A stretch of DNA of 62,876 nucleotides from Promethearchaeota archaeon (GCA_016839915.1 JAEOTH010000184.1:1-62876); one strand, 5' to 3'. Numbered from the stretch's first letter, positions 1 through 62,876 are shown. Translations and numbers: made by a program. Notes: a model not told the origin generated them from the sequence alone.

Positions 1-399
1 AGCACTTTATTATTTTTTCAGAAAGAAACCAAGGTTTGGGATTTTGGTGGTCAGGAATCATATCGTAATGAATATTTAGCTAATCCAGAAAAATATTTTC
101 ATACAATCTCTTTCTTTTATTATGTAGTCGACATTCAAGATTATTACCGGCTTATTCAATCAGTAATGTACTTTCAAGGTGTCTTTAATTTAATTAAAAA
201 ATTCAGCCCTGATGCAAAAATTGTTTTCCTTTTTCATAAAACTGATCCAGATTATGCGCCAGATGAAAGAAATCTAAAAGAAAAATTCCTTGAAAAGGTT
301 GAACCCGATTTAAAAATGCAAAATATTCCTTATATAATGTATAATACAACAATATTTGACCTAGATAGTATTAAAATAGCTTTTGGCCAAGAAACATAA
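1..399 (+). CDS. Small GTPase, Rag/Arf-like, 5' end missing
   Basis: The frame is open from the first base, so the N-terminus with the P-loop lies outside the window. About 132 residues are visible. The G3 motif reads WDFGGQ, the Arf/Rag-style form rather than the Ras DTAGQ. The G4 motif is HKTD, the form typical of Rag/Gtr GTPases, where Ras and Rab proteins have NKxD. A hydrophobic strand (FFYYVVDIQD) lies between them. Small GTPases of this kind are greatly expanded in Asgard archaea and in eukaryotes act on membranes and in nutrient signalling. The role here is inferred only from family. No prenylation motif is seen at the C-terminus, which ends in GQET. Confidence 0.85.
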   Translation, partial: STLLFFQKETKVWDFGGQESYRNEYLANPEKYFHTISFFYYVVDIQDYYRLIQSVMYFQGVFNLIKKFSPDAKIVFLFHKTDPDYAPDERNLKEKFLEKVEPDLKMQNIPYIMYNTTIFDLDSIKIAFGQET

Positions 400-403
400 C
401 AAT

Positions 404-631
404 TTATTTACGATATGTTCTGTAATAATTCAAATAACCTCTTTTCGCTTTAAAAGGGCGCTCAGGACGATTAAAGTAACATTCAGGGCAATATACTAAA
501 AACATAGAATCATCCCAAAATTCTTCTGCTCTTTCTAATGAAAAAGAGGGATTACTCCTGCAAAAATCCTTAAATGTAATTATTTGATTACAATCCGCAC
601 AGTTTTTATTTTCTAAATCGTCTCTTATCAT
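404..631 (-). CDS. Small zinc-binding protein of unknown function
   Basis: A 75-residue protein with two CxxC pairs, NCADC near residue 11 and YCPEC near residue 48, that could hold one zinc ion. The C-terminus is basic and tyrosine-rich. The frame extends to a TTG at 664, but the ATG at 631 is preferred because it leaves a compact protein starting just before the first Cys pair. It is convergent with the GTPase gene and separated from it by four bases. I do not recognise a family, so function is unknown. The cysteine pattern supports it being a real gene. Confidence 0.6.
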   Translation of the reverse strand: MIRDDLENKNCADCNQIITFKDFCRSNPSFSLERAEEFWDDSMFLVYCPECYFNRPERPFKAKRGYLNYYRTYRK

Positions 632-878
632 TAGATATATGTGAAAGTCTTTAATTAGAAACAAATTTATTTTTCTAATTTAAAAGATTTGGGGACTTAA
701 AGATTCTCATATTAATATTAGTTCTGAATTTAAAATAGCAGGTTTTAAGGGATCTACTCTATATTTATAGAATAAAGAGTTTTTTTCCTAAAAAAAATTT
801 AAACTTTTTTTTGCCTTCGAACTTCGAGAGAAGTTACGCATTAAAAACTATATTACGAATTTTATTTATATTATAGTT

Positions 879-1154
879 ATGAGCTTTCAATTATTAGGTA
901 AAAAAAATAACATTAATCAAGAGCCTCTTATAGAAGGTCCTATAGATTTTACAAAGATCTCACTTCCATTTTCTAAATTGCAGGAGAAAAATACTACCTC
1001 ATATATATATAGTGGATCAGAAACAATCCCTTTTACTGAAAGGGATCCTACTTATCAATCAATTTTCAAGAATGAATTTGCTGATGGGGACCTTTTTGAA
1101 ATACATCAACATTTAATTAGAATTAATTATCTACTAACCAAATTAAGTGAATAA
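879..1154 (+). CDS. Hypothetical small protein
   Basis: A 91-residue soluble protein with no signal peptide or membrane segment. The first two thirds look loosely structured, rich in Ser, Thr and Pro. The last 25 residues (FEIHQHLIRINYLLTKL) form a probable amphipathic helix. The start lies after an AT-rich region that could hold a promoter. The next gene begins three bases after its stop, so the two are probably co-transcribed, and a ubiquitin-like gene follows. I do not recognise the family. Confidence 0.5.
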   Translation: MSFQLLGKKNNINQEPLIEGPIDFTKISLPFSKLQEKNTTSYIYSGSETIPFTERDPTYQSIFKNEFADGDLFEIHQHLIRINYLLTKLSE

Positions 1155-1157
1155 ATA

Positions 1158-1346
1158 ATGTCAGTAGAATATTATATGTTTTTAGATGAAATTAGAATGA
1201 TTTCTGGGCAGATAGTTAGCCTTCAAGAATCAATTAATGAGAATGTTATAAAATCTCTATTTTTCATGGAAGATCTAAATACTCATTTGGCATCAATTGA
1301 CAATTTATTAATGAGGTGTATAAAAAATGAGAATAAAAAGAGATAA
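1158..1346 (+). CDS. Hypothetical small helical protein
   Basis: A 62-residue, almost entirely helical protein with a heptad-like hydrophobic pattern (MISGQIVSLQ, then LNTHLASIDNLLMRC), consistent with a short coiled coil or helical hairpin. It begins three bases after the preceding small gene, which ends in a similar helix. They may form a two-gene unit whose products pair through these helices, but that is inference. The ubiquitin-like gene lies 211 bases downstream on the same strand. No family is recognised. Confidence 0.5.
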   Translation: MSVEYYMFLDEIRMISGQIVSLQESINENVIKSLFFMEDLNTHLASIDNLLMRCIKNENKKR

Positions 1347-1557
1347 AGAAATAATTATACAGAATAATGTCATTGTATTATCTAAAAAAAATTAAAAGAA
1401 ATTTGATTTCTAATACAATATCTCTAAGAAAAACCACACTTTTTCTTTAATATTACCTTTTTGAAAGACTTCAAAATTATGCCAATGGAATTTATAATAT
1501 AATTTCTATATTCTTTAATTAAATTAACAAAATATAAAAGAAATAAGATGTGATTAA

Positions 1558-1890
1558 ATGAGTTTTGATAAATTTGATGAGGATTTAGGAGGAGAAGAAC
1601 CAGTAAAATCTAAAACTCCTGCTGGCAAAACTCCTGTTGGAGGAAAGAAATTGACCTTATATTTCATGTCAACTATTGGACCTGGGGAAAAGAAAGAAAA
1701 ATTAACTGTAAATGACAACAATCAAGTAAGTGATATAAAGCACACATTAGGTAACTTATATGGATTGGATCCCAATGATTTTCATTTATCTTCAGGTGGA
1801 GTTACAATGGATGAAAATAGCGATTTAAGAGACTACGATGTAAACAATGGTGATGATATTCTATTAATCCCTGCTAGCACTGCAGGGTAA
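1558..1890 (+). CDS. Ubiquitin-like beta-grasp protein
   Basis: A 110-residue protein: a flexible Gly/Lys/Pro-rich N-terminal extension of about 30 residues, then a beta-grasp domain. The pattern is ubiquitin-like, with a first strand KLTLYFMS, a helix with VSDIKHTLGNLYGL, the loop GVTMDENSDLRDYDV and a last strand DDILLIPA. The C-terminus is STAG, a single terminal glycine rather than the Gly-Gly used for conjugation. It could be a non-conjugated ubiquitin fold or use a variant tail. A GTGA motif lies four bases before the ATG. Asgard archaea carry ubiquitin systems, but no E1, E2 or deubiquitinase gene is next to this one. Confidence 0.75.
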   Translation: MSFDKFDEDLGGEEPVKSKTPAGKTPVGGKKLTLYFMSTIGPGEKKEKLTVNDNNQVSDIKHTLGNLYGLDPNDFHLSSGGVTMDENSDLRDYDVNNGDDILLIPASTAG

Positions 1891-1940
1891 ATCTCTATTC
1901 ATTCTTTTTTTTTTATTTTTTCTTATAAATTTTCAAAATT

Positions 1941-2780
1941 TTAAAAAATTTGAAGATCCTTTCCTGATACCACTTTTCCAGTATAATTTTTTCTTACCTC
2001 AGCTACAATTTCCTCCTCAGTACTACCCCAAAAAAGCTGGTGATAAAGAATTAATAAATTTGGTTTTACCTTAGAAGCAATATCAGCAAGTTCATATGAC
2101 GAAGTATGTACACTTGAATGATATCTTTTCCATTCAAGGGGTAACTCTTCAAACATTTTTGAAGAATAAACTTCATGAATCAAAATATCACACCCCTCAT
2201 AATATTCAACACAATTATCGAATGGAGCAGTGTCTCCTGATATTGCAATAATTTTATCAGATGTAGTGAACCTGAAACCAAATGAAATTAAATTTCCATG
2301 GTTAACAGGAAACGCCTCTACACTAATATTTTCATCATTATAGATAATTTCGGGTTTAATTTCCTTAACAATAACTTTATATCCCGTTTGATTTATGGGC
2401 TCTAATCCTTCTAATCTTTCTTTAATATCACGATTGAACGCTTTAAGAATGAAATCAGTCATTTCCTGGGTTCCTTTAGGGCCATAAATCTCTAAAGGTT
2501 GAGATCTTCCCATTACCCAAGGTGTAAAAATAAGATCTGGATACCCGATGGTATGATCTGAATGTAAATGTGTTAAAAATCCTTTAGTTAATCTAGAAGT
2601 TTCTAATGCTTTAATCCCTAATTGTGTAAATGCTGAGTAAGTTCTACGTGTGATTCCCACTCCAAAATCAATCAAATAGGAGGTATCGTTTACAACTATT
2701 GCCACTGATGGACCAAATCGCATGGGATCGGGATTAGGATTGCCAGTCCCTAAGAGTATAATATTGGATTTTGAATTCAT
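1941..2780 (-). CDS. Metallo-beta-lactamase-fold hydrolase, RNase Z-like
   Basis: A 279-residue protein with the metallo-beta-lactamase fold. The metal-binding motif TLHSDHTIGYPDL (HxHxDH form; here the residues before it are FLTH) lies near residue 70. A second ligand region is NHGN near residue 160 and the bridging aspartate is in ISGDTAP near residue 182. A further His is in ILYHQLFW near the end. The layout matches the RNase Z / arylsulfatase-like branch, which includes tRNA 3' processing enzymes and other phosphodiesterases or sulfatases. The N-terminal LLGTGNPNPDP is typical. The exact substrate cannot be decided from sequence. Confidence 0.8.
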   Translation of the reverse strand: MNSKSNIILLGTGNPNPDPMRFGPSVAIVVNDTSYLIDFGVGITRRTYSAFTQLGIKALETSRLTKGFLTHLHSDHTIGYPDLIFTPWVMGRSQPLEIYGPKGTQEMTDFILKAFNRDIKERLEGLEPINQTGYKVIVKEIKPEIIYNDENISVEAFPVNHGNLISFGFRFTTSDKIIAISGDTAPFDNCVEYYEGCDILIHEVYSSKMFEELPLEWKRYHSSVHTSSYELADIASKVKPNLLILYHQLFWGSTEEEIVAEVRKNYTGKVVSGKDLQIF

Positions 2781-2835
2781 TTAAACATCAATAAAATAAA
2801 TTTATTTATTTATCTTTTCACTGAAAATTATGAAT

Positions 2836-3720
2836 TCAAACTATATCTCTTGTAAAAACATCAAGAGGATCTTCAAACTCAGAACTTTCAACTGTAATAA
2901 CCATTTTTTTAATACCCAAATTTTCAACTTCAGCTATCTTTTCTTTAATATTGTCAGGAGTACCAATGAATTGATTTTTTTTCTCATCAAGCCCTTCACA
3001 ACTGTTTACGATGTTTATTGTAGTAAAAAGCGAAATCTCGAACTTCGAAGGATCTCGGTTGTACTCTTTTAATTTTTCATGTACAATTGAAATATTCTCA
3101 TGAAAACTTTTTCGTTGCTCATCCATTAAATATGGTAGATTTATTCCATCTGCCTCTCGAACTGCAATATCAATCATTCTTTTTCCTGACGTTCCTATAA
3201 CAATCTGTGGATAAGGCTTCTGAATAGGTTTAGGATAACTACGATTACTTTCTAATCTCCAAAACTTTCCTTCAAAGCTAGTTTCATCTTCTGTGAATAC
3301 TTTCTTAAAAATGGTAATAGATTCCTCTAACTCATCAACTCTTCTTTTTGGTGTACCAAATGGATAACTATATGCTTTATATTCTTCCTCATACCAACCT
3401 GCTCCTATCCACAAGAGGGCACGACCATTAGATAGATGATCTAAAGTTGATATTATTTTAGCTAAATAAACAGGATTTCGGAAGGAGTTACACAGTACAA
3501 TTTGACCTAATTTTACTTTTTTTGTTTCTATTGCCAAAGCAGCCAATATTGTAAGTGCTTCTAAAAATGTTTCCTTTTTATCCTGGCTTTCATCAAAACC
3601 AAGAAGATGATCAGTAATATGGACTGAATCAAATCCTAATCTTTCAACTTTTATTGTTAAATCCCTAATTTCAGGATAAGTACGAGTTGTAGGACTTCTT
3701 ACACAATATCCAAACTTCAT
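2836..3720 (-). CDS. Luciferase-like (LLM class) F420-dependent oxidoreductase
   Basis: A 294-residue TIM-barrel protein of the bacterial-luciferase-like superfamily. Signs are the N-terminal MKFGYC strand, VERLGFDSVHITDHL, the ETKKVKLGQIVLCNSFRNP segment, LSNGRALLWIGAGWYEEEYKAYSYPFG, and PQIVIGTSGKRMIDIAVREADGIN. Archaeal members generally use coenzyme F420 as hydride carrier, and the family includes F420-dependent dehydrogenases and reductases. The substrate is unknown. It is the first gene of a run on the minus strand, 55 bases upstream of the metallo-hydrolase, so the two may be co-transcribed. Confidence 0.85.
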   Translation of the reverse strand: MKFGYCVRSPTTRTYPEIRDLTIKVERLGFDSVHITDHLLGFDESQDKKETFLEALTILAALAIETKKVKLGQIVLCNSFRNPVYLAKIISTLDHLSNGRALLWIGAGWYEEEYKAYSYPFGTPKRRVDELEESITIFKKVFTEDETSFEGKFWRLESNRSYPKPIQKPYPQIVIGTSGKRMIDIAVREADGINLPYLMDEQRKSFHENISIVHEKLKEYNRDPSKFEISLFTTINIVNSCEGLDEKKNQFIGTPDNIKEKIAEVENLGIKKMVITVESSEFEDPLDVFTRDIV

Positions 3721-3853
3721 AATTTTTAAAAAAAAGTAGAAATCTTAAGTTTTCGCAATTTTTTTGAACATAACTTGAATTTCATTTAGACATCTCATTT
3801 AATATTAAAAAAAAAATAAAGGAATTAAGAGATTAAGACTTTGTAAGGATCCT

Positions 3854-4060
3854 TCATTGTTTACGAGTTTTGTTTAGCAACACGATAGCTATAATACTCA
3901 ATACAGTACCGAATATTGATAATAAAATTCCAGGAGCGCGTATTAACCCTCCTTCGGCCATAGTAAATGAAGTCCACAACATACCAATGCCAGTAATCAG
4001 AAGAATTATTCCGAGTACTAGTACAATAATGGATATAAAAATGTTTATTCTTTTTTCCAT
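3854..4060 (-). CDS. Small two-helix membrane protein
   Basis: A 68-residue protein with two strongly hydrophobic segments, about residues 7-30 and 42-63, and a basic tail (NKTRKQ). The ATG at 4060 follows a gap of 26 bases after another small membrane-protein gene on the same strand, suggesting a unit. Small proteins of this type are common in the window and no function can be assigned. Confidence 0.6.
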   Translation of the reverse strand: MEKRINIFISIIVLVLGIILLITGIGMLWTSFTMAEGGLIRAPGILLSIFGTVLSIIAIVLLNKTRKQ

Positions 4061-4086
4061 TTATTCATCACCCTAATATTTAATTA

Positions 4087-4374
4087 TTACATAATATAAG
4101 ATAAAAATGCCAAAATCCATGCAACTATAATAATGAACCCTATGACTAATCCTGCAATTGAGGCTGCTTTAGATTCATCCTTAGTCCTACCGTATAACCC
4201 CAATCCTATCGTTAAAATGGCTAGAATAAGTACTATTGAAAAGAATAAAATCCAATTTGGAGAGCCACCCCATCCTGCAGCTTCAAATGCTGTAATCGGT
4301 ATAACTAATAAAAAGAACAATACAAGCCCAATTATCCCAAAAGCTATTGAAATTAACCCATTTTTACTTGTCAT
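4087..4374 (-). CDS. Small three-helix membrane protein
   Basis: A 95-residue protein with three predicted membrane helices (about residues 5-28, 39-62 and 71-94) and a short polar loop GRTKDESKAA between helices two and three. Lokiarchaeal genomes hold many such small multi-helix proteins of unknown role. It is probably co-transcribed with the two-helix protein downstream. No family is recognised. Confidence 0.65.
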   Translation of the reverse strand: MTSKNGLISIAFGIIGLVLFFLLVIPITAFEAAGWGGSPNWILFFSIVLILAILTIGLGLYGRTKDESKAASIAGLVIGFIIIVAWILAFLSYIM

Positions 4375-4482
4375 AGATTTCCCTCAATCTAACGATAATT
4401 AACATTTCTATTTATTGTATTTAAATATGATGTGAAATCTATTAAATGTTTTTCTACATTTAAAAATTTTAAAATTTATAAA

Positions 4483-4926
4483 TTAATATCTTGGTGTGTC
4501 CTTAGTCTCTTGATAATATGATTCAATACCAATTTCTTTCATTCGATTATTTATTTGAATCCATCTTCGCTTAAGGTGGTCATCGAAATTAGTTTTATCA
4601 CAAGGAAATTCATCACATTGAAAACAAAAATCAACTTTCTTAACTTTATAACAATCTCTTACTCCACAGTCAGGATATAAACAAGATCCTTTCCTGCATC
4701 CTGAACAATTCTCTTCAGCTAAATATGAGAGTAATGCTTTGAAAGAAGGATATTCCTTAAATATAGGAAGAAATGATGAAAATCTTTCAGCATATATATC
4801 AAATGATCCTAAGTATTTTTGCAGTTTTATACTTGTCTTTCTTATTCTCCCTTCAGAATTAGCGAAACATTTATAACAATTAAGCCCACATGGAGCAAGG
4901 ATATTTAATAAATCTATATTTTTCAT
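4483..4926 (-). CDS. DUF3795-like cysteine-rich protein
   Basis: A 147-residue soluble protein with many cysteines: APCGLNCYKC near residue 12, CSGCRKGSC near residue 74, then CGVRDCYKVKKVDFCFQCDEFPC. The opening CGLxCxxC with the later C-rich block ending in FCFQCxxFPC is the pattern of DUF3795 proteins, which are widespread in anaerobic archaea and bacteria. They are suspected to bind metal or iron-sulfur, but function is unknown. The family call is from recalled motif order. Confidence 0.7.
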   Translation of the reverse strand: MKNIDLLNILAPCGLNCYKCFANSEGRIRKTSIKLQKYLGSFDIYAERFSSFLPIFKEYPSFKALLSYLAEENCSGCRKGSCLYPDCGVRDCYKVKKVDFCFQCDEFPCDKTNFDDHLKRRWIQINNRMKEIGIESYYQETKDTPRY

Positions 4927-5007
4927 TGCACTTCTTTAATTGTTATTTTTTAAGTGATCTTTAATTGCAAAAGTTATAGAATTTATGTAAAAAATTCTTT
5001 ATTTGTT

Positions 5008-5178
5008 ATGTTAAATATATTAAGTTTTGGCTCAATTAATAAAGCTATAGCCATTATTTTCTTTATGATTCACACCTATTCTAATAATGATAAAAACTTA
5101 AAAATTGCTGGTTTTATTTATATAATTGGACGAGCGTTAATGGTGTTGAGCATGATTCCTTTTTATCTTAGAATATAG
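5008..5178 (+). CDS. Possible small membrane protein
   Basis: A 56-residue reading frame from the ATG at 5008 with two hydrophobic stretches (KAIAIIFFMI and IAGFIYIIGRALMVLSMIPF). The frame can be extended to a GTG at 4954. It lies alone between two minus-strand genes. Two membrane segments joined by a polar turn are plausible, but in AT-rich DNA such frames arise by chance, so the call is weak. Confidence 0.3.
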   Translation: MLNILSFGSINKAIAIIFFMIHTYSNNDKNLKIAGFIYIIGRALMVLSMIPFYLRI

Positions 5179-5220
5179 TCATAATTATATGAAAAAAAAA
5201 AGAAAAGATTAAAAATTTAA

Positions 5221-5871
5221 TTACTGATCCTGCCTTGAGATCTTCCTTTTCTTAAATGTTATTAATACCAGAATTCCACCAGCTAATATTGATACCGTTA
5301 TTGGTACAAAATAACCTGGAATTCCAGAATCAGAACTTGCTAATACAAAATTTTTAGTGACATCATAAGTTCCAGATTCACTAAATTCTGAACTAGTAAA
5401 GTTCCAATCAAAATTAATAACTAAGTCTAAAGGGAATAAGTCGTTCGTAGTTAGAAATGAATGAATCGTATAATTATAAAGTAAATCACTGAATTCAATT
5501 ATACTTGTACTATCTACTCCAATATCAGAGTTACTACCTCCTCCTCCAGTAAAAGAGAAACTCGCATCAAATTCTAAAGTAGCTGTCAACATTGATACAA
5601 ATTGTGAAGTCAAAGTGACAACAAAAACATCTGATACTAATCTAGAATGAGTACTGTTAAGTTTAATGAACATAGCACCAAAAATTATAGCATAATTAAG
5701 TGTGGTTGAATCATAAACGAAGGTAAAATTATGAATCTCTTCAAATACTTTTTGTGATGCATCTTCATAATCACTACGATATCTTTGCCCCAAAGCAGCT
5801 GTTGGACCACTTCCCAGTAAAAATATAGAGAGAACTAATAACGCCAAACTAACTTTGCCTATTTTTTTCAT
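5221..5871 (-). CDS. Exported protein with IPGY-type C-terminal sorting tail
   Basis: A 216-residue protein with an N-terminal signal peptide (KKIGKVSLALLVLSIFLLGSG) and a beta-rich extracellular middle region. The C-terminus has three parts: SGIPGYF, a hydrophobic helix and the basic end FKKRKISRQ. A short proline-glycine signature, one membrane helix and a positive tail is the layout of archaeosortase/exosortase substrates, and an archaeosortase gene lies about 4 kb away. The outer domain has no recognised fold; a Gly-Gly-Gly-Gly-Ser loop near residue 109 is notable. Cell-surface location is inferred. Confidence 0.65.
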   Translation of the reverse strand: MKKIGKVSLALLVLSIFLLGSGPTAALGQRYRSDYEDASQKVFEEIHNFTFVYDSTTLNYAIIFGAMFIKLNSTHSRLVSDVFVVTLTSQFVSMLTATLEFDASFSFTGGGGSNSDIGVDSTSIIEFSDLLYNYTIHSFLTTNDLFPLDLVINFDWNFTSSEFSESGTYDVTKNFVLASSDSGIPGYFVPITVSILAGGILVLITFKKRKISRQDQ

Positions 5872-6028
5872 AAAAAATCGCCTTTTATTGATAGTTAATA
5901 AGTATGATACAACTGCTCTTAAGCGTATCTAACATTCATGTAAAAATCATTTTAATGCTTTTTTTCCTTTTATTTTTCTCCTAAGTGTTTACACGCTCAA
6001 CATGGGAATACTCACAAAAATTCCTTCC

Positions 6029-7216
6029 TTAAAGCATAGAAGAAATCCCATACACACCAATCAATATTATAAAACAAATTATGATGGGTTTGATTAAGAT
6101 TCTAAAAACTTTTTTAAAGTCTGTGTTAAAGTATTCAGTGCTATAGGAAACACAGGGATGAATTGGGGTAATTAGATACCCTAAAAAAATAGAAGTATAA
6201 ATAAAAATGAAATCTAAGATTGGCATGATAAAAACAGTATATTGCACAAGGTATATAGGGATTAAGATTGAGATTGGTAATTGAATACGTCCCGTTGCAA
6301 ATCCAAGAAAAAAGCCAATTAATATAAAAAGAAAAACTGATAAATCTAAACTGCCGATTTCTTCAGGAGCACCAGAAAGTACAAAAACCTCTAAAAACAT
6401 AAACATAGCGAATATTATGAAGGGATAACGCCATATTTTCATCTTTATCGATATATTCTTCACATTCGAGAATTTCATTTTTCCAAATCGTAAAGCAATC
6501 CAAATACTAAAAACAAGACCAACAAGAAGGAATATTTCTGGAACTTGAAGATTAAAGAATGTCCTTCCGATAAAATCAACAATCGGTGCTAATATAATTG
6601 GAAGCAAATTATGGAAGGCTCGTTTAAGATCTCTTTCTCCTTGCTCTGAAAAAGGAGAAACATCCTTAACCATTGTATAGTATCCCACTATCCACATTGT
6701 GGCGAAACAAGGCAATAGTGCTATTACAAGTATATAGAGATTAATATGAGTGAGGACACTCGCAACTATCAATGCTGAAGATAAAGGATAGATCAAGATT
6801 AATACATGCCGATACCAGACATTAATGGAAACTTTTTTGTTTGTATCTACTTCAGAGCCGATCTGATCCACAATAGGTGCCGACATTAGAGCTCCACCTG
6901 GTACCGGTAATAAACCAAAAAGAGCTGGCATTACCATGAGAGAAGCTTTTTTTGAAACTCGCATTTTTTGAATCATTTCCATCATCAATCCAGATTCTTC
7001 CATTATCCCTCCTAGAATAGGAATAAGAGCCATAATAATCATTAACAATAGAATAGATGTATCTGTTAGTACATTTATTAATGACTGTAAGATATCAGTC
7101 CCAGATAAGATCGCAAAACCTAGAGCTCCTAGAGTTAAAATTATACTCAATTCATATTTTGATAGTACGATAACAATACCTATAATGATGATAAAACTTA
7201 ACCAGGCTGGTAACAT
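6029..7216 (-). CDS. DUF401 family integral membrane permease
   Basis: A 395-residue polytopic membrane protein with roughly ten hydrophobic segments. The stretch LFGLLPVPGGALMSAPIVD near residue 100 is the hallmark of DUF401 proteins, which belong to the ion-transporter superfamily of anion permeases (relatives of GntP and citrate carriers). A second re-entrant-type segment near the C-terminus (YLITPIHPCVSYS) sits where the second half-repeat would be. The substrate is unknown, probably a small carboxylate. No metabolic partner is adjacent. Confidence 0.75.
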   Translation of the reverse strand: MLPAWLSFIIIIGIVIVLSKYELSIILTLGALGFAILSGTDILQSLINVLTDTSILLLMIIMALIPILGGIMEESGLMMEMIQKMRVSKKASLMVMPALFGLLPVPGGALMSAPIVDQIGSEVDTNKKVSINVWYRHVLILIYPLSSALIVASVLTHINLYILVIALLPCFATMWIVGYYTMVKDVSPFSEQGERDLKRAFHNLLPIILAPIVDFIGRTFFNLQVPEIFLLVGLVFSIWIALRFGKMKFSNVKNISIKMKIWRYPFIIFAMFMFLEVFVLSGAPEEIGSLDLSVFLFILIGFFLGFATGRIQLPISILIPIYLVQYTVFIMPILDFIFIYTSIFLGYLITPIHPCVSYSTEYFNTDFKKVFRILIKPIIICFIILIGVYGISSML

Positions 7217-7343
7217 TTCCTTGAAAGCGAATAGTGATTGATATTTTAATGAATTTATTTTTAAAAAAATATGTTATTATACGCGAAATACCTAGAACAT
7301 TCCGAGTCTTTTGGAAAAAAAAAAATTAAAAAAGAAAAAAAAT

Positions 7344-7580
7344 TTATTCAGGTTTTTTAAGTTTTGGTAGTTCCTTCCCTTTTATTTTGAAATAAGCCAA
7401 TGCTCCAATTCCTATGATACCGACAATTAATGAAATTATTCCGAAAGCAATAAACATAAAAACACTACTGTAAAACCCTAAGCCCAACGGAAGGAAGACT
7501 GCAATACCTACCCAGATCAAAATTATTCCTATCGGAATGAGAGCTATACAGCCTAATATAGCCTTGGTCATTTGTTCCAT
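7344..7580 (-). CDS. Small two-helix membrane protein
   Basis: A 78-residue protein with two long hydrophobic segments (about residues 6-30 and 38-62) rich in glycine and isoleucine, then a basic tail KIKGKELPKLKKP. It stands alone on the minus strand between the DUF401 permease gene and the response-regulator gene. No family is recognised. Confidence 0.55.
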   Translation of the reverse strand: MEQMTKAILGCIALIPIGIILIWVGIAVFLPLGLGFYSSVFMFIAFGIISLIVGIIGIGALAYFKIKGKELPKLKKPE

Positions 7581-7840
7581 TTATTTCTCAACCTCTTTTT
7601 TTAATCCACTTTCCTTTAGGTACTAATACCTTTTATTTTAATATTGGCATCTTCTCATATTTAAAAATTTTTAATCTAGCAACCCTATTACCCTAAATTT
7701 ACCAGTAAGTTTTAGAAATTGCCGGTTTTTTACAACAATACAAAAATATCATAATAATGACTCTTATGAGTCAATTTTACCTTTTTTTGTTGAAGAAATT
7801 TGCTTATTTAAAATTAGTAAAAATAAAAAAAAAAGGAAAT

Positions 7841-8680
7841 TTAGTATTGTTTTAAATATTTAAACAGGATATGTAAATCTGTTAGCTTATCAATAGGTTT
7901 AATAATAATATCATTTGCCCCTGTTTTAGTTAAAATCTCTTGCTTTTTATTTTTAGACACGACAGCAGATATTAAAATTATTGGAACGGAATTATACTCA
8001 CCGTTAGTTTTTATCATTTGGCAAAGTTTATCTCCATTGATTTTACTTGTTTTCAAATTTATGTCAACCAATATCACTTTAGGAGTCAATGTGTTTAATA
8101 AATACAAGCCCTCATCTGATGTTTCTACCGATTTAATATTTATTCCCTGTGTTTTGAAAAAAGTATCTATAGTTTTTCGTTCTAATTCATTATCTTCTAT
8201 ATACAAAATATCTACCTTTTTTACAAATCGTATTAATTTTGGTTTCTCAAAATGTTGCTTTACAGCATTTTCTAGTTCTTCAAAAGCTTTTTGAATATTA
8301 TTGATTGCTTCTAATAAAATTTCAGGCTCATTAAGTTGTTTTTCCAACATTAAAATTGAGAGTTTAAGAGGAGAGAGTTTTTGCTTTAATTCTTCATGAA
8401 GTCCATTGCCCACTTCATATTTATCAATAGCTTTTCTGATAAAATCATCGTATTTTATTTCATCATACTCATTTAGACTATTTAATGAATTCTTCTGGAA
8501 TACTGCATTTATATAATCAATACTGTTATTTACGAAGGTTCTTATGAGGTTGGCTTGGTTTTTAATTTTAAATTCTTCCATGAATTCTTTTAATTTAGCG
8601 TCAAGATAAGGCTCTACATAGGAATACCATTTTATATCCTTCTTAGCTTTTTTCTGATCTCTACTATTACTTTGGTTAAT
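7841..8680 (-). CDS. Response regulator with N-terminal helical domain, apparent ATT start
   Basis: The C-terminal 120 residues are a receiver domain. It shows the acidic pair in LYIEDNE, the phospho-acceptor Asp in ILVDINL, the switch Ser in LISAVV and the conserved Lys in IIIKPID. The N-terminal half is helical and may contact the partner kinase. There is no output DNA-binding domain. The first in-frame ATG is at 8581, but the frame stays open and protein-like for 35 further codons (including KDIKWYSYVEPYLD) with no ATG, GTG or TTG. An ATT at 8680 lies exactly six bases after a GTGA motif, so I place the start there (279 residues). It is 34 bases after the kinase gene. Confidence 0.8.
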   Translation of the reverse strand: MNQSNSRDQKKAKKDIKWYSYVEPYLDAKLKEFMEEFKIKNQANLIRTFVNNSIDYINAVFQKNSLNSLNEYDEIKYDDFIRKAIDKYEVGNGLHEELKQKLSPLKLSILMLEKQLNEPEILLEAINNIQKAFEELENAVKQHFEKPKLIRFVKKVDILYIEDNELERKTIDTFFKTQGINIKSVETSDEGLYLLNTLTPKVILVDINLKTSKINGDKLCQMIKTNGEYNSVPIILISAVVSKNKKQEILTKTGANDIIIKPIDKLTDLHILFKYLKQY

Positions 8681-8714
8681 TACATTTCACCCTTTTATTA
8701 TTTTTAATCTCTTT

Positions 8715-9500
8715 TTAATATTCTTTAACAAGTTGATAATGTAATGTTAATGGCTTTGCTTTAGGAATTAATAATAAGAATTTACTTCCTTTAGAAGAAT
8801 CTCCCTTTACTCGATCTTCTATCCACATCCTTCCCTCACATAAATTAATTAATTTAGCAGCGAGCGAGAGTCCAAGACCCATACCTTTAGAATTTTCACT
8901 TTTTTTATGTCTTTCCTGAAGGATTTCTTTTTTTCTTGCATCATCTATACCAATCCCATTGTCATTAAACTCTAATTTCATGAATTGTCTATTGAATTCG
9001 CTTACTTCTGATATTGAAACTTGAATATGGACTATTTCGTTTTTATTATATACAATTGAGTTCATCAGAATATTCTCAAAGACATCAAGTAATAATTCGT
9101 TAGCGATTACGTAGATTCTCTCTGTACTCGAGCTAAAGTCAATGTCAATAACTCTGTTTGGAAAATTAACCTGAACAAATTGAATGGCACTTTTTAAATT
9201 TTCAATAAGATCTATAGGTTCTAATGGCATTTCAGATTCCTCTGATTCAGATAGGGCTCTAATATTTCTTACTAATTTCTTTCCTCGATTTATTTGTTCT
9301 TCAATCAACTTAAAATATTCCAAAATTTCTTCTCTATTAATTCCATCTTTTAATAACATTCCACATAGCTCTAAGGAATTGCTAATTGTATGAAATAGAT
9401 TTGAAATATCATGGGTAAAAAGCCCTTTAAAACATTTAGTTCTAATATAGGCTTTATGATACATATCCTCCATTGTTAAATCCTGCATGACATTATCCAC
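8715..9500 (-). CDS. Cytosolic sensor-less histidine kinase
   Basis: A 261-residue kinase without membrane segments or a recognisable sensor domain. The phospho-acceptor His is in FTHDISNLFH near residue 29. The ATPase domain shows the N-box (FENILMNSIVYNKN), the G1 box DNGIGID and the G2 box KGMGLGLSLAAKLI, then WIEDR. It autophosphorylates and passes phosphate to a receiver, most likely the response regulator encoded just downstream. A short acidic segment ESEESEMPLEP links the dimerisation and ATPase parts. Because the input domain is missing, the signal probably arrives through a partner protein. Confidence 0.88.
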   Translation of the reverse strand: MDNVMQDLTMEDMYHKAYIRTKCFKGLFTHDISNLFHTISNSLELCGMLLKDGINREEILEYFKLIEEQINRGKKLVRNIRALSESEESEMPLEPIDLIENLKSAIQFVQVNFPNRVIDIDFSSSTERIYVIANELLLDVFENILMNSIVYNKNEIVHIQVSISEVSEFNRQFMKLEFNDNGIGIDDARKKEILQERHKKSENSKGMGLGLSLAAKLINLCEGRMWIEDRVKGDSSKGSKFLLLIPKAKPLTLHYQLVKEY

Positions 9501-9626
9501 TTTTTTTGGTTATTTATATTAAATAAGAATAAACTTCGTTAAATAGTTTCTACTACGTAACTTTACACAAAGTTCGAACTTTACCAGAAGCAAGAAAACT
9601 AATATCAAATAATTCTTAATTTTTAA

Positions 9627-10748
9627 CTACACTCTTTCAATTAGAAGATAACTTTTAACTTCTTTATGAAAGAAATAGTAAATGAAAATAACTGATGAGA
9701 AGTATATAATAACAGTTATAACATTCAAAATATCGCTTACTAAGAAATATGCTAAAATTGAAAAGAAAAAATATAAACAAACAATTAAAACAAGAGATAA
9801 AATTGGGGTTATAAAATCTAATTGTGTCAAGTTTTTGATCACACCTAACAGATATCGACTTATTAGGAATATTAATGCTAATAATAAAGGAAGAATCATT
9901 TCGAAAAGATTAATGGTTATATAAAAAATACCATATCCATAAAAGCTTAAGAAAAGACTAATGAAATAAAGTAGAGAAGTGCAAACTGTTATTCCTAATA
10001 ACGGATAATATAGCTCTTTCCTTTCCACTGTTAGTTCTTTTATTAAATTGCTCTTTTTCTTTGTTTTTATTTTTTCAGGATTATTAATTTCTTTATTTGA
10101 AATAGAATAGCGTATATAATGTAATGAAATAATAAATTCTGGTAAAATTTTTCGAAGGACGTAAAGAATTATTATGAATGAAATTAGTGTTATAAGATAG
10201 TACGACGAATCGTGGATTATATTCGTGGGCATTCCGTTATTTATAGATGCTAACATCAATACCATTCGGAACATATGTGAAAAATATGTTGATAATATTA
10301 TTATTATAATGATTTTGGTTTTCCTCCAAATTATATTCACATCTGGTTTAGGATTATGCGAAGAAGGCGTCGCAAGAATTATACCAATAAAAATACTAAT
10401 CATATGAGCACCATAACATACTGGTAACACTCTACCAGAGAAAGAAGGTTTTGGTAAGTATATGGTTATTAGATCAGGATTGATATCTACTATTGTTTCA
10501 ATATTGAAGAATAAGTCTAATACATAACTTACCTCTTTAATAAACATCGCAGTTATCCAACTATTAAAACTCATAGTAAGAAATAAAAAGATTAGACTGC
10601 CTAATATAGGCATACTAAAAGAGAAAAACATTAAAGAATGTTTAGAAAAAGTATATTTTATACCTGACCATTGAAGTTCTAACCTTTTGGGTAAAATTTC
10701 ATTATCGTTGTTATCAGTTTGAATGTTTTTTACGAGCTTTTCACCCAA
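9627..10748 (-). CDS. Archaeosortase/exosortase family protein
   Basis: A 373-residue polytopic membrane protein with about eight hydrophobic segments. The catalytic triad of the exosortase/archaeosortase fold is visible: Cys near residue 111 in LPVCYGAHMISIF, Arg near 161 in FSHMFRMVLML and His near 179 in NIIHDSSYY. These enzymes cleave a C-terminal tripartite tail and are thought to join surface proteins to a lipid or glycan. After the catalytic core there is an extra membrane region of about 150 residues separated by a basic loop, longer than a minimal archaeosortase. Candidate substrates with IPGY or IPGF tails are encoded in this window. It has a TTG start. Confidence 0.82.
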   Translation of the reverse strand: MGEKLVKNIQTDNNDNEILPKRLELQWSGIKYTFSKHSLMFFSFSMPILGSLIFLFLTMSFNSWITAMFIKEVSYVLDLFFNIETIVDINPDLITIYLPKPSFSGRVLPVCYGAHMISIFIGIILATPSSHNPKPDVNIIWRKTKIIIIIILSTYFSHMFRMVLMLASINNGMPTNIIHDSSYYLITLISFIIILYVLRKILPEFIISLHYIRYSISNKEINNPEKIKTKKKSNLIKELTVERKELYYPLLGITVCTSLLYFISLFLSFYGYGIFYITINLFEMILPLLLALIFLISRYLLGVIKNLTQLDFITPILSLVLIVCLYFFFSILAYFLVSDILNVITVIIYFSSVIFIYYFFHKEVKSYLLIERV

Positions 10749-10925
10749 TAAAATGGTTTAAAATCAATAAATATTCTAATTTAAACTTAGATTTATTTAT
10801 TAACTTCAATATTTTTTCAATCAATGAATTCAACTTGATTTTTAAGTTAATTGTAATTAAGATGAAGTTTATTTTTTTTTCTAAATTTGTCTTAATTGTT
10901 TTCCAAACTTAAATGTTGATTAAAA

Positions 10926-11489
10926 ATGAAAACTGATGAAAATAAGATAAAAGACGTTTTACGGCTCCTTCAAGAGGGATATAACAAGAGAGATCCACAA
11001 TATTTAGATACTTTCATGAAATTATACTCTTCAAAAGATTCTTCCTTGATAATTGGTACCGAACAAGGGGGAGTGATTAGAGGTTTTGAGAGTGCAAAAG
11101 AGCTTTTTCTGAATGATTGGAAAGATTGGGGACAGGTCAAGTATGATATAAATACCTCTGATATTCAAGTTAATGGAGATATGGCTTGGGTCTTTATGTT
11201 TGCTGAACTTAAATTGAAATTTACAGCGAAATATCTAAATAAAATTGCTCTCAAAATGATCAAAACTACTTCAGAAAATGAAAAAACTTCAGAGAATGCA
11301 AAAATTGTGGATATCTTAAGAATTAGTGCCTTAAACATCATTGAAAAATTAAAAAGCGAAATGTTTAACTGTCCTTTAAGAGTTACAGTAGTTCTTACGA
11401 AAGAAAAAGAGAACTGGTTCATTAATCATATGCATTTCTCCCATCCAATCGGTTTGTTTAATTCTTTTCCTAGGGAAAAAGAAATCTAA
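10926..11489 (+). CDS. NTF2/SnoaL-like domain protein
   Basis: A 187-residue soluble protein resembling SnoaL-like NTF2-fold proteins. The pattern is an N-terminal helix with LRLLQEGYNKRDPQYLDTFMKLYS, then strands with IIGTEQGGVIRGFESAKELFLNDWKDW, then a curved sheet with DMAWVFMFAEL and a final WFINHMHFSHP strand. About 40 extra helical residues are inserted between the last strands (the TTSENEKTSENAK region). NTF2-like proteins range from enzymes to ligand-binding domains, so no reaction can be assigned. It is divergent from the archaeosortase gene. Confidence 0.65.
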   Translation: MKTDENKIKDVLRLLQEGYNKRDPQYLDTFMKLYSSKDSSLIIGTEQGGVIRGFESAKELFLNDWKDWGQVKYDINTSDIQVNGDMAWVFMFAELKLKFTAKYLNKIALKMIKTTSENEKTSENAKIVDILRISALNIIEKLKSEMFNCPLRVTVVLTKEKENWFINHMHFSHPIGLFNSFPREKEI

Positions 11490-11924
11490 AAGTTATTTTA
11501 GTTCGATGTTTGATATAAGGAAATCTATCACATTTAAGTAATACTTTGACTTAAATGAAAAATTATTAGGGTACGAAATATTGCCCTAACTCAGTGTTGC
11601 ATACGTATTTATTTGTCCCTCGTCTCTCTCTTTTGATTAATCCTAATTTCTCTTATTTTCAACAAATTTTTTTCTTATAGGATCACTTTCAATGATCTAA
11701 ATAGGTGGGTAGCTATAGGCATGTTTCAATATTTTCAAGAAGATTTAAAAATCCATTAATTAATGGAACTTCTATGGAACTATCGGAAGCCCAACTATAA
11801 TATGAATTAATCTCGATCTTCCATAATCAAATTTAAAATAAAATATATCGATCATTTTACAAGAGTATTAAATACTTTTTTGGCAATTTTGTACATAATC
11901 CAAAAAATTTTGGGTGAAAGCCAT
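11490..11924. other. Gene-free stretch before the beta-helix gene
   Basis: About 435 bases without a convincing gene. It holds a hairpin near the NTF2-like gene's stop (separate entry). It also holds an AT-rich run near 11820-11880 that could carry the promoter of the beta-helix protein, though no single TATA box stands out. Nothing else is recognised. Confidence 0.4.
11531..11557 (+). terminator. Hairpin after the NTF2-like gene
   Basis: A perfect nine-base inverted repeat, CATTTAAGT and ACTTAAATG, separated by nine bases, starts 41 bases after the stop codon at 11489. It is AT-rich, so the stem would be weak. It may be a terminator, an RNA 3' structure or a protein-binding palindrome; no long T-run follows directly. 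Confidence 0.35.
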
Positions 11925-14189
11925 ATGAAATCTAATTTAAAGAAAATAGTAATTATAGTAATGTTAGGAATGATTTTCGCAATATCATTTATAAGCAATT
12001 ATAACTTCATCGATTATCAAAACAAAAATGAAATAACCGTAGAGATTCGAGATGAAACTAATACAAACAATCTGAAAATATCAGGATATTGGCCAACCTG
12101 TCCTCGCATACATATTAAAAATGACAATTGGTCTGCAATTGATCTTGACTGGATTCAAAATAGTACGGGAACATATGATGAGCCACATATTATTGAAAAT
12201 GTTACTATAAATGCTGGTGGTATTGGTTGTGGAATTCTCATCGAAAATTCTGTTGATTATTTCATAATAAAAAACAGTTCTATATCTAATGTAGGACATT
12301 CTGAAGCAGCTATCAAACTAGTAAATGTTAGAAATGGTAGATTATTAAATAATACCTTTTCAGATACTTCTTACGGTATTTATTTGAATAAAAGTGTTAA
12401 TAATATCATATGTGATAATATCGTAAATAATCTAGGACATGGAATACATTTAATAGAGAGTAATGACACAATTATTTCTAATAATAATGTGAATTATAAT
12501 AGTTATGGAGGGATTCGTGTCGAAAGCTGTAATAATATAACAATAACAGAGAATTCGCTCTTAAATGATGGTAGCACAAGAGGAAATATTAGAGTTGAAT
12601 ATTCTCACTCTAACATTATAACTAAAAATCAGATCTCTTACATCAATGTTGATGCTATGATCCTACACCATTGTGATAATAATGAAATTTCAGAAAATAT
12701 TATAAATCGCGTGGGTTGGAACTTTGGAATCCGGATAGACTTTGGTGACAATAACCTTATTATTAGAAATAATATTAATGATACCAGAGATGGTATTAAC
12801 CTTTCTTATTGTACTAATAGCACGATTCTGGAAAATAACTCAACAAATGGAAAGAAAAATGGGATATATATGTCTGGGGGCAGTAATAAAGCCATCTCGA
12901 ACATCTTAAGAGATTGTGGGGGAGAACATTATTCTACAGGGGGAATACAAGTTAGACATGATGAAAACACGATTTTAAATAATACAATTTTAAATAGTAA
13001 TAATGGGAGTGGTATATACGTTAGCGGGGATTATAATTTTATTTCCCAAAATGATATAGTTACTAGTAAATACGGAATATATCTTGATTATTCAGAGAAT
13101 AATGATATGTATCAGAATTTAATTAATCATAGCTCAGAAAATGGAGTATTTATGGAGGAAAGTGATAATAATACTCTTCAAGCAAATGATATAATAAATA
13201 ACGGAATGAACGGTGTAGCAATTGATAATCTTTCAGACTGGAACTTAGTTTATAACAATAAATTCCTTGAAAATGGATTAAATGCTATAGATAATGGTTC
13301 TAATAATAGATGGGATAATGGATTAATTGGAAATTATTGGGATAATTATGGAAATATTGATGAAGATTATGATGGTATTGGAGAGGTTCCTTATAATATT
13401 TCAGGAACAGCTGGAAGTAAAGATAATTTTCCGCTTGGCTATTTTGCCCCTTTAATAGTAATTAATTTACCTTTTGAAAATCAAGAATTTCGAGAACTTG
13501 CCCCTGCTTTTCATATCTCTGTTGATGAAACCTATTTAGTTTCTACTTGGTATACTCTTAATGATGGAGTTACACCTACCTATTTAACAGGATTATTCGG
13601 ATATATAGATCAAGATATTTGGAATAATATCACAAATGGACCAGTTAAAATAACTTTTTATGCAAAAGATATTTTTGATAATGAACGGAGCGAAGAAGTC
13701 AATATTATTAAAAATGTAACAGTACCAGAACCATGTGAAGTTATAAAATTGTTACAAGTAGAGATAACTGAAAATTCTTTTTCAACTAAACATTTCAATT
13801 TTACATTCTTTGTAGTTAATGAACTCGAACAAGAGATTGACTCAGCCAAAATTCAGATGTGGTGGAATGGTATAAATGTATCAAATGATGTTCAAAATCT
13901 TGGAGATGGATTGTATTTTGTCTCCCTAGAACCAATAACTGTCGAATCAGGGGAAGATCCTATTTTGTTGTCCATGAATATCTCTGTTGCCGGGTATGAA
14001 GATAAGCATTTTGAAACGTATCTTGCAGTGGATCCTGAAACACTTAAAAAGGAAGTTGGACAAGGTGGAGCAGAATCTCCTTTCCTAATACTCATTATTG
14101 CAATCATCTCGACAGTAGGGGTTATAGGAGCAATAATAATTACAGGAGGAATATTACGGAAAAGAAAGCTAACAAAAGAAATTTTTTAA
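11925..14189 (+). CDS. NosD-like right-handed beta-helix surface protein
   Basis: A 754-residue exported protein. I prefer the ATG at 11925, which gives a clean signal peptide (KKIVIIVMLGMIFAISF), over the frame's earlier TTG. The domains are a beta-helix of asparagine-rich coils (repeats such as NNIITENSL and NNTLQANDI) to about residue 460, then the acidic loop WDNGLIGNYWDNYGN followed by DEDYDGIG, likely a calcium site. Ig-like domains follow, and a C-terminal membrane helix with a basic end RKRKLTK. This layout resembles archaeal surface beta-helix proteins thought to bind or process surface polysaccharide. No IPG-type motif precedes the helix. Confidence 0.82.
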   Translation: MKSNLKKIVIIVMLGMIFAISFISNYNFIDYQNKNEITVEIRDETNTNNLKISGYWPTCPRIHIKNDNWSAIDLDWIQNSTGTYDEPHIIENVTINAGGIGCGILIENSVDYFIIKNSSISNVGHSEAAIKLVNVRNGRLLNNTFSDTSYGIYLNKSVNNIICDNIVNNLGHGIHLIESNDTIISNNNVNYNSYGGIRVESCNNITITENSLLNDGSTRGNIRVEYSHSNIITKNQISYINVDAMILHHCDNNEISENIINRVGWNFGIRIDFGDNNLIIRNNINDTRDGINLSYCTNSTILENNSTNGKKNGIYMSGGSNKAISNILRDCGGEHYSTGGIQVRHDENTILNNTILNSNNGSGIYVSGDYNFISQNDIVTSKYGIYLDYSENNDMYQNLINHSSENGVFMEESDNNTLQANDIINNGMNGVAIDNLSDWNLVYNNKFLENGLNAIDNGSNNRWDNGLIGNYWDNYGNIDEDYDGIGEVPYNISGTAGSKDNFPLGYFAPLIVINLPFENQEFRELAPAFHISVDETYLVSTWYTLNDGVTPTYLTGLFGYIDQDIWNNITNGPVKITFYAKDIFDNERSEEVNIIKNVTVPEPCEVIKLLQVEITENSFSTKHFNFTFFVVNELEQEIDSAKIQMWWNGINVSNDVQNLGDGLYFVSLEPITVESGEDPILLSMNISVAGYEDKHFETYLAVDPETLKKEVGQGGAESPFLILIIAIISTVGVIGAIIITGGILRKRKLTKEIF

Positions 14190-14363
14190 CCAAAAATTTA
14201 ATTTCTTTTTTTTTTGAATTTTGAGAGAGGTTATATAACTTACTCTTTCTGTATTTTTTTTTATAAATAAAAAAAAGGAGTAACTGTTAGATTTAAGTAA
14301 AAACTAATCTTAGATAAAAAATATATAGTTAAATTATTTTAATCTAAAATCGTGTGAAAAGAT

Positions 14364-14750
14364 ATGGAAAAAAAAATGATATTGATAATAGGAGCTATTG
14401 TAATGGGCATTGGAGCCATTTTTCTATTAATTACTCTGTTAATTCCCCATGGTGTTATTATATCTAATGTCGAATTATTTTTCGGTCAATCTAGTATTCC
14501 GATTATGATTGTGGGGTTTGTTTTAATTATCGTCGGGTCACCCTCCTTAAAAATAAGTGGAATTTTATTGATATTGGTTGGATTAGTATTTGTAGCATTA
14601 GCTATCTATACAATTATATTAGCCCAACGACCAGGTTATGCTTTAGCATATATATATTTACCAATGCACATAATCATTAGTTTAGTATTAATAATTCCTG
14701 GAATTTATCTAGTTAGGAAACAACCACAAGTAGAAGGACAAACAAATTAA
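14364..14750 (+). CDS. Small four-helix membrane protein
   Basis: A 128-residue protein with four hydrophobic segments (about residues 5-27, 42-60, 64-88 and 94-116) and a short polar tail. The ATG lies six bases after a GTGA motif, a spacing seen in several other genes here. No family is recognised, and the neighbouring genes do not suggest a role. Confidence 0.65.
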   Translation: MEKKMILIIGAIVMGIGAIFLLITLLIPHGVIISNVELFFGQSSIPIMIVGFVLIIVGSPSLKISGILLILVGLVFVALAIYTIILAQRPGYALAYIYLPMHIIISLVLIIPGIYLVRKQPQVEGQTN

Positions 14751-14810
14751 TAACGAATGGATTCACAGTACTTGTAATGGGAAATTTGGTATGGGTAAAG
14801 ACTATTAGAA

Positions 14811-15227
14811 TTAAGCGACGGAGTTAGGGTCTTTAGAAGTCTTGTTTTTAATATTATCTATTCTTGTAGTCAAATTTGAACTTTTGATATAATTAGAAAG
14901 ATCTTGTCTTAATAATTCTTTATCAGATTTTCTTGGACTTGCAGCTTTTAATTGCTCATTAAAATTTGGTATTGCTCTTTTTTTTTTATCTATAGGAAGC
15001 TCTGTAATAAATTTATTAGAGAGATCTTTAATTAGTTTATCTTTCATAGGATCTGATTTACCATATCTGTGTCCCGTAAAATTACATTGGATAAATTTTT
15101 CATTATCCGATTCATAATACCCACATCTACGACAAAATAAATCTTGTAAATATAAATTTGTCTTTGGGCATAATACTAAGTCTATTCCTATTTTATTTGG
15201 TTTAATCTGTATCTTCTTAACGTTCAT
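14811..15227 (-). CDS. Hypothetical protein with Cys zinc site
   Basis: A 138-residue soluble protein. The first 55 residues contain a probable metal site: LCPKTN, then FCRRCGYY, then QCNFTGH. That is three or four Cys and a His in zinc-ribbon-like spacing. The rest is highly charged and helical (KDKLIKDLSNKF, DKELLRQDLSNYIK). It may be a nucleic-acid- or protein-binding adaptor. No family is recognised. Confidence 0.55.
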   Translation of the reverse strand: MNVKKIQIKPNKIGIDLVLCPKTNLYLQDLFCRRCGYYESDNEKFIQCNFTGHRYGKSDPMKDKLIKDLSNKFITELPIDKKKRAIPNFNEQLKAASPRKSDKELLRQDLSNYIKSSNLTTRIDNIKNKTSKDPNSVA

Positions 15228-15405
15228 GCAATCACTATTGTTAAATAGTAAACACTGTACTGTGTAGACGATCTGAGGTTAAAAATAATTAGATAAATAC
15301 TAATGAAATAATAAAAATTAGATGTTAAAAATTTATTTTATCTAAAAATTTTGAATTAGACTTGAATAAATCCACTCCTATTTTCTTACTCTATAATAAG
15401 GGAAT

Positions 15406-15903
15406 TCAAGTTAGAAATTGATTCCAAGACTTAATTATATCTTCTGAGCTGATTTTAAACTTCTTTTCAATTTTTTTCAAATCAAGGTGAGCTATAATTC
15501 CATCTTTCCATTGATCATTGACCATTTTAACAATCTGTTTAATAGAATCCTCATTTTGCCCATAAATATCCATTTTATATACATGATTACGTGGAATATC
15601 AAGCGCACCAGCAATTCTGTCATCTACTTCAATATATACGCCTGCTTGCGGTGAGAGTAAATAAAAAGTAACATTCCTACCACCTCCAGCATCACTTTCT
15701 TGAGTTGAGGGATCGATACTCTCTAACCATTGTATTATCTTGATTAAAAATCTTGGCATATTATGTCTAAAAGAATGCTTTTTCGTGTCTGTTTTTATAA
15801 CAGCTCCCCCTTTCCGTTGTCCAAAAAAAGTATATTTTTGTAAGTTTTTAAAACCCAATACTTCTGCTTCTTTTTGGATCTGTTTTGATTTTTTTTTTCC
15901 CAT
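15406..15903 (-). CDS. Hypothetical soluble protein
   Basis: A 165-residue protein starting with a lysine-rich segment (MGKKKSKQIQKEAE). The middle holds a Gly-Gly-Gly-Arg turn and strands FYLLSPQAGVYIEVDD. The C-terminal half has helices ending in KKFKISSEDIIKSWNQFL, a small helix-turn-helix-like shape. No membrane segment is present. I do not recognise a family. Confidence 0.5.
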   Translation of the reverse strand: MGKKKSKQIQKEAEVLGFKNLQKYTFFGQRKGGAVIKTDTKKHSFRHNMPRFLIKIIQWLESIDPSTQESDAGGGRNVTFYLLSPQAGVYIEVDDRIAGALDIPRNHVYKMDIYGQNEDSIKQIVKMVNDQWKDGIIAHLDLKKIEKKFKISSEDIIKSWNQFLT

Positions 15904-16021
15904 TTCTTTTACTCTGTATTTGTTATTACTATCAATTCTATCGGGATGATATTTAAGTCTATCAAATGAATGATTTTTTTAAAATTATTATTACCACGTA
16001 ATTTTGTTCATGAGGGAATAA

Positions 16022-16114
16022 AGGCAATATCCAAGTTCGCACTTGGGCAAAAAATACCCAATATGTAAAAAATGCCTATAACCCAATTTTTCTTTATACG
16101 CACCGATCAATATG
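16022..16114 (+). repeat. Decayed zinc-ribbon gene end, repeat copy A
   Basis: In one frame the bases up to the TAA at 16079-16081 read QYPSSHLGKKYPICKKCL, a degraded version of a C-terminal zinc ribbon. From 16055 to 16114 the DNA, including about 33 bases beyond the stop, matches copy B at 20066-20126, at an estimated four fifths identity by eye. Both copies lie in the same orientation, 4.0 kb apart. Confidence 0.6.
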
Positions 16115-16179
16115 CATTCTGAAACTTTTAGCTTTTATATCATTAAAAATAGGAGTTAAACACTCAGCTAAAATCTATC

Positions 16180-16440
16180 TTATTCACTCTCTAATTCTGG
16201 ATAAGCTGAAATCAATTGTAATAGAATCAATTGAGAAAGTGATCTAAATACCTGATTTATATTTTTACCAGTTTTTACAGATTAGAATTCTAGTACTCTA
16301 AAAATTATTCTTACTCTATAATTAATCTTAGAGTTTTCATAAACTCTTAACACTAAATCTATTTATAGAGTCTTTATCTAGTTATTCTCAAGAAGGATTG
16401 AATAATCCTTCCTTTAACTCTAATTTAAGAAAAAAAAAAA
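16180..16440. promoter_or_regulatory. Cluster of ACTCT/AGAGT words
   Basis: Words of the form ACTCT followed by A or T, or the complement AGAGT, occur about seven times (ACTCTCTAA, TACTCTAAA, TACTCTATA, TTAGAGTTT, AACTCTTAA, ATAGAGTCT, AACTCTAAT). They all lie within 260 bases upstream of the caspase-like gene. Such clustering in both orientations could be an operator array, but AT-rich spacer DNA makes chance likely. Confidence 0.3.
16392..16411 (+). promoter_or_regulatory. Eight-base hairpin upstream of the caspase-like gene
   Basis: A perfect inverted repeat GAAGGATT and AATCCTTC with a four-base GAAT loop lies 41 bases before the GTG start. It could be an RNA hairpin in the leader or a regulator site. 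Confidence 0.4.
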
Positions 16441-16452
16441 GGGCGAAAAAAA

Positions 16453-17439
16453 GTGAATAAGGAAAAAATAATGCCTATTTTGCTAATATTTTTCTTTTGT
16501 ATTAGTAATATTTTTATTGCGACTGTTGTATCTCAAAGTTTTCCACGTACAACTGAAGATAACCAAGAAGTCACTTTAATAGTTGGAACTAATCAAAATG
16601 CTGTGAAAACAGGAGTGTTAGCATTTACAAGTAGCTTGAATAGTGATGTCGAAATTAATAAACAAGATACTATAATTTCGTCTGATAGCAACGAAATAAT
16701 TGTTATATTTTCTCACGGATCAGAACAGGGTATGATTTTAAACGACGAGCTAATTTCTTGGTACGACTTATCAATATTAATTCTTCAATCAAAAGCTAAA
16801 TATATATTTCTTGCAACTTGTTATGGAGCCAATATTAATGAATTCATAGAGTCTAGTGACAAAAAAATTCTTGGATTTACCGGGATTGTTGATGCAATTA
16901 CGATGGCGTATCTTTCTGCTTTACTTATTAATGCGCAATATGAACATTTTGATGATGTTCGTGAAAATGCTAAATTAGTCTCATCAAGAGCATCTTTAAT
17001 TCAAGAACACCCAGAGAAAATTTTGCCGTTATTTTGTACTAAATGTGAGACTAATGATGCCTGGTGGTGGATCTTTCCTATACGAATTTCGGCTATATTT
17101 CATATAAAATTGACTGATGCTGAATTGAATACTTATGAATGGGTAGGATTAGTTATATCTATTTTATCTTTATGGTTAGGAGGTGTAGCAGGATGGGTTG
17201 TAGGTTTATTAACGATTTTTCTTGAAGCTGTAATACTTGTAAGCCAACAGGCTCATCCTAATGGTGGAGCGTGGATATCAATTGAAGCACAGACTTTTCC
17301 ATTTTTGGGGGTTTGGTTGCAAGGTAGAGGACCCAGTGGTAATGTTATACTACCAATACCTGTGACGCCTGGAGATCCAATAAGTACAACAATACTTTCT
17401 GCTTCATTTCGTGCAAATTTACATGGTTGGACATGTTAG
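16453..17439 (+). CDS. Secreted caspase-fold (clan CD-like) cysteine peptidase candidate
   Basis: A 328-residue protein with a signal peptide or anchor at residues 7-27. After a strand (VTLIVGT) it shows a hydrophobic strand ending in His-Gly (IIVIFSHGSEQG, His near 88). A second strand ends in Ala-Thr-Cys-Tyr-Gly (YIFLATCYGAN, Cys near 123). Strand-HG followed 30-60 residues later by strand-xC is the catalytic layout of clan CD peptidases (caspases, gingipains, CHAT and C80 families). The C-terminal part has one or two membrane-like segments (LVISILSLWLGGVAGWVVGLL) and a proline-rich end. The call rests on motif and order only. It has a GTG start. Confidence 0.6.
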   Translation: MNKEKIMPILLIFFFCISNIFIATVVSQSFPRTTEDNQEVTLIVGTNQNAVKTGVLAFTSSLNSDVEINKQDTIISSDSNEIIVIFSHGSEQGMILNDELISWYDLSILILQSKAKYIFLATCYGANINEFIESSDKKILGFTGIVDAITMAYLSALLINAQYEHFDDVRENAKLVSSRASLIQEHPEKILPLFCTKCETNDAWWWIFPIRISAIFHIKLTDAELNTYEWVGLVISILSLWLGGVAGWVVGLLTIFLEAVILVSQQAHPNGGAWISIEAQTFPFLGVWLQGRGPSGNVILPIPVTPGDPISTTILSASFRANLHGWTC

Positions 17440-17559
17440 AATTAATATTAATTAATTTTTTTTTTTTCATCAAACTAATTACTTACTAATTATATTAAGA
17501 AGAAGTAATTAAAATTTTATACACAATAGACCTGTCTACTAGATTCATACTTATTTTGA

Positions 17560-18081
17560 ACACCTTACTATTTACAGGGGAGAGCTACATACAAAAAGAA
17601 CTTTCAAATAATATCTTTCGAACCTACTCTAGGAATAAAAACAGTTGCATTTCATACTCGATGGGATTTTTGGATAAACCAATGGGATTATTTTAAGAAG
17701 CCCTATCCTTCCTATGTAATTCCCGGTCTAGATGATGCTTTAGAGATATATAATACTTATTCTAGCTATAGTACGTATAAGAAGGAACATATAAATCAGT
17801 GGGACTCTTGGCTTAAGAACAAAGTTCAAAATCTTTTAGATTGGGCTGTGGAGTATAGTGCCTATGCTATTAATTATATTGCAGATGCTTGGGTTGAAGG
17901 TGATAATCCAAAATATTGTGAGGGCTGTAGTGGTCAAGAAAAAAATCCATATCCCCAGGATAATCCGGGAAGATGGAGTAAAATTGCTACAGCTTTATCA
18001 ATTCTGATAGTATTAGGTGTCGCGAATAGCATAATTGGACCAATACTTCAGATCTTATCTCAAAGTATAATGTCTCATTAA
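17560..18081 (+). pseudogene. Start-less coding remnant with C-terminal membrane segment
   Basis: A frame open from just after a TGA at 17557 to the TAA at 18081, about 173 residues. It has clearly protein-like composition (WDFWINQWDYFKKPYPSY; DWAVEYSAYAINYIADAW; CEGCSGQEKNPYP) and a hydrophobic C-terminus (ILIVLGVANSIIGPILQILS). No ATG, GTG or TTG occurs in the first 96 codons; the first is a GTG at 17848, far inside. It is probably a 5'-truncated gene, or one with a lost or unusual start. It is in the same phase as the caspase-like gene upstream and could have been a partner or its former C-terminal part. Confidence 0.5.
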
Positions 18082-18273
18082 GTAAAAGTAAAAAATAAGG
18101 ATTAATTAAATTTTTTTTAAATAAAATATTGGTTTGAAACTTAAAATTATAATTATTTTTATCTACTTAATTTTTCAATTCTTAGAAACCAACACAGAAT
18201 GTGTTATTAAAATTTGACAGATGAAATTGTATTTGTCAAAGTTTAAAATTAAGACATGCAAAATTGAATAGTG

Positions 18274-18642
18274 ATGAGAAATAGATTAGATAAAGGTAGA
18301 ATTAGAGAAATTACAAGTTCAATTCTTTATTATTCAAGTTTTATAGGATTTGGATTAATTTTAGGAATTTTGATATTTAGTGAGTATTTAGCCTGGAGAG
18401 TTTTCGGAATTAGTTGTTGCGACATTCCACGGTCTGAAATGATTATATATAGAAATTTAGTTACCATAAGTTGGAATACTATATTAAGTATTTTTGCACT
18501 TAAAATTCTTATGCTATGCTGTTATTCACTTCTAAAGGGAAGGAAGTTGAAAAGCCTTGTTTTTGTAAATATTTTATCCCTCTCAATTACTTTCTTAAAA
18601 TATGTTTTAGATGGTACTCGGCTTTGTATCTGTTCGCTCTAA
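18274..18642 (+). CDS. Small membrane protein
   Basis: A 122-residue protein with three hydrophobic segments (about residues 18-36, 62-86 and 92-108) and several cysteines (ISCCDIP near residue 49; LCICSL at the C-terminus). The ATG at 18274 directly follows an in-frame GTG at 18271. Part of its 3' coding DNA is duplicated in decayed form about 250 bases downstream. No family is recognised. Confidence 0.5.
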   Translation: MRNRLDKGRIREITSSILYYSSFIGFGLILGILIFSEYLAWRVFGISCCDIPRSEMIIYRNLVTISWNTILSIFALKILMLCCYSLLKGRKLKSLVFVNILSLSITFLKYVLDGTRLCICSL

Positions 18643-18793
18643 GAAAGTTTCTCAAATTAAAAAATATAAAAAAAATGAAAATAAATATTGAAAGGGAGAC
18701 TTTTAAGGAACGAAATACTCTCATGTGTTTATATATTTTCTCCTAACAAGAATTATAAGGATTATACCACTGTCTTTCTACTTCATGTAACGA

Positions 18794-18835
18794 TTGAAAA
18801 ACCTTGTTTTCGAAAATATTTTATCTCTCATTAAA
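18794..18835 (+). repeat. Decayed direct repeat of the 3' part of the preceding gene
   Basis: These 42 bases match 18547-18589 inside the preceding gene (TTGAAAARCCTTGTTTT core) at roughly 85 percent by eye. Weaker similarity extends about 25 bases to the left. This suggests a former tandem paralogue of the small membrane protein, now decayed. Confidence 0.5.
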
Positions 18836-18863
18836 TTTTTTTTTTTAATTAAAATCTTTTAAT

Positions 18864-19751
18864 TCAATCTGCTTCTAAGTTAACTCTATCTTTTATTTTA
18901 TCAAGCTGTTCTTGAGGAATTGGATTACCATAAAAATAAGCTTTACGACCATAAAGTACTTTAGCTCCATCAATACTCGAAATGCGATTATATTGCAAAT
19001 CAATTTCTTGCAATTCCTCTAAAGACTCAAGACCTCTGATCTTTCTTATCTTATTCGAGCCAAGGGCTAAATACCAGATCTTTGTGAGACTCTCAAGACC
19101 TTTGATTTCCGCGATATAATTAATACTAAGATCAAGTGAACCTAGCTCTTTTAAATGACTTAATCCTTTAATCTCTGAAATTTTATTTGAGGATAAATTA
19201 AGAAATATTAGTTTTTTTAAAGAATTAAGACCATTTACCTCTGAGATTAAATTACCTCTTAAATTAAGCCTCTTTAAATTGGAAAGTGTTTCTAAACCTT
19301 TGATTTCAGTGATTTGATTATTGCTTAAATCCAAACAGGACAGATTTTCTAAATTTTTCAAGCCACTAATCTCCTTTATTTGCGCTCCCAAACTTAAATA
19401 TATCAAGTTAGTAAGATTATCTATTCCCTTTATTTCTGAAACCCTATTTCGTAAGCCTAAATGAGTTAATTTGACTAGGTTCCCGATGTTTTTTATTTCT
19501 GATATCCCATTCCCGACATATAAAACTTTTAAGCTCATGAGTTCCTCTAATCCTTTCAGATCAGATATATCATTTCCACTCAGATCCAAATGTTCTAAAT
19601 CCTTATGTTCAAAAAGACCCTCAATTTCATCAATACTGCGAATTCCCTTACCTCTGAGCTGTAAATATTTTAATGGAGTTTGTTCTAGACCATAATATTG
19701 GTAGGTTGTGGAGATCTCATACTTTTCGCCTCTTAAAATAACATAGTCCAT
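18864..19751 (-). CDS. Leucine-rich repeat protein, SDS22-like
   Basis: A 295-residue protein made of about ten 22-residue leucine-rich repeats of the form LxxLxxLxLxxNxIxEIKGL, the SDS22/internalin type. An N-terminal segment (MDYVILRGEKYEI) and a C-terminal cap (YGNPIPQEQLDKIKDRV) flank the repeats. It has no signal peptide or membrane helix, so it is likely a cytosolic protein-protein scaffold. The frame extends to a GTG at 19790, but a TATA-like TTTAAATTT lies about 30 bases upstream of the ATG at 19751, which favours the internal ATG. Partners cannot be inferred from the neighbours. Confidence 0.85.
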   Translation of the reverse strand: MDYVILRGEKYEISTTYQYYGLEQTPLKYLQLRGKGIRSIDEIEGLFEHKDLEHLDLSGNDISDLKGLEELMSLKVLYVGNGISEIKNIGNLVKLTHLGLRNRVSEIKGIDNLTNLIYLSLGAQIKEISGLKNLENLSCLDLSNNQITEIKGLETLSNLKRLNLRGNLISEVNGLNSLKKLIFLNLSSNKISEIKGLSHLKELGSLDLSINYIAEIKGLESLTKIWYLALGSNKIRKIRGLESLEELQEIDLQYNRISSIDGAKVLYGRKAYFYGNPIPQEQLDKIKDRVNLEAD

Positions 19752-19900
19752 AAATATTATATGAAAAACCCCAAATTTAAATCTTTTCACACTCTAGGTT
19801 CATTAATTTGCCCAAGTTCAACTAATTCAAAGGTTTTTTCTTTAAATCCAGCTTCTCCCTAAATCTCACTGGTGTATTTATTGTTTTGATCTCACTCTAG

Positions 19901-20092
19901 TCGATCCTTATCTTTAAAAATGCTCTTGACCTGATAGATTTCAAAATAAACCAATCTTACTATCAAAAAATCATCAGAGATAGAGGAATACGGAAGAAAA
20001 TTAAGCGGGAAACGCTGATTAAATGCCCAAATTGCAAATAAAACTGCCACCCAAGGTGGAAAAAGTGCCCAATATGTAAAAAGCGCCTATAA
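19901..20092 (+). pseudogene. Zinc-ribbon gene remnant with internal stop
   Basis: One frame, open from after a TAG, reads KINQSYYQKIIRDRGIRKK, then TLIKCPNCK, a TAA at 20039, then CHPRWKKCPICKKRL and a TAA at 20090. Two CPxC pairs in this order are a classic C-terminal zinc ribbon, so this is the tail of a former gene broken by a stop. The last part and the following 34 bases are shared with copy A at 16055-16114. Confidence 0.65.
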
Positions 20093-20126
20093 CCCAATTT
20101 TTGCATTACACATCGATCAATACACA
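20066..20126 (+). repeat. Zinc-ribbon end repeat, copy B
   Basis: This 61-base stretch covers the last residues of the remnant, its stop and the following bases to CGATCAATACACA. It matches copy A at 16055-16114. Shared blocks are CCCAATATGTAAAAA, GCCTATAACCCAATTTTT and CGATCAATA. The match beyond the stop codon means whole DNA was duplicated, not only protein-coding sequence. Confidence 0.6.
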
Positions 20127-20300
20127 CTCATTTTTTTATTTTTTGCACTACACACTCATAAAAAATTTGACAAAACGTGAATAGAACATTTCTCCCTTTA
20201 ATATTTGTCTTTTTATAATATTCACTACACACTTTTGATCCACAACATTTAAATATGATAATACACACTTTATGATCAGAGAATAAAAAATTATACACAA
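20121..20300. promoter_or_regulatory. TACACACT direct repeats upstream of the microprotein genes
   Basis: The octamer TACACACT occurs exactly at 20121, 20149, 20226 and 20262, with a weaker TACACAAC at 20293. Two copies are followed by TTT and GATC (TACACACTTTTGATC and TACACACTTTATGATC). They lie 40-220 bases before the first microprotein gene in a stretch without a gene. They look like repeated binding sites, but no regulator is identified. Confidence 0.4.
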
Positions 20301-20339
20301 CAAAAAAAAATAAAATAAAAAAAAAGGTGGAAAAAGAAA

Positions 20340-20435
20340 ATGGAAAAGAAAATGGAAAATAGTTATGAATATTACCAGAAGGTAAGGACCCATTTTGACG
20401 CGAAACAAGCGTATATTGGAAAATTGTATTTTTAA
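20340..20435 (+). CDS. Tandem microprotein 1
   Basis: A 31-residue protein starting MEKKMENSYEYYQK and ending KLYF, preceded by a GGTGG ribosome-binding motif nine bases before the ATG. It may instead start at its second Met, giving 27 residues that align end to end with the next gene. The shared pattern is MEN, x, Y, x, YY, a basic stretch, FDA, then AY, x, G and a final aromatic residue. It is aromatic- and lysine-rich with no membrane segment. It is the first of three related genes leading into a bactofilin-like gene. Function is unknown. Confidence 0.6.
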   Translation: MEKKMENSYEYYQKVRTHFDAKQAYIGKLYF

Positions 20436-20505
20436 TTACAATTTTTTTTATTTTTTTTATTACGATCATCAAATTAATTAAATTAACAGAAAGAAAAGAA
20501 AAAAA
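20433..20505 (+). repeat. Inter-gene repeat of the microprotein array, copy 1
   Basis: The spacer after microprotein 1 contains a T-rich tract (CAATTTTTTTTATTTTTT) followed by a 27-base block at 20463-20489. That block recurs without change at 20640-20666 after microprotein 2. The T-tract could end transcription and the AT-rich block (TTAATTAAATTAA) could be a TATA-type promoter for the next gene. Confidence 0.6.
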
Positions 20506-20528
20506 AAAAAAAAAAGGTAGAAAAAAAA

Positions 20529-20612
20529 ATGGAAAATAATTATAAGTATTACCGGGAAATGAAAGCCAAGTTTGACGCAAACCGAGCGTATAATGGCCAA
20601 ATGTATTATTAA
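20529..20612 (+). CDS. Tandem microprotein 2
   Basis: A 27-residue protein starting MENNYKYYREMKAKFDA and ending with Tyr-Tyr. It has about half its residues identical to microprotein 1 and the rest mostly conservative changes, with no indel relative to the 27-residue form. A weak GGTAG ribosome-binding motif lies eight bases before the ATG. Conservation of length, reading frame and aromatic positions argues that the peptide is made. Confidence 0.6.
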   Translation: MENNYKYYREMKAKFDANRAYNGQMYY

Positions 20613-20682
20613 CTACAATTTTTTTTTATTTTTTTATCACGATCATCAAATTAATTAAATTAACAGTAAGTAAAGAAAAGAA
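20610..20682 (+). repeat. Inter-gene repeat of the microprotein array, copy 2
   Basis: The spacer after microprotein 2 repeats the T-rich tract and the 27-base block of copy 1 with only a few changes, 177 bases downstream. It is more conserved than the coding parts, which suggests either a recent duplication or a constrained regulatory role. Confidence 0.6.
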
Positions 20683-20709
20683 ATTGGAACGAATTGGAGG
20701 TTAAAAAAA

Positions 20710-20814
20710 ATGAAAATGAATAGAAAAGAAAGAATAGAAAAAGGGTATGAATTATATCAAGAAATAAAAACTAAAATATACAGTAATGTAGCGTATCTTA
20801 AATTAATATTTTAG
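20710..20814 (+). CDS. Tandem microprotein 3
   Basis: A 34-residue, more diverged member: after a basic start (MKMNRKERIEK) it carries GYELYQEIKTKIYSNVAYL, which lines up with the Y-x-x-Y-(Q/R)-(E/K) and later Ala-Tyr positions of microproteins 1 and 2. A strong GGAGG motif stands nine bases before the ATG. Only 51 bases separate its stop from the bactofilin-like gene, which has its own GGAGGT, so they are probably co-transcribed. Confidence 0.6.
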   Translation: MKMNRKERIEKGYELYQEIKTKIYSNVAYLKLIF

Positions 20815-20865
20815 TGAGAAGAAGAAAAAATAGAAAAGAAGGAAAAGTAGGAGGTAAAAAAAAAT

Positions 20866-21549
20866 ATGAAAATTTCTGGATCAGGAACTCTCTCAGAGGG
20901 GAAAATTAATGATGATCTTCGGGTTTCAGGGTCAGCCAGATTAAAGGGAGATTTTGAATGCAATGGTTTTCATTCATCTGGCTCATTGAGAGGAGCAGGG
21001 AGTTTGACGGTTCATGGCGATATTATAAGTTCAGGGTCATTTAGAATTGGTGGATCTCTTTATGCAGATGGCAATGCTAACTCATCTGGCTCAGCTTCTG
21101 TAGGAGGGGAAATATCAATTAAGGGAAGGCTGGTAAGCTCTGGTTCATTAAGAGCAGGAAACAAAGTTGAAGCTCTTCAAGGAATCAGAATTTCAGGTTC
21201 GGGGACAGTTCAAGGCGGACTTTTATCTTTAGAGACTATTGATATATCCGGATCAAGTAGTGTTCATGGGAATATTACTGGAACTAACATACTCATCGGT
21301 CGTGAAAAAAGATTGAGTAGAAGCATATACAAACATCCTAATAAAGTATATGGAAACATTTTAGCCAGAAACAATGTTAATCTTATTGCTACTCTAGTTG
21401 ATGGGGATGTTAAAGGACGAATTGTGGAAATTGGAAAGGGAACGGAAATTCTAGGAACAGTTTATTATGTTGGCAGTATTGAAGTTCATGATAAATCTAT
21501 TTTAGTCAATGAACCTATTCAAATAACTGAAGAGGATTTACACTATTAA
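20866..21549 (+). CDS. Bactofilin-like polymer-forming protein
   Basis: A 227-residue protein built of short, glycine- and serine-rich beta-helical repeats with a recurrent SGS(G/L/F)R(G/A/I) pattern (VSGSARLKGDF, SSGSLRGAGS, SSGSFRIGGS, SSGSLRAGN). This is the signature of polymer-forming bactofilins, which build nucleotide-free filaments in bacteria and some archaea. The repeat region is longer than the usual single bactofilin domain of about 120 residues and may be two domains. A strong GGAGGT ribosome-binding site lies ten bases before the ATG. The next gene encodes a coiled-coil DNA-binding-like protein, so a scaffold-partner pair is likely. Confidence 0.75.
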   Translation: MKISGSGTLSEGKINDDLRVSGSARLKGDFECNGFHSSGSLRGAGSLTVHGDIISSGSFRIGGSLYADGNANSSGSASVGGEISIKGRLVSSGSLRAGNKVEALQGIRISGSGTVQGGLLSLETIDISGSSSVHGNITGTNILIGREKRLSRSIYKHPNKVYGNILARNNVNLIATLVDGDVKGRIVEIGKGTEILGTVYYVGSIEVHDKSILVNEPIQITEEDLHY

Positions 21550-21614
21550 AATTATAATTTTATTTAAAATAACAGTAAAAAATAAAAAAAAGAAGAAAAG
21601 TTGGAGGAATAAAA

Positions 21615-22544
21615 ATGTCGAATGATGAGGAATGGAATGTTAAGAGAGAAAAAGAAGAAGAGGAGAGAGAAAAAAGTAAGGTAAGATGGGAAATGAGTGA
21701 CATTAAGGAAGAACTGATTTTTGATTTGGACGATTTATATGATGATTTGCAGGATGAACTTGAGGAATTAAGAGATGAAGCAGAAGATATAAAAGATGAT
21801 TTAAGAGACGAATTGGAAGAACTTATGGAAGAGCGAGAGGATTTATTACAAGAGGTCGGAGATATGAGGGGGGAATTGGAGCAGTCTGGAGAATATGCGA
21901 AAGAAAAGATAGAACATGCTGAAGAAAAACTTGAACAATTGAAAGACAAAATTAAAAAACATGAAATGAAATTTAATGAGAAAGTTAGAAAAAAATTGGA
22001 GAAAGCAAAAAAGAAAGCAGCTAGGATAAACATTTCTGTTGATCCTGATATGAGTGACGAGTGGAAGGACTGGGCAGAAGGTTTAGGAGCTTCAGTTTCT
22101 GAGTTGGTTCGAAAATCAATGAGATTTGTTAAGAATAATATTGGTGATATTGCTAAATTAGAAAAATTAGGGCGCAATCTGGAGGAAATGGGTGTTGACA
22201 TTGAACAGGCTGTAAAAGACTCAGGTATAGGGGATATCGGAGAAAAGCTTGAGAAAAAATTTGGCAAAGGGAAGGGTAAGCATAAAGTCGTGATGACTAT
22301 CGATAAAGAATCTAACAAGGAGAGGGTTAAAAAAAGGGTGAATGGTTTGATCAAGCTACATAATAGTCTACCACTTGATAAATTAGCCCAAGCAATAGGT
22401 AAATCGAATGAAGATGCTGAAAATCTGGTTTATGAATTAGTAGCTGATGGTATTGAGGGGACACTCGAAGAAGGCGTGTTCAAATTTACAAGTCCTTCAG
22501 AAGAAGTTATTTCAAAACTTGATGAATTAATTGATAAAATATAA
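21615..22544 (+). CDS. Coiled-coil protein with ribbon-helix-helix and winged-helix domains
   Basis: A 309-residue protein with three parts. Residues 1-135 are a highly charged coiled coil (EEREK, LQDELEELRDEAEDI). Residues 137-176 match a ribbon-helix-helix DNA-binding domain: the strand RINISVDPD, then helices DEWKDWAEGLG and SVSELVRKSMRFV. Residues 235-309 look like a winged helix (RVNGLIKLHNSLPLDKLAQA through GIEGTLEEGVFKFT). It lies 65 bases downstream of the bactofilin-like gene and has its own GGAGG site. I infer that it links the filament to DNA or to another partner. The DNA-binding call is from pattern only. Confidence 0.7.
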   Translation: MSNDEEWNVKREKEEEEREKSKVRWEMSDIKEELIFDLDDLYDDLQDELEELRDEAEDIKDDLRDELEELMEEREDLLQEVGDMRGELEQSGEYAKEKIEHAEEKLEQLKDKIKKHEMKFNEKVRKKLEKAKKKAARINISVDPDMSDEWKDWAEGLGASVSELVRKSMRFVKNNIGDIAKLEKLGRNLEEMGVDIEQAVKDSGIGDIGEKLEKKFGKGKGKHKVVMTIDKESNKERVKKRVNGLIKLHNSLPLDKLAQAIGKSNEDAENLVYELVADGIEGTLEEGVFKFTSPSEEVISKLDELIDKI

Positions 22545-22608
22545 TGAAAACTTTCTTTTTTTAAAAAATGTTTAAAAAATAATAAATTAGGAGAATAGGG
22601 GATATTAT

Positions 22609-22884
22609 ATGGCAGAATTAGCAGATAAGCATACCTTTAAGAATTATCTCTTTTTTTGGACAGGGCAGTTGTTTTCAATTCTTAACACACTTGTGATGAT
22701 AGCTTCACCGATAGGAGCAATTATATCAGGACCTTTAAGCGAACTGTTTGGTGTCTCTTGGTTGTATTTTTATTGTGCAATCTTTGGAATAATTATCTCA
22801 ATTTCAATATATATGTTCACTAGTCTTCGACATGTGGATTTTGATAAAGAACTTAATGGTAATACTGAAATTAATAAAAAATAA
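22609..22884 (+). CDS. Internal-deletion derivative of an MFS transporter
   Basis: A 91-residue frame whose first 25 residues (DKHTFKNYLFFWTGQLFSIL) match the start of the two full MFS proteins downstream. The remaining residues (SPIGAIISGPLSELFGVSWLYFY through a basic tail) match their last 60-70 residues. About 340 residues of the middle are missing without loss of frame. It is most likely a decayed paralogue; the kept frame and ribosome-binding region leave open a small two- or three-helix protein. Confidence 0.6.
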   Translation: MAELADKHTFKNYLFFWTGQLFSILNTLVMIASPIGAIISGPLSELFGVSWLYFYCAIFGIIISISIYMFTSLRHVDFDKELNGNTEINKK

Positions 22885-22928
22885 TTAAAAAAAATTTATA
22901 AAAAAATTAGGAAATTAGGGGAAAAATA

Positions 22929-24215
22929 ATGGAAATAATTACAAATAAGGAAACTTTTAGGAGTTATTTATTTTTTTGGACGGGACAATTATTTTCTTTG
23001 CTTGGTTCAACGGTTGTTTTTTTTGTAATAACGTTTTGGATAGCAGAAATTTATAATGACCCCGTAATAAGTGCATTTGCTTCATTTTTATACATACTAC
23101 CAATGACGATTTGTATGCCTATTGCAGGTGTTATTGCAGATAGGGTTAATCGGAAGGTATTGATTGCAGTAGTTGATTCACTGCAAGCCTATGCTACAAT
23201 TATCCTAATCGTTTTGTTTCAACTAGGAGTAACAAATATAACGATAATATATTTTTTCATCAGCCTTCGCAGTGTATTTCAAGCATTTCATGTACCTACT
23301 GTTAACGCGATTATTCCTACAATGGTTCCAAAAGAGAAACTATCAAGAATAAATGGTGTGAATTTTTTATTCACAGGTGTGGTTCAGCTTTTCGCACCAT
23401 TTATAGGGGCAATGCTATTAATATTTTTATCAATATATATGATACTTTGGATAGATATTATAACATTCTTTATTGCATTGATACCACTATTACTGATAAC
23501 TATACCTTCAGTTAGACAAATTGATTATACTCATGAAAAAGTAGTAAAAAGGTCCTTTATAAAAGAATTTCGACTTGGACTTAAGACACTAAAAATAATA
23601 CCAGGATTAATAATTATGATTATTCTAGCGATGCTTTTGAATTTCTTAATTAGGCCGATTGATTCACTAATGGCATTATTCATAATTGATGTTCATGGAG
23701 GTGGAGTAGGTCATATAGCCCTTGCTCAAATGATTTTCACAGGAGGAATGATTACCGGAGCATTATATACATCTATTAAAAAGACCTGGAATAATAAAAT
23801 CCGAGTTATTTTTATTAGTATTATAATCGCTCTAGCAGGATATATGATATTTGGGATAGCTCCTGCTGGATCCTATCTTGTAATAGGGATAGGTGGTGCT
23901 CTCTTAGGCTTTAACCTGCCAATAATTAATTCTCTTTATCAGACATTTTTACAAACTACAGTGCCAGCTGATAAACTGGGGAGAGTAGCTTCAATAGATC
24001 ATGCATTATCCTCGGCAATATCACCACTTGGTTCACTGCTTTCGGGGCCACTAGCATTAATATTAGGGATACCGTATCTATTTTTCTATAGTGGATTACT
24101 TGGCGTAGTATGTACAGTTGGATTTTGGGGTCTCACAGGTATCAGGAAAGTGGATATTGATAGTAAAAGCGCACTCGAAGAAATAAATGGAAGAATAGAT
24201 AAAATTTCAATTTAA
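22929..24215 (+). CDS. MFS transporter, multidrug-efflux-like
   Basis: A 428-residue protein with about twelve membrane helices and the MFS loop motif between helices two and three (AGVIADRVNRKVL). The opening TFRSYLFFWTGQLFSLLGSTVVFF is typical of the macrolide-efflux/MFS_3 branch of drug exporters. The substrate is unknown. It is the second of three paralogous genes in a row, each starting with the same (T/K)F(R/K/N)xYLFFW sequence. Confidence 0.85.
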   Translation: MEIITNKETFRSYLFFWTGQLFSLLGSTVVFFVITFWIAEIYNDPVISAFASFLYILPMTICMPIAGVIADRVNRKVLIAVVDSLQAYATIILIVLFQLGVTNITIIYFFISLRSVFQAFHVPTVNAIIPTMVPKEKLSRINGVNFLFTGVVQLFAPFIGAMLLIFLSIYMILWIDIITFFIALIPLLLITIPSVRQIDYTHEKVVKRSFIKEFRLGLKTLKIIPGLIIMIILAMLLNFLIRPIDSLMALFIIDVHGGGVGHIALAQMIFTGGMITGALYTSIKKTWNNKIRVIFISIIIALAGYMIFGIAPAGSYLVIGIGGALLGFNLPIINSLYQTFLQTTVPADKLGRVASIDHALSSAISPLGSLLSGPLALILGIPYLFFYSGLLGVVCTVGFWGLTGIRKVDIDSKSALEEINGRIDKISI

Positions 24216-24253
24216 TTTTTTTCTTATTTTTTTTTAAAAAATACAATTAAAAG

Positions 24254-25549
24254 GTGGGAAAAATAACCGAAAATTTAGCAAATCAACATACTTTTAATAA
24301 TTATCTCTTTTTTTGGGTAGGGCAGTTATTTTCAGTGTTAGGATCATCAATTTCACATTTTGCGATAATTTGGTGGATAACAGAGACAACTGGGAGCACA
24401 TTACTTCTTTCATTGTCAAGTTTTCTTTATGTTTTACCAATGACAATTGTAGTTGCTTTGTCTGGAGTAATAATTGATAAATGGAATCGAAAGACAATTC
24501 TTGTGGTAGTAGATTCGCTTCAAGCATATGTAATGCTTCTTGTAATTATTATCTTCAACTTGGGAGGAGCTAATCCAATTTTAATAATCGCTATAATGAG
24601 TCTACTAGGAATTTTTCAAGGGTTTCACATTCCTACTTTAAGCGCTATTGTTCCTACAATGGTTCCCAAAGATAAATTAAGTAGAATAAATGGGATTAAT
24701 TTCTTATTTAGAAGTTTCATTCAAATAATAGGACCAGTAATAGGAGCGTTGCTTTTCTCAATCGTACCATTTGAAATCATACTTTGGATTGATCCACTTA
24801 CATTTATCGTTGCTTTTATTCCTTTATTAGTAATCAAAGTTCCTAAAATAAAGAAGGAAGCTTTAGCTATTAAGAAAAATTCATTTTTAGAGGATTTCAA
24901 AGATGGAGTTCATACATTGAAATCAATTCCAGAAGTTTTTATGATGCTTCTAATATCAATGTTTATTAATTTTCTATTAGTTCCAGTTAATATCTTGATG
25001 CCATATTTCATTAGATATAATCATTCTGGTGATGCATCAAATCTAGCATTCGTTATTGCTTTTATGAATGGGGGTATGCTCTTAGGAGCATTAGTAACTT
25101 CCATAAAAAAAGAATGGAAACATGCTCTCTTCATTTATTTTGGACTTGAATTCATATTAATAATGAATAGCAGTTTAATTGCTCTTACACCATTTCGATT
25201 ATTTCTATTGATGGGTATTGTAGCTGGTATTACTGGTATTACTATACCTATCCTTAATACTATTTATTTAACAATAATGCAACTAAAAGTTCCAGCAGAT
25301 AAAATGGGAAGGTTATCTTCTCTTGATTGGGCGATCTCATCTGCAATAGTTCCAATAGCAGCTATAGTAACAGGTCCCTTATCTGAGGCAATCGGAACAA
25401 CAAACTTATTCCTTTCTTGTTCTATAATTGGAATGTTAATTACTCTAATAATGTGGCGGATTGCACACACTCGAGTAAATAACCATTATAATAAGAACGG
25501 AGTTCAAAAGCCAAGAGAAGAAACTACAAGTTTGATTGCTGAATATTAA
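24254..25549 (+). CDS. MFS transporter, multidrug-efflux-like paralogue
   Basis: A 431-residue paralogue of the upstream transporter with about twelve helices and the matching loop (SGVIIDKWNRKTI). Alignment of HTFNNYLFFWVGQLFSVLGSS with its neighbours supports the GTG start at 24254, preceded by AAAAGGTGGG. The C-terminal cytosolic tail is short and charged. Tandem duplication generated the three genes. Substrate unknown. Confidence 0.85.
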   Translation: MGKITENLANQHTFNNYLFFWVGQLFSVLGSSISHFAIIWWITETTGSTLLLSLSSFLYVLPMTIVVALSGVIIDKWNRKTILVVVDSLQAYVMLLVIIIFNLGGANPILIIAIMSLLGIFQGFHIPTLSAIVPTMVPKDKLSRINGINFLFRSFIQIIGPVIGALLFSIVPFEIILWIDPLTFIVAFIPLLVIKVPKIKKEALAIKKNSFLEDFKDGVHTLKSIPEVFMMLLISMFINFLLVPVNILMPYFIRYNHSGDASNLAFVIAFMNGGMLLGALVTSIKKEWKHALFIYFGLEFILIMNSSLIALTPFRLFLLMGIVAGITGITIPILNTIYLTIMQLKVPADKMGRLSSLDWAISSAIVPIAAIVTGPLSEAIGTTNLFLSCSIIGMLITLIMWRIAHTRVNNHYNKNGVQKPREETTSLIAEY

Positions 25550-25561
25550 ACTAATTTCTTT

Positions 25562-26068
25562 CTAATCTTTCGATCTCTTGTTATGATTGCTCATCCAGTT
25601 TAAAAGATCTTTACTCTTCTTAGGGAACATGAATTTCATAACTTCTACTGCAACTTTTATTACTTCAGGATCTTCATCTGAAAGGATACAACTTTCAAGA
25701 ACACTGTAGGCTTTATCACTTTTAAGTTCTAAGATTTTAAAAGCCAGAATGCTTGTTTTTCTAATTTCATTATTATCACTTCTTTCTAAAAAAGAATTCA
25801 ATAATTCTATCGCTTCTGCCTTATTCATCTGATTCGCTGTTACATAATCATAAACTTTAGCTACAGTTAAATCTTTATTCATAAAATCTAGTGCATCTAG
25901 ATAGAGTGGTTTATCTAAAGAGCCAAAAAATTTATTTTTTTTTCTCAAATCAAAGGGACATTTATGATTTTCTGGTAATCTATGCTTATTACAAAAGATC
26001 ATTCCACAAAATTTACAACGATATGGAATCTCTATTATTTTAATTTCACAAAAATAACAATTTGGCAA
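25562..26068 (-). CDS. AN1-type zinc finger protein with HEAT-like C-terminus
   Basis: A 168-residue protein. The first 37 residues are an AN1 zinc finger: CYFC, then CKFCGMIFCNKHRLPENHKC, with the Cys and His spacing of the family that in eukaryotes is linked to ubiquitin and proteasome stress responses. Residues 60-160 are helical pairs resembling two or three HEAT-type repeats (RKTSILAFKILE, VIKVAVEVMKFMF). It has a TTG start after AGGAAAAAA. AN1 fingers are an established Asgard and crenarchaeal feature. The partner is unknown. Confidence 0.8.
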   Translation of the reverse strand: MPNCYFCEIKIIEIPYRCKFCGMIFCNKHRLPENHKCPFDLRKKNKFFGSLDKPLYLDALDFMNKDLTVAKVYDYVTANQMNKAEAIELLNSFLERSDNNEIRKTSILAFKILELKSDKAYSVLESCILSDEDPEVIKVAVEVMKFMFPKKSKDLLNWMSNHNKRSKD

Positions 26069-26248
26069 ATTTTTTCCTATAATATGATAGAAAATGGTTC
26101 TTATTACTCATATAATTATAGTAGAATCAAATATTTATAGTCAACAAAAAATAGCAATGTTGAAATGGATTTTTATTAATTATAAAATTTTTAAACGAAT
26201 TTAGTTTATATGACTATTAAATAAGACAAAAGGATTACTTATAATTTC

Positions 26249-29200
26249 ATGAAATCACGAAATTTTATTTGTATTTTTTTACTAGGAGTAATCTTATTCT
26301 CAAATTTTGTTTTTTATTTGGGTATTTACCCTCTACCTTTTAAATTACGTAATAACCCTTATTCTAATGAAGATAATATGATTAGGAATTCTTCACCTGA
26401 TGATATTTATTACCTCTTAGATTGGTACCGTTTTATAGATGAGCTTGAATACGGAGGGGTTGCGGTAGATTCTGAGAATAATGTTTATTATGGTGGCTCT
26501 ATAAATGTTAATTATGCTATTGCAAAATTTCATGAAAATGGAACACATTTATGGACAATTCAAACTAATATTTTTGGTACGGATTTCGCTGAAGGTGTTG
26601 CTGTTGATTTAGAAGATAATGTCTACATTACTGGATTTTGTTATCCAGGCACACAAACAACTGGAACTATTGTAACTCTAAAGTATAATAAAACTGGAGA
26701 TTTTCAATGGGAAAGAAGTTTAGGAACAGAAGGAAGAGCTTATGATATTACTACAGATAATGAAAATAATGTTTATGTTACAGGTTATACAGAGGAATTT
26801 GGTGCATCTGGATCAGATAGGGATATAATAGTTATAAAATATGATAGTGAAGGAAATCTAAAATGGTACAGAAGATCTCATGTAATTGGACATGATGAGG
26901 GAAATGCAGTAATATACAATCCAATCAGTAGTTCGATTTATATTACCGGAAAAGCTCATGGAAATATGATACTTCTTATGTATAATAAAAACGGAGATTT
27001 AGTTTTATCTACAGAATGGGATAATGGTGGCACTGAATATGGCAATGATATAACTGTAAATCTAAATACAGGTGATCTCTATATAGTAGGAGGTTTAGGA
27101 CATTTATGCGTTGTCTATGATTCTATGTGTAATAATATTTTAAACCTAACAGGACCTTCTCAAAAATCAATTACACTAGATTCAAGTGGAAACTTGTTTG
27201 TATCTAAATATTATTTTCATGATGTAATTTTAGGCATGTATTCATCTATTGGTACGAAATTTTGGGAACTTAGAGAAACTAATTATTATCCTTTTTCATT
27301 GGATATGGATTGTGATAATGTTGACAACATTTATTTGATATGTACAGAAGGTAGTCTATATAAATTCGCAATTGATCATATAAAACCTATAATAAATATA
27401 ACAGAGCCAAAACCAGATGAAGAATTTGGAAGAATTAGACCAGATGTTATATTGGAGATTGATGAACCAAATCTTGATATAATTTGGTATTCGCTCTCAA
27501 ATCAAACTTTTCTAACTAGAAATTATACTTGGGGTGGTAATATACACCAAAAAGCATGGGAAATAATGGGAAGTGGTAATATTACAATTAAAATTTATGC
27601 AAATGATACAAATGGAAATATGGGCTATAATCATGTTTCTGTTATTAAAAACACAAGTCTAGTGTATTATTGGGATCTGAATGGAACACGAATTTACATT
27701 GATGATATAGATCCTGCTAATAACTGGCTGGAAATCGATAAGAAAAATCCTTGGTGTTATGGCTCAGGAACCCCTGATGATCCCTACATCATCGAAAATG
27801 TATTTGTTAATGGGAGTGGAACAGGGAAATGCCTCCAAATCAAAAATTCTATAAAAAATTTTATAATTAAGAATTGTACACTAGTTGAAAGTGGATTAGA
27901 TTATAGGGACGCTGGTATTTATCTTGATAATATAACTAATGGTAGGATTGTAAATTGTACTTCCATTAATAATTATAATGGAATAAGAGTATTAGGATAT
28001 TCTAAAAATAATTCATATTTTTCAAATAATTTGATTGATAATAGATATGGAATTATTATGATTCGTTCTGATTTAACATTAATATCCAATAATAAAATAG
28101 AAAATAATGTGTACGGTATCGATTTAGAGAGATGTATTAATCAAAAAATCTTCAGTAACATCTTTATCAATAACCCCTCTAATTTATGGGTAGATGAATG
28201 CAGCGAATTAACTATTTATAATAATACATTTGGATTTGGCTCAAGTGGAATAAGAATAGAATATGGTGAGAGAATACATATAAAAGAAAATATCATAAAA
28301 AATTGCGATTGGTGTGGACTGCATTTTGATACTACTCAAAATAGTCAAATTGAAAATAATTCCATATCGCAAAATGTTAATGGAATAATTATAGTAACAG
28401 ATCAAATAAATGGGAATAATACAATCAAGAATAATATAATAAAAAAGAATGGGAAGGGTATAGGGATTAATGATATTAATTGTGTTAATAATCATATTTA
28501 TAATAATTCGTTTTATTCCAACACGGTTCATGCTTCAGATGGGGGAACAAATAATTTATGGGATAATGGGTTTCTTGGCAATTATTGGGATAATTATAAT
28601 GGGAAGGACATAAATGATGATGGAATTGGAGATGATCCTTATCACGTTGGAAATGGTGTAGATAATTATCCAATTTGGTGGGATCCACCGGTGTTTTATA
28701 TTGAGAATCCTTCTGATTATGAGCTATTTGGGATGACCTCTCCTAGTTTTGGTGTGATAATTGAAGAAGGAATTATTGATAAGATATTTTATACTATTGA
28801 TGGAGAAATTGAAACTTATATCTTACCTCCAAATATGATGATTAATCAAAGTGTATGGGATCTTATTGATAACGGGACAGTGCAAATTCAATTCTATGTT
28901 AATGATTCAAGGGGTTATACAAGTGAAGCGCAAACAATTATTTTAAGAAAAGACATTCTTTCCCCTATAATTGAAATATTAAATCCGTTTCCAAATCAAG
29001 AATTTAATTCGACAGCTCCAAATTATGAAATTTTTATTGACGAGAAAAATCTCGATAAAATTTGGTATATAATAGGAAATGTCTCTACTAAGTTCTTTAT
29101 ATCAAATCTTTCTGGAGCTTTGGATGAAGCTACTTGGGATCTTCTCCATAATGGTAAGATAATGCTAAGATTCTATGCCAATGATACGATTGGCAATGAA

Positions 29201-29341
29201 GCCTATCATGAAATATACATTCAGAAAAATATTCCAATACCCCTCCTGATGATTCCGGGATTTAATATTTTATCACTCGTGGTAAATTTGTTTTTAATTA
29301 TTTTAATTATAAAAAAGAAATCAGACAGAAGTAAGAATTGA
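26249..29341 (+). CDS. Surface protein with beta-propeller, beta-helix and Ig-like domains
   Basis: A 1030-residue exported protein with an N-terminal hydrophobic signal. Residues 65-370 hold SBBP-like propeller repeats (AVDSENNVYYGGS, AVDLEDNVYITGF, TTDNENNVYVTGY). An Ig-like domain follows (PKPDEEFGRIRPDVILEIDE). Residues 470-790 are a NosD-like beta-helix ending in WDNGFLGNYWDNYNG and DINDDGIG. Two more Ig-like domains of the same type follow. The C-terminus has IPLLMIPGF, a membrane helix and KKKSDRSKN, a possible archaeosortase tail. It is likely a large surface-attached glycan- or protein-binding protein. Confidence 0.82.
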   Translation: MKSRNFICIFLLGVILFSNFVFYLGIYPLPFKLRNNPYSNEDNMIRNSSPDDIYYLLDWYRFIDELEYGGVAVDSENNVYYGGSINVNYAIAKFHENGTHLWTIQTNIFGTDFAEGVAVDLEDNVYITGFCYPGTQTTGTIVTLKYNKTGDFQWERSLGTEGRAYDITTDNENNVYVTGYTEEFGASGSDRDIIVIKYDSEGNLKWYRRSHVIGHDEGNAVIYNPISSSIYITGKAHGNMILLMYNKNGDLVLSTEWDNGGTEYGNDITVNLNTGDLYIVGGLGHLCVVYDSMCNNILNLTGPSQKSITLDSSGNLFVSKYYFHDVILGMYSSIGTKFWELRETNYYPFSLDMDCDNVDNIYLICTEGSLYKFAIDHIKPIINITEPKPDEEFGRIRPDVILEIDEPNLDIIWYSLSNQTFLTRNYTWGGNIHQKAWEIMGSGNITIKIYANDTNGNMGYNHVSVIKNTSLVYYWDLNGTRIYIDDIDPANNWLEIDKKNPWCYGSGTPDDPYIIENVFVNGSGTGKCLQIKNSIKNFIIKNCTLVESGLDYRDAGIYLDNITNGRIVNCTSINNYNGIRVLGYSKNNSYFSNNLIDNRYGIIMIRSDLTLISNNKIENNVYGIDLERCINQKIFSNIFINNPSNLWVDECSELTIYNNTFGFGSSGIRIEYGERIHIKENIIKNCDWCGLHFDTTQNSQIENNSISQNVNGIIIVTDQINGNNTIKNNIIKKNGKGIGINDINCVNNHIYNNSFYSNTVHASDGGTNNLWDNGFLGNYWDNYNGKDINDDGIGDDPYHVGNGVDNYPIWWDPPVFYIENPSDYELFGMTSPSFGVIIEEGIIDKIFYTIDGEIETYILPPNMMINQSVWDLIDNGTVQIQFYVNDSRGYTSEAQTIILRKDILSPIIEILNPFPNQEFNSTAPNYEIFIDEKNLDKIWYIIGNVSTKFFISNLSGALDEATWDLLHNGKIMLRFYANDTIGNEAYHEIYIQKNIPIPLLMIPGFNILSLVVNLFLIILIIKKKSDRSKN

Positions 29342-29362
29342 TAAATAAGCGGTAAATTTACG

Positions 29363-30925
29363 ATGAGTAAAAGTGTAAATGTTAGATTAATGATAATCTT
29401 ATTTATATTGTTTTTAATAGGAGTTAATCAGTTTGTACTTAATGATAATTACAATCACCAAGATCACCAAATCAAGTTAAAAAATCAGATTTTAAAAGAC
29501 TCAGGATATTGGGAGTTAGAACCGATTCAAATTGATGGGATCGCTAAAGGTCCAGGCGCTAATAATTGGACTTGGGCTCAAGCACAAGATTGGTGTTCTG
29601 GTTTAGGAACATTAAATAGCCCTTATATCATTGAAAATATTACAATTGATGGACTCAGTGCTGAAAGTTGTATTATTATTGAAAATTCTGATGTGTACTT
29701 CATTATAAAAAACTGTACATTAACAAATTCGGGAACAGGTTTTGCAGATGCTGGAGTTCATTTTAATAATGTAACAAATGGGAAGATTGATAATAATATA
29801 TTTCTATCTCCGATTGTAAAAGGTATTTCCTTATTATATAGCCAGAATATTCAAATCCTTCATAATTATATAAATCTTAATTATGATGATGAATTTGGTA
29901 TAGACTCATCGTATAATGGAATTTATATTAAAGAAAGTCATAACATTACATTTTATCAAAATGAAATAACGAAATGTGTAAGGGGATTGTATTTTGATAA
30001 TGAATTTAGCTTTGATATTAGGATTCTACAAAACAACATCTCTTTTAATGTAGGTTCAGGCGTTTATCTTGTAGGAAATGGGAGTGGTAAAGAAATAATC
30101 ATCTCAGATAATAGATTCTTTAATAATTCGTTTGCTTTATCAATTTACAAATGTAATCAATGTGAAATTTCAAACAATTTAATATATGATAATTCGCAAG
30201 GAATGAGTATTGATTATATGAAGAATTCAACAATTTTGGGCAATAATTTTGACAATCTTGAACATAATCCAGCCCTCTTTTTGCAGCATTTTATCAATAA
30301 TACAGTATGTAATAATAATATAAGGAATTGTCATTCAGGGCTTGCATTTTATTTTGACAGTTATAAAAATATTATAAAGAATAATACCGTTTTTAATTGT
30401 ATTGGCAATGGTATTACTGTAAGTAGTGCCTTTAACAGTTTGGGTGATTATAATAAAATTTCTGAGAATATTATAATCAACAATGGATATGCTGGAATAT
30501 ATATATCAACTAATAACAACTCAATTGTAAATAATACTATTAAATTCCATCAATACGGCATTTATCTTTCTGATGGTCAACATAACAATATTTCAAGAAA
30601 CTTGATACATTTTAGTACTGATTATGGGATTAAGTTTGATTCAGCTCATCAAAATACAATAAGAAATAATACTTTATATGATAATAAATATGGATTAATT
30701 TTAGAGTCTAGTAATAATAATAGCATAACTGGTAATAGCTTTACAAAGAATTATGAATGTATTATTCTCCAGAATAGCTATGATAATATTATTAAATACA
30801 ATTACTGTGAAACAATTCCGACAATAATACCAATTACTATTTTTGGTTATAATGTTTTTATTGTGCTCTGTTTGATTCTTATTATTAATACCCTTATCAG
30901 AATAAAATCCAAAGTGATAAAATGA
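29363..30925 (+). CDS. NosD-like beta-helix surface protein, short form
   Basis: A 520-residue exported protein with a signal peptide and a beta-helix that runs nearly to its C-terminus (repeats such as NNSIVNNTI and NNNSITGNSF). It lacks the WDNG/DxDxDGIG loop and the Ig-like domains found in its neighbours. It ends in PITIFGYN, a hydrophobic helix and RIKSKVIK. It begins 21 bases after the preceding gene and overlaps the next by four bases (ATGA), so the three surface genes form an operon. Confidence 0.82.
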   Translation: MSKSVNVRLMIILFILFLIGVNQFVLNDNYNHQDHQIKLKNQILKDSGYWELEPIQIDGIAKGPGANNWTWAQAQDWCSGLGTLNSPYIIENITIDGLSAESCIIIENSDVYFIIKNCTLTNSGTGFADAGVHFNNVTNGKIDNNIFLSPIVKGISLLYSQNIQILHNYINLNYDDEFGIDSSYNGIYIKESHNITFYQNEITKCVRGLYFDNEFSFDIRILQNNISFNVGSGVYLVGNGSGKEIIISDNRFFNNSFALSIYKCNQCEISNNLIYDNSQGMSIDYMKNSTILGNNFDNLEHNPALFLQHFINNTVCNNNIRNCHSGLAFYFDSYKNIIKNNTVFNCIGNGITVSSAFNSLGDYNKISENIIINNGYAGIYISTNNNSIVNNTIKFHQYGIYLSDGQHNNISRNLIHFSTDYGIKFDSAHQNTIRNNTLYDNKYGLILESSNNNSITGNSFTKNYECIILQNSYDNIIKYNYCETIPTIIPITIFGYNVFIVLCLILIINTLIRIKSKVIK

Positions 30926-32529
30926 AGTATAAACGAAGCAGTATTGCTTTTATGATAGTTGGACTTTTATTTCTAATGACTATCTATAACATTGAACTAT
31001 TATCAAATAGGCAAAGCAGGAGTTACGATAACGAGGGTCTAAAAACTTTTGATTTTTGGCCACTTTCTTATATCAATATTAATGGAAATGATGAATGGGC
31101 TTTTACTGCTTTAAACCAAGATTGGTGTTCAGGTTCTGGTCATTGGACTGATCCGTATATAATAGAAAATGTAGTAATAGAGGAAAAAAGCAGTTTTGAT
31201 TATGGGATAAGAATACGAAACTCTGATGTCTATTTTAAAATAATTAATTGTACAGTTAACAATATTAAATATGATGATCACGCTGGTGGCTGCACAGCAA
31301 TCACATTCTATCATGTTTCAAATGGATGTATTATCAAAAACAGGCTTTCTTTTAATGAAATAGCATTAGAATTGGAAAGTTGTTATAATATAACTATAAT
31401 TGGGAATAATATTACATATAACGATCAGAATGGAGTGCGTATCTTATACAGTGAGAATAATACTATATGTGATAATAATATTTCATATACTTTTTCCAAT
31501 GGAATATATCAAGTTTTCTCAAAATATAATAACTTCAGTAGGAATTTAATAGAATATAATTCTAACGCAGTATATGTACATTATTCAAATAGTACTATTG
31601 TTTCTAATAATACTATAAAAAATAATAGAAATTGGGGAGTTACGTTTCTAGGAGACTTAAGTACGTACTATTTTAATGAAGTAATTGATAATACCATAGA
31701 AAATAATTCATTTGGTATTTGGTTAAATGGTGGATCTCATGATAAAATAATTAATAATAGAATTATAAGAAATCGTCAAGATGGCATTAGATTGGTTAAT
31801 TTGAATAATTCGCATTTTTATAATAATATAATTACTATGAATGGAGAAAATGGTATCAGTTCCTATTCATACAATAATAATAATACTTTTTATGGGAACG
31901 ATTTAATTCATAACATCAATTATGGAATAAATTTAGGCGGCATTTACAATAAATTTTATCTAAATAATTTCTCCTTCAACGGAATTAATGCTCAAGGTAA
32001 TGGTGGTACTTGTAATTGGGATAATGGATCAATTGGTAATTATTGGAGTGATTATGAGGGATATGATATTGATGGAGATGGGATTGGAGAAACCCCCTAT
32101 GAGTTCAATTTTGTTATAGATAATTATCCTTTAACTACAAGAAGAGATATTTTTAAACCTATTATAATAATCGAAGATCCAATTAGTTCTCAAGTATTCG
32201 GAGATAATGCACCACAATATTCCCTGATTATTGAAGAATATTTACTTAATCTTACTTGGTACACATTAGATGGAGGAATTACTAATATTACATTCACTGG
32301 ATTAAGTGGAATCATCAATCAAACCATTTGGGATACAATTTCAATTGGAGATATTACACTAACATTTTTTGCTAAAGATTTAGCAGGGAACATTGGAAAA
32401 TCAGAAATTATAATTAAAAAAAGAGTAATTAATCAAATTTCAATTTCATTTAGTAATTTTTACTTAATTTTCGTATTTGGAGTTTTAATCACCATTCTTT
32501 ATTCAAAAATGAGAAAAAAATTAATATAA
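30922..32529 (+). CDS. NosD-like beta-helix surface protein
   Basis: A 535-residue exported protein with a signal peptide, a beta-helix (NNTICDNNISYT, HDKIINNRIIRN) and the acidic loop WDNGSIGNYWSDYEG then DIDGDGIG. A single Ig-like domain (EDPISSQVFGDNAPQYSLII) and a C-terminal membrane helix with MRKKLI follow. No IPG-type motif precedes this helix. It overlaps the preceding gene by four bases. It is likely surface-exposed together with its two upstream neighbours. Confidence 0.82.
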   Translation: MKYKRSSIAFMIVGLLFLMTIYNIELLSNRQSRSYDNEGLKTFDFWPLSYININGNDEWAFTALNQDWCSGSGHWTDPYIIENVVIEEKSSFDYGIRIRNSDVYFKIINCTVNNIKYDDHAGGCTAITFYHVSNGCIIKNRLSFNEIALELESCYNITIIGNNITYNDQNGVRILYSENNTICDNNISYTFSNGIYQVFSKYNNFSRNLIEYNSNAVYVHYSNSTIVSNNTIKNNRNWGVTFLGDLSTYYFNEVIDNTIENNSFGIWLNGGSHDKIINNRIIRNRQDGIRLVNLNNSHFYNNIITMNGENGISSYSYNNNNTFYGNDLIHNINYGINLGGIYNKFYLNNFSFNGINAQGNGGTCNWDNGSIGNYWSDYEGYDIDGDGIGETPYEFNFVIDNYPLTTRRDIFKPIIIIEDPISSQVFGDNAPQYSLIIEEYLLNLTWYTLDGGITNITFTGLSGIINQTIWDTISIGDITLTFFAKDLAGNIGKSEIIIKKRVINQISISFSNFYLIFVFGVLITILYSKMRKKLI

Positions 32530-32532
32530 AAA

Positions 32533-34929
32533 TCATAATTTATGTTCCACTCTGTTGATAATATCATTTTGAATTGGAATTCCAAGGTCAATAAATGTTG
32601 CGTTATAACCACCAACTTTTACGATTAAATCGGAATAGAATTCAGGATTCTTTTGAGCATCTCTTAAAGTTTCAGTTGAGACTGCTGTTGGTTGTATTTG
32701 CATCCCTCCCTTTTCAAAATATCCTTTTAAAAGACTGTAAAATTTATCTATATTCTCCTTGCTTATAAGATTCTGAGGATGAATTCGAATATTTACAGCG
32801 ACTCCATTTATGGGTAAATTATAATTTAAATTAGCTATTGAATTTAATGTAGCAGTAAGGCCATTTCTTTCCATATAATTTACGGGAGAAAGACTGTTTG
32901 ATATGGGTTGCATTGCTTTTCTTCCATCCGCAGAAGCTCGAGTAAATAATCCTTCGATAACATGTATTCCCATAGAGTAGGCTCCCGGATTATAACGACC
33001 ATTTCGAATACATTTATGTTTTACTACTTCAGAGCAGAATAAATCCCAAAGCTTGTTTGCAAGCTGATCTATATCCTCTTTATCATTTCCCCATTTATTG
33101 TACTTATTTATTAATTTCTGTCTAAGTACTTCCTGTTTTTTGAAATTTAAATTCAAAACTTGAATTAACTCAGAGAGCGACATTAGTTTTTCTTCATAAA
33201 CAATTTTTTTAATATTATAAAATGAATCTACTAAAGTTGCAAAACCATATGCAGTGATAGAAGAGAAATTATAAGTTGCTCCTCCTGCTGTGTAATCCTT
33301 GCCTCTTTCTATACAACCATCAATGATAGCAGATACAAATGGTTGAGGAAAGAATTTATTCGTCTCCTTATCCTCAATTTTAACTATTTTTACTGATTTT
33401 TCTATATTATAACATAATTGCTGAACAAAAACCTTGTAAAAATCATCATAAGTTAAAAAATCTTTAGGATTTCCTGATTCTAATCCACTTTTCTGTTTTG
33501 TTAAATTACAATATCCATTATTTAAAGTGAGTTCAAGAACACCGGGTAAGTTTATAAACATTCGACCTGTTGCTGCAAATGTATTTCCTTGACTTGTAGG
33601 TTCCACACAACCTATTATAGCATAATTGTGAGCATCTTTATTAGTATATCCTGCATCTTTCATAGCAGGGATAATTATATCATCATTAAAAAATGCGATT
33701 CCTGATGTAGATTGAAGAACCTTTAAGGCTTCTTTTAAGAATTTATCAGGAGTATTCTTATGAACTCTTATTGAGAGATCAGTGGTTAATGATTTAATAT
33801 TCTTGTATGCTTCAAGAAACAAATATGAAATTTCATTAGTAGTATCGTTTCCCTTTTCATCCACACCTGAAATTGTTATTGTTTGTGTATTTAGTCCAAG
33901 AGCATTTGAAATTGTCGTATATTGTGTCGGTAATAATGTAACATTCCACGTTAATTTCAAATTTAATTCTTCGATTAATTCTAAAGCAAAATCTCTTGTG
34001 ATATCATCTTTCTCTAAATCATTTTTATAATAGGACCAGAGTATTTGATCTAACCTTCCTAAAGCAACAACGCTTCTTTGATAAATAATATTTATGATAT
34101 TTTGAGTGAAGTGTATGAGTTGAATTGCCTCATAGAATGAACTAGCAGTATCTTTAGTAAACTTATCCATCATTGCTCCAATAATTTCAAGTTCTTTCTT
34201 TCTTTGCTCATTCTTTTCCTTTAATGCCATTTTAAAAGCAAGATCAGAATATCTTCTTGAAAATTGAATAGCCCCATTATAACAAATTTTTACAGCTTCA
34301 TAGAAATTAAACTTCTCTTTATAGTCGATTTCATTTGTTTTTATTTTTGATTGATAAGATTCAGCCTCTTTAATAATTCCTTTATACCCTAATTTTAATA
34401 ACTTTTTATATCCCGCGCAAATATGACCCTCATTAGTTCCATTTGCGATAGCAATATTAGGGGCTGCTAAATTAATTCTACCCATTCCATTGATTAACTT
34501 TTCATCATAAATTATTTGCGGGACAATATCACTATACAATGCTTTGCCTTTCCAAAAAGGAATTATATCTAATAATTCATTGATTTCATTTTCTCTAATA
34601 AAAAAAGGTTGTAATTTCCTTTCTTCATATTTTTTAATATTGCTCCTATTATCCAAAGTTCCATCATAAGAATATAAATCAAGATTAATTTTTTCTCCTA
34701 AATTTTTGCTAGTTTCATTCCCTACTAGTAATTCATCATCCCTGATGAAAATTGTCATATTTTTTAGCGTATGTACTATTGCTTTCGCTCTTTTTATAAT
34801 CTCTGGTTCATCAGGATATTTTTTATAAATCTCAGTAAAATACCTCATACGTTCAATACATAATTCATACTTACTTGAAAGGAGATTATTTTTTAATCTT
34901 TGAGTTCTTCCAGATGAGCTATTAGTCAT
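32533..34929 (-). CDS. Glycyl-radical enzyme, GCVEP-type
   Basis: A 798-residue protein of the pyruvate formate-lyase superfamily. The catalytic cysteine is in the motif GCVEP near residue 431, the form found in glycerol dehydratase, choline trimethylamine-lyase and hydroxyproline dehydratase, not the double Cys of PFL. The glycyl-radical site is KVGGYNATF near residue 775, close to the usual RVxGYxAxF. Length is normal for the family. An activating radical SAM enzyme is required, but none is next to it; a candidate lies about 6 kb away. The substrate cannot be told by eye. It converges with the beta-helix operon with a three-base gap. Confidence 0.88.
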   Translation of the reverse strand: MTNSSSGRTQRLKNNLLSSKYELCIERMRYFTEIYKKYPDEPEIIKRAKAIVHTLKNMTIFIRDDELLVGNETSKNLGEKINLDLYSYDGTLDNRSNIKKYEERKLQPFFIRENEINELLDIIPFWKGKALYSDIVPQIIYDEKLINGMGRINLAAPNIAIANGTNEGHICAGYKKLLKLGYKGIIKEAESYQSKIKTNEIDYKEKFNFYEAVKICYNGAIQFSRRYSDLAFKMALKEKNEQRKKELEIIGAMMDKFTKDTASSFYEAIQLIHFTQNIINIIYQRSVVALGRLDQILWSYYKNDLEKDDITRDFALELIEELNLKLTWNVTLLPTQYTTISNALGLNTQTITISGVDEKGNDTTNEISYLFLEAYKNIKSLTTDLSIRVHKNTPDKFLKEALKVLQSTSGIAFFNDDIIIPAMKDAGYTNKDAHNYAIIGCVEPTSQGNTFAATGRMFINLPGVLELTLNNGYCNLTKQKSGLESGNPKDFLTYDDFYKVFVQQLCYNIEKSVKIVKIEDKETNKFFPQPFVSAIIDGCIERGKDYTAGGATYNFSSITAYGFATLVDSFYNIKKIVYEEKLMSLSELIQVLNLNFKKQEVLRQKLINKYNKWGNDKEDIDQLANKLWDLFCSEVVKHKCIRNGRYNPGAYSMGIHVIEGLFTRASADGRKAMQPISNSLSPVNYMERNGLTATLNSIANLNYNLPINGVAVNIRIHPQNLISKENIDKFYSLLKGYFEKGGMQIQPTAVSTETLRDAQKNPEFYSDLIVKVGGYNATFIDLGIPIQNDIINRVEHKL

Positions 34930-35082
34930 TGAAGTCGTTATTTATTTTTGAATTAAGAATATTAGGTTAAATATGTTTATTTAATCATTAAATATTAAAT
35001 TACTTTTTATGGATTTTTAAGTTATTTAATCCTATCTAAGATATCTCTTAATTGGTAATTATTTATTTTTGAGGTTTGAAAA

Positions 35083-35943
35083 TTGAATTTAGAGACGATA
35101 AAATTTGAATTGAGAGAGGATGGTATTGGAATTTTAACACTGAACCGTCCCGATAAATTGAATGCTTTAAACTTTCAAATGATTGAAGATTTGCATTCAA
35201 TTCTAGATGAGTTAATGATTAATTTGGATTGTCGAGTTCTTATTCTAAAAGCTGCCGGAAGAGGATTTTGTGCAGGATTAGATCTAAAAGAATCTACAGT
35301 GCTACAATCTAAAAAAAAGCCAGAAGAGCTCAAAGAGAAATTTTTCTTCATGAGAGCTCCAGATAAAGATATTATCAAAGCTAAAATCTACACTCAGGCG
35401 AGAGCAAGCCAATTAATTGTTAAAATGAGGAAAATAAGTCAACCCATTATCGCTATTGTACAAGGACCTGCTACAGGTGCAGGATTTACTTTAATTTTAG
35501 CAGCAGATATAAGAATTGCGGGAGTAAATGCAAAATTAGCGAACTCTTTTATAAATATTGGATTTTCAGGTTCTGATCTAGCAAGTAGTTATCATTTACC
35601 TCGATTAATAGGTATGTCACGAGCGGCTGAAATATTATATACAGGTCGTTTCATAGATGCTGAAGAAGCAAAGGAAATTGGTCTCATTCTAAAAGTAGTA
35701 GAAGGTAATGAGATTAACTTATTAGCAGCAGCAATAGAAATTGCAGAAAATTTACTTACTAAAAGTCCACTAGGACTAAGAATGACTAAAGAAGCAATTA
35801 ATATCTCACTTGATTCACCTAGTTTAGACACGATAATACAAATAGAAAATCGCTCACAGATGCTTTGTTCAACCTCTACCGATCTTTTGGAAGGAATTAA
35901 TGCGTTTTTTGAAAAAAGAAAACCAAAATACCCAAAATCATGA
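35083..35943 (+). CDS. Enoyl-CoA hydratase/isomerase family protein
   Basis: A 286-residue crotonase-fold protein. It opens with GIGILTLNRPDKLNALN, has the oxyanion-hole region GRGFCAGLDLKE near residue 68 and a second one at GPATGAGFTLILAADIRIA. The two catalytic glutamates of classical hydratases are not at their usual places: the GGGCEL-type Glu is Thr and the QPEI-type position is Phe. The segment GFSGSDLASSYHLPRL carries a conserved Asp seen in a divergent branch. A substrate cannot be named. It has a TTG start after GAGGTTTGAAAA and lies 25 bases upstream of a paralogue. Confidence 0.85.
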   Translation: MNLETIKFELREDGIGILTLNRPDKLNALNFQMIEDLHSILDELMINLDCRVLILKAAGRGFCAGLDLKESTVLQSKKKPEELKEKFFFMRAPDKDIIKAKIYTQARASQLIVKMRKISQPIIAIVQGPATGAGFTLILAADIRIAGVNAKLANSFINIGFSGSDLASSYHLPRLIGMSRAAEILYTGRFIDAEEAKEIGLILKVVEGNEINLLAAAIEIAENLLTKSPLGLRMTKEAINISLDSPSLDTIIQIENRSQMLCSTSTDLLEGINAFFEKRKPKYPKS

Positions 35944-35968
35944 ATAATTGAATAAAATGTGAAATTGT

Positions 35969-36814
35969 ATGGAATATAAAACTATTAAACTTGAATTGCG
36001 AGAAAATGGCATAGGAATTTTAACCTTAAACAGACCTGAAAAATTAAATGCAATTTCATTTCAAATGGAAGAGGAGCTCCATCAGGTATTGGATCACCTA
36101 ATGGTAAATTTAAAAATTAGAGTATTAATTCTAAGAGGGGAAGGAAGAGCTTTTTCAGCAGGAACAGATTTACAGGAGGGTCTGATCTTAAATTCGAAGA
36201 AAAATCCAGAGGGATATGATAAATTTTATTTCTTGAATGTATCAGAGCCAATAAAGAGAAAAATATATCATCAATGGCGTATAACTCAAATAATCATCAA
36301 AATGAGAAAGATTCCACAGCCAATCATAGCTGCAGTCCATGGATCGGTAGCGGGGGGTGGGCTTGGATTTGCAATGGCCTCTGATATTAGAATTGCTAGT
36401 GAAGATGTTAATTTTATAAATGCTTCTATTAATATTGGATTAACCGGTGCTGACATGGGTAGTAGTTATTTTCTTCCACGACTTATTAATCTTTCAAGAG
36501 CTACTGAAATTATTTATAGCGGGAGAGCTGTTTCTGGAAAAGAAGCGCAGAAGATTGGGTTTGTTCTAAAAGTTGTAGAGAATGAAAAATTAATTAATGA
36601 GGCAGTAAAACTAGCAGAAAACTTGTTGACTAAGAGTCCTCTAGGGCTACGTATGACAAAAGAGGCTATTAATTTATCATTAGATTCTCCCAGTTTAAAT
36701 AATGTTCTTCAATTTGAAAATAGTTCCATTGTTTTAAGTTTTTCTTCTAAGGATGTAAATGAGGCAGCAAGTGCATTCTTCGGAAAACGAGAACCGAAAT
36801 ATGGGTTAAAATAA
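35969..36814 (+). CDS. Enoyl-CoA hydratase/isomerase family paralogue
   Basis: A 281-residue paralogue of the gene just upstream, with the same order of motifs: GIGILTLNRPEKLNAIS, GRAFSAGTDLQEG, GSVAGGGLGFAMASDIRIA and GLTGADMGSSYFLPRL. The usual Glu positions are likewise replaced. GTGA lies six bases before its ATG. The pair probably arose by tandem duplication and may form a hetero-oligomer or act on related acyl-CoAs. No CoA ligase or dehydrogenase is adjacent. Confidence 0.85.
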   Translation: MEYKTIKLELRENGIGILTLNRPEKLNAISFQMEEELHQVLDHLMVNLKIRVLILRGEGRAFSAGTDLQEGLILNSKKNPEGYDKFYFLNVSEPIKRKIYHQWRITQIIIKMRKIPQPIIAAVHGSVAGGGLGFAMASDIRIASEDVNFINASINIGLTGADMGSSYFLPRLINLSRATEIIYSGRAVSGKEAQKIGFVLKVVENEKLINEAVKLAENLLTKSPLGLRMTKEAINLSLDSPSLNNVLQFENSSIVLSFSSKDVNEAASAFFGKREPKYGLK

Positions 36815-38581
36815 TTAAATAATTCTAAAGAATACTTTCATATAGAATATGATAAATGGTAGCATTATTAGTAAAAACATAGAAAAACTATTCTTATAGA
36901 ACTTTGATAAGAACGTTGCTAACTTCCATATATAATAAATTATCACACCAGTTAATATTATAAATAATATATGAGAGATTATGCCACCTAATAAAGGGAA
37001 TGGTTGAAGTGGGACGAATGCTAAGAATATTAATAGGGAAATCGGTCTGACAATCATTAAAATCATTGAATGTTTTCCTTTCATTTCTCTTAAATATAAA
37101 TAATCCATAATTCCAGAACCTAGCCCTATAAAAACATATGGAATTGATTCAATTCTAAATAATGGAATAGTAAAATCAAAAGTTATTGAGGTTACTAAAT
37201 TATAAAATAAAATAAAATATACAGTAGGCACTATAATAATAGAAAGTGAGTAGATGGAGGTAAATAAGTTATTTTTAATAGAAGTTTTCCATTCTGATTT
37301 CCAGTTAGCATGTAATTCACTGGGGAAGAAAAACATTATTATAATTGTCAATATCGGGTAAAAGATAAAATAGCCATATAACACGGATCTATTAAAAATT
37401 GAAAATATTATAGCTGATATTAACGCAGCTCCTAGATAACCAGAAGTACGATAAATCACCATTTTCTTATACTTTTCTTTTCCTTCTCGCGAATCATCAA
37501 TATCTTTTTTAATGGGGAGATTATCCCAATATGGTAAAATTTTAGACTTTATAACTATTGTACTCAACCCTATGAATAAGAATATCGCGGAAGTAATAAC
37601 TAGACTCTCTGCAATATTATTGTCAGGATAATAAAAATTAAATAACGTGATAAAGCTTATTTCCGTGTCTAATGATGTGATATTTATAGATTGATTGATA
37701 TAGAAATGTTTTAACCATGCTATACCATATTTTATTGAAGTGATATCTTCTTCATTTCCACCATGAGTTAATCCAGTTCTATTTATTAACTGTATGTCAT
37801 CTCTATTTGTTCCATTTAAAAGACTATAAAAGTTTTGAGTGACTTGGGGTGGTATCACAATATCCGAGGTTCCCTGAATTAGCAGTAAATTTTCTGTATT
37901 GGTTTCATTAGCAATATCAAAAGCATCTTGAATATCATTAATATTTGTAATTTGAGTAGTTGTGCCTATTAAATTCTGAATTGGAGCACTATCAGTCAAA
38001 CCTTCTATAGAAGAAAGTGGATGGTAAAGCACAACAGCATAAACTCTTTCTTCAATAGCTTGTAAAATTGCTCCAATTCCCCCGCCAAATGAATAACCTA
38101 ATATTGCTAAATGAGTCGTGTTAGCAAAAGCATAATTTGTTTCAAGAAAATCTATTATTTGAACCATATCTAATGGTTCTTTTCGTAAAAAACTACTAGG
38201 ACCTCCTGATTCTCCATGACCTCGTTGTTCCACCGAAATTACAGCAAAACCTAATTTTACATATTGGTATATGATACGAATCTTATGCTCTTTTCTTCCA
38301 TTAATACCATGAAGTAAGAGAATTGTTGGGATTGAGTTTGTGTCATTTTCCCTGAGATCCTTATCAACGAAAATCAAACCTTTAATAATTACTCCATCTC
38401 GCATTACAACTGAAATTGATTCTACATCAATATTTTCATTATCGAAATAAGAATTTTTTTGATAACCTAAAATAAAGGCATATGAAATGGAAACTATTGT
38501 TAAAATTATACTCGAGCATATGAGAGCAATTCCTATATACTTATATAAATTTTCTTTCCCTATCCTTTTCAATAACCTCAT
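36815..38581 (-). CDS. Membrane-bound alpha/beta hydrolase
   Basis: A 588-residue protein with one N-terminal membrane helix, then a serine alpha/beta-hydrolase domain outside the membrane. The oxyanion HGINGRKEH and VEQRGHGES segments are near residue 90 and the nucleophile elbow is GYSFGG near residue 168. The acid is in GTSDIVIPP and the His in GLTHGGNEE. From about residue 310 there are around seven more membrane helices. The combination suggests an extracellular esterase- or peptidase-like activity on the cell surface. The family for the membrane part is not recognised. It abuts the crotonase gene end to end. Confidence 0.78.
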   Translation of the reverse strand: MRLLKRIGKENLYKYIGIALICSSIILTIVSISYAFILGYQKNSYFDNENIDVESISVVMRDGVIIKGLIFVDKDLRENDTNSIPTILLLHGINGRKEHKIRIIYQYVKLGFAVISVEQRGHGESGGPSSFLRKEPLDMVQIIDFLETNYAFANTTHLAILGYSFGGGIGAILQAIEERVYAVVLYHPLSSIEGLTDSAPIQNLIGTTTQITNINDIQDAFDIANETNTENLLLIQGTSDIVIPPQVTQNFYSLLNGTNRDDIQLINRTGLTHGGNEEDITSIKYGIAWLKHFYINQSINITSLDTEISFITLFNFYYPDNNIAESLVITSAIFLFIGLSTIVIKSKILPYWDNLPIKKDIDDSREGKEKYKKMVIYRTSGYLGAALISAIIFSIFNRSVLYGYFIFYPILTIIIMFFFPSELHANWKSEWKTSIKNNLFTSIYSLSIIIVPTVYFILFYNLVTSITFDFTIPLFRIESIPYVFIGLGSGIMDYLYLREMKGKHSMILMIVRPISLLIFLAFVPLQPFPLLGGIISHILFIILTGVIIYYIWKLATFLSKFYKNSFSMFLLIMLPFIIFYMKVFFRII

Positions 38582-38704
38582 TTATAATATAAAAACAGTT
38601 GGAGTATTATAAAAACCAAATCCTTATTGGTTATTAACCAAGTTTTTATAACCATAAATGAATAATTTAACATATATTTAATTTAAGATAAGAGGAATAT
38701 TAAA

Positions 38705-38956
38705 ATGGAAACTTGTGCTGAATGTGGAAAAAAGGCAGTTTCCAATTGCGCTATATGTGGAAAGCCTTTATGTGAAGATCACATAACACATGGTCTTTCT
38801 AAGAGAATAAACTCTCCTGCTGTAAACTGTACGAATTGCCAAAAAAAATTTCCAAGAAAAATAAGAAAAAAAACTCTAATAATGATCCCAATATTCATTA
38901 TTGCTGCTGTCATTTTGATAATTCTTCTCAGTACGATTATTCCTCTTGGTTTATAA
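38705..38956 (+). CDS. Zinc-finger protein with C-terminal membrane anchor
   Basis: An 83-residue protein. The first 50 residues carry a B-box/AN1-like cysteine pattern: CAECGKKAVSNCAICGKPLCEDHITH, then CTNCQKKF. A basic stretch (PRKIRKKT) and a single C-terminal membrane helix follow, so the zinc domain probably faces the cytosol. It lies just upstream of the thioesterase gene on the same strand. No specific family is certain. Confidence 0.7.
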   Translation: METCAECGKKAVSNCAICGKPLCEDHITHGLSKRINSPAVNCTNCQKKFPRKIRKKTLIMIPIFIIAAVILIILLSTIIPLGL

Positions 38957-38988
38957 AATAATTTTTTAATGTCTAAGTGAGTTAAATT

Positions 38989-39498
38989 ATGGATAATAAA
39001 GAAATCTCAGATTCCAGAGTTGAAATAGCTCAAGTTATGATGCCTGAACATTCTAACGCTGCAGGTAATGTGCACGGAGGATATATACTAAAGTTAGTTG
39101 ATCAAGCTGGAGCTATAGTTGCAGCAAGGCATACACATCTTAATTGTGTAACAGCTTCGCTTGATAGAATGGATTTTATTTCACCTGTTTATATTGGAAA
39201 CTTAGTTTTCGCAAAAGCCTCAATTAATTATACTGGAAGGACGTCTATGGAGATTGGAGTTAGAATCGAAGCGGAGTGTTTGAGGACAGGAATTCATACT
39301 CATGTAGGATCAGCATATCTTACTTTTGTTGCTCTTGACAAGAATGATAAACCAACAGAGATCCCTCAAATAGTTCCAGAGACCGAACAAGAAAAACAAC
39401 GTTATGAAGATGCTAAAAAACGAAAAAAATTAAGATTAGAGCAAGCAAAAAAGCATAGGCATGTCCAAAAACCCTGTATAGCAAGAATTAAGAAATAG
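38989..39498 (+). CDS. Acyl-CoA thioesterase, hotdog fold
   Basis: A 169-residue hotdog-fold protein. The segment GNVHGGYILKLVDQAGAIVAARHTH carries the conserved Asp and the helix of YciA/BACH-type acyl-CoA thioesterases. It is followed by DFISPVYIGNLVFAKASINYTGRTSMEIGV. It would release free fatty acid from acyl-CoA in the cytosol. The last 35 residues are a charged helical extension (KQRYEDAKKRKKLRLEQAKKH) not typical of the core family. Spacing suggests co-expression with the zinc protein gene. Confidence 0.88.
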   Translation: MDNKEISDSRVEIAQVMMPEHSNAAGNVHGGYILKLVDQAGAIVAARHTHLNCVTASLDRMDFISPVYIGNLVFAKASINYTGRTSMEIGVRIEAECLRTGIHTHVGSAYLTFVALDKNDKPTEIPQIVPETEQEKQRYEDAKKRKKLRLEQAKKHRHVQKPCIARIKK

Positions 39499-39589
39499 AC
39501 CAATTCTAGGTGAATTGATCAATCCCTAAAAACCTATATTTTTTATAAGATTAAAATATTAATTATTTATATTTAGAAAGGGAGTAACC

Positions 39590-40924
39590 ATGGAAGAAGT
39601 TAAAAAGAAACCTAAACTAAAACGTAGAGTTTCCTTATTTGCACTTACAATATATGGTGTAGGAAATATACTAGGTGCTGGTATTTATGGGTTGATCGGG
39701 TCGGTCGTAGGGATAACAGGAAATCTTTCATGGCTTGCCTTTGTGTTAGCCTCTATTACTGGGGCATTTACAGGATTGTCTTACGCTGAACTTTCTGCAA
39801 TGTATCCTAAAAGTGCTGCGGAATTTGTTTATACAGAAGAGGCTTTCAAGAAACGAAATCTTTCGTTTATTTTAGGATGGATAATAATCTTTTCAGGCAT
39901 ATTATCAGCTTCTACTGTATCTTTGGTTTTTGGTGGGTATCTATCTGAATTAATAGGTCTGCCTTCAATCTTTAACATTGTTTTCGCAATTGATCTTGTT
40001 TTGATCCTCAGTGTAGTCAATTTGATTGGGATTAAGACATCCACTCGAACTAATATAATATTTACATTAATTGAAGCATCAGGCTTAATTATAATAATTA
40101 TAATTGGTTTCTTTGGAACAGAGGCGCCAAATTATTTCGTAATTCCATCAGACTCTTCTTTTGCTGTAATCTTTTCTGCAGTTGCATTAATATTTTTCGC
40201 TTTTATAGGATTTGAAGATATCGCAAATATAGCGGAGGAAGTAAAAGAACCTCATAAAAATCTTCCTAAAGCAATTATATACTCTATTATTATTACTACA
40301 ATTCTATATTGCTTTGTTGCAATTTCAGTAGTTAATGTCTTACCTTATTCTATTATTGCTGTTTCGGAAGCACCTTTAACAATAGTAGCAGAGACAATAT
40401 TAGGACCAGCAGGCGGCATAATTATGTCGTTTATTGCATTATTTGCCACAGCAAATACCGTTTTAATCATGTTGATCGTTACTTCCCGCATGATGTATGG
40501 TATGGCACGAGATAAAGCACTTCCTGAAGGTTTAAGCAAAATCTCACCAATATATAGAACTCCATATATTGCTATATTATTTACTACGTGTTTTACAATT
40601 ATACCAATATTTTTTGGTGATATTGAAATAGTTGCACATGCTACTGTTTTTGGAGTACTTCTAAATTTTTTCTTAGTAAATATAAGTTTGATTGCTTTAA
40701 GGAAAAGTAAACCAGAACACGATAGACCCTTTGTATTAAAACCAAGTTATAAGGGAATTCCAATAATTGCACTATTAGGTTCAATTATCAGTATAGCTCT
40801 ATTATTTACATTTGATTGGGTAACTCTTCTAATTCAAGTTATAATTATTCTCTGTGGAATTGGTGTATTTTACGCTATGAAATCAAAAATAGAAACTAAA
40901 TCGTTAAGTAAAGTCAAAAGTTAA
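39590..40924 (+). CDS. APC family amino acid permease
   Basis: A 444-residue protein with about twelve membrane helices. The start LTIYGVGNILGAGIYGLIGS is the unwound first-helix motif of the amino acid-polyamine-organocation superfamily, followed by the FTGLSYAELSAMYPKSAAEFVYTEEAF loop and GFEDIANIAEEVKEPHKNLPKAI. It would take up amino acids or exchange them at the membrane. It follows GGGAG before the ATG. Its stop overlaps the end of the opposite-strand radical SAM gene by four bases. Confidence 0.88.
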   Translation: MEEVKKKPKLKRRVSLFALTIYGVGNILGAGIYGLIGSVVGITGNLSWLAFVLASITGAFTGLSYAELSAMYPKSAAEFVYTEEAFKKRNLSFILGWIIIFSGILSASTVSLVFGGYLSELIGLPSIFNIVFAIDLVLILSVVNLIGIKTSTRTNIIFTLIEASGLIIIIIIGFFGTEAPNYFVIPSDSSFAVIFSAVALIFFAFIGFEDIANIAEEVKEPHKNLPKAIIYSIIITTILYCFVAISVVNVLPYSIIAVSEAPLTIVAETILGPAGGIIMSFIALFATANTVLIMLIVTSRMMYGMARDKALPEGLSKISPIYRTPYIAILFTTCFTIIPIFFGDIEIVAHATVFGVLLNFFLVNISLIALRKSKPEHDRPFVLKPSYKGIPIIALLGSIISIALLFTFDWVTLLIQVIIILCGIGVFYAMKSKIETKSLSKVKS

Positions 40925-41667
40925 TTTTCCAATTCATTAATATTACAATACCCTACAATATCGTCTCTTAGAAATAATTTAAAAGCTAAATCCTTTTTTT
41001 TGTAGGGTATTAAAAGATCAACTAATAGTTCATGTTCTGGTTTTAAAAATATTTTTTTAAAATCTTCGCCAACACCTTCAAAAAATTGGTATTGTTGCAG
41101 AACGAAATTACCCTTGAAACCTAATTTTTTAAGAAAATTTATAATACTATCAAGATCATTTGAATTTAATAACTTTCCAACATAGGTAGTACGTATTTCA
41201 AATTCCATGTCTTTCTGAGAATTTAAAAAACCTATCGTCTCTGTAATTTTGCTTAAATCAACACTCACACCAGTAATTTTCGTGAGTTTTTCACTATCTG
41301 GAGGTCCTTTTAAATCCAAAGCGACTCGATTAATGAATGGAGCGATTTTCTTTATAACTTCTGGATTTGAACCATTAGTATCTATACTTAAATATTTACC
41401 TAACTTTTGAATTTCTTTACATAACTCAAGTAAATCGTTCTGTAGAGTTGGTTCTCCGCCAGTTATGCTTACACCGCTTACTAATAAATTAGTAGCTACT
41501 TTATCAATTAATTCATTAATAATATACTCTCTTCCAACTTTTGGCTGTAGAAGATACTTGTTATGACAAAAATCACATTTGAAATTGCAACCTACAGTAA
41601 AAATGACCATACTTGATATTCCAGGGATATCTTTCGTTGAAATATCAACAATTCCTCCAACTCTCAT
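40921..41667 (-). CDS. Radical SAM activating enzyme, NrdG-like
   Basis: A 248-residue radical SAM protein with the cluster motif CNFKCDFC near residue 27, then SITGGEPTLQ and LSIDTNGSNPEVI. The start GGIVDISTKDIPGISSMVIFTVGCN matches the family annotated as anaerobic ribonucleoside-triphosphate reductase activating protein, which makes glycyl radicals. It would use SAM and a 4Fe-4S cluster. No class III reductase is in the window. It could serve the glycyl-radical enzyme at 32.5-34.9 kb, though that is speculation. It lies seven bases after the PfkB gene. Confidence 0.85.
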   Translation of the reverse strand: MRVGGIVDISTKDIPGISSMVIFTVGCNFKCDFCHNKYLLQPKVGREYIINELIDKVATNLLVSGVSITGGEPTLQNDLLELCKEIQKLGKYLSIDTNGSNPEVIKKIAPFINRVALDLKGPPDSEKLTKITGVSVDLSKITETIGFLNSQKDMEFEIRTTYVGKLLNSNDLDSIINFLKKLGFKGNFVLQQYQFFEGVGEDFKKIFLKPEHELLVDLLIPYKKKDLAFKLFLRDDIVGYCNINELEN

Positions 41668-41674
41668 ATTTGGA

Positions 41675-42568
41675 CTAATATTCTTTTTTAATTAACCTTT
41701 CAACTTGATATAATGGAAGATTAAATGGACCTGGAGACTCCATTTTAAGCGAAGTAAGAGCAGCAGCAAACTTTAAGGACTCTTTTGGATCCTTTGTTAA
41801 CCTTGAGCCTATATAACTGATAAAAGCAGTATCCCCTCTACCTGTTCTCCCGAACGTGCTTTTATTTTTCCAAGGGAAAGTAAAGGATGTATTAAATGTA
41901 TATATTGTAATTCCTTTCTCATGGGTAATTAATATTTCATCAGGTCCAAATTCAGCTAATTCTTTTGCTGCTTTATCAAGGTTCTGATGACCTGTTAAAA
42001 CTTCAGCTTCAGTTTGATCTAGCTTTAAAACATTTATTCTTGAAAGAATCTGTTTCTTTTCTTTCATTGAAAGAGATGTGTAGATTACTCTTCCATGGTC
42101 TCTATATCGAATAAAGCCTTGTATATCAAGACATACGCTATTGTACTTCTTCTTAATATGTTCTAATAAATCTATATCAATCTCACCAGCAATTATAGAC
42201 CCAATAACAAAATATTTCGGAGGAGATTTAAACTCAGGGATCTCTTCCTTTTTAAATAAACCTGCAAATCCTAGAGGTTTATATTCCCTAAATTCCATAT
42301 TTTTCGATGAATAGATATTTCTTAAACCAGAAGTCTCCTCAGAAGGATGTGCGATATAATCCACTCCATTTTTTTTGAAAATTTCAAGTAAAGAATAATC
42401 AACTTCTTTTAATCTTGTAATTATTGCTATCTTAAGCCCCATATGACTCCCAACAATTCCACCATAATACACAGCACCACCTAAAGAATTTTGACTTTTT
42501 CCATCAATTTCAATTATATCCTTTGCGAAATGTCCTAAAATAACTAGATCAGGAGATTCAATACTCAT
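41675..42568 (-). CDS. PfkB family carbohydrate/nucleoside kinase
   Basis: A 297-residue ribokinase-fold protein. It has the N-terminal DLVILGHFAKDIIEIDGK strand, the GGAVYYGGIVGSHMGL di-glycine signature near residue 30 and the C-terminal catalytic motif FGRTGRGDTAF (GxGDxF form) near residue 240 with the base Asp. It phosphorylates a sugar or nucleoside using ATP. The substrate is not predictable from the visible motifs. It is likely co-transcribed with the radical SAM gene downstream, seven bases away. Confidence 0.85.
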   Translation of the reverse strand: MSIESPDLVILGHFAKDIIEIDGKSQNSLGGAVYYGGIVGSHMGLKIAIITRLKEVDYSLLEIFKKNGVDYIAHPSEETSGLRNIYSSKNMEFREYKPLGFAGLFKKEEIPEFKSPPKYFVIGSIIAGEIDIDLLEHIKKKYNSVCLDIQGFIRYRDHGRVIYTSLSMKEKKQILSRINVLKLDQTEAEVLTGHQNLDKAAKELAEFGPDEILITHEKGITIYTFNTSFTFPWKNKSTFGRTGRGDTAFISYIGSRLTKDPKESLKFAAALTSLKMESPGPFNLPLYQVERLIKKEY

Positions 42569-43188
42569 AGATATAATAATAAAATTATAAAGAATTAAGA
42601 AATTATTGGTTAGAAATAAATTGATTTACAATTTAAAAAAAAGTGAGATTTATAATGGATTATTAATCTTCCTATTTTTGTTTATGCCCTCAATATAGCT
42701 TTCTAAAATTTTCTCCTTTATTTTGGAATGATCTAGTGAAGGAATTTTATTCACTTGCTTGTTGCTTCTTTCGATACTTTTAATAATATCTGAACTAATC
42801 TTTTTTAACATTTTTGTTTACTATTTTTCTTTTTCCTCCTAATTTTTTTTAATTTTCATATAATTTTTTAATAAATTATATAGGGTTCTTCCTATATAAA
42901 CTTTCCCATCTTTTTCCCACTTTTCGCAGAATAAAAATAAACAACTTGAAACTATAAAAGAGGGGGTTAATATACATTGTTCAGAAAAAGCATAATTTAT
43001 TGAAAAAACCTACAATTTTAATATAAGTAACTAAAAGCCATACTGAAAAAAGTTAAGTTCCAATTAGATCTGTAATTTAATCTTTTCGATTGAATATTTT
43101 CTAATCAAAAGATTTTTTAAGGTTTTTTAATTTCCCATTACAAATTAGTAAAATTTTCTAAACATTTTAATTAGGTATAGGATTCAAT
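42569..43188. other. Gene-poor stretch
   Basis: About 620 bases between the PfkB gene and a winged-helix gene. It contains one likely small gene on the minus strand (separate entry). The remaining right part, 42850-43180, is AT-rich; no tRNA, repeat or conserved RNA structure is seen there. Confidence 0.4.
42650..42811 (-). CDS. Possible 53-residue basic helical protein
   Basis: A frame of 53 codons from the ATG at 42811, starting MLKKISSDIIKSIERSNKQV and ending NKNRKINNPL, basic and largely helical. An AGGAGG motif lies about 20 bases upstream of the ATG, further than usual. The size, composition and upstream motif make a real gene plausible; no family is recognised. Confidence 0.4.
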   Translation of the reverse strand: MLKKISSDIIKSIERSNKQVNKIPSLDHSKIKEKILESYIEGINKNRKINNPL

Positions 43189-43473
43189 ATGATTTTTGAA
43201 GAGCTAATCGGCTTGTTAAAAAAGAAAGGTTTCAAAGATACGCTTAGCGTTCTCATCAAGCAAAAGGACTATAAAACGGATAAGCACACATTTTATAGTG
43301 AGTTAAACAAATTCAGCTATTATAATTCATTTTTTCGCGTTAAAGAAGAACTGATCAAGAAGGGATTAATAGAGATTGAGAATACTAGCAAAATAAAATA
43401 CATCAAATTGACGGAAAAGGGTTTAGATGTATATAACAAGTTAAAGGATATTAACGACTTGGTTAAAAACTAA
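43189..43473 (+). CDS. Winged-helix protein
   Basis: A 94-residue protein with the helix-turn-helix and wing layout of small archaeal transcription regulators: helices at FEELIGLLKKKGF and SVLIKQ, a recognition-like helix FRVKEELIKKGLI and a wing strand IKYIKLTEKGLDVYNKL. The end TEKGLDVYNKL is characteristic of such domains. It may regulate the neighbouring metallo-hydrolase gene 40-50 bases downstream. DNA sequence targets are unknown. Confidence 0.7.
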   Translation: MIFEELIGLLKKKGFKDTLSVLIKQKDYKTDKHTFYSELNKFSYYNSFFRVKEELIKKGLIEIENTSKIKYIKLTEKGLDVYNKLKDINDLVKN

Positions 43474-43522
43474 TACCTCTATTTTTTTTTAGACTTCCAC
43501 GCCTACAAGAAGTGTGATATAT

Positions 43523-44164
43523 TTGATATTAGAAAGATTGATTGTGGGACCATTAGGTACTAATAGTTATATCTTCGGTTCTAATAAGAAAGTAGTTATG
43601 ATTGATATTGGAGGTGATCCAGATATTATCATAGATACTGTAGAAAAATTAGAAGCAGAACCTATTGCTGTTTTACTCACACACGGTCATTATGATCATA
43701 CATTAAAAGTAGGAAAGATCTTAAGATATTTTGATATACCATTAATGTTTAATAAAAAAGAGTTTGAATCTGGTATTTTTACTCATAAAAAAGCTGACAA
43801 ATGGCTTTCAGAAGGAGATTCCATTGAAGTAGGAGCAATGAATCTAAAGGTTCTAGAAACTCCAGGACATTCACCAGGTGCATTGTCTTATTACTCAAAA
43901 GAGCCAAAGGAATTCGAAGGTAAAAGTATAGATGGTGTTATATTTACAGGAGATTTAATCTTTCGACGTAGCATTGGCAGGTCTGATCTTAAGGGTGGAG
44001 ATCCGCATCTTCTTTTTTCAAGTATTAAAACCAAAATTATGTATAATCCCGAAATCACAGATAATTTCTTAATTTTACCAGGACACATGGGCATTAGTTC
44101 TGTTGGAGAAGAAAGGCAACTAAACATGTTTCGGAACTATTTTTTAGAAGATTTTGATATTTAG
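43523..44164 (+). CDS. Metallo-beta-lactamase hydrolase, glyoxalase II-like
   Basis: A 213-residue protein with the full metallo-beta-lactamase motif set: LTHGHYDHTLKVG near residue 57, GHSPGALSYY near residue 117, the bridging Asp in FTGDLIFRRSIGRSDL and LPGHMG near residue 190. The start MILERLIVGPLGTNSYI matches hydroxyacylglutathione-hydrolase-like proteins. It would cleave a thioester or similar ester using two metal ions. I place the start at TTG 43523, five bases after GTGA, rather than the GTG at 43514, since this gives the typical family N-terminus. Confidence 0.85.
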   Translation: MILERLIVGPLGTNSYIFGSNKKVVMIDIGGDPDIIIDTVEKLEAEPIAVLLTHGHYDHTLKVGKILRYFDIPLMFNKKEFESGIFTHKKADKWLSEGDSIEVGAMNLKVLETPGHSPGALSYYSKEPKEFEGKSIDGVIFTGDLIFRRSIGRSDLKGGDPHLLFSSIKTKIMYNPEITDNFLILPGHMGISSVGEERQLNMFRNYFLEDFDI

Positions 44165-44316
44165 AAAATGCCATCTAACTATCTAAACTAAGATTTAAAG
44201 TAAAAGAAAAAAATTCAATAAATTTATTTATTGAAATGGTTATATAAATTTTTAAAAACCTTAAAAACATTATAATATTAAAATTTATTTTATTATTTCT
44301 CAAGGTGTGATATACT

Positions 44317-44601
44317 ATCATAAATAGAGCAGAAGTTAAGGCAATAATTCGACGCTTCGAAGAAAGAGAAGGAATTCGTGGAGTAATTATCTGCGATTCA
44401 TCTGGCTTACCAATAGATTCAAATTTAGATATAGAACTTAGTGAATCTATTGCTGCTTATGTTACTTCCCTCATTGGAAAAGGTAAACAAGTTGTTGAAG
44501 CTCTGAAGGAAGGGACGCTGAATTTTATACGTTTAGAGACTAGCTCTGGTGAAACTATGATCGCTCTTGAAGAGCAGCTTATTCTTATTATATTAAAATA
44601 A
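44317..44601 (+). CDS. Roadblock/LC7 domain protein, apparent ATC start
   Basis: A 94-residue roadblock/LC7-fold protein: helix INRAEVKAIIRRFEEREG, strand GVIICDSSGLPIDSN, the long helix SESIAAYVTSLIGKGKQVVEAL, then strands LNFIRLETSSGETMIALEEQLILIIL to the C-terminus. Such proteins dimerise and scaffold small GTPases in eukaryotic Ragulator, dynein and GAP complexes. An in-frame TGA lies just upstream and there is no ATG, GTG or TTG before the domain begins. The codon six bases after a GTGA motif (within AAGGTGTGA) is ATC at 44317, with ATA next. I therefore place the start there. The frame lacks a standard start, so ordinary gene calling would miss it. Confidence 0.75.
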   Translation: MINRAEVKAIIRRFEEREGIRGVIICDSSGLPIDSNLDIELSESIAAYVTSLIGKGKQVVEALKEGTLNFIRLETSSGETMIALEEQLILIILK

Positions 44602-44758
44602 ACATATTAAAAGTAATTTTTTCTAATTTTCCTTTTTTATATATTTGATAAATTTAAATTGCTTAAACTCTATATTTAATCTATATATTTATTTAAGATA
44701 ATTTCTTAACCAATTTCAGAATTCAAATCAATTCAAATTATTATGTTAGGATAATATT

Positions 44759-45112
44759 ATGGTGGATAAAAAAGCATTAGAAAAGAAATTGGCAGAGCTT
44801 ATGGACATAGTGCCTGAAACAGAAGGTCTTATTGCTGCTGATGCAAATGGGAAGGTTTTAATTGGTCAGACATTAACAGATATGGATCACGGGAAAATTG
44901 CGAAAGCCTGCGCTGCAATCATTAAGGATTCAAATAATTTAGGTAGAGATATTGGTAAGGGTGGATTAAAAACAACTACGATTGAATTAGAAAAAGGATT
45001 TGCTGTGTTAGTAGGGTCAGAAAAAAGTGTTTTGATTGCGTTGGCAGGATTAGATGGGAGGAGTTCTCTTGCGCTTTTAAAGAGAAATTTAATATCAATA
45101 TCCAATTTATAA
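44759..45112 (+). CDS. Roadblock/LC7 domain protein
   Basis: A 117-residue roadblock/LC7-fold protein: helix KKALEKKLAELMDIV, strand GLIAADANGKVLIGQT, helix DHGKIAKACAAIIKDSNNLGRDIG, then strands LKTTTIELEKGFAVLVG and SVLIALAG. It probably dimerises and binds a small GTPase. It lies downstream of another roadblock gene on the same strand, so the two may form a heterodimer. Its stop is about 50 bases from the end of the convergent giant surface-protein gene. Confidence 0.88.
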   Translation: MVDKKALEKKLAELMDIVPETEGLIAADANGKVLIGQTLTDMDHGKIAKACAAIIKDSNNLGRDIGKGGLKTTTIELEKGFAVLVGSEKSVLIALAGLDGRSSLALLKRNLISISNL

Positions 45113-45163
45113 TTTTATACTCTCTTTTTTTTAAGGAATTGAAAAATAAGGAAAAAGCAGAAT

Positions 45164-48100
45164 TTATTTTTCAGATTTCTTCTTATCATCTGTTAGTCCT
45201 CTTTCTTCCAAAAGAGAATCTAAATCTATTTTTTCTTTCTCCTTTTCCTTTGGTTCTTCTTTCTTTTTGACTGGCTTTTTCACTGGCTGAGGTTTTTTAA
45301 GTTCAGCTACAGGAACATATTTGGCTCTACGTGGTCTCTTAGGGGCGGGTTCCTCAATTGGAGTTTCTATACGTTTTTTGGCTTTTCTACCGTAGATGAC
45401 TGCAATAATTAAAGCTAATACAATCATTGATATTACAATCAACATAAAATTTTGAACAATGTATTCAAAAATAGGAACTTCAAAAGCTATATACGTACCT
45501 TCTTCTGAGACAACTATACTTTCGTTTGTAATTATGTTTTGTGCTGTTATTGAAATTGATAGTATTATGCTTTTAACATTTTTAACTGAAACCTCAAGAA
45601 TTATTATACTGCTCTCTCCTGATGGGAACCAACTTAAAAGGATATGATCAATCTGGACAATTGAATATTCTTGATTTCGATTAAGTTCTATTGAGATATT
45701 AGTAATTCTTAAATTTGAATCTCCAAAATTGAATAATCTAATATTGAATGATGTCGTTCTCTGGCGTAAAATCAGAATTTCATTTGGAATAATTGATATT
45801 GAGAGATTATTGCTCTGATGAATAATATCAACCGTAACATTTTTTGAAACTCCATTAATAATATCACCATTCCAAAATAAACGAAGTAATAAATCTCCTT
45901 TAAAATTAATATTTTGAGTATCAATCAAAAATGTTGTAAACCCATTTAAATCCGTAAAATCTGAATCAATGTCAATCCACATACCTGAATCATAGTACTG
46001 ACAAGATATATTTCTATCCGATAGTTTATCTCCAAATTCAGTTGTTAAAATAGAACTAATATTAAAGATTTGCCCTTTTATGGGATTGCGGGGGAATACA
46101 GTAATGTTTGTAAACTTACTGTTGAGAGCTAAAGAGAATTCATCTGTAAATTGGTAATAGTTACTCACATAATTTTGATCAATAATATTAACAAGAAACA
46201 GAGTTTTGTTAGGAGAATATATACACTCATCTCTATTGAATTCGTATAAAATTGTCCTACTAGATGTTTCTTCTGCAACCCTTAAACCAAGAATATTACC
46301 TTCGAAATCAGTATTTGTTTCATTACTAAGTAATAAGATATCCGGATTTTCAAATACACCTACATTAACATCATCAACAAAAATAGTTATTAATGTTTTA
46401 GCACCACCTAATCTTATAGGCGCATTAACACCTTCCCATCCACTTGTAGCACTAATTAAATCGGGAATTGTTAGATCTATCTCAAATTCATTAGTATCAT
46501 CTGGATGACCAGAGAAATTTAAAATGCTACTGGTTGATGTCGTTTCTGCTATAATCCACTCATCATTCATAAATGACACAAGTTTTACATTAATCTTTAC
46601 ACTAAGAGGAATAAATGGATGTAAGTTTTGAAATGTAGTTTTAATATTAACAATTTCATTAGGATTTAAAATTTCTTCACTCTGTTTAAATGAAGTCAAC
46701 AACACTGGTAGTTCTTGATCTCCTATTACATAAGAATATTCTGCATTTATGTCAGTATAATCAATAGGATAATAATTAGGGAGAGATAATCCTGTTGTTT
46801 CATTAATTGAAGCAATCAACATTGTATAATTATTAAAAACCTTATTCTTGATTTCCCCATCAAGGACGTTACTTTTTAAGCTTGGATAATACTCACAATT
46901 ATATAATTCCAAATCATATGTATCGATGTAAATGATTATTTTCTTGCAACCAATCGCAGATCCATTAAACCAAAAGAATCCTAAATGGTACTCACCAAAA
47001 GTGGTAAGAACATCTGTGATTTCTAAGATGGTTTGATTATTAAAATCATAAATCAAAGATGAATCTTTAATAATTCCAAGAGAAGAATAGAGTTCTGCTG
47101 TTGGAAGCTTAGTACCATTTGGATAAAAGAGTGTAGCATTTGCATTCCCCCCCTTAGGCGCGTTTAAGTTCTGATCTTGTATACCGACACTGACAGACAT
47201 GTTATCTTCATACATAAAACCATTAGATTCCCACAAAATTCCTTTATAATTAATATAACTGTGTGTATGATGGATAAAATTATGAGATGTTAAATTGAGA
47301 ATATAAAAACCAGTTTGTGTTGCAAGATCACTCGGAATAATTATTTTATCTTTAGTCTGATCTTCAATTAAAGCAGTTTGTTTTGTTCCAGAAGGAAGAA
47401 TCTCTTGGCTATTTGGATGTGTTACATTATTAGCAACAAAATAATCAGGGAAGACGTACCAAAACTCAAAAAAATCCCATTTGTCGAAAGATGTATCATC
47501 TTTATCAAAATAATAATTAAATAACCATTCTGGATCGTTATTATAAGTTGCTTGATATGTAGTCGAGGCACTTTCAATCCAGTAAGCATTAACAGAATAT
47601 GATGATACATTGAATTTAAAACCGTTTATAATTAATTTATTCCATCTCAGATCCACTTGAAAAACATTAGTAATTTCTTCTTCAATCACAGTTAAAAAAC
47701 TATGGTTCCATTGACCTAAACCCCATGTTAAGTATGAGCTTTCATTAAAGGGGGCTACATCAATCTCTAAATTTTCTAATGGTAAATCTTGAATTCTTAG
47801 AGTTTGGTTGTTGTTCACAAAGAAATCTGATGGCATATAACCGCGTGTAACATTTAACTTAAAAGAACTTGCATCTAATTGACCAGATAAATATGGTAGA
47901 GTTGTAGCTTCTATTGTTTGTTTCGCATTTCTCCATTTATCTCCATCATCTCGAGTTGTTTTTAATTGATGCTCAGTTCGCCCATCGCCACCAAAATCAT
48001 ACCAAGGAAGTGTTACCAAACTATACACTTCTTTAGGATTATCAGATTTGATTACAATGAAGTAATTAAAAAGATCTAAATTAATGGTATTACCTATGTT

Positions 48101-49258
48101 AAATTCAAAATAGTTAAGACTATCTCCAGTATAAGATACTAAACGAGTATCAATCATTTCATTATCTTCTGGACCTAAACTAATACCTCTTAGATTATCA
48201 TCTGTTCTCACGACTGTTGCATTAGCTCTATATAAAGTAATATTCAATTGTGAGATTCCCGCTTCTACTAAATCAAGTGTTCTTATCCATGCATAAAAAC
48301 CATTAACTGTAGATTTCTTACCTTTTAAATCAAACTCTAACGCCACATATTCTTGATCAGTTATCGGGAGATCAAAGGCATATAAGGATCGCATATCATA
48401 TTCAAATAATTCAGCATTAAAGGGATTATGATCATATCTCTCAAAAATAAATTGAATTTCACACACATTTGATTGGTTAATGAAATTTAAATTTTCATTA
48501 ATTATTCTTCTTATTAAATTTTGACGATCTAAGCTACTATTTATGGGAAGAACAGAAATAATTTCTTTCCATGACGATTGATCGTTAATCCTTACTGTCA
48601 AGTTTGCATCAGTATAAATTCTAAATACTAATGAAGAAATCATTCCTAAAATGCTAGACCGATTGAATGCAACATTACCATAAGTCACTCCTAAATCATA
48701 GACTGAGCCTGTGAAATCGGCTGAAATAGTAAAATTTAACACACCTTCACTGGCAAGTACTTCAATATACGATCCATTATTATTATCTGTTAAACTGCCA
48801 AAATTCCAAGGTTCATTTGGAGTACCATTAGTAAAAGTAATCCCAGAAGCACCCGCATCATAATCAAAAGAGATAAAATCCTCCGCATAAAGAGCGTTAT
48901 TATCTTCAAGAATGTAATCTGTCGTAAAATTGTTTTGAAACTCAAACTCAAAATTCCCACGAGAAAGATACATATTTTCAGTTGTAAGTGCAGGAATTTC
49001 AAAATAATCTTCATTATCTAGCTTATTTTCAGATTGATTATTGACATAAACCCTAACATTTTGATTGTTACCAGAACCTGAAATAATATCATTCAAATCA
49101 GATGTTAGTGGAAATTCATCTAATACAACTTCATTATTAGATTTATTATCGTAATATACATTAAAATTATTTAAAATCTGTACATTAGATAAAAAAACTG
49201 TAATAACTAAAAGTGCAATAAAGAATATTCGTTTTATCTCTTTTTTTCGTCGAATCAA
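45164..49258 (-). CDS. Giant membrane-anchored surface protein
   Basis: A 1364-residue protein with an N-terminal hydrophobic signal (RIFFIALLVITVFLS) after a basic start. A very long outer region is rich in Asn, aromatic and beta-type residues with many N-glycosylation sequons and a few Ig-like segments near the end (FNISSILTTEFGDKLSDRN). One membrane helix follows near residue 1285. An inner tail of about 60 residues is basic then highly charged (PVKKPVKKKEEPKEKEKEK). The tail is unlike archaeosortase tails and would reach the cytosol. Function unknown; it may be an S-layer-like or adhesion protein. TTG start. Confidence 0.75.
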   Translation of the reverse strand: MIRRKKEIKRIFFIALLVITVFLSNVQILNNFNVYYDNKSNNEVVLDEFPLTSDLNDIISGSGNNQNVRVYVNNQSENKLDNEDYFEIPALTTENMYLSRGNFEFEFQNNFTTDYILEDNNALYAEDFISFDYDAGASGITFTNGTPNEPWNFGSLTDNNNGSYIEVLASEGVLNFTISADFTGSVYDLGVTYGNVAFNRSSILGMISSLVFRIYTDANLTVRINDQSSWKEIISVLPINSSLDRQNLIRRIINENLNFINQSNVCEIQFIFERYDHNPFNAELFEYDMRSLYAFDLPITDQEYVALEFDLKGKKSTVNGFYAWIRTLDLVEAGISQLNITLYRANATVVRTDDNLRGISLGPEDNEMIDTRLVSYTGDSLNYFEFNIGNTINLDLFNYFIVIKSDNPKEVYSLVTLPWYDFGGDGRTEHQLKTTRDDGDKWRNAKQTIEATTLPYLSGQLDASSFKLNVTRGYMPSDFFVNNNQTLRIQDLPLENLEIDVAPFNESSYLTWGLGQWNHSFLTVIEEEITNVFQVDLRWNKLIINGFKFNVSSYSVNAYWIESASTTYQATYNNDPEWLFNYYFDKDDTSFDKWDFFEFWYVFPDYFVANNVTHPNSQEILPSGTKQTALIEDQTKDKIIIPSDLATQTGFYILNLTSHNFIHHTHSYINYKGILWESNGFMYEDNMSVSVGIQDQNLNAPKGGNANATLFYPNGTKLPTAELYSSLGIIKDSSLIYDFNNQTILEITDVLTTFGEYHLGFFWFNGSAIGCKKIIIYIDTYDLELYNCEYYPSLKSNVLDGEIKNKVFNNYTMLIASINETTGLSLPNYYPIDYTDINAEYSYVIGDQELPVLLTSFKQSEEILNPNEIVNIKTTFQNLHPFIPLSVKINVKLVSFMNDEWIIAETTSTSSILNFSGHPDDTNEFEIDLTIPDLISATSGWEGVNAPIRLGGAKTLITIFVDDVNVGVFENPDILLLSNETNTDFEGNILGLRVAEETSSRTILYEFNRDECIYSPNKTLFLVNIIDQNYVSNYYQFTDEFSLALNSKFTNITVFPRNPIKGQIFNISSILTTEFGDKLSDRNISCQYYDSGMWIDIDSDFTDLNGFTTFLIDTQNINFKGDLLLRLFWNGDIINGVSKNVTVDIIHQSNNLSISIIPNEILILRQRTTSFNIRLFNFGDSNLRITNISIELNRNQEYSIVQIDHILLSWFPSGESSIIILEVSVKNVKSIILSISITAQNIITNESIVVSEEGTYIAFEVPIFEYIVQNFMLIVISMIVLALIIAVIYGRKAKKRIETPIEEPAPKRPRRAKYVPVAELKKPQPVKKPVKKKEEPKEKEKEKIDLDSLLEERGLTDDKKKSEK

Positions 49259-49422
49259 TAAAATTACCGTAATATCTAATTTTTGTTTATAAAATAATTT
49301 AAAAGTTAAAAGTTTTAATATTTTTAATATTTTTTAGTTGAATTTGCTATATAACAAAATATTTTAAATTCTCAATTTTATCTTAAATTGAAACAGCATT
49401 AATTTTTATAAAGGCAATCTAA

Positions 49423-50775
49423 ATGAGTGAAGATCGAATCTTAGAAGATATTGAACAAAATAAAGATAAATATTTAGATTTTTTTAGAGAAATAATTCAA
49501 GCGGAATCTTATAATCCTCCTGGGAATGAAAAAAATGTTGCTCTAATTATTGATAAATACCTAAAAGATTCTGATATAAAATCTGAAATTTTTCCTTTTG
49601 GAGATAACCGTGCTAACTTAATTGCTTACTTAAATGATAATTTTGATGGGAAAAAACTTCTCTATAATGGACATATGGATGTTGTACCCCCTGGAAATGA
49701 AGAAGAATGGAAATATCCCCCATTATCAGCTACTATAAAAAGAAAAAAATATCTTTATGGAAGAGGTACAACTGATATGAAAGGAGGTTTAGCAGCAATG
49801 GTTATAGCTTTAAAAATTCTAAAAAAATTAAATATTAAACTCTCCGGAAATATAATATTAAACGCAGTAGCAGATGAGGAAACGGGCGGTGAATATGGTA
49901 CTAAATGGTGTATTGATAATGTATTACACTCAATTAAACCTGATTTTGCGATTATTTCAGAACCAACAAGACTTAAACCCTTACCTCACGTCATAAGTAT
50001 AGGAGAAAGAGGGCGTCTTGTTGTTAAGATAATCACAAATGGTATTTCTACTCACTCTTCATGGCCGTTCATGGGAAAAAATGCAATCTATATGATGAGT
50101 GAAATAATTCATAACTTAGATCAAATAGATGAGTATATCCCAAAAATTAAACCGCCTTTATCATCAGAAGAAATAAAAAAATTAATGAGTGTAGCATTTC
50201 CAAGTTTAGAAGCTCTAGAAAAAATTATTGGCGAACAACCAATGCTAGACAGTGTTATAAAAGCCCTCACACAATTCACAAAAAGCTTGACAATTATCAA
50301 AGGAGGAATAAAAGATAATGTAGTACCCGATAAATGTGAAGCGGTTATAGATTTCAGATTATTACCAGGACAAGAGATAGATCCAATTATAAACTCATTA
50401 AAGAAATTAATTGAAGAAGATTTAGGATACACGTTAAAGACTAAACCAATAGGCGATCCAGAAGAAATTTTTGTATATATAGAGATTATTCAATATTCTG
50501 AACCCTCCTATTGGAACGATTGGGAAAAATCTACTATTCTAAAGAGTTTTTATGGAATAGTTGAAAAAGCATACAATAGAAAGCCATTTTACCTGCTATA
50601 TCCCGCAAGTGCTGATGCCTCCCATTTACGCAACAAGGGGTATTGTCCTGAAACAATTATGTTTGGGCCTGGAAGTGGAGCAAGTGCTCATTCAACTGAT
50701 GAATATATAGAAATAGAGGATTTTATCAATGCAATTAAAGTATATGCCCTATTCGCATATAATTATTTAAAATAA
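49423..50775 (+). CDS. M20 family metallopeptidase, ArgE/DapE-like
   Basis: A 450-residue zinc-dependent amidohydrolase/peptidase. Motifs in order: YNGHMDVVPPG near residue 82, GRGTTDMKGGLAAM near residue 113, ADEETGGEYGT near residue 150, ISEPT near residue 185 and ISIGERGRLVVKI, leading into a lid domain with ISTHSSWPF. The C-terminal half carries the last metal ligand region SGASAHSTDE. Relatives hydrolyse N-acyl amino acids or dipeptides (acetylornithine deacetylase, succinyl-diaminopimelate desuccinylase), but the exact substrate is not told by sequence. Confidence 0.88.
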   Translation: MSEDRILEDIEQNKDKYLDFFREIIQAESYNPPGNEKNVALIIDKYLKDSDIKSEIFPFGDNRANLIAYLNDNFDGKKLLYNGHMDVVPPGNEEEWKYPPLSATIKRKKYLYGRGTTDMKGGLAAMVIALKILKKLNIKLSGNIILNAVADEETGGEYGTKWCIDNVLHSIKPDFAIISEPTRLKPLPHVISIGERGRLVVKIITNGISTHSSWPFMGKNAIYMMSEIIHNLDQIDEYIPKIKPPLSSEEIKKLMSVAFPSLEALEKIIGEQPMLDSVIKALTQFTKSLTIIKGGIKDNVVPDKCEAVIDFRLLPGQEIDPIINSLKKLIEEDLGYTLKTKPIGDPEEIFVYIEIIQYSEPSYWNDWEKSTILKSFYGIVEKAYNRKPFYLLYPASADASHLRNKGYCPETIMFGPGSGASAHSTDEYIEIEDFINAIKVYALFAYNYLK

Positions 50776-50865
50776 AGAAATATCTAAAAAGAGATATAGA
50801 AATTTATAAGATTCTTCTACTATTATTTTATTAATTTTAATAAAGAAGTTAATTTTTTAGATAAT

Positions 50866-52047
50866 TTGCCTGAACAAAAAATTGAAGATACTGTTCTCCT
50901 TTTAGACGCTTCTAGGTCGATGTTGAGAAAAGATTTTAAACCAAGTAGGTTGGAGGTAGAATTACAGACCGCTAAGAATTTCATTCAATCAAAATTATCT
51001 ATTGATATGAAAGATCGAATCTCAATAATTTCTTTTGGGAATATAACAAAAAAATTGATAAATTTTGCATTTGAAGATGGTAAATTAATTGAATCATTAA
51101 AAAAAATTCAAATTTCAGGTCGAGGATTTTTACATGAAGGGATTGCGTTTGCATTGCAAATTCTCGTTGAAGAAATGCGAAAGTTAGGTGGAAAAACTGC
51201 TCGTATATTTATAATTACTGATAATAAATTTAGTAATGAAAATAGCAAATTACAAAAGATAATTGATATAGCAAAGGGCTTAGGTGTATTTATTGATGCT
51301 TTACAAATGGGAGGTAAACAAGATCACGGAGAACTCTCTCTAAAAAGAATAACTCAGTCTACAGGAGGAGATTTTGGATATTTTAATAATTCTAAATCAA
51401 TTATTAATGCGGGAAATGAGTTTGCTATAAAAAAGGAAGTTAAACAAACCGTCGATTACTTCTCTCCTGATAAAGATGATAAAATTGCACCTCTGATTAG
51501 TGAGATTGCTCTTCCATTAAGAAGACCTTCCTTATTAGATCTAAGGCTAATGATAAAAGGAACAGGAAAAAGTCAAGAGAAATGTCAAATTTGCCATTCT
51601 GTTAAAGCAGCTGTTACTGGATCTGATTTCTTTAGTGAGGGGCGGTATTGTCCTAGTTGTGATCGAGCAATGCATTTATCTTGTGCGGCAATGTGGGCTA
51701 AGAAAACGGAATATAAAGAAAATGTGTTCCGATGCCCATTTTGTTTTTTCTTATTAGAATTACCAAGAGCAGCATTAAATTTAGTTAAAGATAAAATAGA
51801 AGAACTTCCAGAAATAGAGATTGCTGAAGACAATGAGATTTTAGAAACTAAAGTAACATTAGTCCCTGATGATGATATTGATCAAATTGATGTATCATGT
51901 TCATTTTGTCATAGTATTTTTTTAGGTGATTTTAAGGTTTATAAATGTGAAAATTGTGGTTCATATTACCATGAACCTTGCTTTCAGAAGATGTATAAGG
52001 AACTGAATGCCTGTAGAAATTGTGGTGCAAAAATATTGGTACATTAA
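50866..52047 (+). CDS. VWA-domain protein with two C4HC3 zinc modules
   Basis: A 393-residue soluble protein. Residues 5-200 are a von Willebrand A domain with the metal-ion site DASRS near residue 14 and Thr/Asp positions in GFLHEGI and IITDNKF. Residues 245-310 contain CQIC, CPSC, HLSC and CPFC; residues 350-393 contain CSFC, CENC, HEPC and CRNC. Both have the Cys4-His-Cys3 order of PHD-like modules, with four residues between the second Cys pair and the His. VWA followed by zinc modules is the plan of eukaryotic TFIIH p44/Ssl1, which this resembles in outline only. TTG start. Confidence 0.72.
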   Translation: MPEQKIEDTVLLLDASRSMLRKDFKPSRLEVELQTAKNFIQSKLSIDMKDRISIISFGNITKKLINFAFEDGKLIESLKKIQISGRGFLHEGIAFALQILVEEMRKLGGKTARIFIITDNKFSNENSKLQKIIDIAKGLGVFIDALQMGGKQDHGELSLKRITQSTGGDFGYFNNSKSIINAGNEFAIKKEVKQTVDYFSPDKDDKIAPLISEIALPLRRPSLLDLRLMIKGTGKSQEKCQICHSVKAAVTGSDFFSEGRYCPSCDRAMHLSCAAMWAKKTEYKENVFRCPFCFFLLELPRAALNLVKDKIEELPEIEIAEDNEILETKVTLVPDDDIDQIDVSCSFCHSIFLGDFKVYKCENCGSYYHEPCFQKMYKELNACRNCGAKILVH

Positions 52048-52125
52048 TTAGTTATTAATTCTTATTTTGTTTAAATTATTTAAGTATCGCATTCTTTTTA
52101 TTAATAAATTTAAGATTAGAGGTCG

Positions 52126-54177
52126 ATTAAATTAGGAAATAAAAATAAGACTAAATGGATTATCACATCAGCATGGCCTTATGTAAATGCTACTCCACAT
52201 TTAGGCAATTTAATTGGAAGTACTTTATCAGCCGATATATTTGCACGGTTTTTGAGAATGAAAGGTGAAGAAGTAGTATTTGTCTCTGGATCCGATTCTC
52301 ATGGAACTCCCGTTTCAATAGAGGCAAAAAAATTAAACGTTTCTGCTGAAGATCTAGCATTTAAATATCATAAGATTATTAAAGATTTACATGAAAAGTG
52401 GCAGATTTCTTTTGATAATTATACGATAACTCATAATCCAACCCATATTGAATTTGTACAGAAAATGTATTTAGATATACAAAAAAATGGATACATAAAA
52501 GAAAAAGAGATTGAATCGTTCTATTGCCAAAATGATAATTTGTTTTTACCAGATAGATTTATAGAGGGAACATGTCCTCATTGTAATTTTGAAGATGCTA
52601 GAGGAGATCAATGTGATAACTGCCAGAAACTATTAACTCCTTTAGAACTAATTAATCCTAGATGTGCTGTGTGTGGAAATCCACCTATAATCAAAAAGAC
52701 AAATCATTGGTATTTAGATCTACCCAAATTACAGAACCGTTTGGCAAAATTAATTAATGAAAATGCAAATATCCCCGCAAATGCCCGACAGATGTGTTTA
52801 AATAGTATAGCAGAGGGTTTGCCTGAAAGAGCAATTACACGAGATCTAGAATGGGGAATTGCCGCACCATTCAAAGGTGCTAAAAATAAGACTATTTATG
52901 TATGGTTCGAGGCTGTATTAGGGTATGTAACTGCTGTAAAAGAATGGGCAGAAAAAATAATTAATGAACCAGATAAATTTGACTATTTTTGGAAAGATTT
53001 GAATACTAAAACAGTGTACTTTATTGGAAAAGATAATATTATCTTTCATTTGATTGTATTCCCTGGATTATTATTAGCTTACAATGATGACAAAGAAGAA
53101 GGTGAAAGACTCGTTTTACCTTATAATGTATCATCAACTGAATGGTTAATGTATGAAAATCAGAAATTTTCAAAATCAAGAGGAATTGGCATTTGGATTG
53201 ATGATGCTCTCAATTTAGCACCTTTAGATTACTGGAGGTTTAATTTAATCTATAATAGGCCTGAAAAAAGTGATACTTCATTTTTATGGTCTGAATTTGA
53301 TAATAATGTAAAATTGCTTAACGATGTCATAGGAAATTTCATTCATCGATCTTTAACTTTTATTTATAGACAATTTAATAGTTCAATACCAAAAAGAATT
53401 GAATTAGATGAGATAGATAAGAAATTTATATTAAAAATAAATAATATATCCACAAGTATCGGAAAGTTATTAGACAATTTTGAATTAAGAAAAGCTTTAC
53501 GAGAAATTGTAAATTTTGGAAGGGAAGGAAATGTCTATTTAAATGATAAAGCTCCTTGGCACTTAATCAAAAAGAATAAAGTTGCAGCAGGTCAAGTTTT
53601 TAATATATCTGCTCAAGCAGTATATGCACTAGCTATCTTGTTAGGACCATTTATTCCTAATACTACGAAAAAAATTTTAGATTATATCAATGTCGAAAAG
53701 CCATTAGACCAATTATCATGGGAGAGCATTAAAGATGGAGTTTTGAAAGAAGGACATAAAATAAAAGTCCCTAAACCACTCTTTCAAAAAATAGATATTG
53801 AAGAATTGGTTAAAGATTTAAATAATTTAAGAAAAATTAAGAAAGGTGAAAAGGATTTGGTATCATATGATGAATTTAAGAAGTTAGATATTCGAGTAGC
53901 TTTAGTTGAAAAGGTTGAAAAAGTTCCAAAAGCAGATAAACTATATAAACTCTCTATTGATTTAGGAACTGAAAAAAGAACCTTAGTTGCAGGTTTGGCT
54001 GAACACTATAAACCAGATGACTTACAAGGTAAAAAAATAGTGGTGTTAACTAATTTAGAACCAAGGAAACTTAGAGGAATTTTAAGTGAGGGGATGCTTC
54101 TTGCAGCTGTTGAAGGTGATAATGTATCAATTTTAATACCTGATAAAGACTTACCTCTTGGAGCAAAAATAGAATAA
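52126..54177 (+). CDS. metG: Methionyl-tRNA synthetase, apparent non-ATG start
   Basis: About 683 residues. It has the class I catalytic core with TSAWPYVNATPHLGN (the HIGH motif) at residues 15-28, the zinc region CPHCNFEDARGDQCDNC then CAVCGN, and the KMSKS-type loop KFSKSRG. The end is a tRNA-binding domain (DEFKKLDIRVALVEKVEKV onward). It charges tRNA-Met. The first TTG or ATG in frame lies at 52252-52258, after the HIGH motif, so the true start is upstream. From 52120 to 52252 there is no ATG, GTG or TTG, only ATT at 52126 or TTA at 52132 following AGAGGT. I use the ATT. Confidence 0.92.
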   Translation: MKLGNKNKTKWIITSAWPYVNATPHLGNLIGSTLSADIFARFLRMKGEEVVFVSGSDSHGTPVSIEAKKLNVSAEDLAFKYHKIIKDLHEKWQISFDNYTITHNPTHIEFVQKMYLDIQKNGYIKEKEIESFYCQNDNLFLPDRFIEGTCPHCNFEDARGDQCDNCQKLLTPLELINPRCAVCGNPPIIKKTNHWYLDLPKLQNRLAKLINENANIPANARQMCLNSIAEGLPERAITRDLEWGIAAPFKGAKNKTIYVWFEAVLGYVTAVKEWAEKIINEPDKFDYFWKDLNTKTVYFIGKDNIIFHLIVFPGLLLAYNDDKEEGERLVLPYNVSSTEWLMYENQKFSKSRGIGIWIDDALNLAPLDYWRFNLIYNRPEKSDTSFLWSEFDNNVKLLNDVIGNFIHRSLTFIYRQFNSSIPKRIELDEIDKKFILKINNISTSIGKLLDNFELRKALREIVNFGREGNVYLNDKAPWHLIKKNKVAAGQVFNISAQAVYALAILLGPFIPNTTKKILDYINVEKPLDQLSWESIKDGVLKEGHKIKVPKPLFQKIDIEELVKDLNNLRKIKKGEKDLVSYDEFKKLDIRVALVEKVEKVPKADKLYKLSIDLGTEKRTLVAGLAEHYKPDDLQGKKIVVLTNLEPRKLRGILSEGMLLAAVEGDNVSILIPDKDLPLGAKIE

Positions 54178-54178
54178 T

Positions 54179-55426
54179 TTACAGTTTTAATGAAAACAAT
54201 GGATTCAAACGAACTATGATATCTCCAAGATCTAATTGAAGCGTTTTAAGGACGACGTCACGTCCTCTATATTCAAATTGCAACTCACTAACATTTCTAA
54301 TTATTTTTAATCGACTAATATTTGATTTCAATGAAGTAACAAAATATCTCTGGTCTTTATATTCTAATACATCCAATACATCTTCTACATCATTAAAAGC
54401 ATACCCTCCTCCATGTGGAAGAATACAAGCGTTTTTTAATAAATCTAATAGTTCTAAATTTTTTGCTCTTTCTAAAAGATTTTGATTTTTCAGGGTAGTT
54501 TCCGAAAGATTCTTCTTTCCCTTAAATAAATAAGCAGCAATATCTGCTCTAAGTGTGGTAGGAAAAATCTCAGATTGAATTAGCTCACATTTGAGATCTG
54601 TACAATTACTTCCTAAATACATATTATTACAATCCTTAAGAAATTGATGCGGTTGATTACAAATAACTGTATACCCATAATCAAAAATATTATTAGCTAT
54701 TATCTCTCTTTTTATATTTGAAAATTCTAAAGCTTTTTTGTTGAATTCAAGATACTCCTTTACATCAGAATCTAACAATATATAATGTTTTCCTAATTTA
54801 GTAACTTCTTCTATAGCAATTTCTTTTAATGATTTTGATTTATCAATATATAACCCAATTCCACCAAATTTATCATCTCGCAACTCCGGACAACTTCCAT
54901 GAATAAGAAAAATATAAGGTGGAAGCTTAATATCAGATAAATTTTTTGTCTCAAAACAGTTTATGAAATGATTAGATATCCCATAATCCCAATCTATGAG
55001 GATATTATCATAATATAACTCTTCCGATTTTATGTTATCAATTTTTTTAATTAAAGAGTAGGGATCGGGTAATTCTTCTAGCCCTCCAACCAAGAGGCCA
55101 CAACAATTTGGTTTTGTGTTAAGAAAAATTATTCTATCATTTCCATTACCCCAATTTAATCTTCCCCCATATCCTAGACCTGAATTCCATCGAAATTTAT
55201 TTCTTGTGATTGTTTCGTCAGGAGAAGAAATAAAAGCTGCTTTTGGTTCAAACCCGTATTTTTCCTGAATTAATTGAAGCTGAGCTAAACCATATTTCAT
55301 GTTTGCTCTACATAATTTTGATGTTCCATCATTTAAACCGGTCGAAAAAATAAATTGACTTGCTCTATCTAATAAATTTGTTTTAGATAACTCTGATATT
55401 TTCTGCGATAGAATAGAAGACCTCAT
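54179..55426 (-). CDS. Unrecognised conserved-looking protein
   Basis: A 415-residue soluble protein. Possible functional residues sit in GLGYGGRLNWGNGND near residue 84, a Cys pair in TKPNCCGLLVGGLEEL near residue 107, FLIHGSCPELRDD near residue 173 and NACILPHGGGYAF near residue 341. The Gly/His/Cys-rich loops look like an enzyme active site, perhaps metal-binding. No signal peptide or membrane helix. It ends one base after the MetRS stop on the opposite strand and is divergent from the next operon. Not recognised by me. Confidence 0.6.
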   Translation of the reverse strand: MRSSILSQKISELSKTNLLDRASQFIFSTGLNDGTSKLCRANMKYGLAQLQLIQEKYGFEPKAAFISSPDETITRNKFRWNSGLGYGGRLNWGNGNDRIIFLNTKPNCCGLLVGGLEELPDPYSLIKKIDNIKSEELYYDNILIDWDYGISNHFINCFETKNLSDIKLPPYIFLIHGSCPELRDDKFGGIGLYIDKSKSLKEIAIEEVTKLGKHYILLDSDVKEYLEFNKKALEFSNIKREIIANNIFDYGYTVICNQPHQFLKDCNNMYLGSNCTDLKCELIQSEIFPTTLRADIAAYLFKGKKNLSETTLKNQNLLERAKNLELLDLLKNACILPHGGGYAFNDVEDVLDVLEYKDQRYFVTSLKSNISRLKIIRNVSELQFEYRGRDVVLKTLQLDLGDIIVRLNPLFSLKL

Positions 55427-55561
55427 TTTTTACTATCTACTGATATTTATTCTATATACTACCAAAAAATATATTGAAGGTATATATATATAAGATTAAT
55501 GATATTTCATTGAAACTCTTAGTTAAAAAGACTAGCTAAAATTGAAGAAAAAATAGTTACT

Positions 55562-56191
55562 ATGAAAAAGTCGACTGATTTTATATTATTTGACTCTTTA
55601 AAAGATATATTAATATATGGAGAATTTACAGGGTCAATAATATCAAAATGCCAAGAGGAGGTAATATTCTCGGACAATATAAAAATATCAGAATCTGAAG
55701 GAATTATTATTTCCGAAGGACTAGTTATAGGGTTTGAACATGTTGGAAATAATTTAATTCCTTACTCAAAAAGTTCGGACTTGGAATGGAATTTAAAAGA
55801 ATTTCCGCTGGAATACTCTGTTTTAATTCCTGAAACCACGATGGAACAGTATGATCAAGGTCAATTTACAAATAATTTTCCATTTACCATTAATTTACTC
55901 CACACTGCGAGCTTATATATTAATGATAATAAGTTTGGTGTTAATCATTTAGATTTTTTTAAAGGTGAAATTCTCAAAAATCCAATTTCAATGATTAGGA
56001 ATGGGATTATTGTTGCTGACAGGGTGGTTATTGATCATAATGGTGATCCTGTATTTTATGATTGCTTAATAGTTGGAAGGGATGAGAATGATGAACTCAA
56101 TATAAGTTATGAACCGATTATCAACGTCGATGATAAAGTAGTGGAATATATTATAATTTTAGGAATTGAAGAATTAAAAATTAAAAAATAG
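55562..56191 (+). CDS. Unrecognised protein, operon partner of the ATPase
   Basis: A 209-residue soluble beta-rich protein beginning KKSTDFILFDSLKDILIYGEF. It has hydrophobic strands (GIIISEGLVIGFEH; MIRNGIIVADRVVIDHNGD) that suggest a beta-sandwich or barrel with no Cys motif. Its stop is nine bases before the ATG of the P-loop ATPase gene, so they are co-transcribed and likely act together. No family is recognised. Confidence 0.6.
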   Translation: MKKSTDFILFDSLKDILIYGEFTGSIISKCQEEVIFSDNIKISESEGIIISEGLVIGFEHVGNNLIPYSKSSDLEWNLKEFPLEYSVLIPETTMEQYDQGQFTNNFPFTINLLHTASLYINDNKFGVNHLDFFKGEILKNPISMIRNGIIVADRVVIDHNGDPVFYDCLIVGRDENDELNISYEPIINVDDKVVEYIIILGIEELKIKK

Positions 56192-56200
56192 CAGAGTAAA

Positions 56201-57421
56201 ATGCTCCTTTTCGAAAATAAACGACAAAAATTACTTAGTCTTTTAAAATTCACAGGATCTCCCTTTAAGAAATTCGTATCTACCGGAGAAATTGAAGAAG
56301 ATATTGGGTTGGTTCACTCACGACAAGAATTATTACATTCTATAATTGATATAATTGAAAAAAACGGAAACTTTATTTTACCAATTATAGGAGGAGTAGG
56401 AACAGGAAAAACTCATTTCTATTGGGCATTAAAACATGAATTGTATTATTATAATCTTGTCTATGTTTCTTTAGAGAATGTTATTAAGAAATTTTATTAC
56501 TATATATACTCAGAATTTATTGAAAGTATGGGTATTGAGGTTCTAAGATCTATTGCGAGAAGATTATGCAATGAATGGGGTGCTTTAGAGCGAAAATATG
56601 GCTTTTTTCATTTAGCTGATATCGAAAAAGTAAGAAAAGTTGCTCTTAATAAATGTACATCAAATTTTGAAAATAAATCCGCTATAATGGACATTATAAA
56701 TGCGTTAACTGCCCATCAACTAGACCCATATAAAAAGATAGAAGCTGAAAGGTGGTTTTTAGGAGAAGTCATTGATATTAGAGATCTTTCAAGACTAAAT
56801 TTAAAGCATGATCTGAGGGAGACAAATAACTCATATACTATGTTAAAAGTGCTAGTTGAAAATTCAATGGTAAGTAGTGTGTTATTTATTGATGATTTTG
56901 AAAAAGTCCTTTCTATGATGAAGCCTCTATCCATAGAGGAAGAAACTGAAGAAGTTTTTGATAGAAGTTGGCTATATAGCAGTAAAGAATCACCAGATAA
57001 GCGGAAAGCTGAAAAATTATTAGATAAAATAGTAAGATTAAATAAAATTGAAGGTCTACGAATCATTATTACCCTAAAATCAGTTGAATTTTATCAGGAA
57101 ATAAAGAATAAGTTTGAAGAAATGAATAGCGATCTTTTAAATGTATTAATGGAGCCAATTATTTTACCTAACTTCATAGAAGAAGATCTTTCCAAGTTTT
57201 ATAAAAATAATTTAGAATTTTTTTTTGGCAATATTAATTATTTTGATTATTTCAGAGATTTTTCAGACTCATATTATCCCCTAAATGGTAACGTACTAAA
57301 ATACATTTATAAAACTTCTAATGGCAATTCCAGAGAAATTATAAAGCTTTTGATAAAAATTTTCAATGAAATTGTATTATCTAATGAAGATTTAGATGTT
57401 ATCCTCGAAAAATATCAATAA
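56201..57421 (+). CDS. AAA/ORC-like P-loop ATPase
   Basis: A 406-residue protein. Walker A is GGVGTGKTH near residue 66 and Walker B is VLFIDDFEKVL near residue 228. The motif IIITLKS near residue 288 is sensor-1-like and GNSREIIKLLIKIF near residue 385 sits where sensor-2 would be. The shape recalls ORC1/Cdc6 and archaeal AAA ATPases of the MoxR/STAND-adjacent type, but is not a clear replication initiator; no winged-helix domain is seen after it. With the 209-residue partner it may form a switch or remodelling unit. It converges with the HEAT/RelA/TIR operon with ten bases between. Confidence 0.7.
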   Translation: MLLFENKRQKLLSLLKFTGSPFKKFVSTGEIEEDIGLVHSRQELLHSIIDIIEKNGNFILPIIGGVGTGKTHFYWALKHELYYYNLVYVSLENVIKKFYYYIYSEFIESMGIEVLRSIARRLCNEWGALERKYGFFHLADIEKVRKVALNKCTSNFENKSAIMDIINALTAHQLDPYKKIEAERWFLGEVIDIRDLSRLNLKHDLRETNNSYTMLKVLVENSMVSSVLFIDDFEKVLSMMKPLSIEEETEEVFDRSWLYSSKESPDKRKAEKLLDKIVRLNKIEGLRIIITLKSVEFYQEIKNKFEEMNSDLLNVLMEPIILPNFIEEDLSKFYKNNLEFFFGNINYFDYFRDFSDSYYPLNGNVLKYIYKTSNGNSREIIKLLIKIFNEIVLSNEDLDVILEKYQ

Positions 57422-57431
57422 ATGCTCTCTT

Positions 57432-58166
57432 TTATAAATTCTTCAATAGAATTCTTTCAAAAATATCAATTTCTTGAAAATATTTTTCTTTATATTCGAT
57501 TTCCCAATCTAAGGTTGCAATACTCTTCCGAAATGACTCTAAATTAATTGAACTTCTAAAATAAATAAGTAACAAAGACCTTAATCCATTGCGTTTCAAA
57601 ATTTTATAGTTCTCTAAATGGTTCAATGAATCTAACAATTGATGATAATCGGGAAGGAATTTATCAAATATATTTGCTGAAATTGCTACTATTTCAGAAT
57701 CTTTTGAATTCAATGCCAGTAAGATGTTCCTCCAAACTAAAAGTGGCATTTTTTCTAAATCTAGTAATGTTTTAAGAGCATTAATTCTAATTGGAAGATA
57801 CTCATCATTTATAGCATACCCCACTAACTGAACAATTTCTTCTCTAATTATTACCTTTTTCGAGATTTTTCGAATTGCTTGGATTATCTCGTCTCTGACC
57901 CATCTGTCTGATGAATAATAAGTTTTGGATAAAAAATCCAAATATTTCTGGTCTATATTGGATACTTTTGCAATTTCTCCTATCAAAAAGACAAGATTTA
58001 TTTTAACTTTTTCAAATATTTGGAGATCTAAATTGTCGATAAAATAATCTAAAATCGTAAAATATTCAAGCTTAGGGGTTGTACTTAATTTTATTAAAAA
58101 ATCATTTATAAGATCAGGATTTTTTGATTTTTTGATTTCATCAAATTCTTCGCTAAAGAACACCAT
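57432..58166 (-). CDS. HEAT-repeat-like protein
   Basis: A 244-residue all-helical protein with HEAT-like pairs (RWVRDEIIQAIRKIS; LPIRINALKTLLDLE; SEIVAISANIFDKFLP). It is probably a curved protein-binding scaffold. The frame extends to a TTG at 58223, which would overlap the RelA/SLOG gene by 32 bases; the ATG at 58166 avoids the overlap and fits better, leaving a 25-base gap. It is the last gene of the TIR/RelA-SLOG unit, a position typical of an accessory factor. Confidence 0.7.
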   Translation of the reverse strand: MVFFSEEFDEIKKSKNPDLINDFLIKLSTTPKLEYFTILDYFIDNLDLQIFEKVKINLVFLIGEIAKVSNIDQKYLDFLSKTYYSSDRWVRDEIIQAIRKISKKVIIREEIVQLVGYAINDEYLPIRINALKTLLDLEKMPLLVWRNILLALNSKDSEIVAISANIFDKFLPDYHQLLDSLNHLENYKILKRNGLRSLLLIYFRSSINLESFRKSIATLDWEIEYKEKYFQEIDIFERILLKNL

Positions 58167-58191
58167 AATTATAATTTTCAATGAATTATTT

Positions 58192-60201
58192 TTATTTGAT
58201 AAGGAAGTCCTTAATTGTTTCAACTTGATTTTCTACATTGATTAAATATTCATTTTGCCATGAAGGATCTTGAAGTAATTTCAAACCGGATCCAGTAATC
58301 TTTTCTATTATACCAACATATACTCCAAAAATCAATGCTAGACGATATTCAAACGCAGAGATCTTTCCTCCTCCAATCCCAAGGAGTTTAATATTACTTA
58401 TAGGGATTTCATTTAATACTATATCTGTCCAATATTGAAGTGCTTCTAAAAAACTGAAACCGGTTCCATTTGTTTGGTGTATGTTTGAATACCTTACATC
58501 AATTTTAACATGGTTAGGAAAATCTTTTGGAATATACCCTATAGTTTTTATTGAATGAGGATAGGATTTTTGAATATCACCAACAAGGTCACAAACCCCT
58601 GCAACTGTGCTTCCAGATATAATCATTCCTTTATAAAATCTAGAAGCATCTAACAAGTTCTTCTGTAAATCATCTCCTAACTCTTCCTTCCTCATCTTCG
58701 TACTTCCCGTAATTATTACCAATGGCAAGCTTAAATTTCTTTCTTTTACCCCATATTCTCTTTCCAAACGAACTTTCGCATTTTTATTATTAAATCGAAT
58801 AGCTAAACCGAGCAATAATAATTGTCTTACTATGTTTATTCCTTCTAGTTCATTATCTATCATACTAAGACTATCTAAATCATCAAGATGAGTAGAGATC
58901 ATCCATCCTGCCGTAGAGAACTTTATTCCAAGTAAATAATTATTTAAACTCCCATTTACATCCTTAGAAAATAATTTAAATAAGCCATTATTGAGATATG
59001 CCCATGGGATGTTAATTCCAACTAATATTTGTTCTTCACTAATCTTAATGATGTTCTTGATAGCTGGTAATGAATAATCAATGATATCAATGTTTTTATT
59101 AAGAGCAATATTGGTAATAAAGTAATTTACTCCTGTATAAGTATCATCAGGATTAATATTATATGATTGGTTATAGTACTCGAGCGCCTTTTCAAGATTT
59201 AATTTCTTCCATGATCCCCCTAAACATGTCAATGCATCGGTATCTTCTGGATCTAATTTTATTGCTTCTTCCAAATATTTTTGTCCTTGTTGATATTCAG
59301 TGCCTGTAGGATTTTTACCATAATATTTATATAAAGCAAGACCGAGTTCTCTTAATACTGAAGGATCATTGTAATTGATAAACTCAGTTAGTAATTTTAT
59401 ATTAAGATCCCATTTTTCTACTGCTCTAGCTAATTTTACTATTCTTAATACCAATTGAAGTTCTTTTGATTTATCAGGAGCGTTTTCATAAACCAATAGT
59501 AAACTATTAATTTTATCATTTATTTCTTGAACAGTCATATATGCACCATAGTTTGCTTTATATATACTCAAAAAATCTAAGCTATTCTTAAATTCGTGAT
59601 CAGCATCTTCTAGAATTGCTGCAATTCGAAAGAATTGCCGTTTTATTTTATCTGGAATTTTAATACTTGGTTTATATAAATTATCATGCTGAATAACACT
59701 CCAACAATGCTGAAGTAGAGTTCTTATTTGAAGTTCCGCTTTAAGATGATAAATTTCATCAGGAACATCAAGATCTTGGAGATATATGGAATCTGGATTT
59801 ATTTGTACAATATAATGATGAGATAAATATCCAAATTGGTCTTTATCTAAAGTATTGAGTTTGTCCTCGCTATCTTCCCATTGAATTTTGAAATTCTCTT
59901 CTACTATTTGGCAACATTTCTCTACATCGTCTAAAGTTGGTAAAATAATCCGTCCACCGCATAGATCAGTTAAATCTTCAACAGGATTTAGACCATACAG
60001 CTCTGCTTTCCCAGGGCGTTGTATTTTTTCTGCATAACTCGTTACCGTTTTAGCACGAGTTTGAACTATGATTTCAAGAGAAATATTTTTCCCAATTTTT
60101 TTAAGAACCAATTCTAGTAATTCAGCATATTTAACAAAGTCTTTACGGCATTCTTTGTAAATATTAATTTCCCTTATAAACTCATCTTGATCTTTTTTCA
60201 T
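58192..60201 (-). CDS. RelA/SpoT nucleotidyltransferase - TPR - SLOG fusion
   Basis: A 669-residue protein. Residues 20-230 are a RelA/SpoT synthetase-fold domain with its key positions intact: DLCGGRI (Asp near 79), FGYLSHH near 124 and AELQIRTLLQHCW near 156. Residues 235-480 hold TPR-like helices (LDPEDTDALTCLGGSWKKLN). From about 490 there is a Rossmann-type SLOG/LOG-like domain: VIITGST, MIISGSTVAGVCDLVGD and the nucleotide-loop-like GIGGGKISAFEYRLALIFG near 610. SLOG domains bind NAD- or ADP-ribose-type signals in Thoeris and other systems. The synthetase half would make alarmone-like nucleotides or pyrophosphorylate a target. It is co-directional with TIR, 52 bases apart. Confidence 0.82.
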   Translation of the reverse strand: MKKDQDEFIREINIYKECRKDFVKYAELLELVLKKIGKNISLEIIVQTRAKTVTSYAEKIQRPGKAELYGLNPVEDLTDLCGGRIILPTLDDVEKCCQIVEENFKIQWEDSEDKLNTLDKDQFGYLSHHYIVQINPDSIYLQDLDVPDEIYHLKAELQIRTLLQHCWSVIQHDNLYKPSIKIPDKIKRQFFRIAAILEDADHEFKNSLDFLSIYKANYGAYMTVQEINDKINSLLLVYENAPDKSKELQLVLRIVKLARAVEKWDLNIKLLTEFINYNDPSVLRELGLALYKYYGKNPTGTEYQQGQKYLEEAIKLDPEDTDALTCLGGSWKKLNLEKALEYYNQSYNINPDDTYTGVNYFITNIALNKNIDIIDYSLPAIKNIIKISEEQILVGINIPWAYLNNGLFKLFSKDVNGSLNNYLLGIKFSTAGWMISTHLDDLDSLSMIDNELEGINIVRQLLLLGLAIRFNNKNAKVRLEREYGVKERNLSLPLVIITGSTKMRKEELGDDLQKNLLDASRFYKGMIISGSTVAGVCDLVGDIQKSYPHSIKTIGYIPKDFPNHVKIDVRYSNIHQTNGTGFSFLEALQYWTDIVLNEIPISNIKLLGIGGGKISAFEYRLALIFGVYVGIIEKITGSGLKLLQDPSWQNEYLINVENQVETIKDFLIK

Positions 60202-60253
60202 TGTAAATCAACTAATTTTTGATATTAAATTTAAATTTAGCAATCTATTTTAT

Positions 60254-62665
60254 TTAAACAGTTTCTTGTTCATGAAGAACGGGAGATATTACTTCTCTCA
60301 ATTTAGGATAAAACTCGGAATCAGACATGAGGTATTTCTTCATAGACTGGATATCAGCAATGTCAAACTCTAATTCACTAGGTAATTCCGTTTCTTTCAG
60401 GTAAACACCAAAAAATGCTTTATTTCTTTTCGATGCAAAGCTAATTTCTTTTCTTACATAATCTGAATCAACTATGTGAGGCGTGATGAATAATAAAAAT
60501 GCCTTGCATCGCTCTAAATTTTGAACGATTGATTTTTTCCAATTTTCACTAATGGGAATTCCTTCATCATACCAGATGTGTATATCCTTCTTATTAAGAT
60601 AATCTATTATTGGATAAACCTGAAGTTTGTCTGTGTGAGAATAACTGACGAAAATAAAAGGTTCATCACCTGCATATGCTTTAAATGGCATCTGAAATTT
60701 CTGTGGATCGGACAGGAAGCTCCCGACTATTAATTCCTCAAGAGAAGGATTTTCATTTATCGCAATAATCTTATTCTCATTAACATAATTTTCAAGGATT
60801 TTCATTATAGTAGGATCTTTGCTAAAAGCTTCACAGAAATGGGTTAATTTCTGTTGAGCGCTATAGGAGTGTCCTTGGAACATATAATAAACACAATAAG
60901 GATCTACTGCTGTAATGAGAATTGTATATCGCCCGAATTTCACTCGATCAAACGATTCGGAAAAAATTTGATCGCAAAATTCATTACATGAGGACAGAAA
61001 CTCACCAAAGTGGGTTTCATCAATAGTCATATCCGCAGTAAAGGGGCTGGACAACACCATATCTCCCTCTCTCGTCATAATAGAAAGGAGTATGGGTTGC
61101 TCTGCTTCTATTTTTGGAAGATCACCTACACGCTTTCTGAGCATTTTTACCACTTGATCGTTTAAACGAACTAATTCTATACGTTCTCTCATAGGCGCAT
61201 TTGATTCTTTTAATCTCTCCCACAAGCTCAACTCATTAAGTAATTTATCATGTTCCTCTGAAATACTCATAGCTAGCCTATTAAGGCCAAAATTTTCAGC
61301 AATTTGCTGTCCTTTAGCCATTAATCGCCTAGCTTTCTCCAGGTCAGATGATATTAAAGCTATTTTTGCCTGTAATAGATATGTTTCACATAGAATCCAA
61401 AATGATCGAGATTTTTTAGTAATTTCAAATAATCGTGTAATCAGAGATTCTAAATCATCTAATACTTCTACTTCATTAGTCATCTGAAATTCAATTATGA
61501 GTAGTTCACATAAGCTAAGTAGGGCTCTTTGATTGATTTCCCAAAAAACATCTTCACCTTCGAGGATTTGTCTTAAAATTTCTTCAGCTCTTCCTCGATT
61601 ACTGATTCGTGGACTCACTTTTAATAATAAAGCTTTATTATAAAGATACATCCAATTAGTAGATTTATCGTTTAATTGTTCATTTAATTGTTCTAATTGG
61701 TTAATATTTTGCTGTGCTTGCTCAAGATCACCCTTTTCAATTAAAATTTGAATTAAAAAATCATAAGAGTTAGCTACACGCCTCAAAGCACCAATTTCAT
61801 ATGATTGTGCTTGACTTTTTAATATACACTCTAAAGCATGATCTAATTCTCCATTCATTCTATAAGCGTCAGCCATATTATTAAGATTCGATGAGATCAG
61901 TCCTTTATGGTTAAGTTCTTTAGCTATTGCCAAGCTTTGCTCATAAAGGGTTAAACTTCGAGTAACCTCCCCTTTATTATGATAGAAAGTCGCTTTTTGA
62001 AGAAGCCCCACGGAAATAAAAAATTTATAATTAACTTCTTTGGCAACAGTTAAAACTCTCTCAGCATACTCTAAAGCATGATCAAATTCGCCTTTGTACA
62101 AACCAAGTACCCAAGCAATGGGGATAAGATTAAAACAAACTATACTATCATCACCAAGAGATTCTCCCATTGCTAGACTATGTTTAAAATACTTTAATGC
62201 TATTTCCACATCACCCTTAGGAGAAATTAAAGGATTTGAAATCATACCTTTTTGAAGAACTATTAGGGCTTCTCTTCGTGTCTTATTGATTACTAACTCA
62301 TCTGTTAGAGTTGCTAACAATTCTTCTGCTTGTTTAATTATCTTATTAACTGGTTTTAGATTAAAGCTTCGAGTTAAACCTATAACCATAAAAATTAAAG
62401 CATCAACAGATAAGATACTATTCTCTAAACCTAAACTCTCATTATATGTTTGTTCGGCAAATTTCACAACTTTTTTAAATAAACCTTGGTGTATTAAGAG
62501 ACTACACTTAGTAAGATGACAGGATACTATATCATGAAGCGAATTATTTCTCCTTTCTTCGAAATCATTTAATAATTGAAGAGATTCTTCATATTTCCCT
62601 TCTATAATAAATTGTCTTGCTTGAACTAATTCTTTAGGGTCTGAATGGGACATATTTTCAGCCAT
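60254..62665 (-). CDS. TPR - longin-like - TIR protein
   Basis: An 803-residue protein. Residues 10-460 are TPR-like repeats (ALEYAERVLTVAKEVN, SLTLYEQSLAIAKELN). Residues 520-650 carry a segment seen in other Asgard TPR proteins and compatible with a roadblock/longin fold (ILLSIMTREGDMVLSS then GRYTILITAVDPYCVYYMFQGHSY). Residues 667-803 are a TIR domain: FIFVSYSHTD, HIWYDEGIPIS and SDYVRKEISFA with the catalytic Glu near 740. TIR domains of this type cleave NAD or produce cyclic ADP-ribose signals. It is the first gene of the unit with RelA-SLOG and HEAT genes and lies next to a palindrome-bearing upstream region. Confidence 0.85.
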   Translation of the reverse strand: MAENMSHSDPKELVQARQFIIEGKYEESLQLLNDFEERRNNSLHDIVSCHLTKCSLLIHQGLFKKVVKFAEQTYNESLGLENSILSVDALIFMVIGLTRSFNLKPVNKIIKQAEELLATLTDELVINKTRREALIVLQKGMISNPLISPKGDVEIALKYFKHSLAMGESLGDDSIVCFNLIPIAWVLGLYKGEFDHALEYAERVLTVAKEVNYKFFISVGLLQKATFYHNKGEVTRSLTLYEQSLAIAKELNHKGLISSNLNNMADAYRMNGELDHALECILKSQAQSYEIGALRRVANSYDFLIQILIEKGDLEQAQQNINQLEQLNEQLNDKSTNWMYLYNKALLLKVSPRISNRGRAEEILRQILEGEDVFWEINQRALLSLCELLIIEFQMTNEVEVLDDLESLITRLFEITKKSRSFWILCETYLLQAKIALISSDLEKARRLMAKGQQIAENFGLNRLAMSISEEHDKLLNELSLWERLKESNAPMRERIELVRLNDQVVKMLRKRVGDLPKIEAEQPILLSIMTREGDMVLSSPFTADMTIDETHFGEFLSSCNEFCDQIFSESFDRVKFGRYTILITAVDPYCVYYMFQGHSYSAQQKLTHFCEAFSKDPTIMKILENYVNENKIIAINENPSLEELIVGSFLSDPQKFQMPFKAYAGDEPFIFVSYSHTDKLQVYPIIDYLNKKDIHIWYDEGIPISENWKKSIVQNLERCKAFLLFITPHIVDSDYVRKEISFASKRNKAFFGVYLKETELPSELEFDIADIQSMKKYLMSDSEFYPKLREVISPVLHEQETV

Positions 62666-62795
62666 ATAATACTGATTTTAGAATAACTTGGATTATAAAC
62701 TTATGAATGTTTAAGTTAATTATAATTTTAAATATAACGCATGTGGTTTTCAAAACAATTAAAAAATTATGTATGTTATAATTTTAGACGTGATA

Positions 62796-62809
62796 TGCAT
62801 TATAATGCA
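62796..62809. promoter_or_regulatory. Perfect palindrome upstream of the TIR operon
   Basis: TGCATTATAATGCA is a perfect 14-base palindrome about 130 bases before the TIR gene start, with a further TTGCATT nearby at 62814. It could be a dimeric regulator site for the TIR/RelA-SLOG operon or for the rightward promoter that begins just beyond. Confidence 0.4.
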
Positions 62810-62831
62810 ATACTTGCATTCATTTTGACTA

Positions 62832-62876
62832 ATATATATAAATAATGGAAAGGAGATTCTATTAATAAAAAGATAA
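62832..62876 (+). promoter_or_regulatory. Rightward TATA-like promoter at the window edge
   Basis: A TATATATAAATA tract is followed by AAGGAG and then ATTCTATTAATAAAAAG at the end of the window. It looks like a promoter plus ribosome-binding site of a gene that continues outside. The only ATG after the TATA tract (62845) opens a six-codon frame, so the gene's start is uncertain. Confidence 0.35.

Follow-up and report, generated by a model that had tools for sequence, protein, structure and literature searches.

A TIR gene beside a RelA/SpoT-TPR-SLOG fusion in an Asgard archaeon: a candidate Thoeris-like relay with an alarmone-synthetase output

The window analyzed here is a 62,876-nucleotide stretch of DNA from a Promethearchaeota archaeon, a Lokiarchaeon (GCA_016839915.1 JAEOTH010000184.1:1-62876). 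An earlier note on this DNA had described three open reading frames (ORFs) on the same strand near its far end, and ORF reading bore out their coordinates. The first ORF encodes a putative sensor and NAD-cleaving signal generator, the second a putative signal-gated effector, and the third a protein with weak HEAT likeness that proved to be a core chromosomal neighbor outside the system. The RelA-TPR-SLOG gene begins 52 bp past the stop of the TIR gene, downstream and on the same strand. Only 211 bp separate the start of the TIR gene from the contig end, where the view upstream of that gene stops. The features are as follows.

60254..62665, minus strand: TPR, longin-like, and TIR protein, 803 aa (ORF; TIR_2, 1.1e-15; TPR_12, 2.6e-15; model)
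61211..62635, minus strand: TPR superhelix, residues ~11-485, with a fast-evolving N-terminal half (identity comparison; model)
60770..61108, minus strand: longin-like domain, residues ~520-632 (secondary structure of the model, moderate confidence)
60347..60655, minus strand: TIR domain, residues 671-773 (TIR_2, E=1.1e-15)
60446-60448, minus strand: Glu740 codon, catalytic position (alignment to SARM1/TIR-1)
58192..60201, minus strand: RelA/SpoT, TPR-S, and SLOG fusion, 669 aa (ORF; Pfam; model)
59557..60201, minus strand: RelA/SpoT synthetase, residues 1-215 (RelA_SpoT, E=2.5e-15; fold search)
58747..59556, minus strand: TPR region, residues 216-485 (Pfam TPR-S at residues 264-361)
58195..58746, minus strand: SLOG of the TRPM-related LSDAT clade, residues 486-669 (profile matches of relatives; model fold)
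57432..58223, minus strand: HEAT-like ORF, 263 aa, probable true start at 58166

The HEAT-like gene had been counted as part of the same operon-like unit, and here the earlier note does not hold: the ORF is real, yet it is a core chromosomal gene, present in 17 of the 19 genomes of the genus. A convergent AAA gene adjoins it wherever its neighborhood was read, the gene upstream of it differs among genomes (flavodoxin-like, TPR-longin, and others), and in none of the other genus genomes read does a RelA fusion adjoin it. The HEAT-like protein was thus ruled out as a third component. Its 32-bp overlap with the RelA fusion gene is probably an artifact, because most of its homologs begin at the equivalent of M20 of the listed ORF. 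Close relatives carry the TIR/RelA cassette in surroundings other than those of the window and the HEAT-like gene is core, so the cassette, judging from these gene neighborhoods, occupies a variable spot beside a core gene. The flavodoxin-like gene that lies upstream of the HEAT-like gene in many related genomes was not found in the window's genome, and no clean empty site was shown. Elsewhere in the window, positions 50866-52047 (plus strand) encode an Asgard protein of eukaryote-like layout, a VWA domain fused to RING/PHD-like zinc fingers, and positions 45164-49258 (minus strand) hold a 1364-aa ORF without a credible Pfam match.

The TIR protein combines a variable front half with a strongly conserved C-terminal domain. 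Among its close homologs, mean pairwise identity is 45% over residues 114-316 versus 87% over the TIR domain, and a fast-evolving N-terminal half is, at the level of sequence, the pattern expected of a sensor. The catalytic glutamate that had been proposed near residue 740 is E740, which aligns with the Glu of the 'DWVHKE' motif of SARM1/TIR-1 and is invariant in 12 TIR-protein homologs. Across nine divergent TIR partners of the fusion, the only invariant residues are F672 and E740 (window numbering). The TIR protein also drew weak matches to ThsB models in PADLOC (2e-5). In the structural model, the longin-like domain runs strand-strand-helix-three strands-two helices. The TPR-longin part (residues 1-652) has homologs in 130 of the 228 Asgard genomes, mostly without TIR, and the TIR domain appears to have been added onto a TPR-longin scaffold. 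Proteins of ~650 aa with TPRs and a longin-like domain, usually lacking TIR, thus make up a large Asgard family.

The window's synthetase domain retains R49, K51, S55, K59, D79, GYLS-HHY, E156-QIRT, and QHDNLYK, and motif reading thereby agrees with the earlier statement that the key RelA/SpoT motifs are kept in this copy. The best matches in a fold search were RelQ/SAS1 and RelP structures, with CapRel at rank 29. HD hydrolase, TGS, and ACT domains were all absent in a Pfam scan of the fusion; with its synthetase fold and catalytic motifs, the protein therefore classifies as a small alarmone synthetase and lacks the HD hydrolase, synthetase, TGS, and ACT layout of a long RSH. A search of the host genome (94% complete) turned up no second RelA/SpoT domain. 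The domain is less well preserved in some relatives. Members of a sister clade (L038-L042) no longer have the GYxS/H motif but retain D79 and E156 and, where the flank is readable, the TIR neighbor; the synthetase chemistry of these proteins may be changed or dead. Residues 1-197 encoded at L036:7757-10411 (minus strand) look like a second, degenerate RelA copy ahead of the intact one, and the neighboring fusion at L036:11362-13881 (minus strand) is interrupted by a stop codon that separates its RelA part from its TPR-SLOG part. At G117:C17:61200-61733 (L016), a RelA fragment with four in-frame stops represents a decaying copy of the fusion.

RelA domains classically act in the stringent response, and that role raises the reading that the fusion is a stress or nutrient regulator making alarmones under metabolic stress, with no part in immunity. 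The surroundings fit such a reading, in that six window gene products scanned with PADLOC gave weak ThsB and candidate matches and no further defense gene was recognized among them. Against it stand the single-domain build of the synthetase without HD hydrolase, TGS, or ACT, the lack of a further RelA/SpoT domain in the genome, and the fast evolution of the sensor half of the TIR protein. The distribution described below, patchy (14 of 228 Asgard genomes) and with recurring TIR, DUF4062, Nudix, and SLATT neighbors, weighs the same way, and we consider a stress regulator very unlikely.

The C-terminal two-thirds of the fusion carries the predicted sensor. TPR-S (Tetratricopeptide Repeats-Sensor, PF20308) matched at 31.2 bits, above its cutoff of 27.6. 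AlphaFold2, run on a 22-sequence family alignment, gave a mean pLDDT of 89 for the RelA fusion and a confident alpha/beta Rossmann-type domain at residues 494-632. The window's SLOG gave no Pfam match in the whole-protein scan; scanned alone, the segment matched LSDAT_prok (SLOG in TRPM, prokaryote) at E=0.14. At E<=1, LSDAT_prok was matched by the SLOG segments of 12 of 13 family members, the window's included (best, 6.6e-9), and the curated cutoff of LSDAT (PF18171) was exceeded in L038 and L044, so that the class of the window's SLOG is assigned through relatives that are 37-48% identical to it over this domain. ThsA-type SLOG families were absent among the matches of the 13 segments. The window's conserved stretches read VIITGS, IISGST, and GGGKISAFEY, those of the family VIIxGS, IISGGT, and GGGxISAFEYRLA, and Glu618 is invariant. 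Profile matches and the structural model together identify the C-terminal domain as a SLOG of the TRPM-related clade, not of the ThsA type. The earlier note was thus right to call a SLOG domain, for which a Rossmann-type fold is predicted, and wrong to assume the ThsA type, and with a TRPM/LSDAT-type domain the ligand is therefore not transferable from Thoeris. A fold search of the full models returned mostly RelA and TPR structures, so the SLOG and TIR pockets lay outside its reach. Separately, a 190-aa C-terminal extension in L038-L041 was considered as a homolog of the TIR protein's longin-like domain and rejected (hhalign probability 0.5%, not significant).

Of 228 Asgard genomes, 14 carry the RelA-TPR-SLOG fusion, as do 4 of 392 sampled genomes of Planctomycetota, the one bacterial phylum sampled; the fusion's earlier framing as an Asgard form is accordingly too narrow. 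Matches on viral and plasmid sequences covered the RelA domain alone, none the full fusion. A TIR_2 gene lies within ~6 kb of the fusion in 12 of 17 scored genomes versus 0.21 expected (P about 2e-20), or in 8 of 13 with the closest clade collapsed (P about 5e-13); these P values are rough, the chance model being one of uniform TIR gene placement and TIR genes being clustered in some genomes (G116, G161, and G286). TIR_2 genes are otherwise sparse, mostly 1-8 per genome. At all five of the closest loci, a TIR homolog stands directly upstream of the RelA fusion on the same strand, 48-64 bp apart, and in L031 and L034 a tandem pair of TIR homologs does so.

More distant loci keep the TIR domain in very different company. 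The neighbors are NosD beta-helix-TIR proteins in L042 (876 aa), L038 (1689 aa), and L039 (1900 aa) and a PCI/ArnB-like-TIR protein in L041. In L036, the fusion neighbors a four-TIR array and a further TIR protein, and in L037 a DUF4062-AAA-TPR protein, past which lies a TIR gene. At planctomycete locus L148, a membrane (TM)-TIR protein (6455-8203) is directly upstream of the fusion (8064-10997), with more TIR genes around. No TIR gene was found near the fusion at L035, L146, or L147, and at L043 and L040 contig ends cut the neighborhood short. The variety of partner architectures is, at the sequence level, support for the linkage that is independent of the chance statistics. The linkage proposed from the window alone thus recurs across genomes, and the TIR gene and the RelA-TPR-SLOG gene very probably form a two-gene functional unit. 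As an observation in its own right, the Lokiarchaeia proteins with NosD repeats and a C-terminal TIR (L039:832-6534, L038:474-5543, and L042:2622-5252, all plus strand) resemble surface receptors with an intracellular TIR.

Such a unit need not use a diffusible messenger. The TIR protein and the RelA-TPR-SLOG protein are both rich in TPRs, and in the closest loci their genes adjoin on the same strand with 48-64 bp between them, as might be expected if they bound each other through the TPRs in a two-headed abortive-infection toxin whose SLOG senses the level of NAD, ADP-ribose, or a like metabolite. However, NosD-TIR and TM-TIR partners without TPRs keep both the pairing and the catalytic Glu, for which a small molecule is the better fit, and we judge a direct complex unlikely.

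Closely related TIR proteins are found without RelA-SLOG too. In G122 (L060:6201-11696), two TPR-longin-TIR paralogs flank a SLATT_1/DUF4231 2TM protein, with no RelA fusion there; the SLATT protein likely serves TIR proteins of this kind as an alternative effector, and its place where the RelA fusion would stand looks like effector exchange. TIR homologs without the fusion could also be read in the reverse order, with RelA-TPR-SLOG as the sensor, an alarmone-like nucleotide as its product, and the TIR protein as the activated, NAD-depleting killer. RelA chemistry is messenger synthesis, and TIR domains elsewhere deplete NAD directly as effectors (Cat1, PMC12162218). This order nevertheless seems improbable, as the receptor-like variable modules sit on the TIR side, the RelA fusion is constant with its SLOG, TPR-S, and RyR domains, and Pfam scans showed no CARF, SAVED, or STING-type alarmone sensor in the TIR partners. 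With variability concentrated in the TIR partners and the nucleotide-binding folds fixed in the RelA fusion, we place TIR before RelA.

Several neighboring and fused domains share an ADP-ribose theme. Each of the four planctomycete fusions has a RyR domain at its C-terminal end (41-64 bits; cutoff, 27.4). The fusion at L056, in planctomycete G228, is flanked by a Nudix gene on one side and a DUF4062 fragment (24.4 bits; cutoff, 24.7) on the other, and DUF4062 lies beside a RelA fusion in G116 as well; the window's genome has no DUF4062. Published work describes DUF4062 as an NADase resembling TIR (PMC13174449) and reports that phage proteins with RyR domains break down or sequester cADPR signals (PMC13232231). 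The joint occurrence of LSDAT, TPR-S, RyR fusions, adjacent Nudix, and DUF4062 points to a messenger of the ADP-ribose type.

The explanation that we favor, if modestly, is a Thoeris-like immune relay of two genes with an alarmone-synthetase output. The variable N-terminal part of the TIR protein would detect infection or damage, using sensor modules that differ among loci (TPRs in the window, a cell-surface beta-helix or STAND/DUF4062 in others). Its TIR domain would then cleave NAD and release an ADP-ribose-type nucleotide, which would bind the SLOG, and possibly the TPR-S, of the RelA fusion and relieve inhibition of the synthetase. Transfer of pyrophosphate to nucleotides or tRNA would stop growth or translation in the manner of abortive infection, and in planctomycetes the fused RyR domain would reinforce the sensor. 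RelA-type toxins are known to block translation in phage defense (PMC9712102, PMC11559606). Taken step by step, the system quite likely acts in defense, the synthetase output is probably toxic, and action of an NAD-derived signal through SLOG is reasonably probable, these judgments being correlated. More tentatively, and at somewhat short of an even chance, Asgard archaea and planctomycetes may share a cross-domain class of TIR immunity, in which a messenger from an exchangeable receptor-TIR or DUF4062 protein activates RelA/SpoT through a TRPM-like SLOG, with RyR added in bacteria, giving an immune alarmone synthetase to archaea that have no other RelA/SpoT.

The closest known system is Thoeris (ThsB TIR plus SLOG-bearing ThsA; PMC11204291, PMC9503650), in which, as here, a TIR gene adjoins a gene joining a toxic-type enzyme to a sensor of the SLOG superfamily; a relay through an NAD-derived nucleotide is likewise predicted for the window. 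A ThsB-like TIR with a catalytic Glu is present (TIR_2, 1.1e-15; E740 invariant). In contrast, the effector here is a RelA/SpoT synthetase instead of Sir2 or another described ThsA effector (Sir2-SLOG, macro-TM, or caspase-like); Pfam found no Sir2, macro, or caspase domain, and PADLOC gave no ThsA match for the RelA fusion. The SLOG belongs to the LSDAT/TRPM clade and not to that of ThsA, a TPR-S is inserted and a RyR is added in bacteria, and large TPR-longin or surface-receptor-like proteins serve as TIR partners. By effector type and SLOG clade the system falls outside Thoeris as defined, but it probably works in a similar way. Swarozyc, a DUF4062 NADase, finds a parallel in G116, where DUF4062 stands next to a RelA fusion, and in planctomycete G228, where a DUF4062 fragment does. 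The described action of Swarozyc is NAD depletion in its own right (PMC13174449), however, and DUF4062 is absent from the window's genome. CapRel/toxSAS proteins share a small-type RelA/SpoT synthetase with a C-terminal regulatory region and without a separate hydrolase. CapRel is activated on infection and triggered directly by a phage protein (PMC9712102), whereas here TPR-S and SLOG make up the fused region, whose predicted ligand is a nucleotide made by the partner TIR. This C-terminal part takes the place of the antitoxin-like zinc-finger region that accompanies toxSYNTH in CapRel, and PADLOC returned no match to the CapRel model, only the candidate PDC-S33 over the RelA part.

Both of the computationally defined prokaryotic sensor families, TPR-S (PF20308) and LSDAT (PF18171), match RelA fusions, and Burroughs and Aravind (2020) reportedly predicted that the TPR scaffold recognizes NAD-derived signals. 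We found no description in the literature of a TIR signal passing to a RelA/SpoT output via a TRPM-like SLOG, which may still have been listed in earlier computational surveys, and the main text of a published Asgard defense survey does not mention Thoeris, RelA, or SLOG. The component parts are known; the wiring from TIR signal to RelA/SpoT through a TRPM-like SLOG is the new element relative to the literature found. If it is correct, a nucleotide or tRNA pyrophosphokinase joins the outputs triggered by TIR-made signals, and archaeal RelA/SpoT gains a use beyond the stringent response. The prokaryotic TRPM-like SLOG would then be placed in an NAD-signal pathway beside TIR, RyR, and Nudix modules. 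Animal TRPM2 likewise carries a SLOG (LSDAT) in an ADP-ribose-signaling protein, and we saw a weak profile match to a TRPM2-like channel (E=1.1). The output of TRPM2 is an ion channel, however, and that predicted here is a nucleotide pyrophosphokinase; if the proposed wiring holds, the origin of animal TRPM2/RyR-type ADP-ribose sensing could be tested directly on small soluble proteins of archaea related to eukaryotes.
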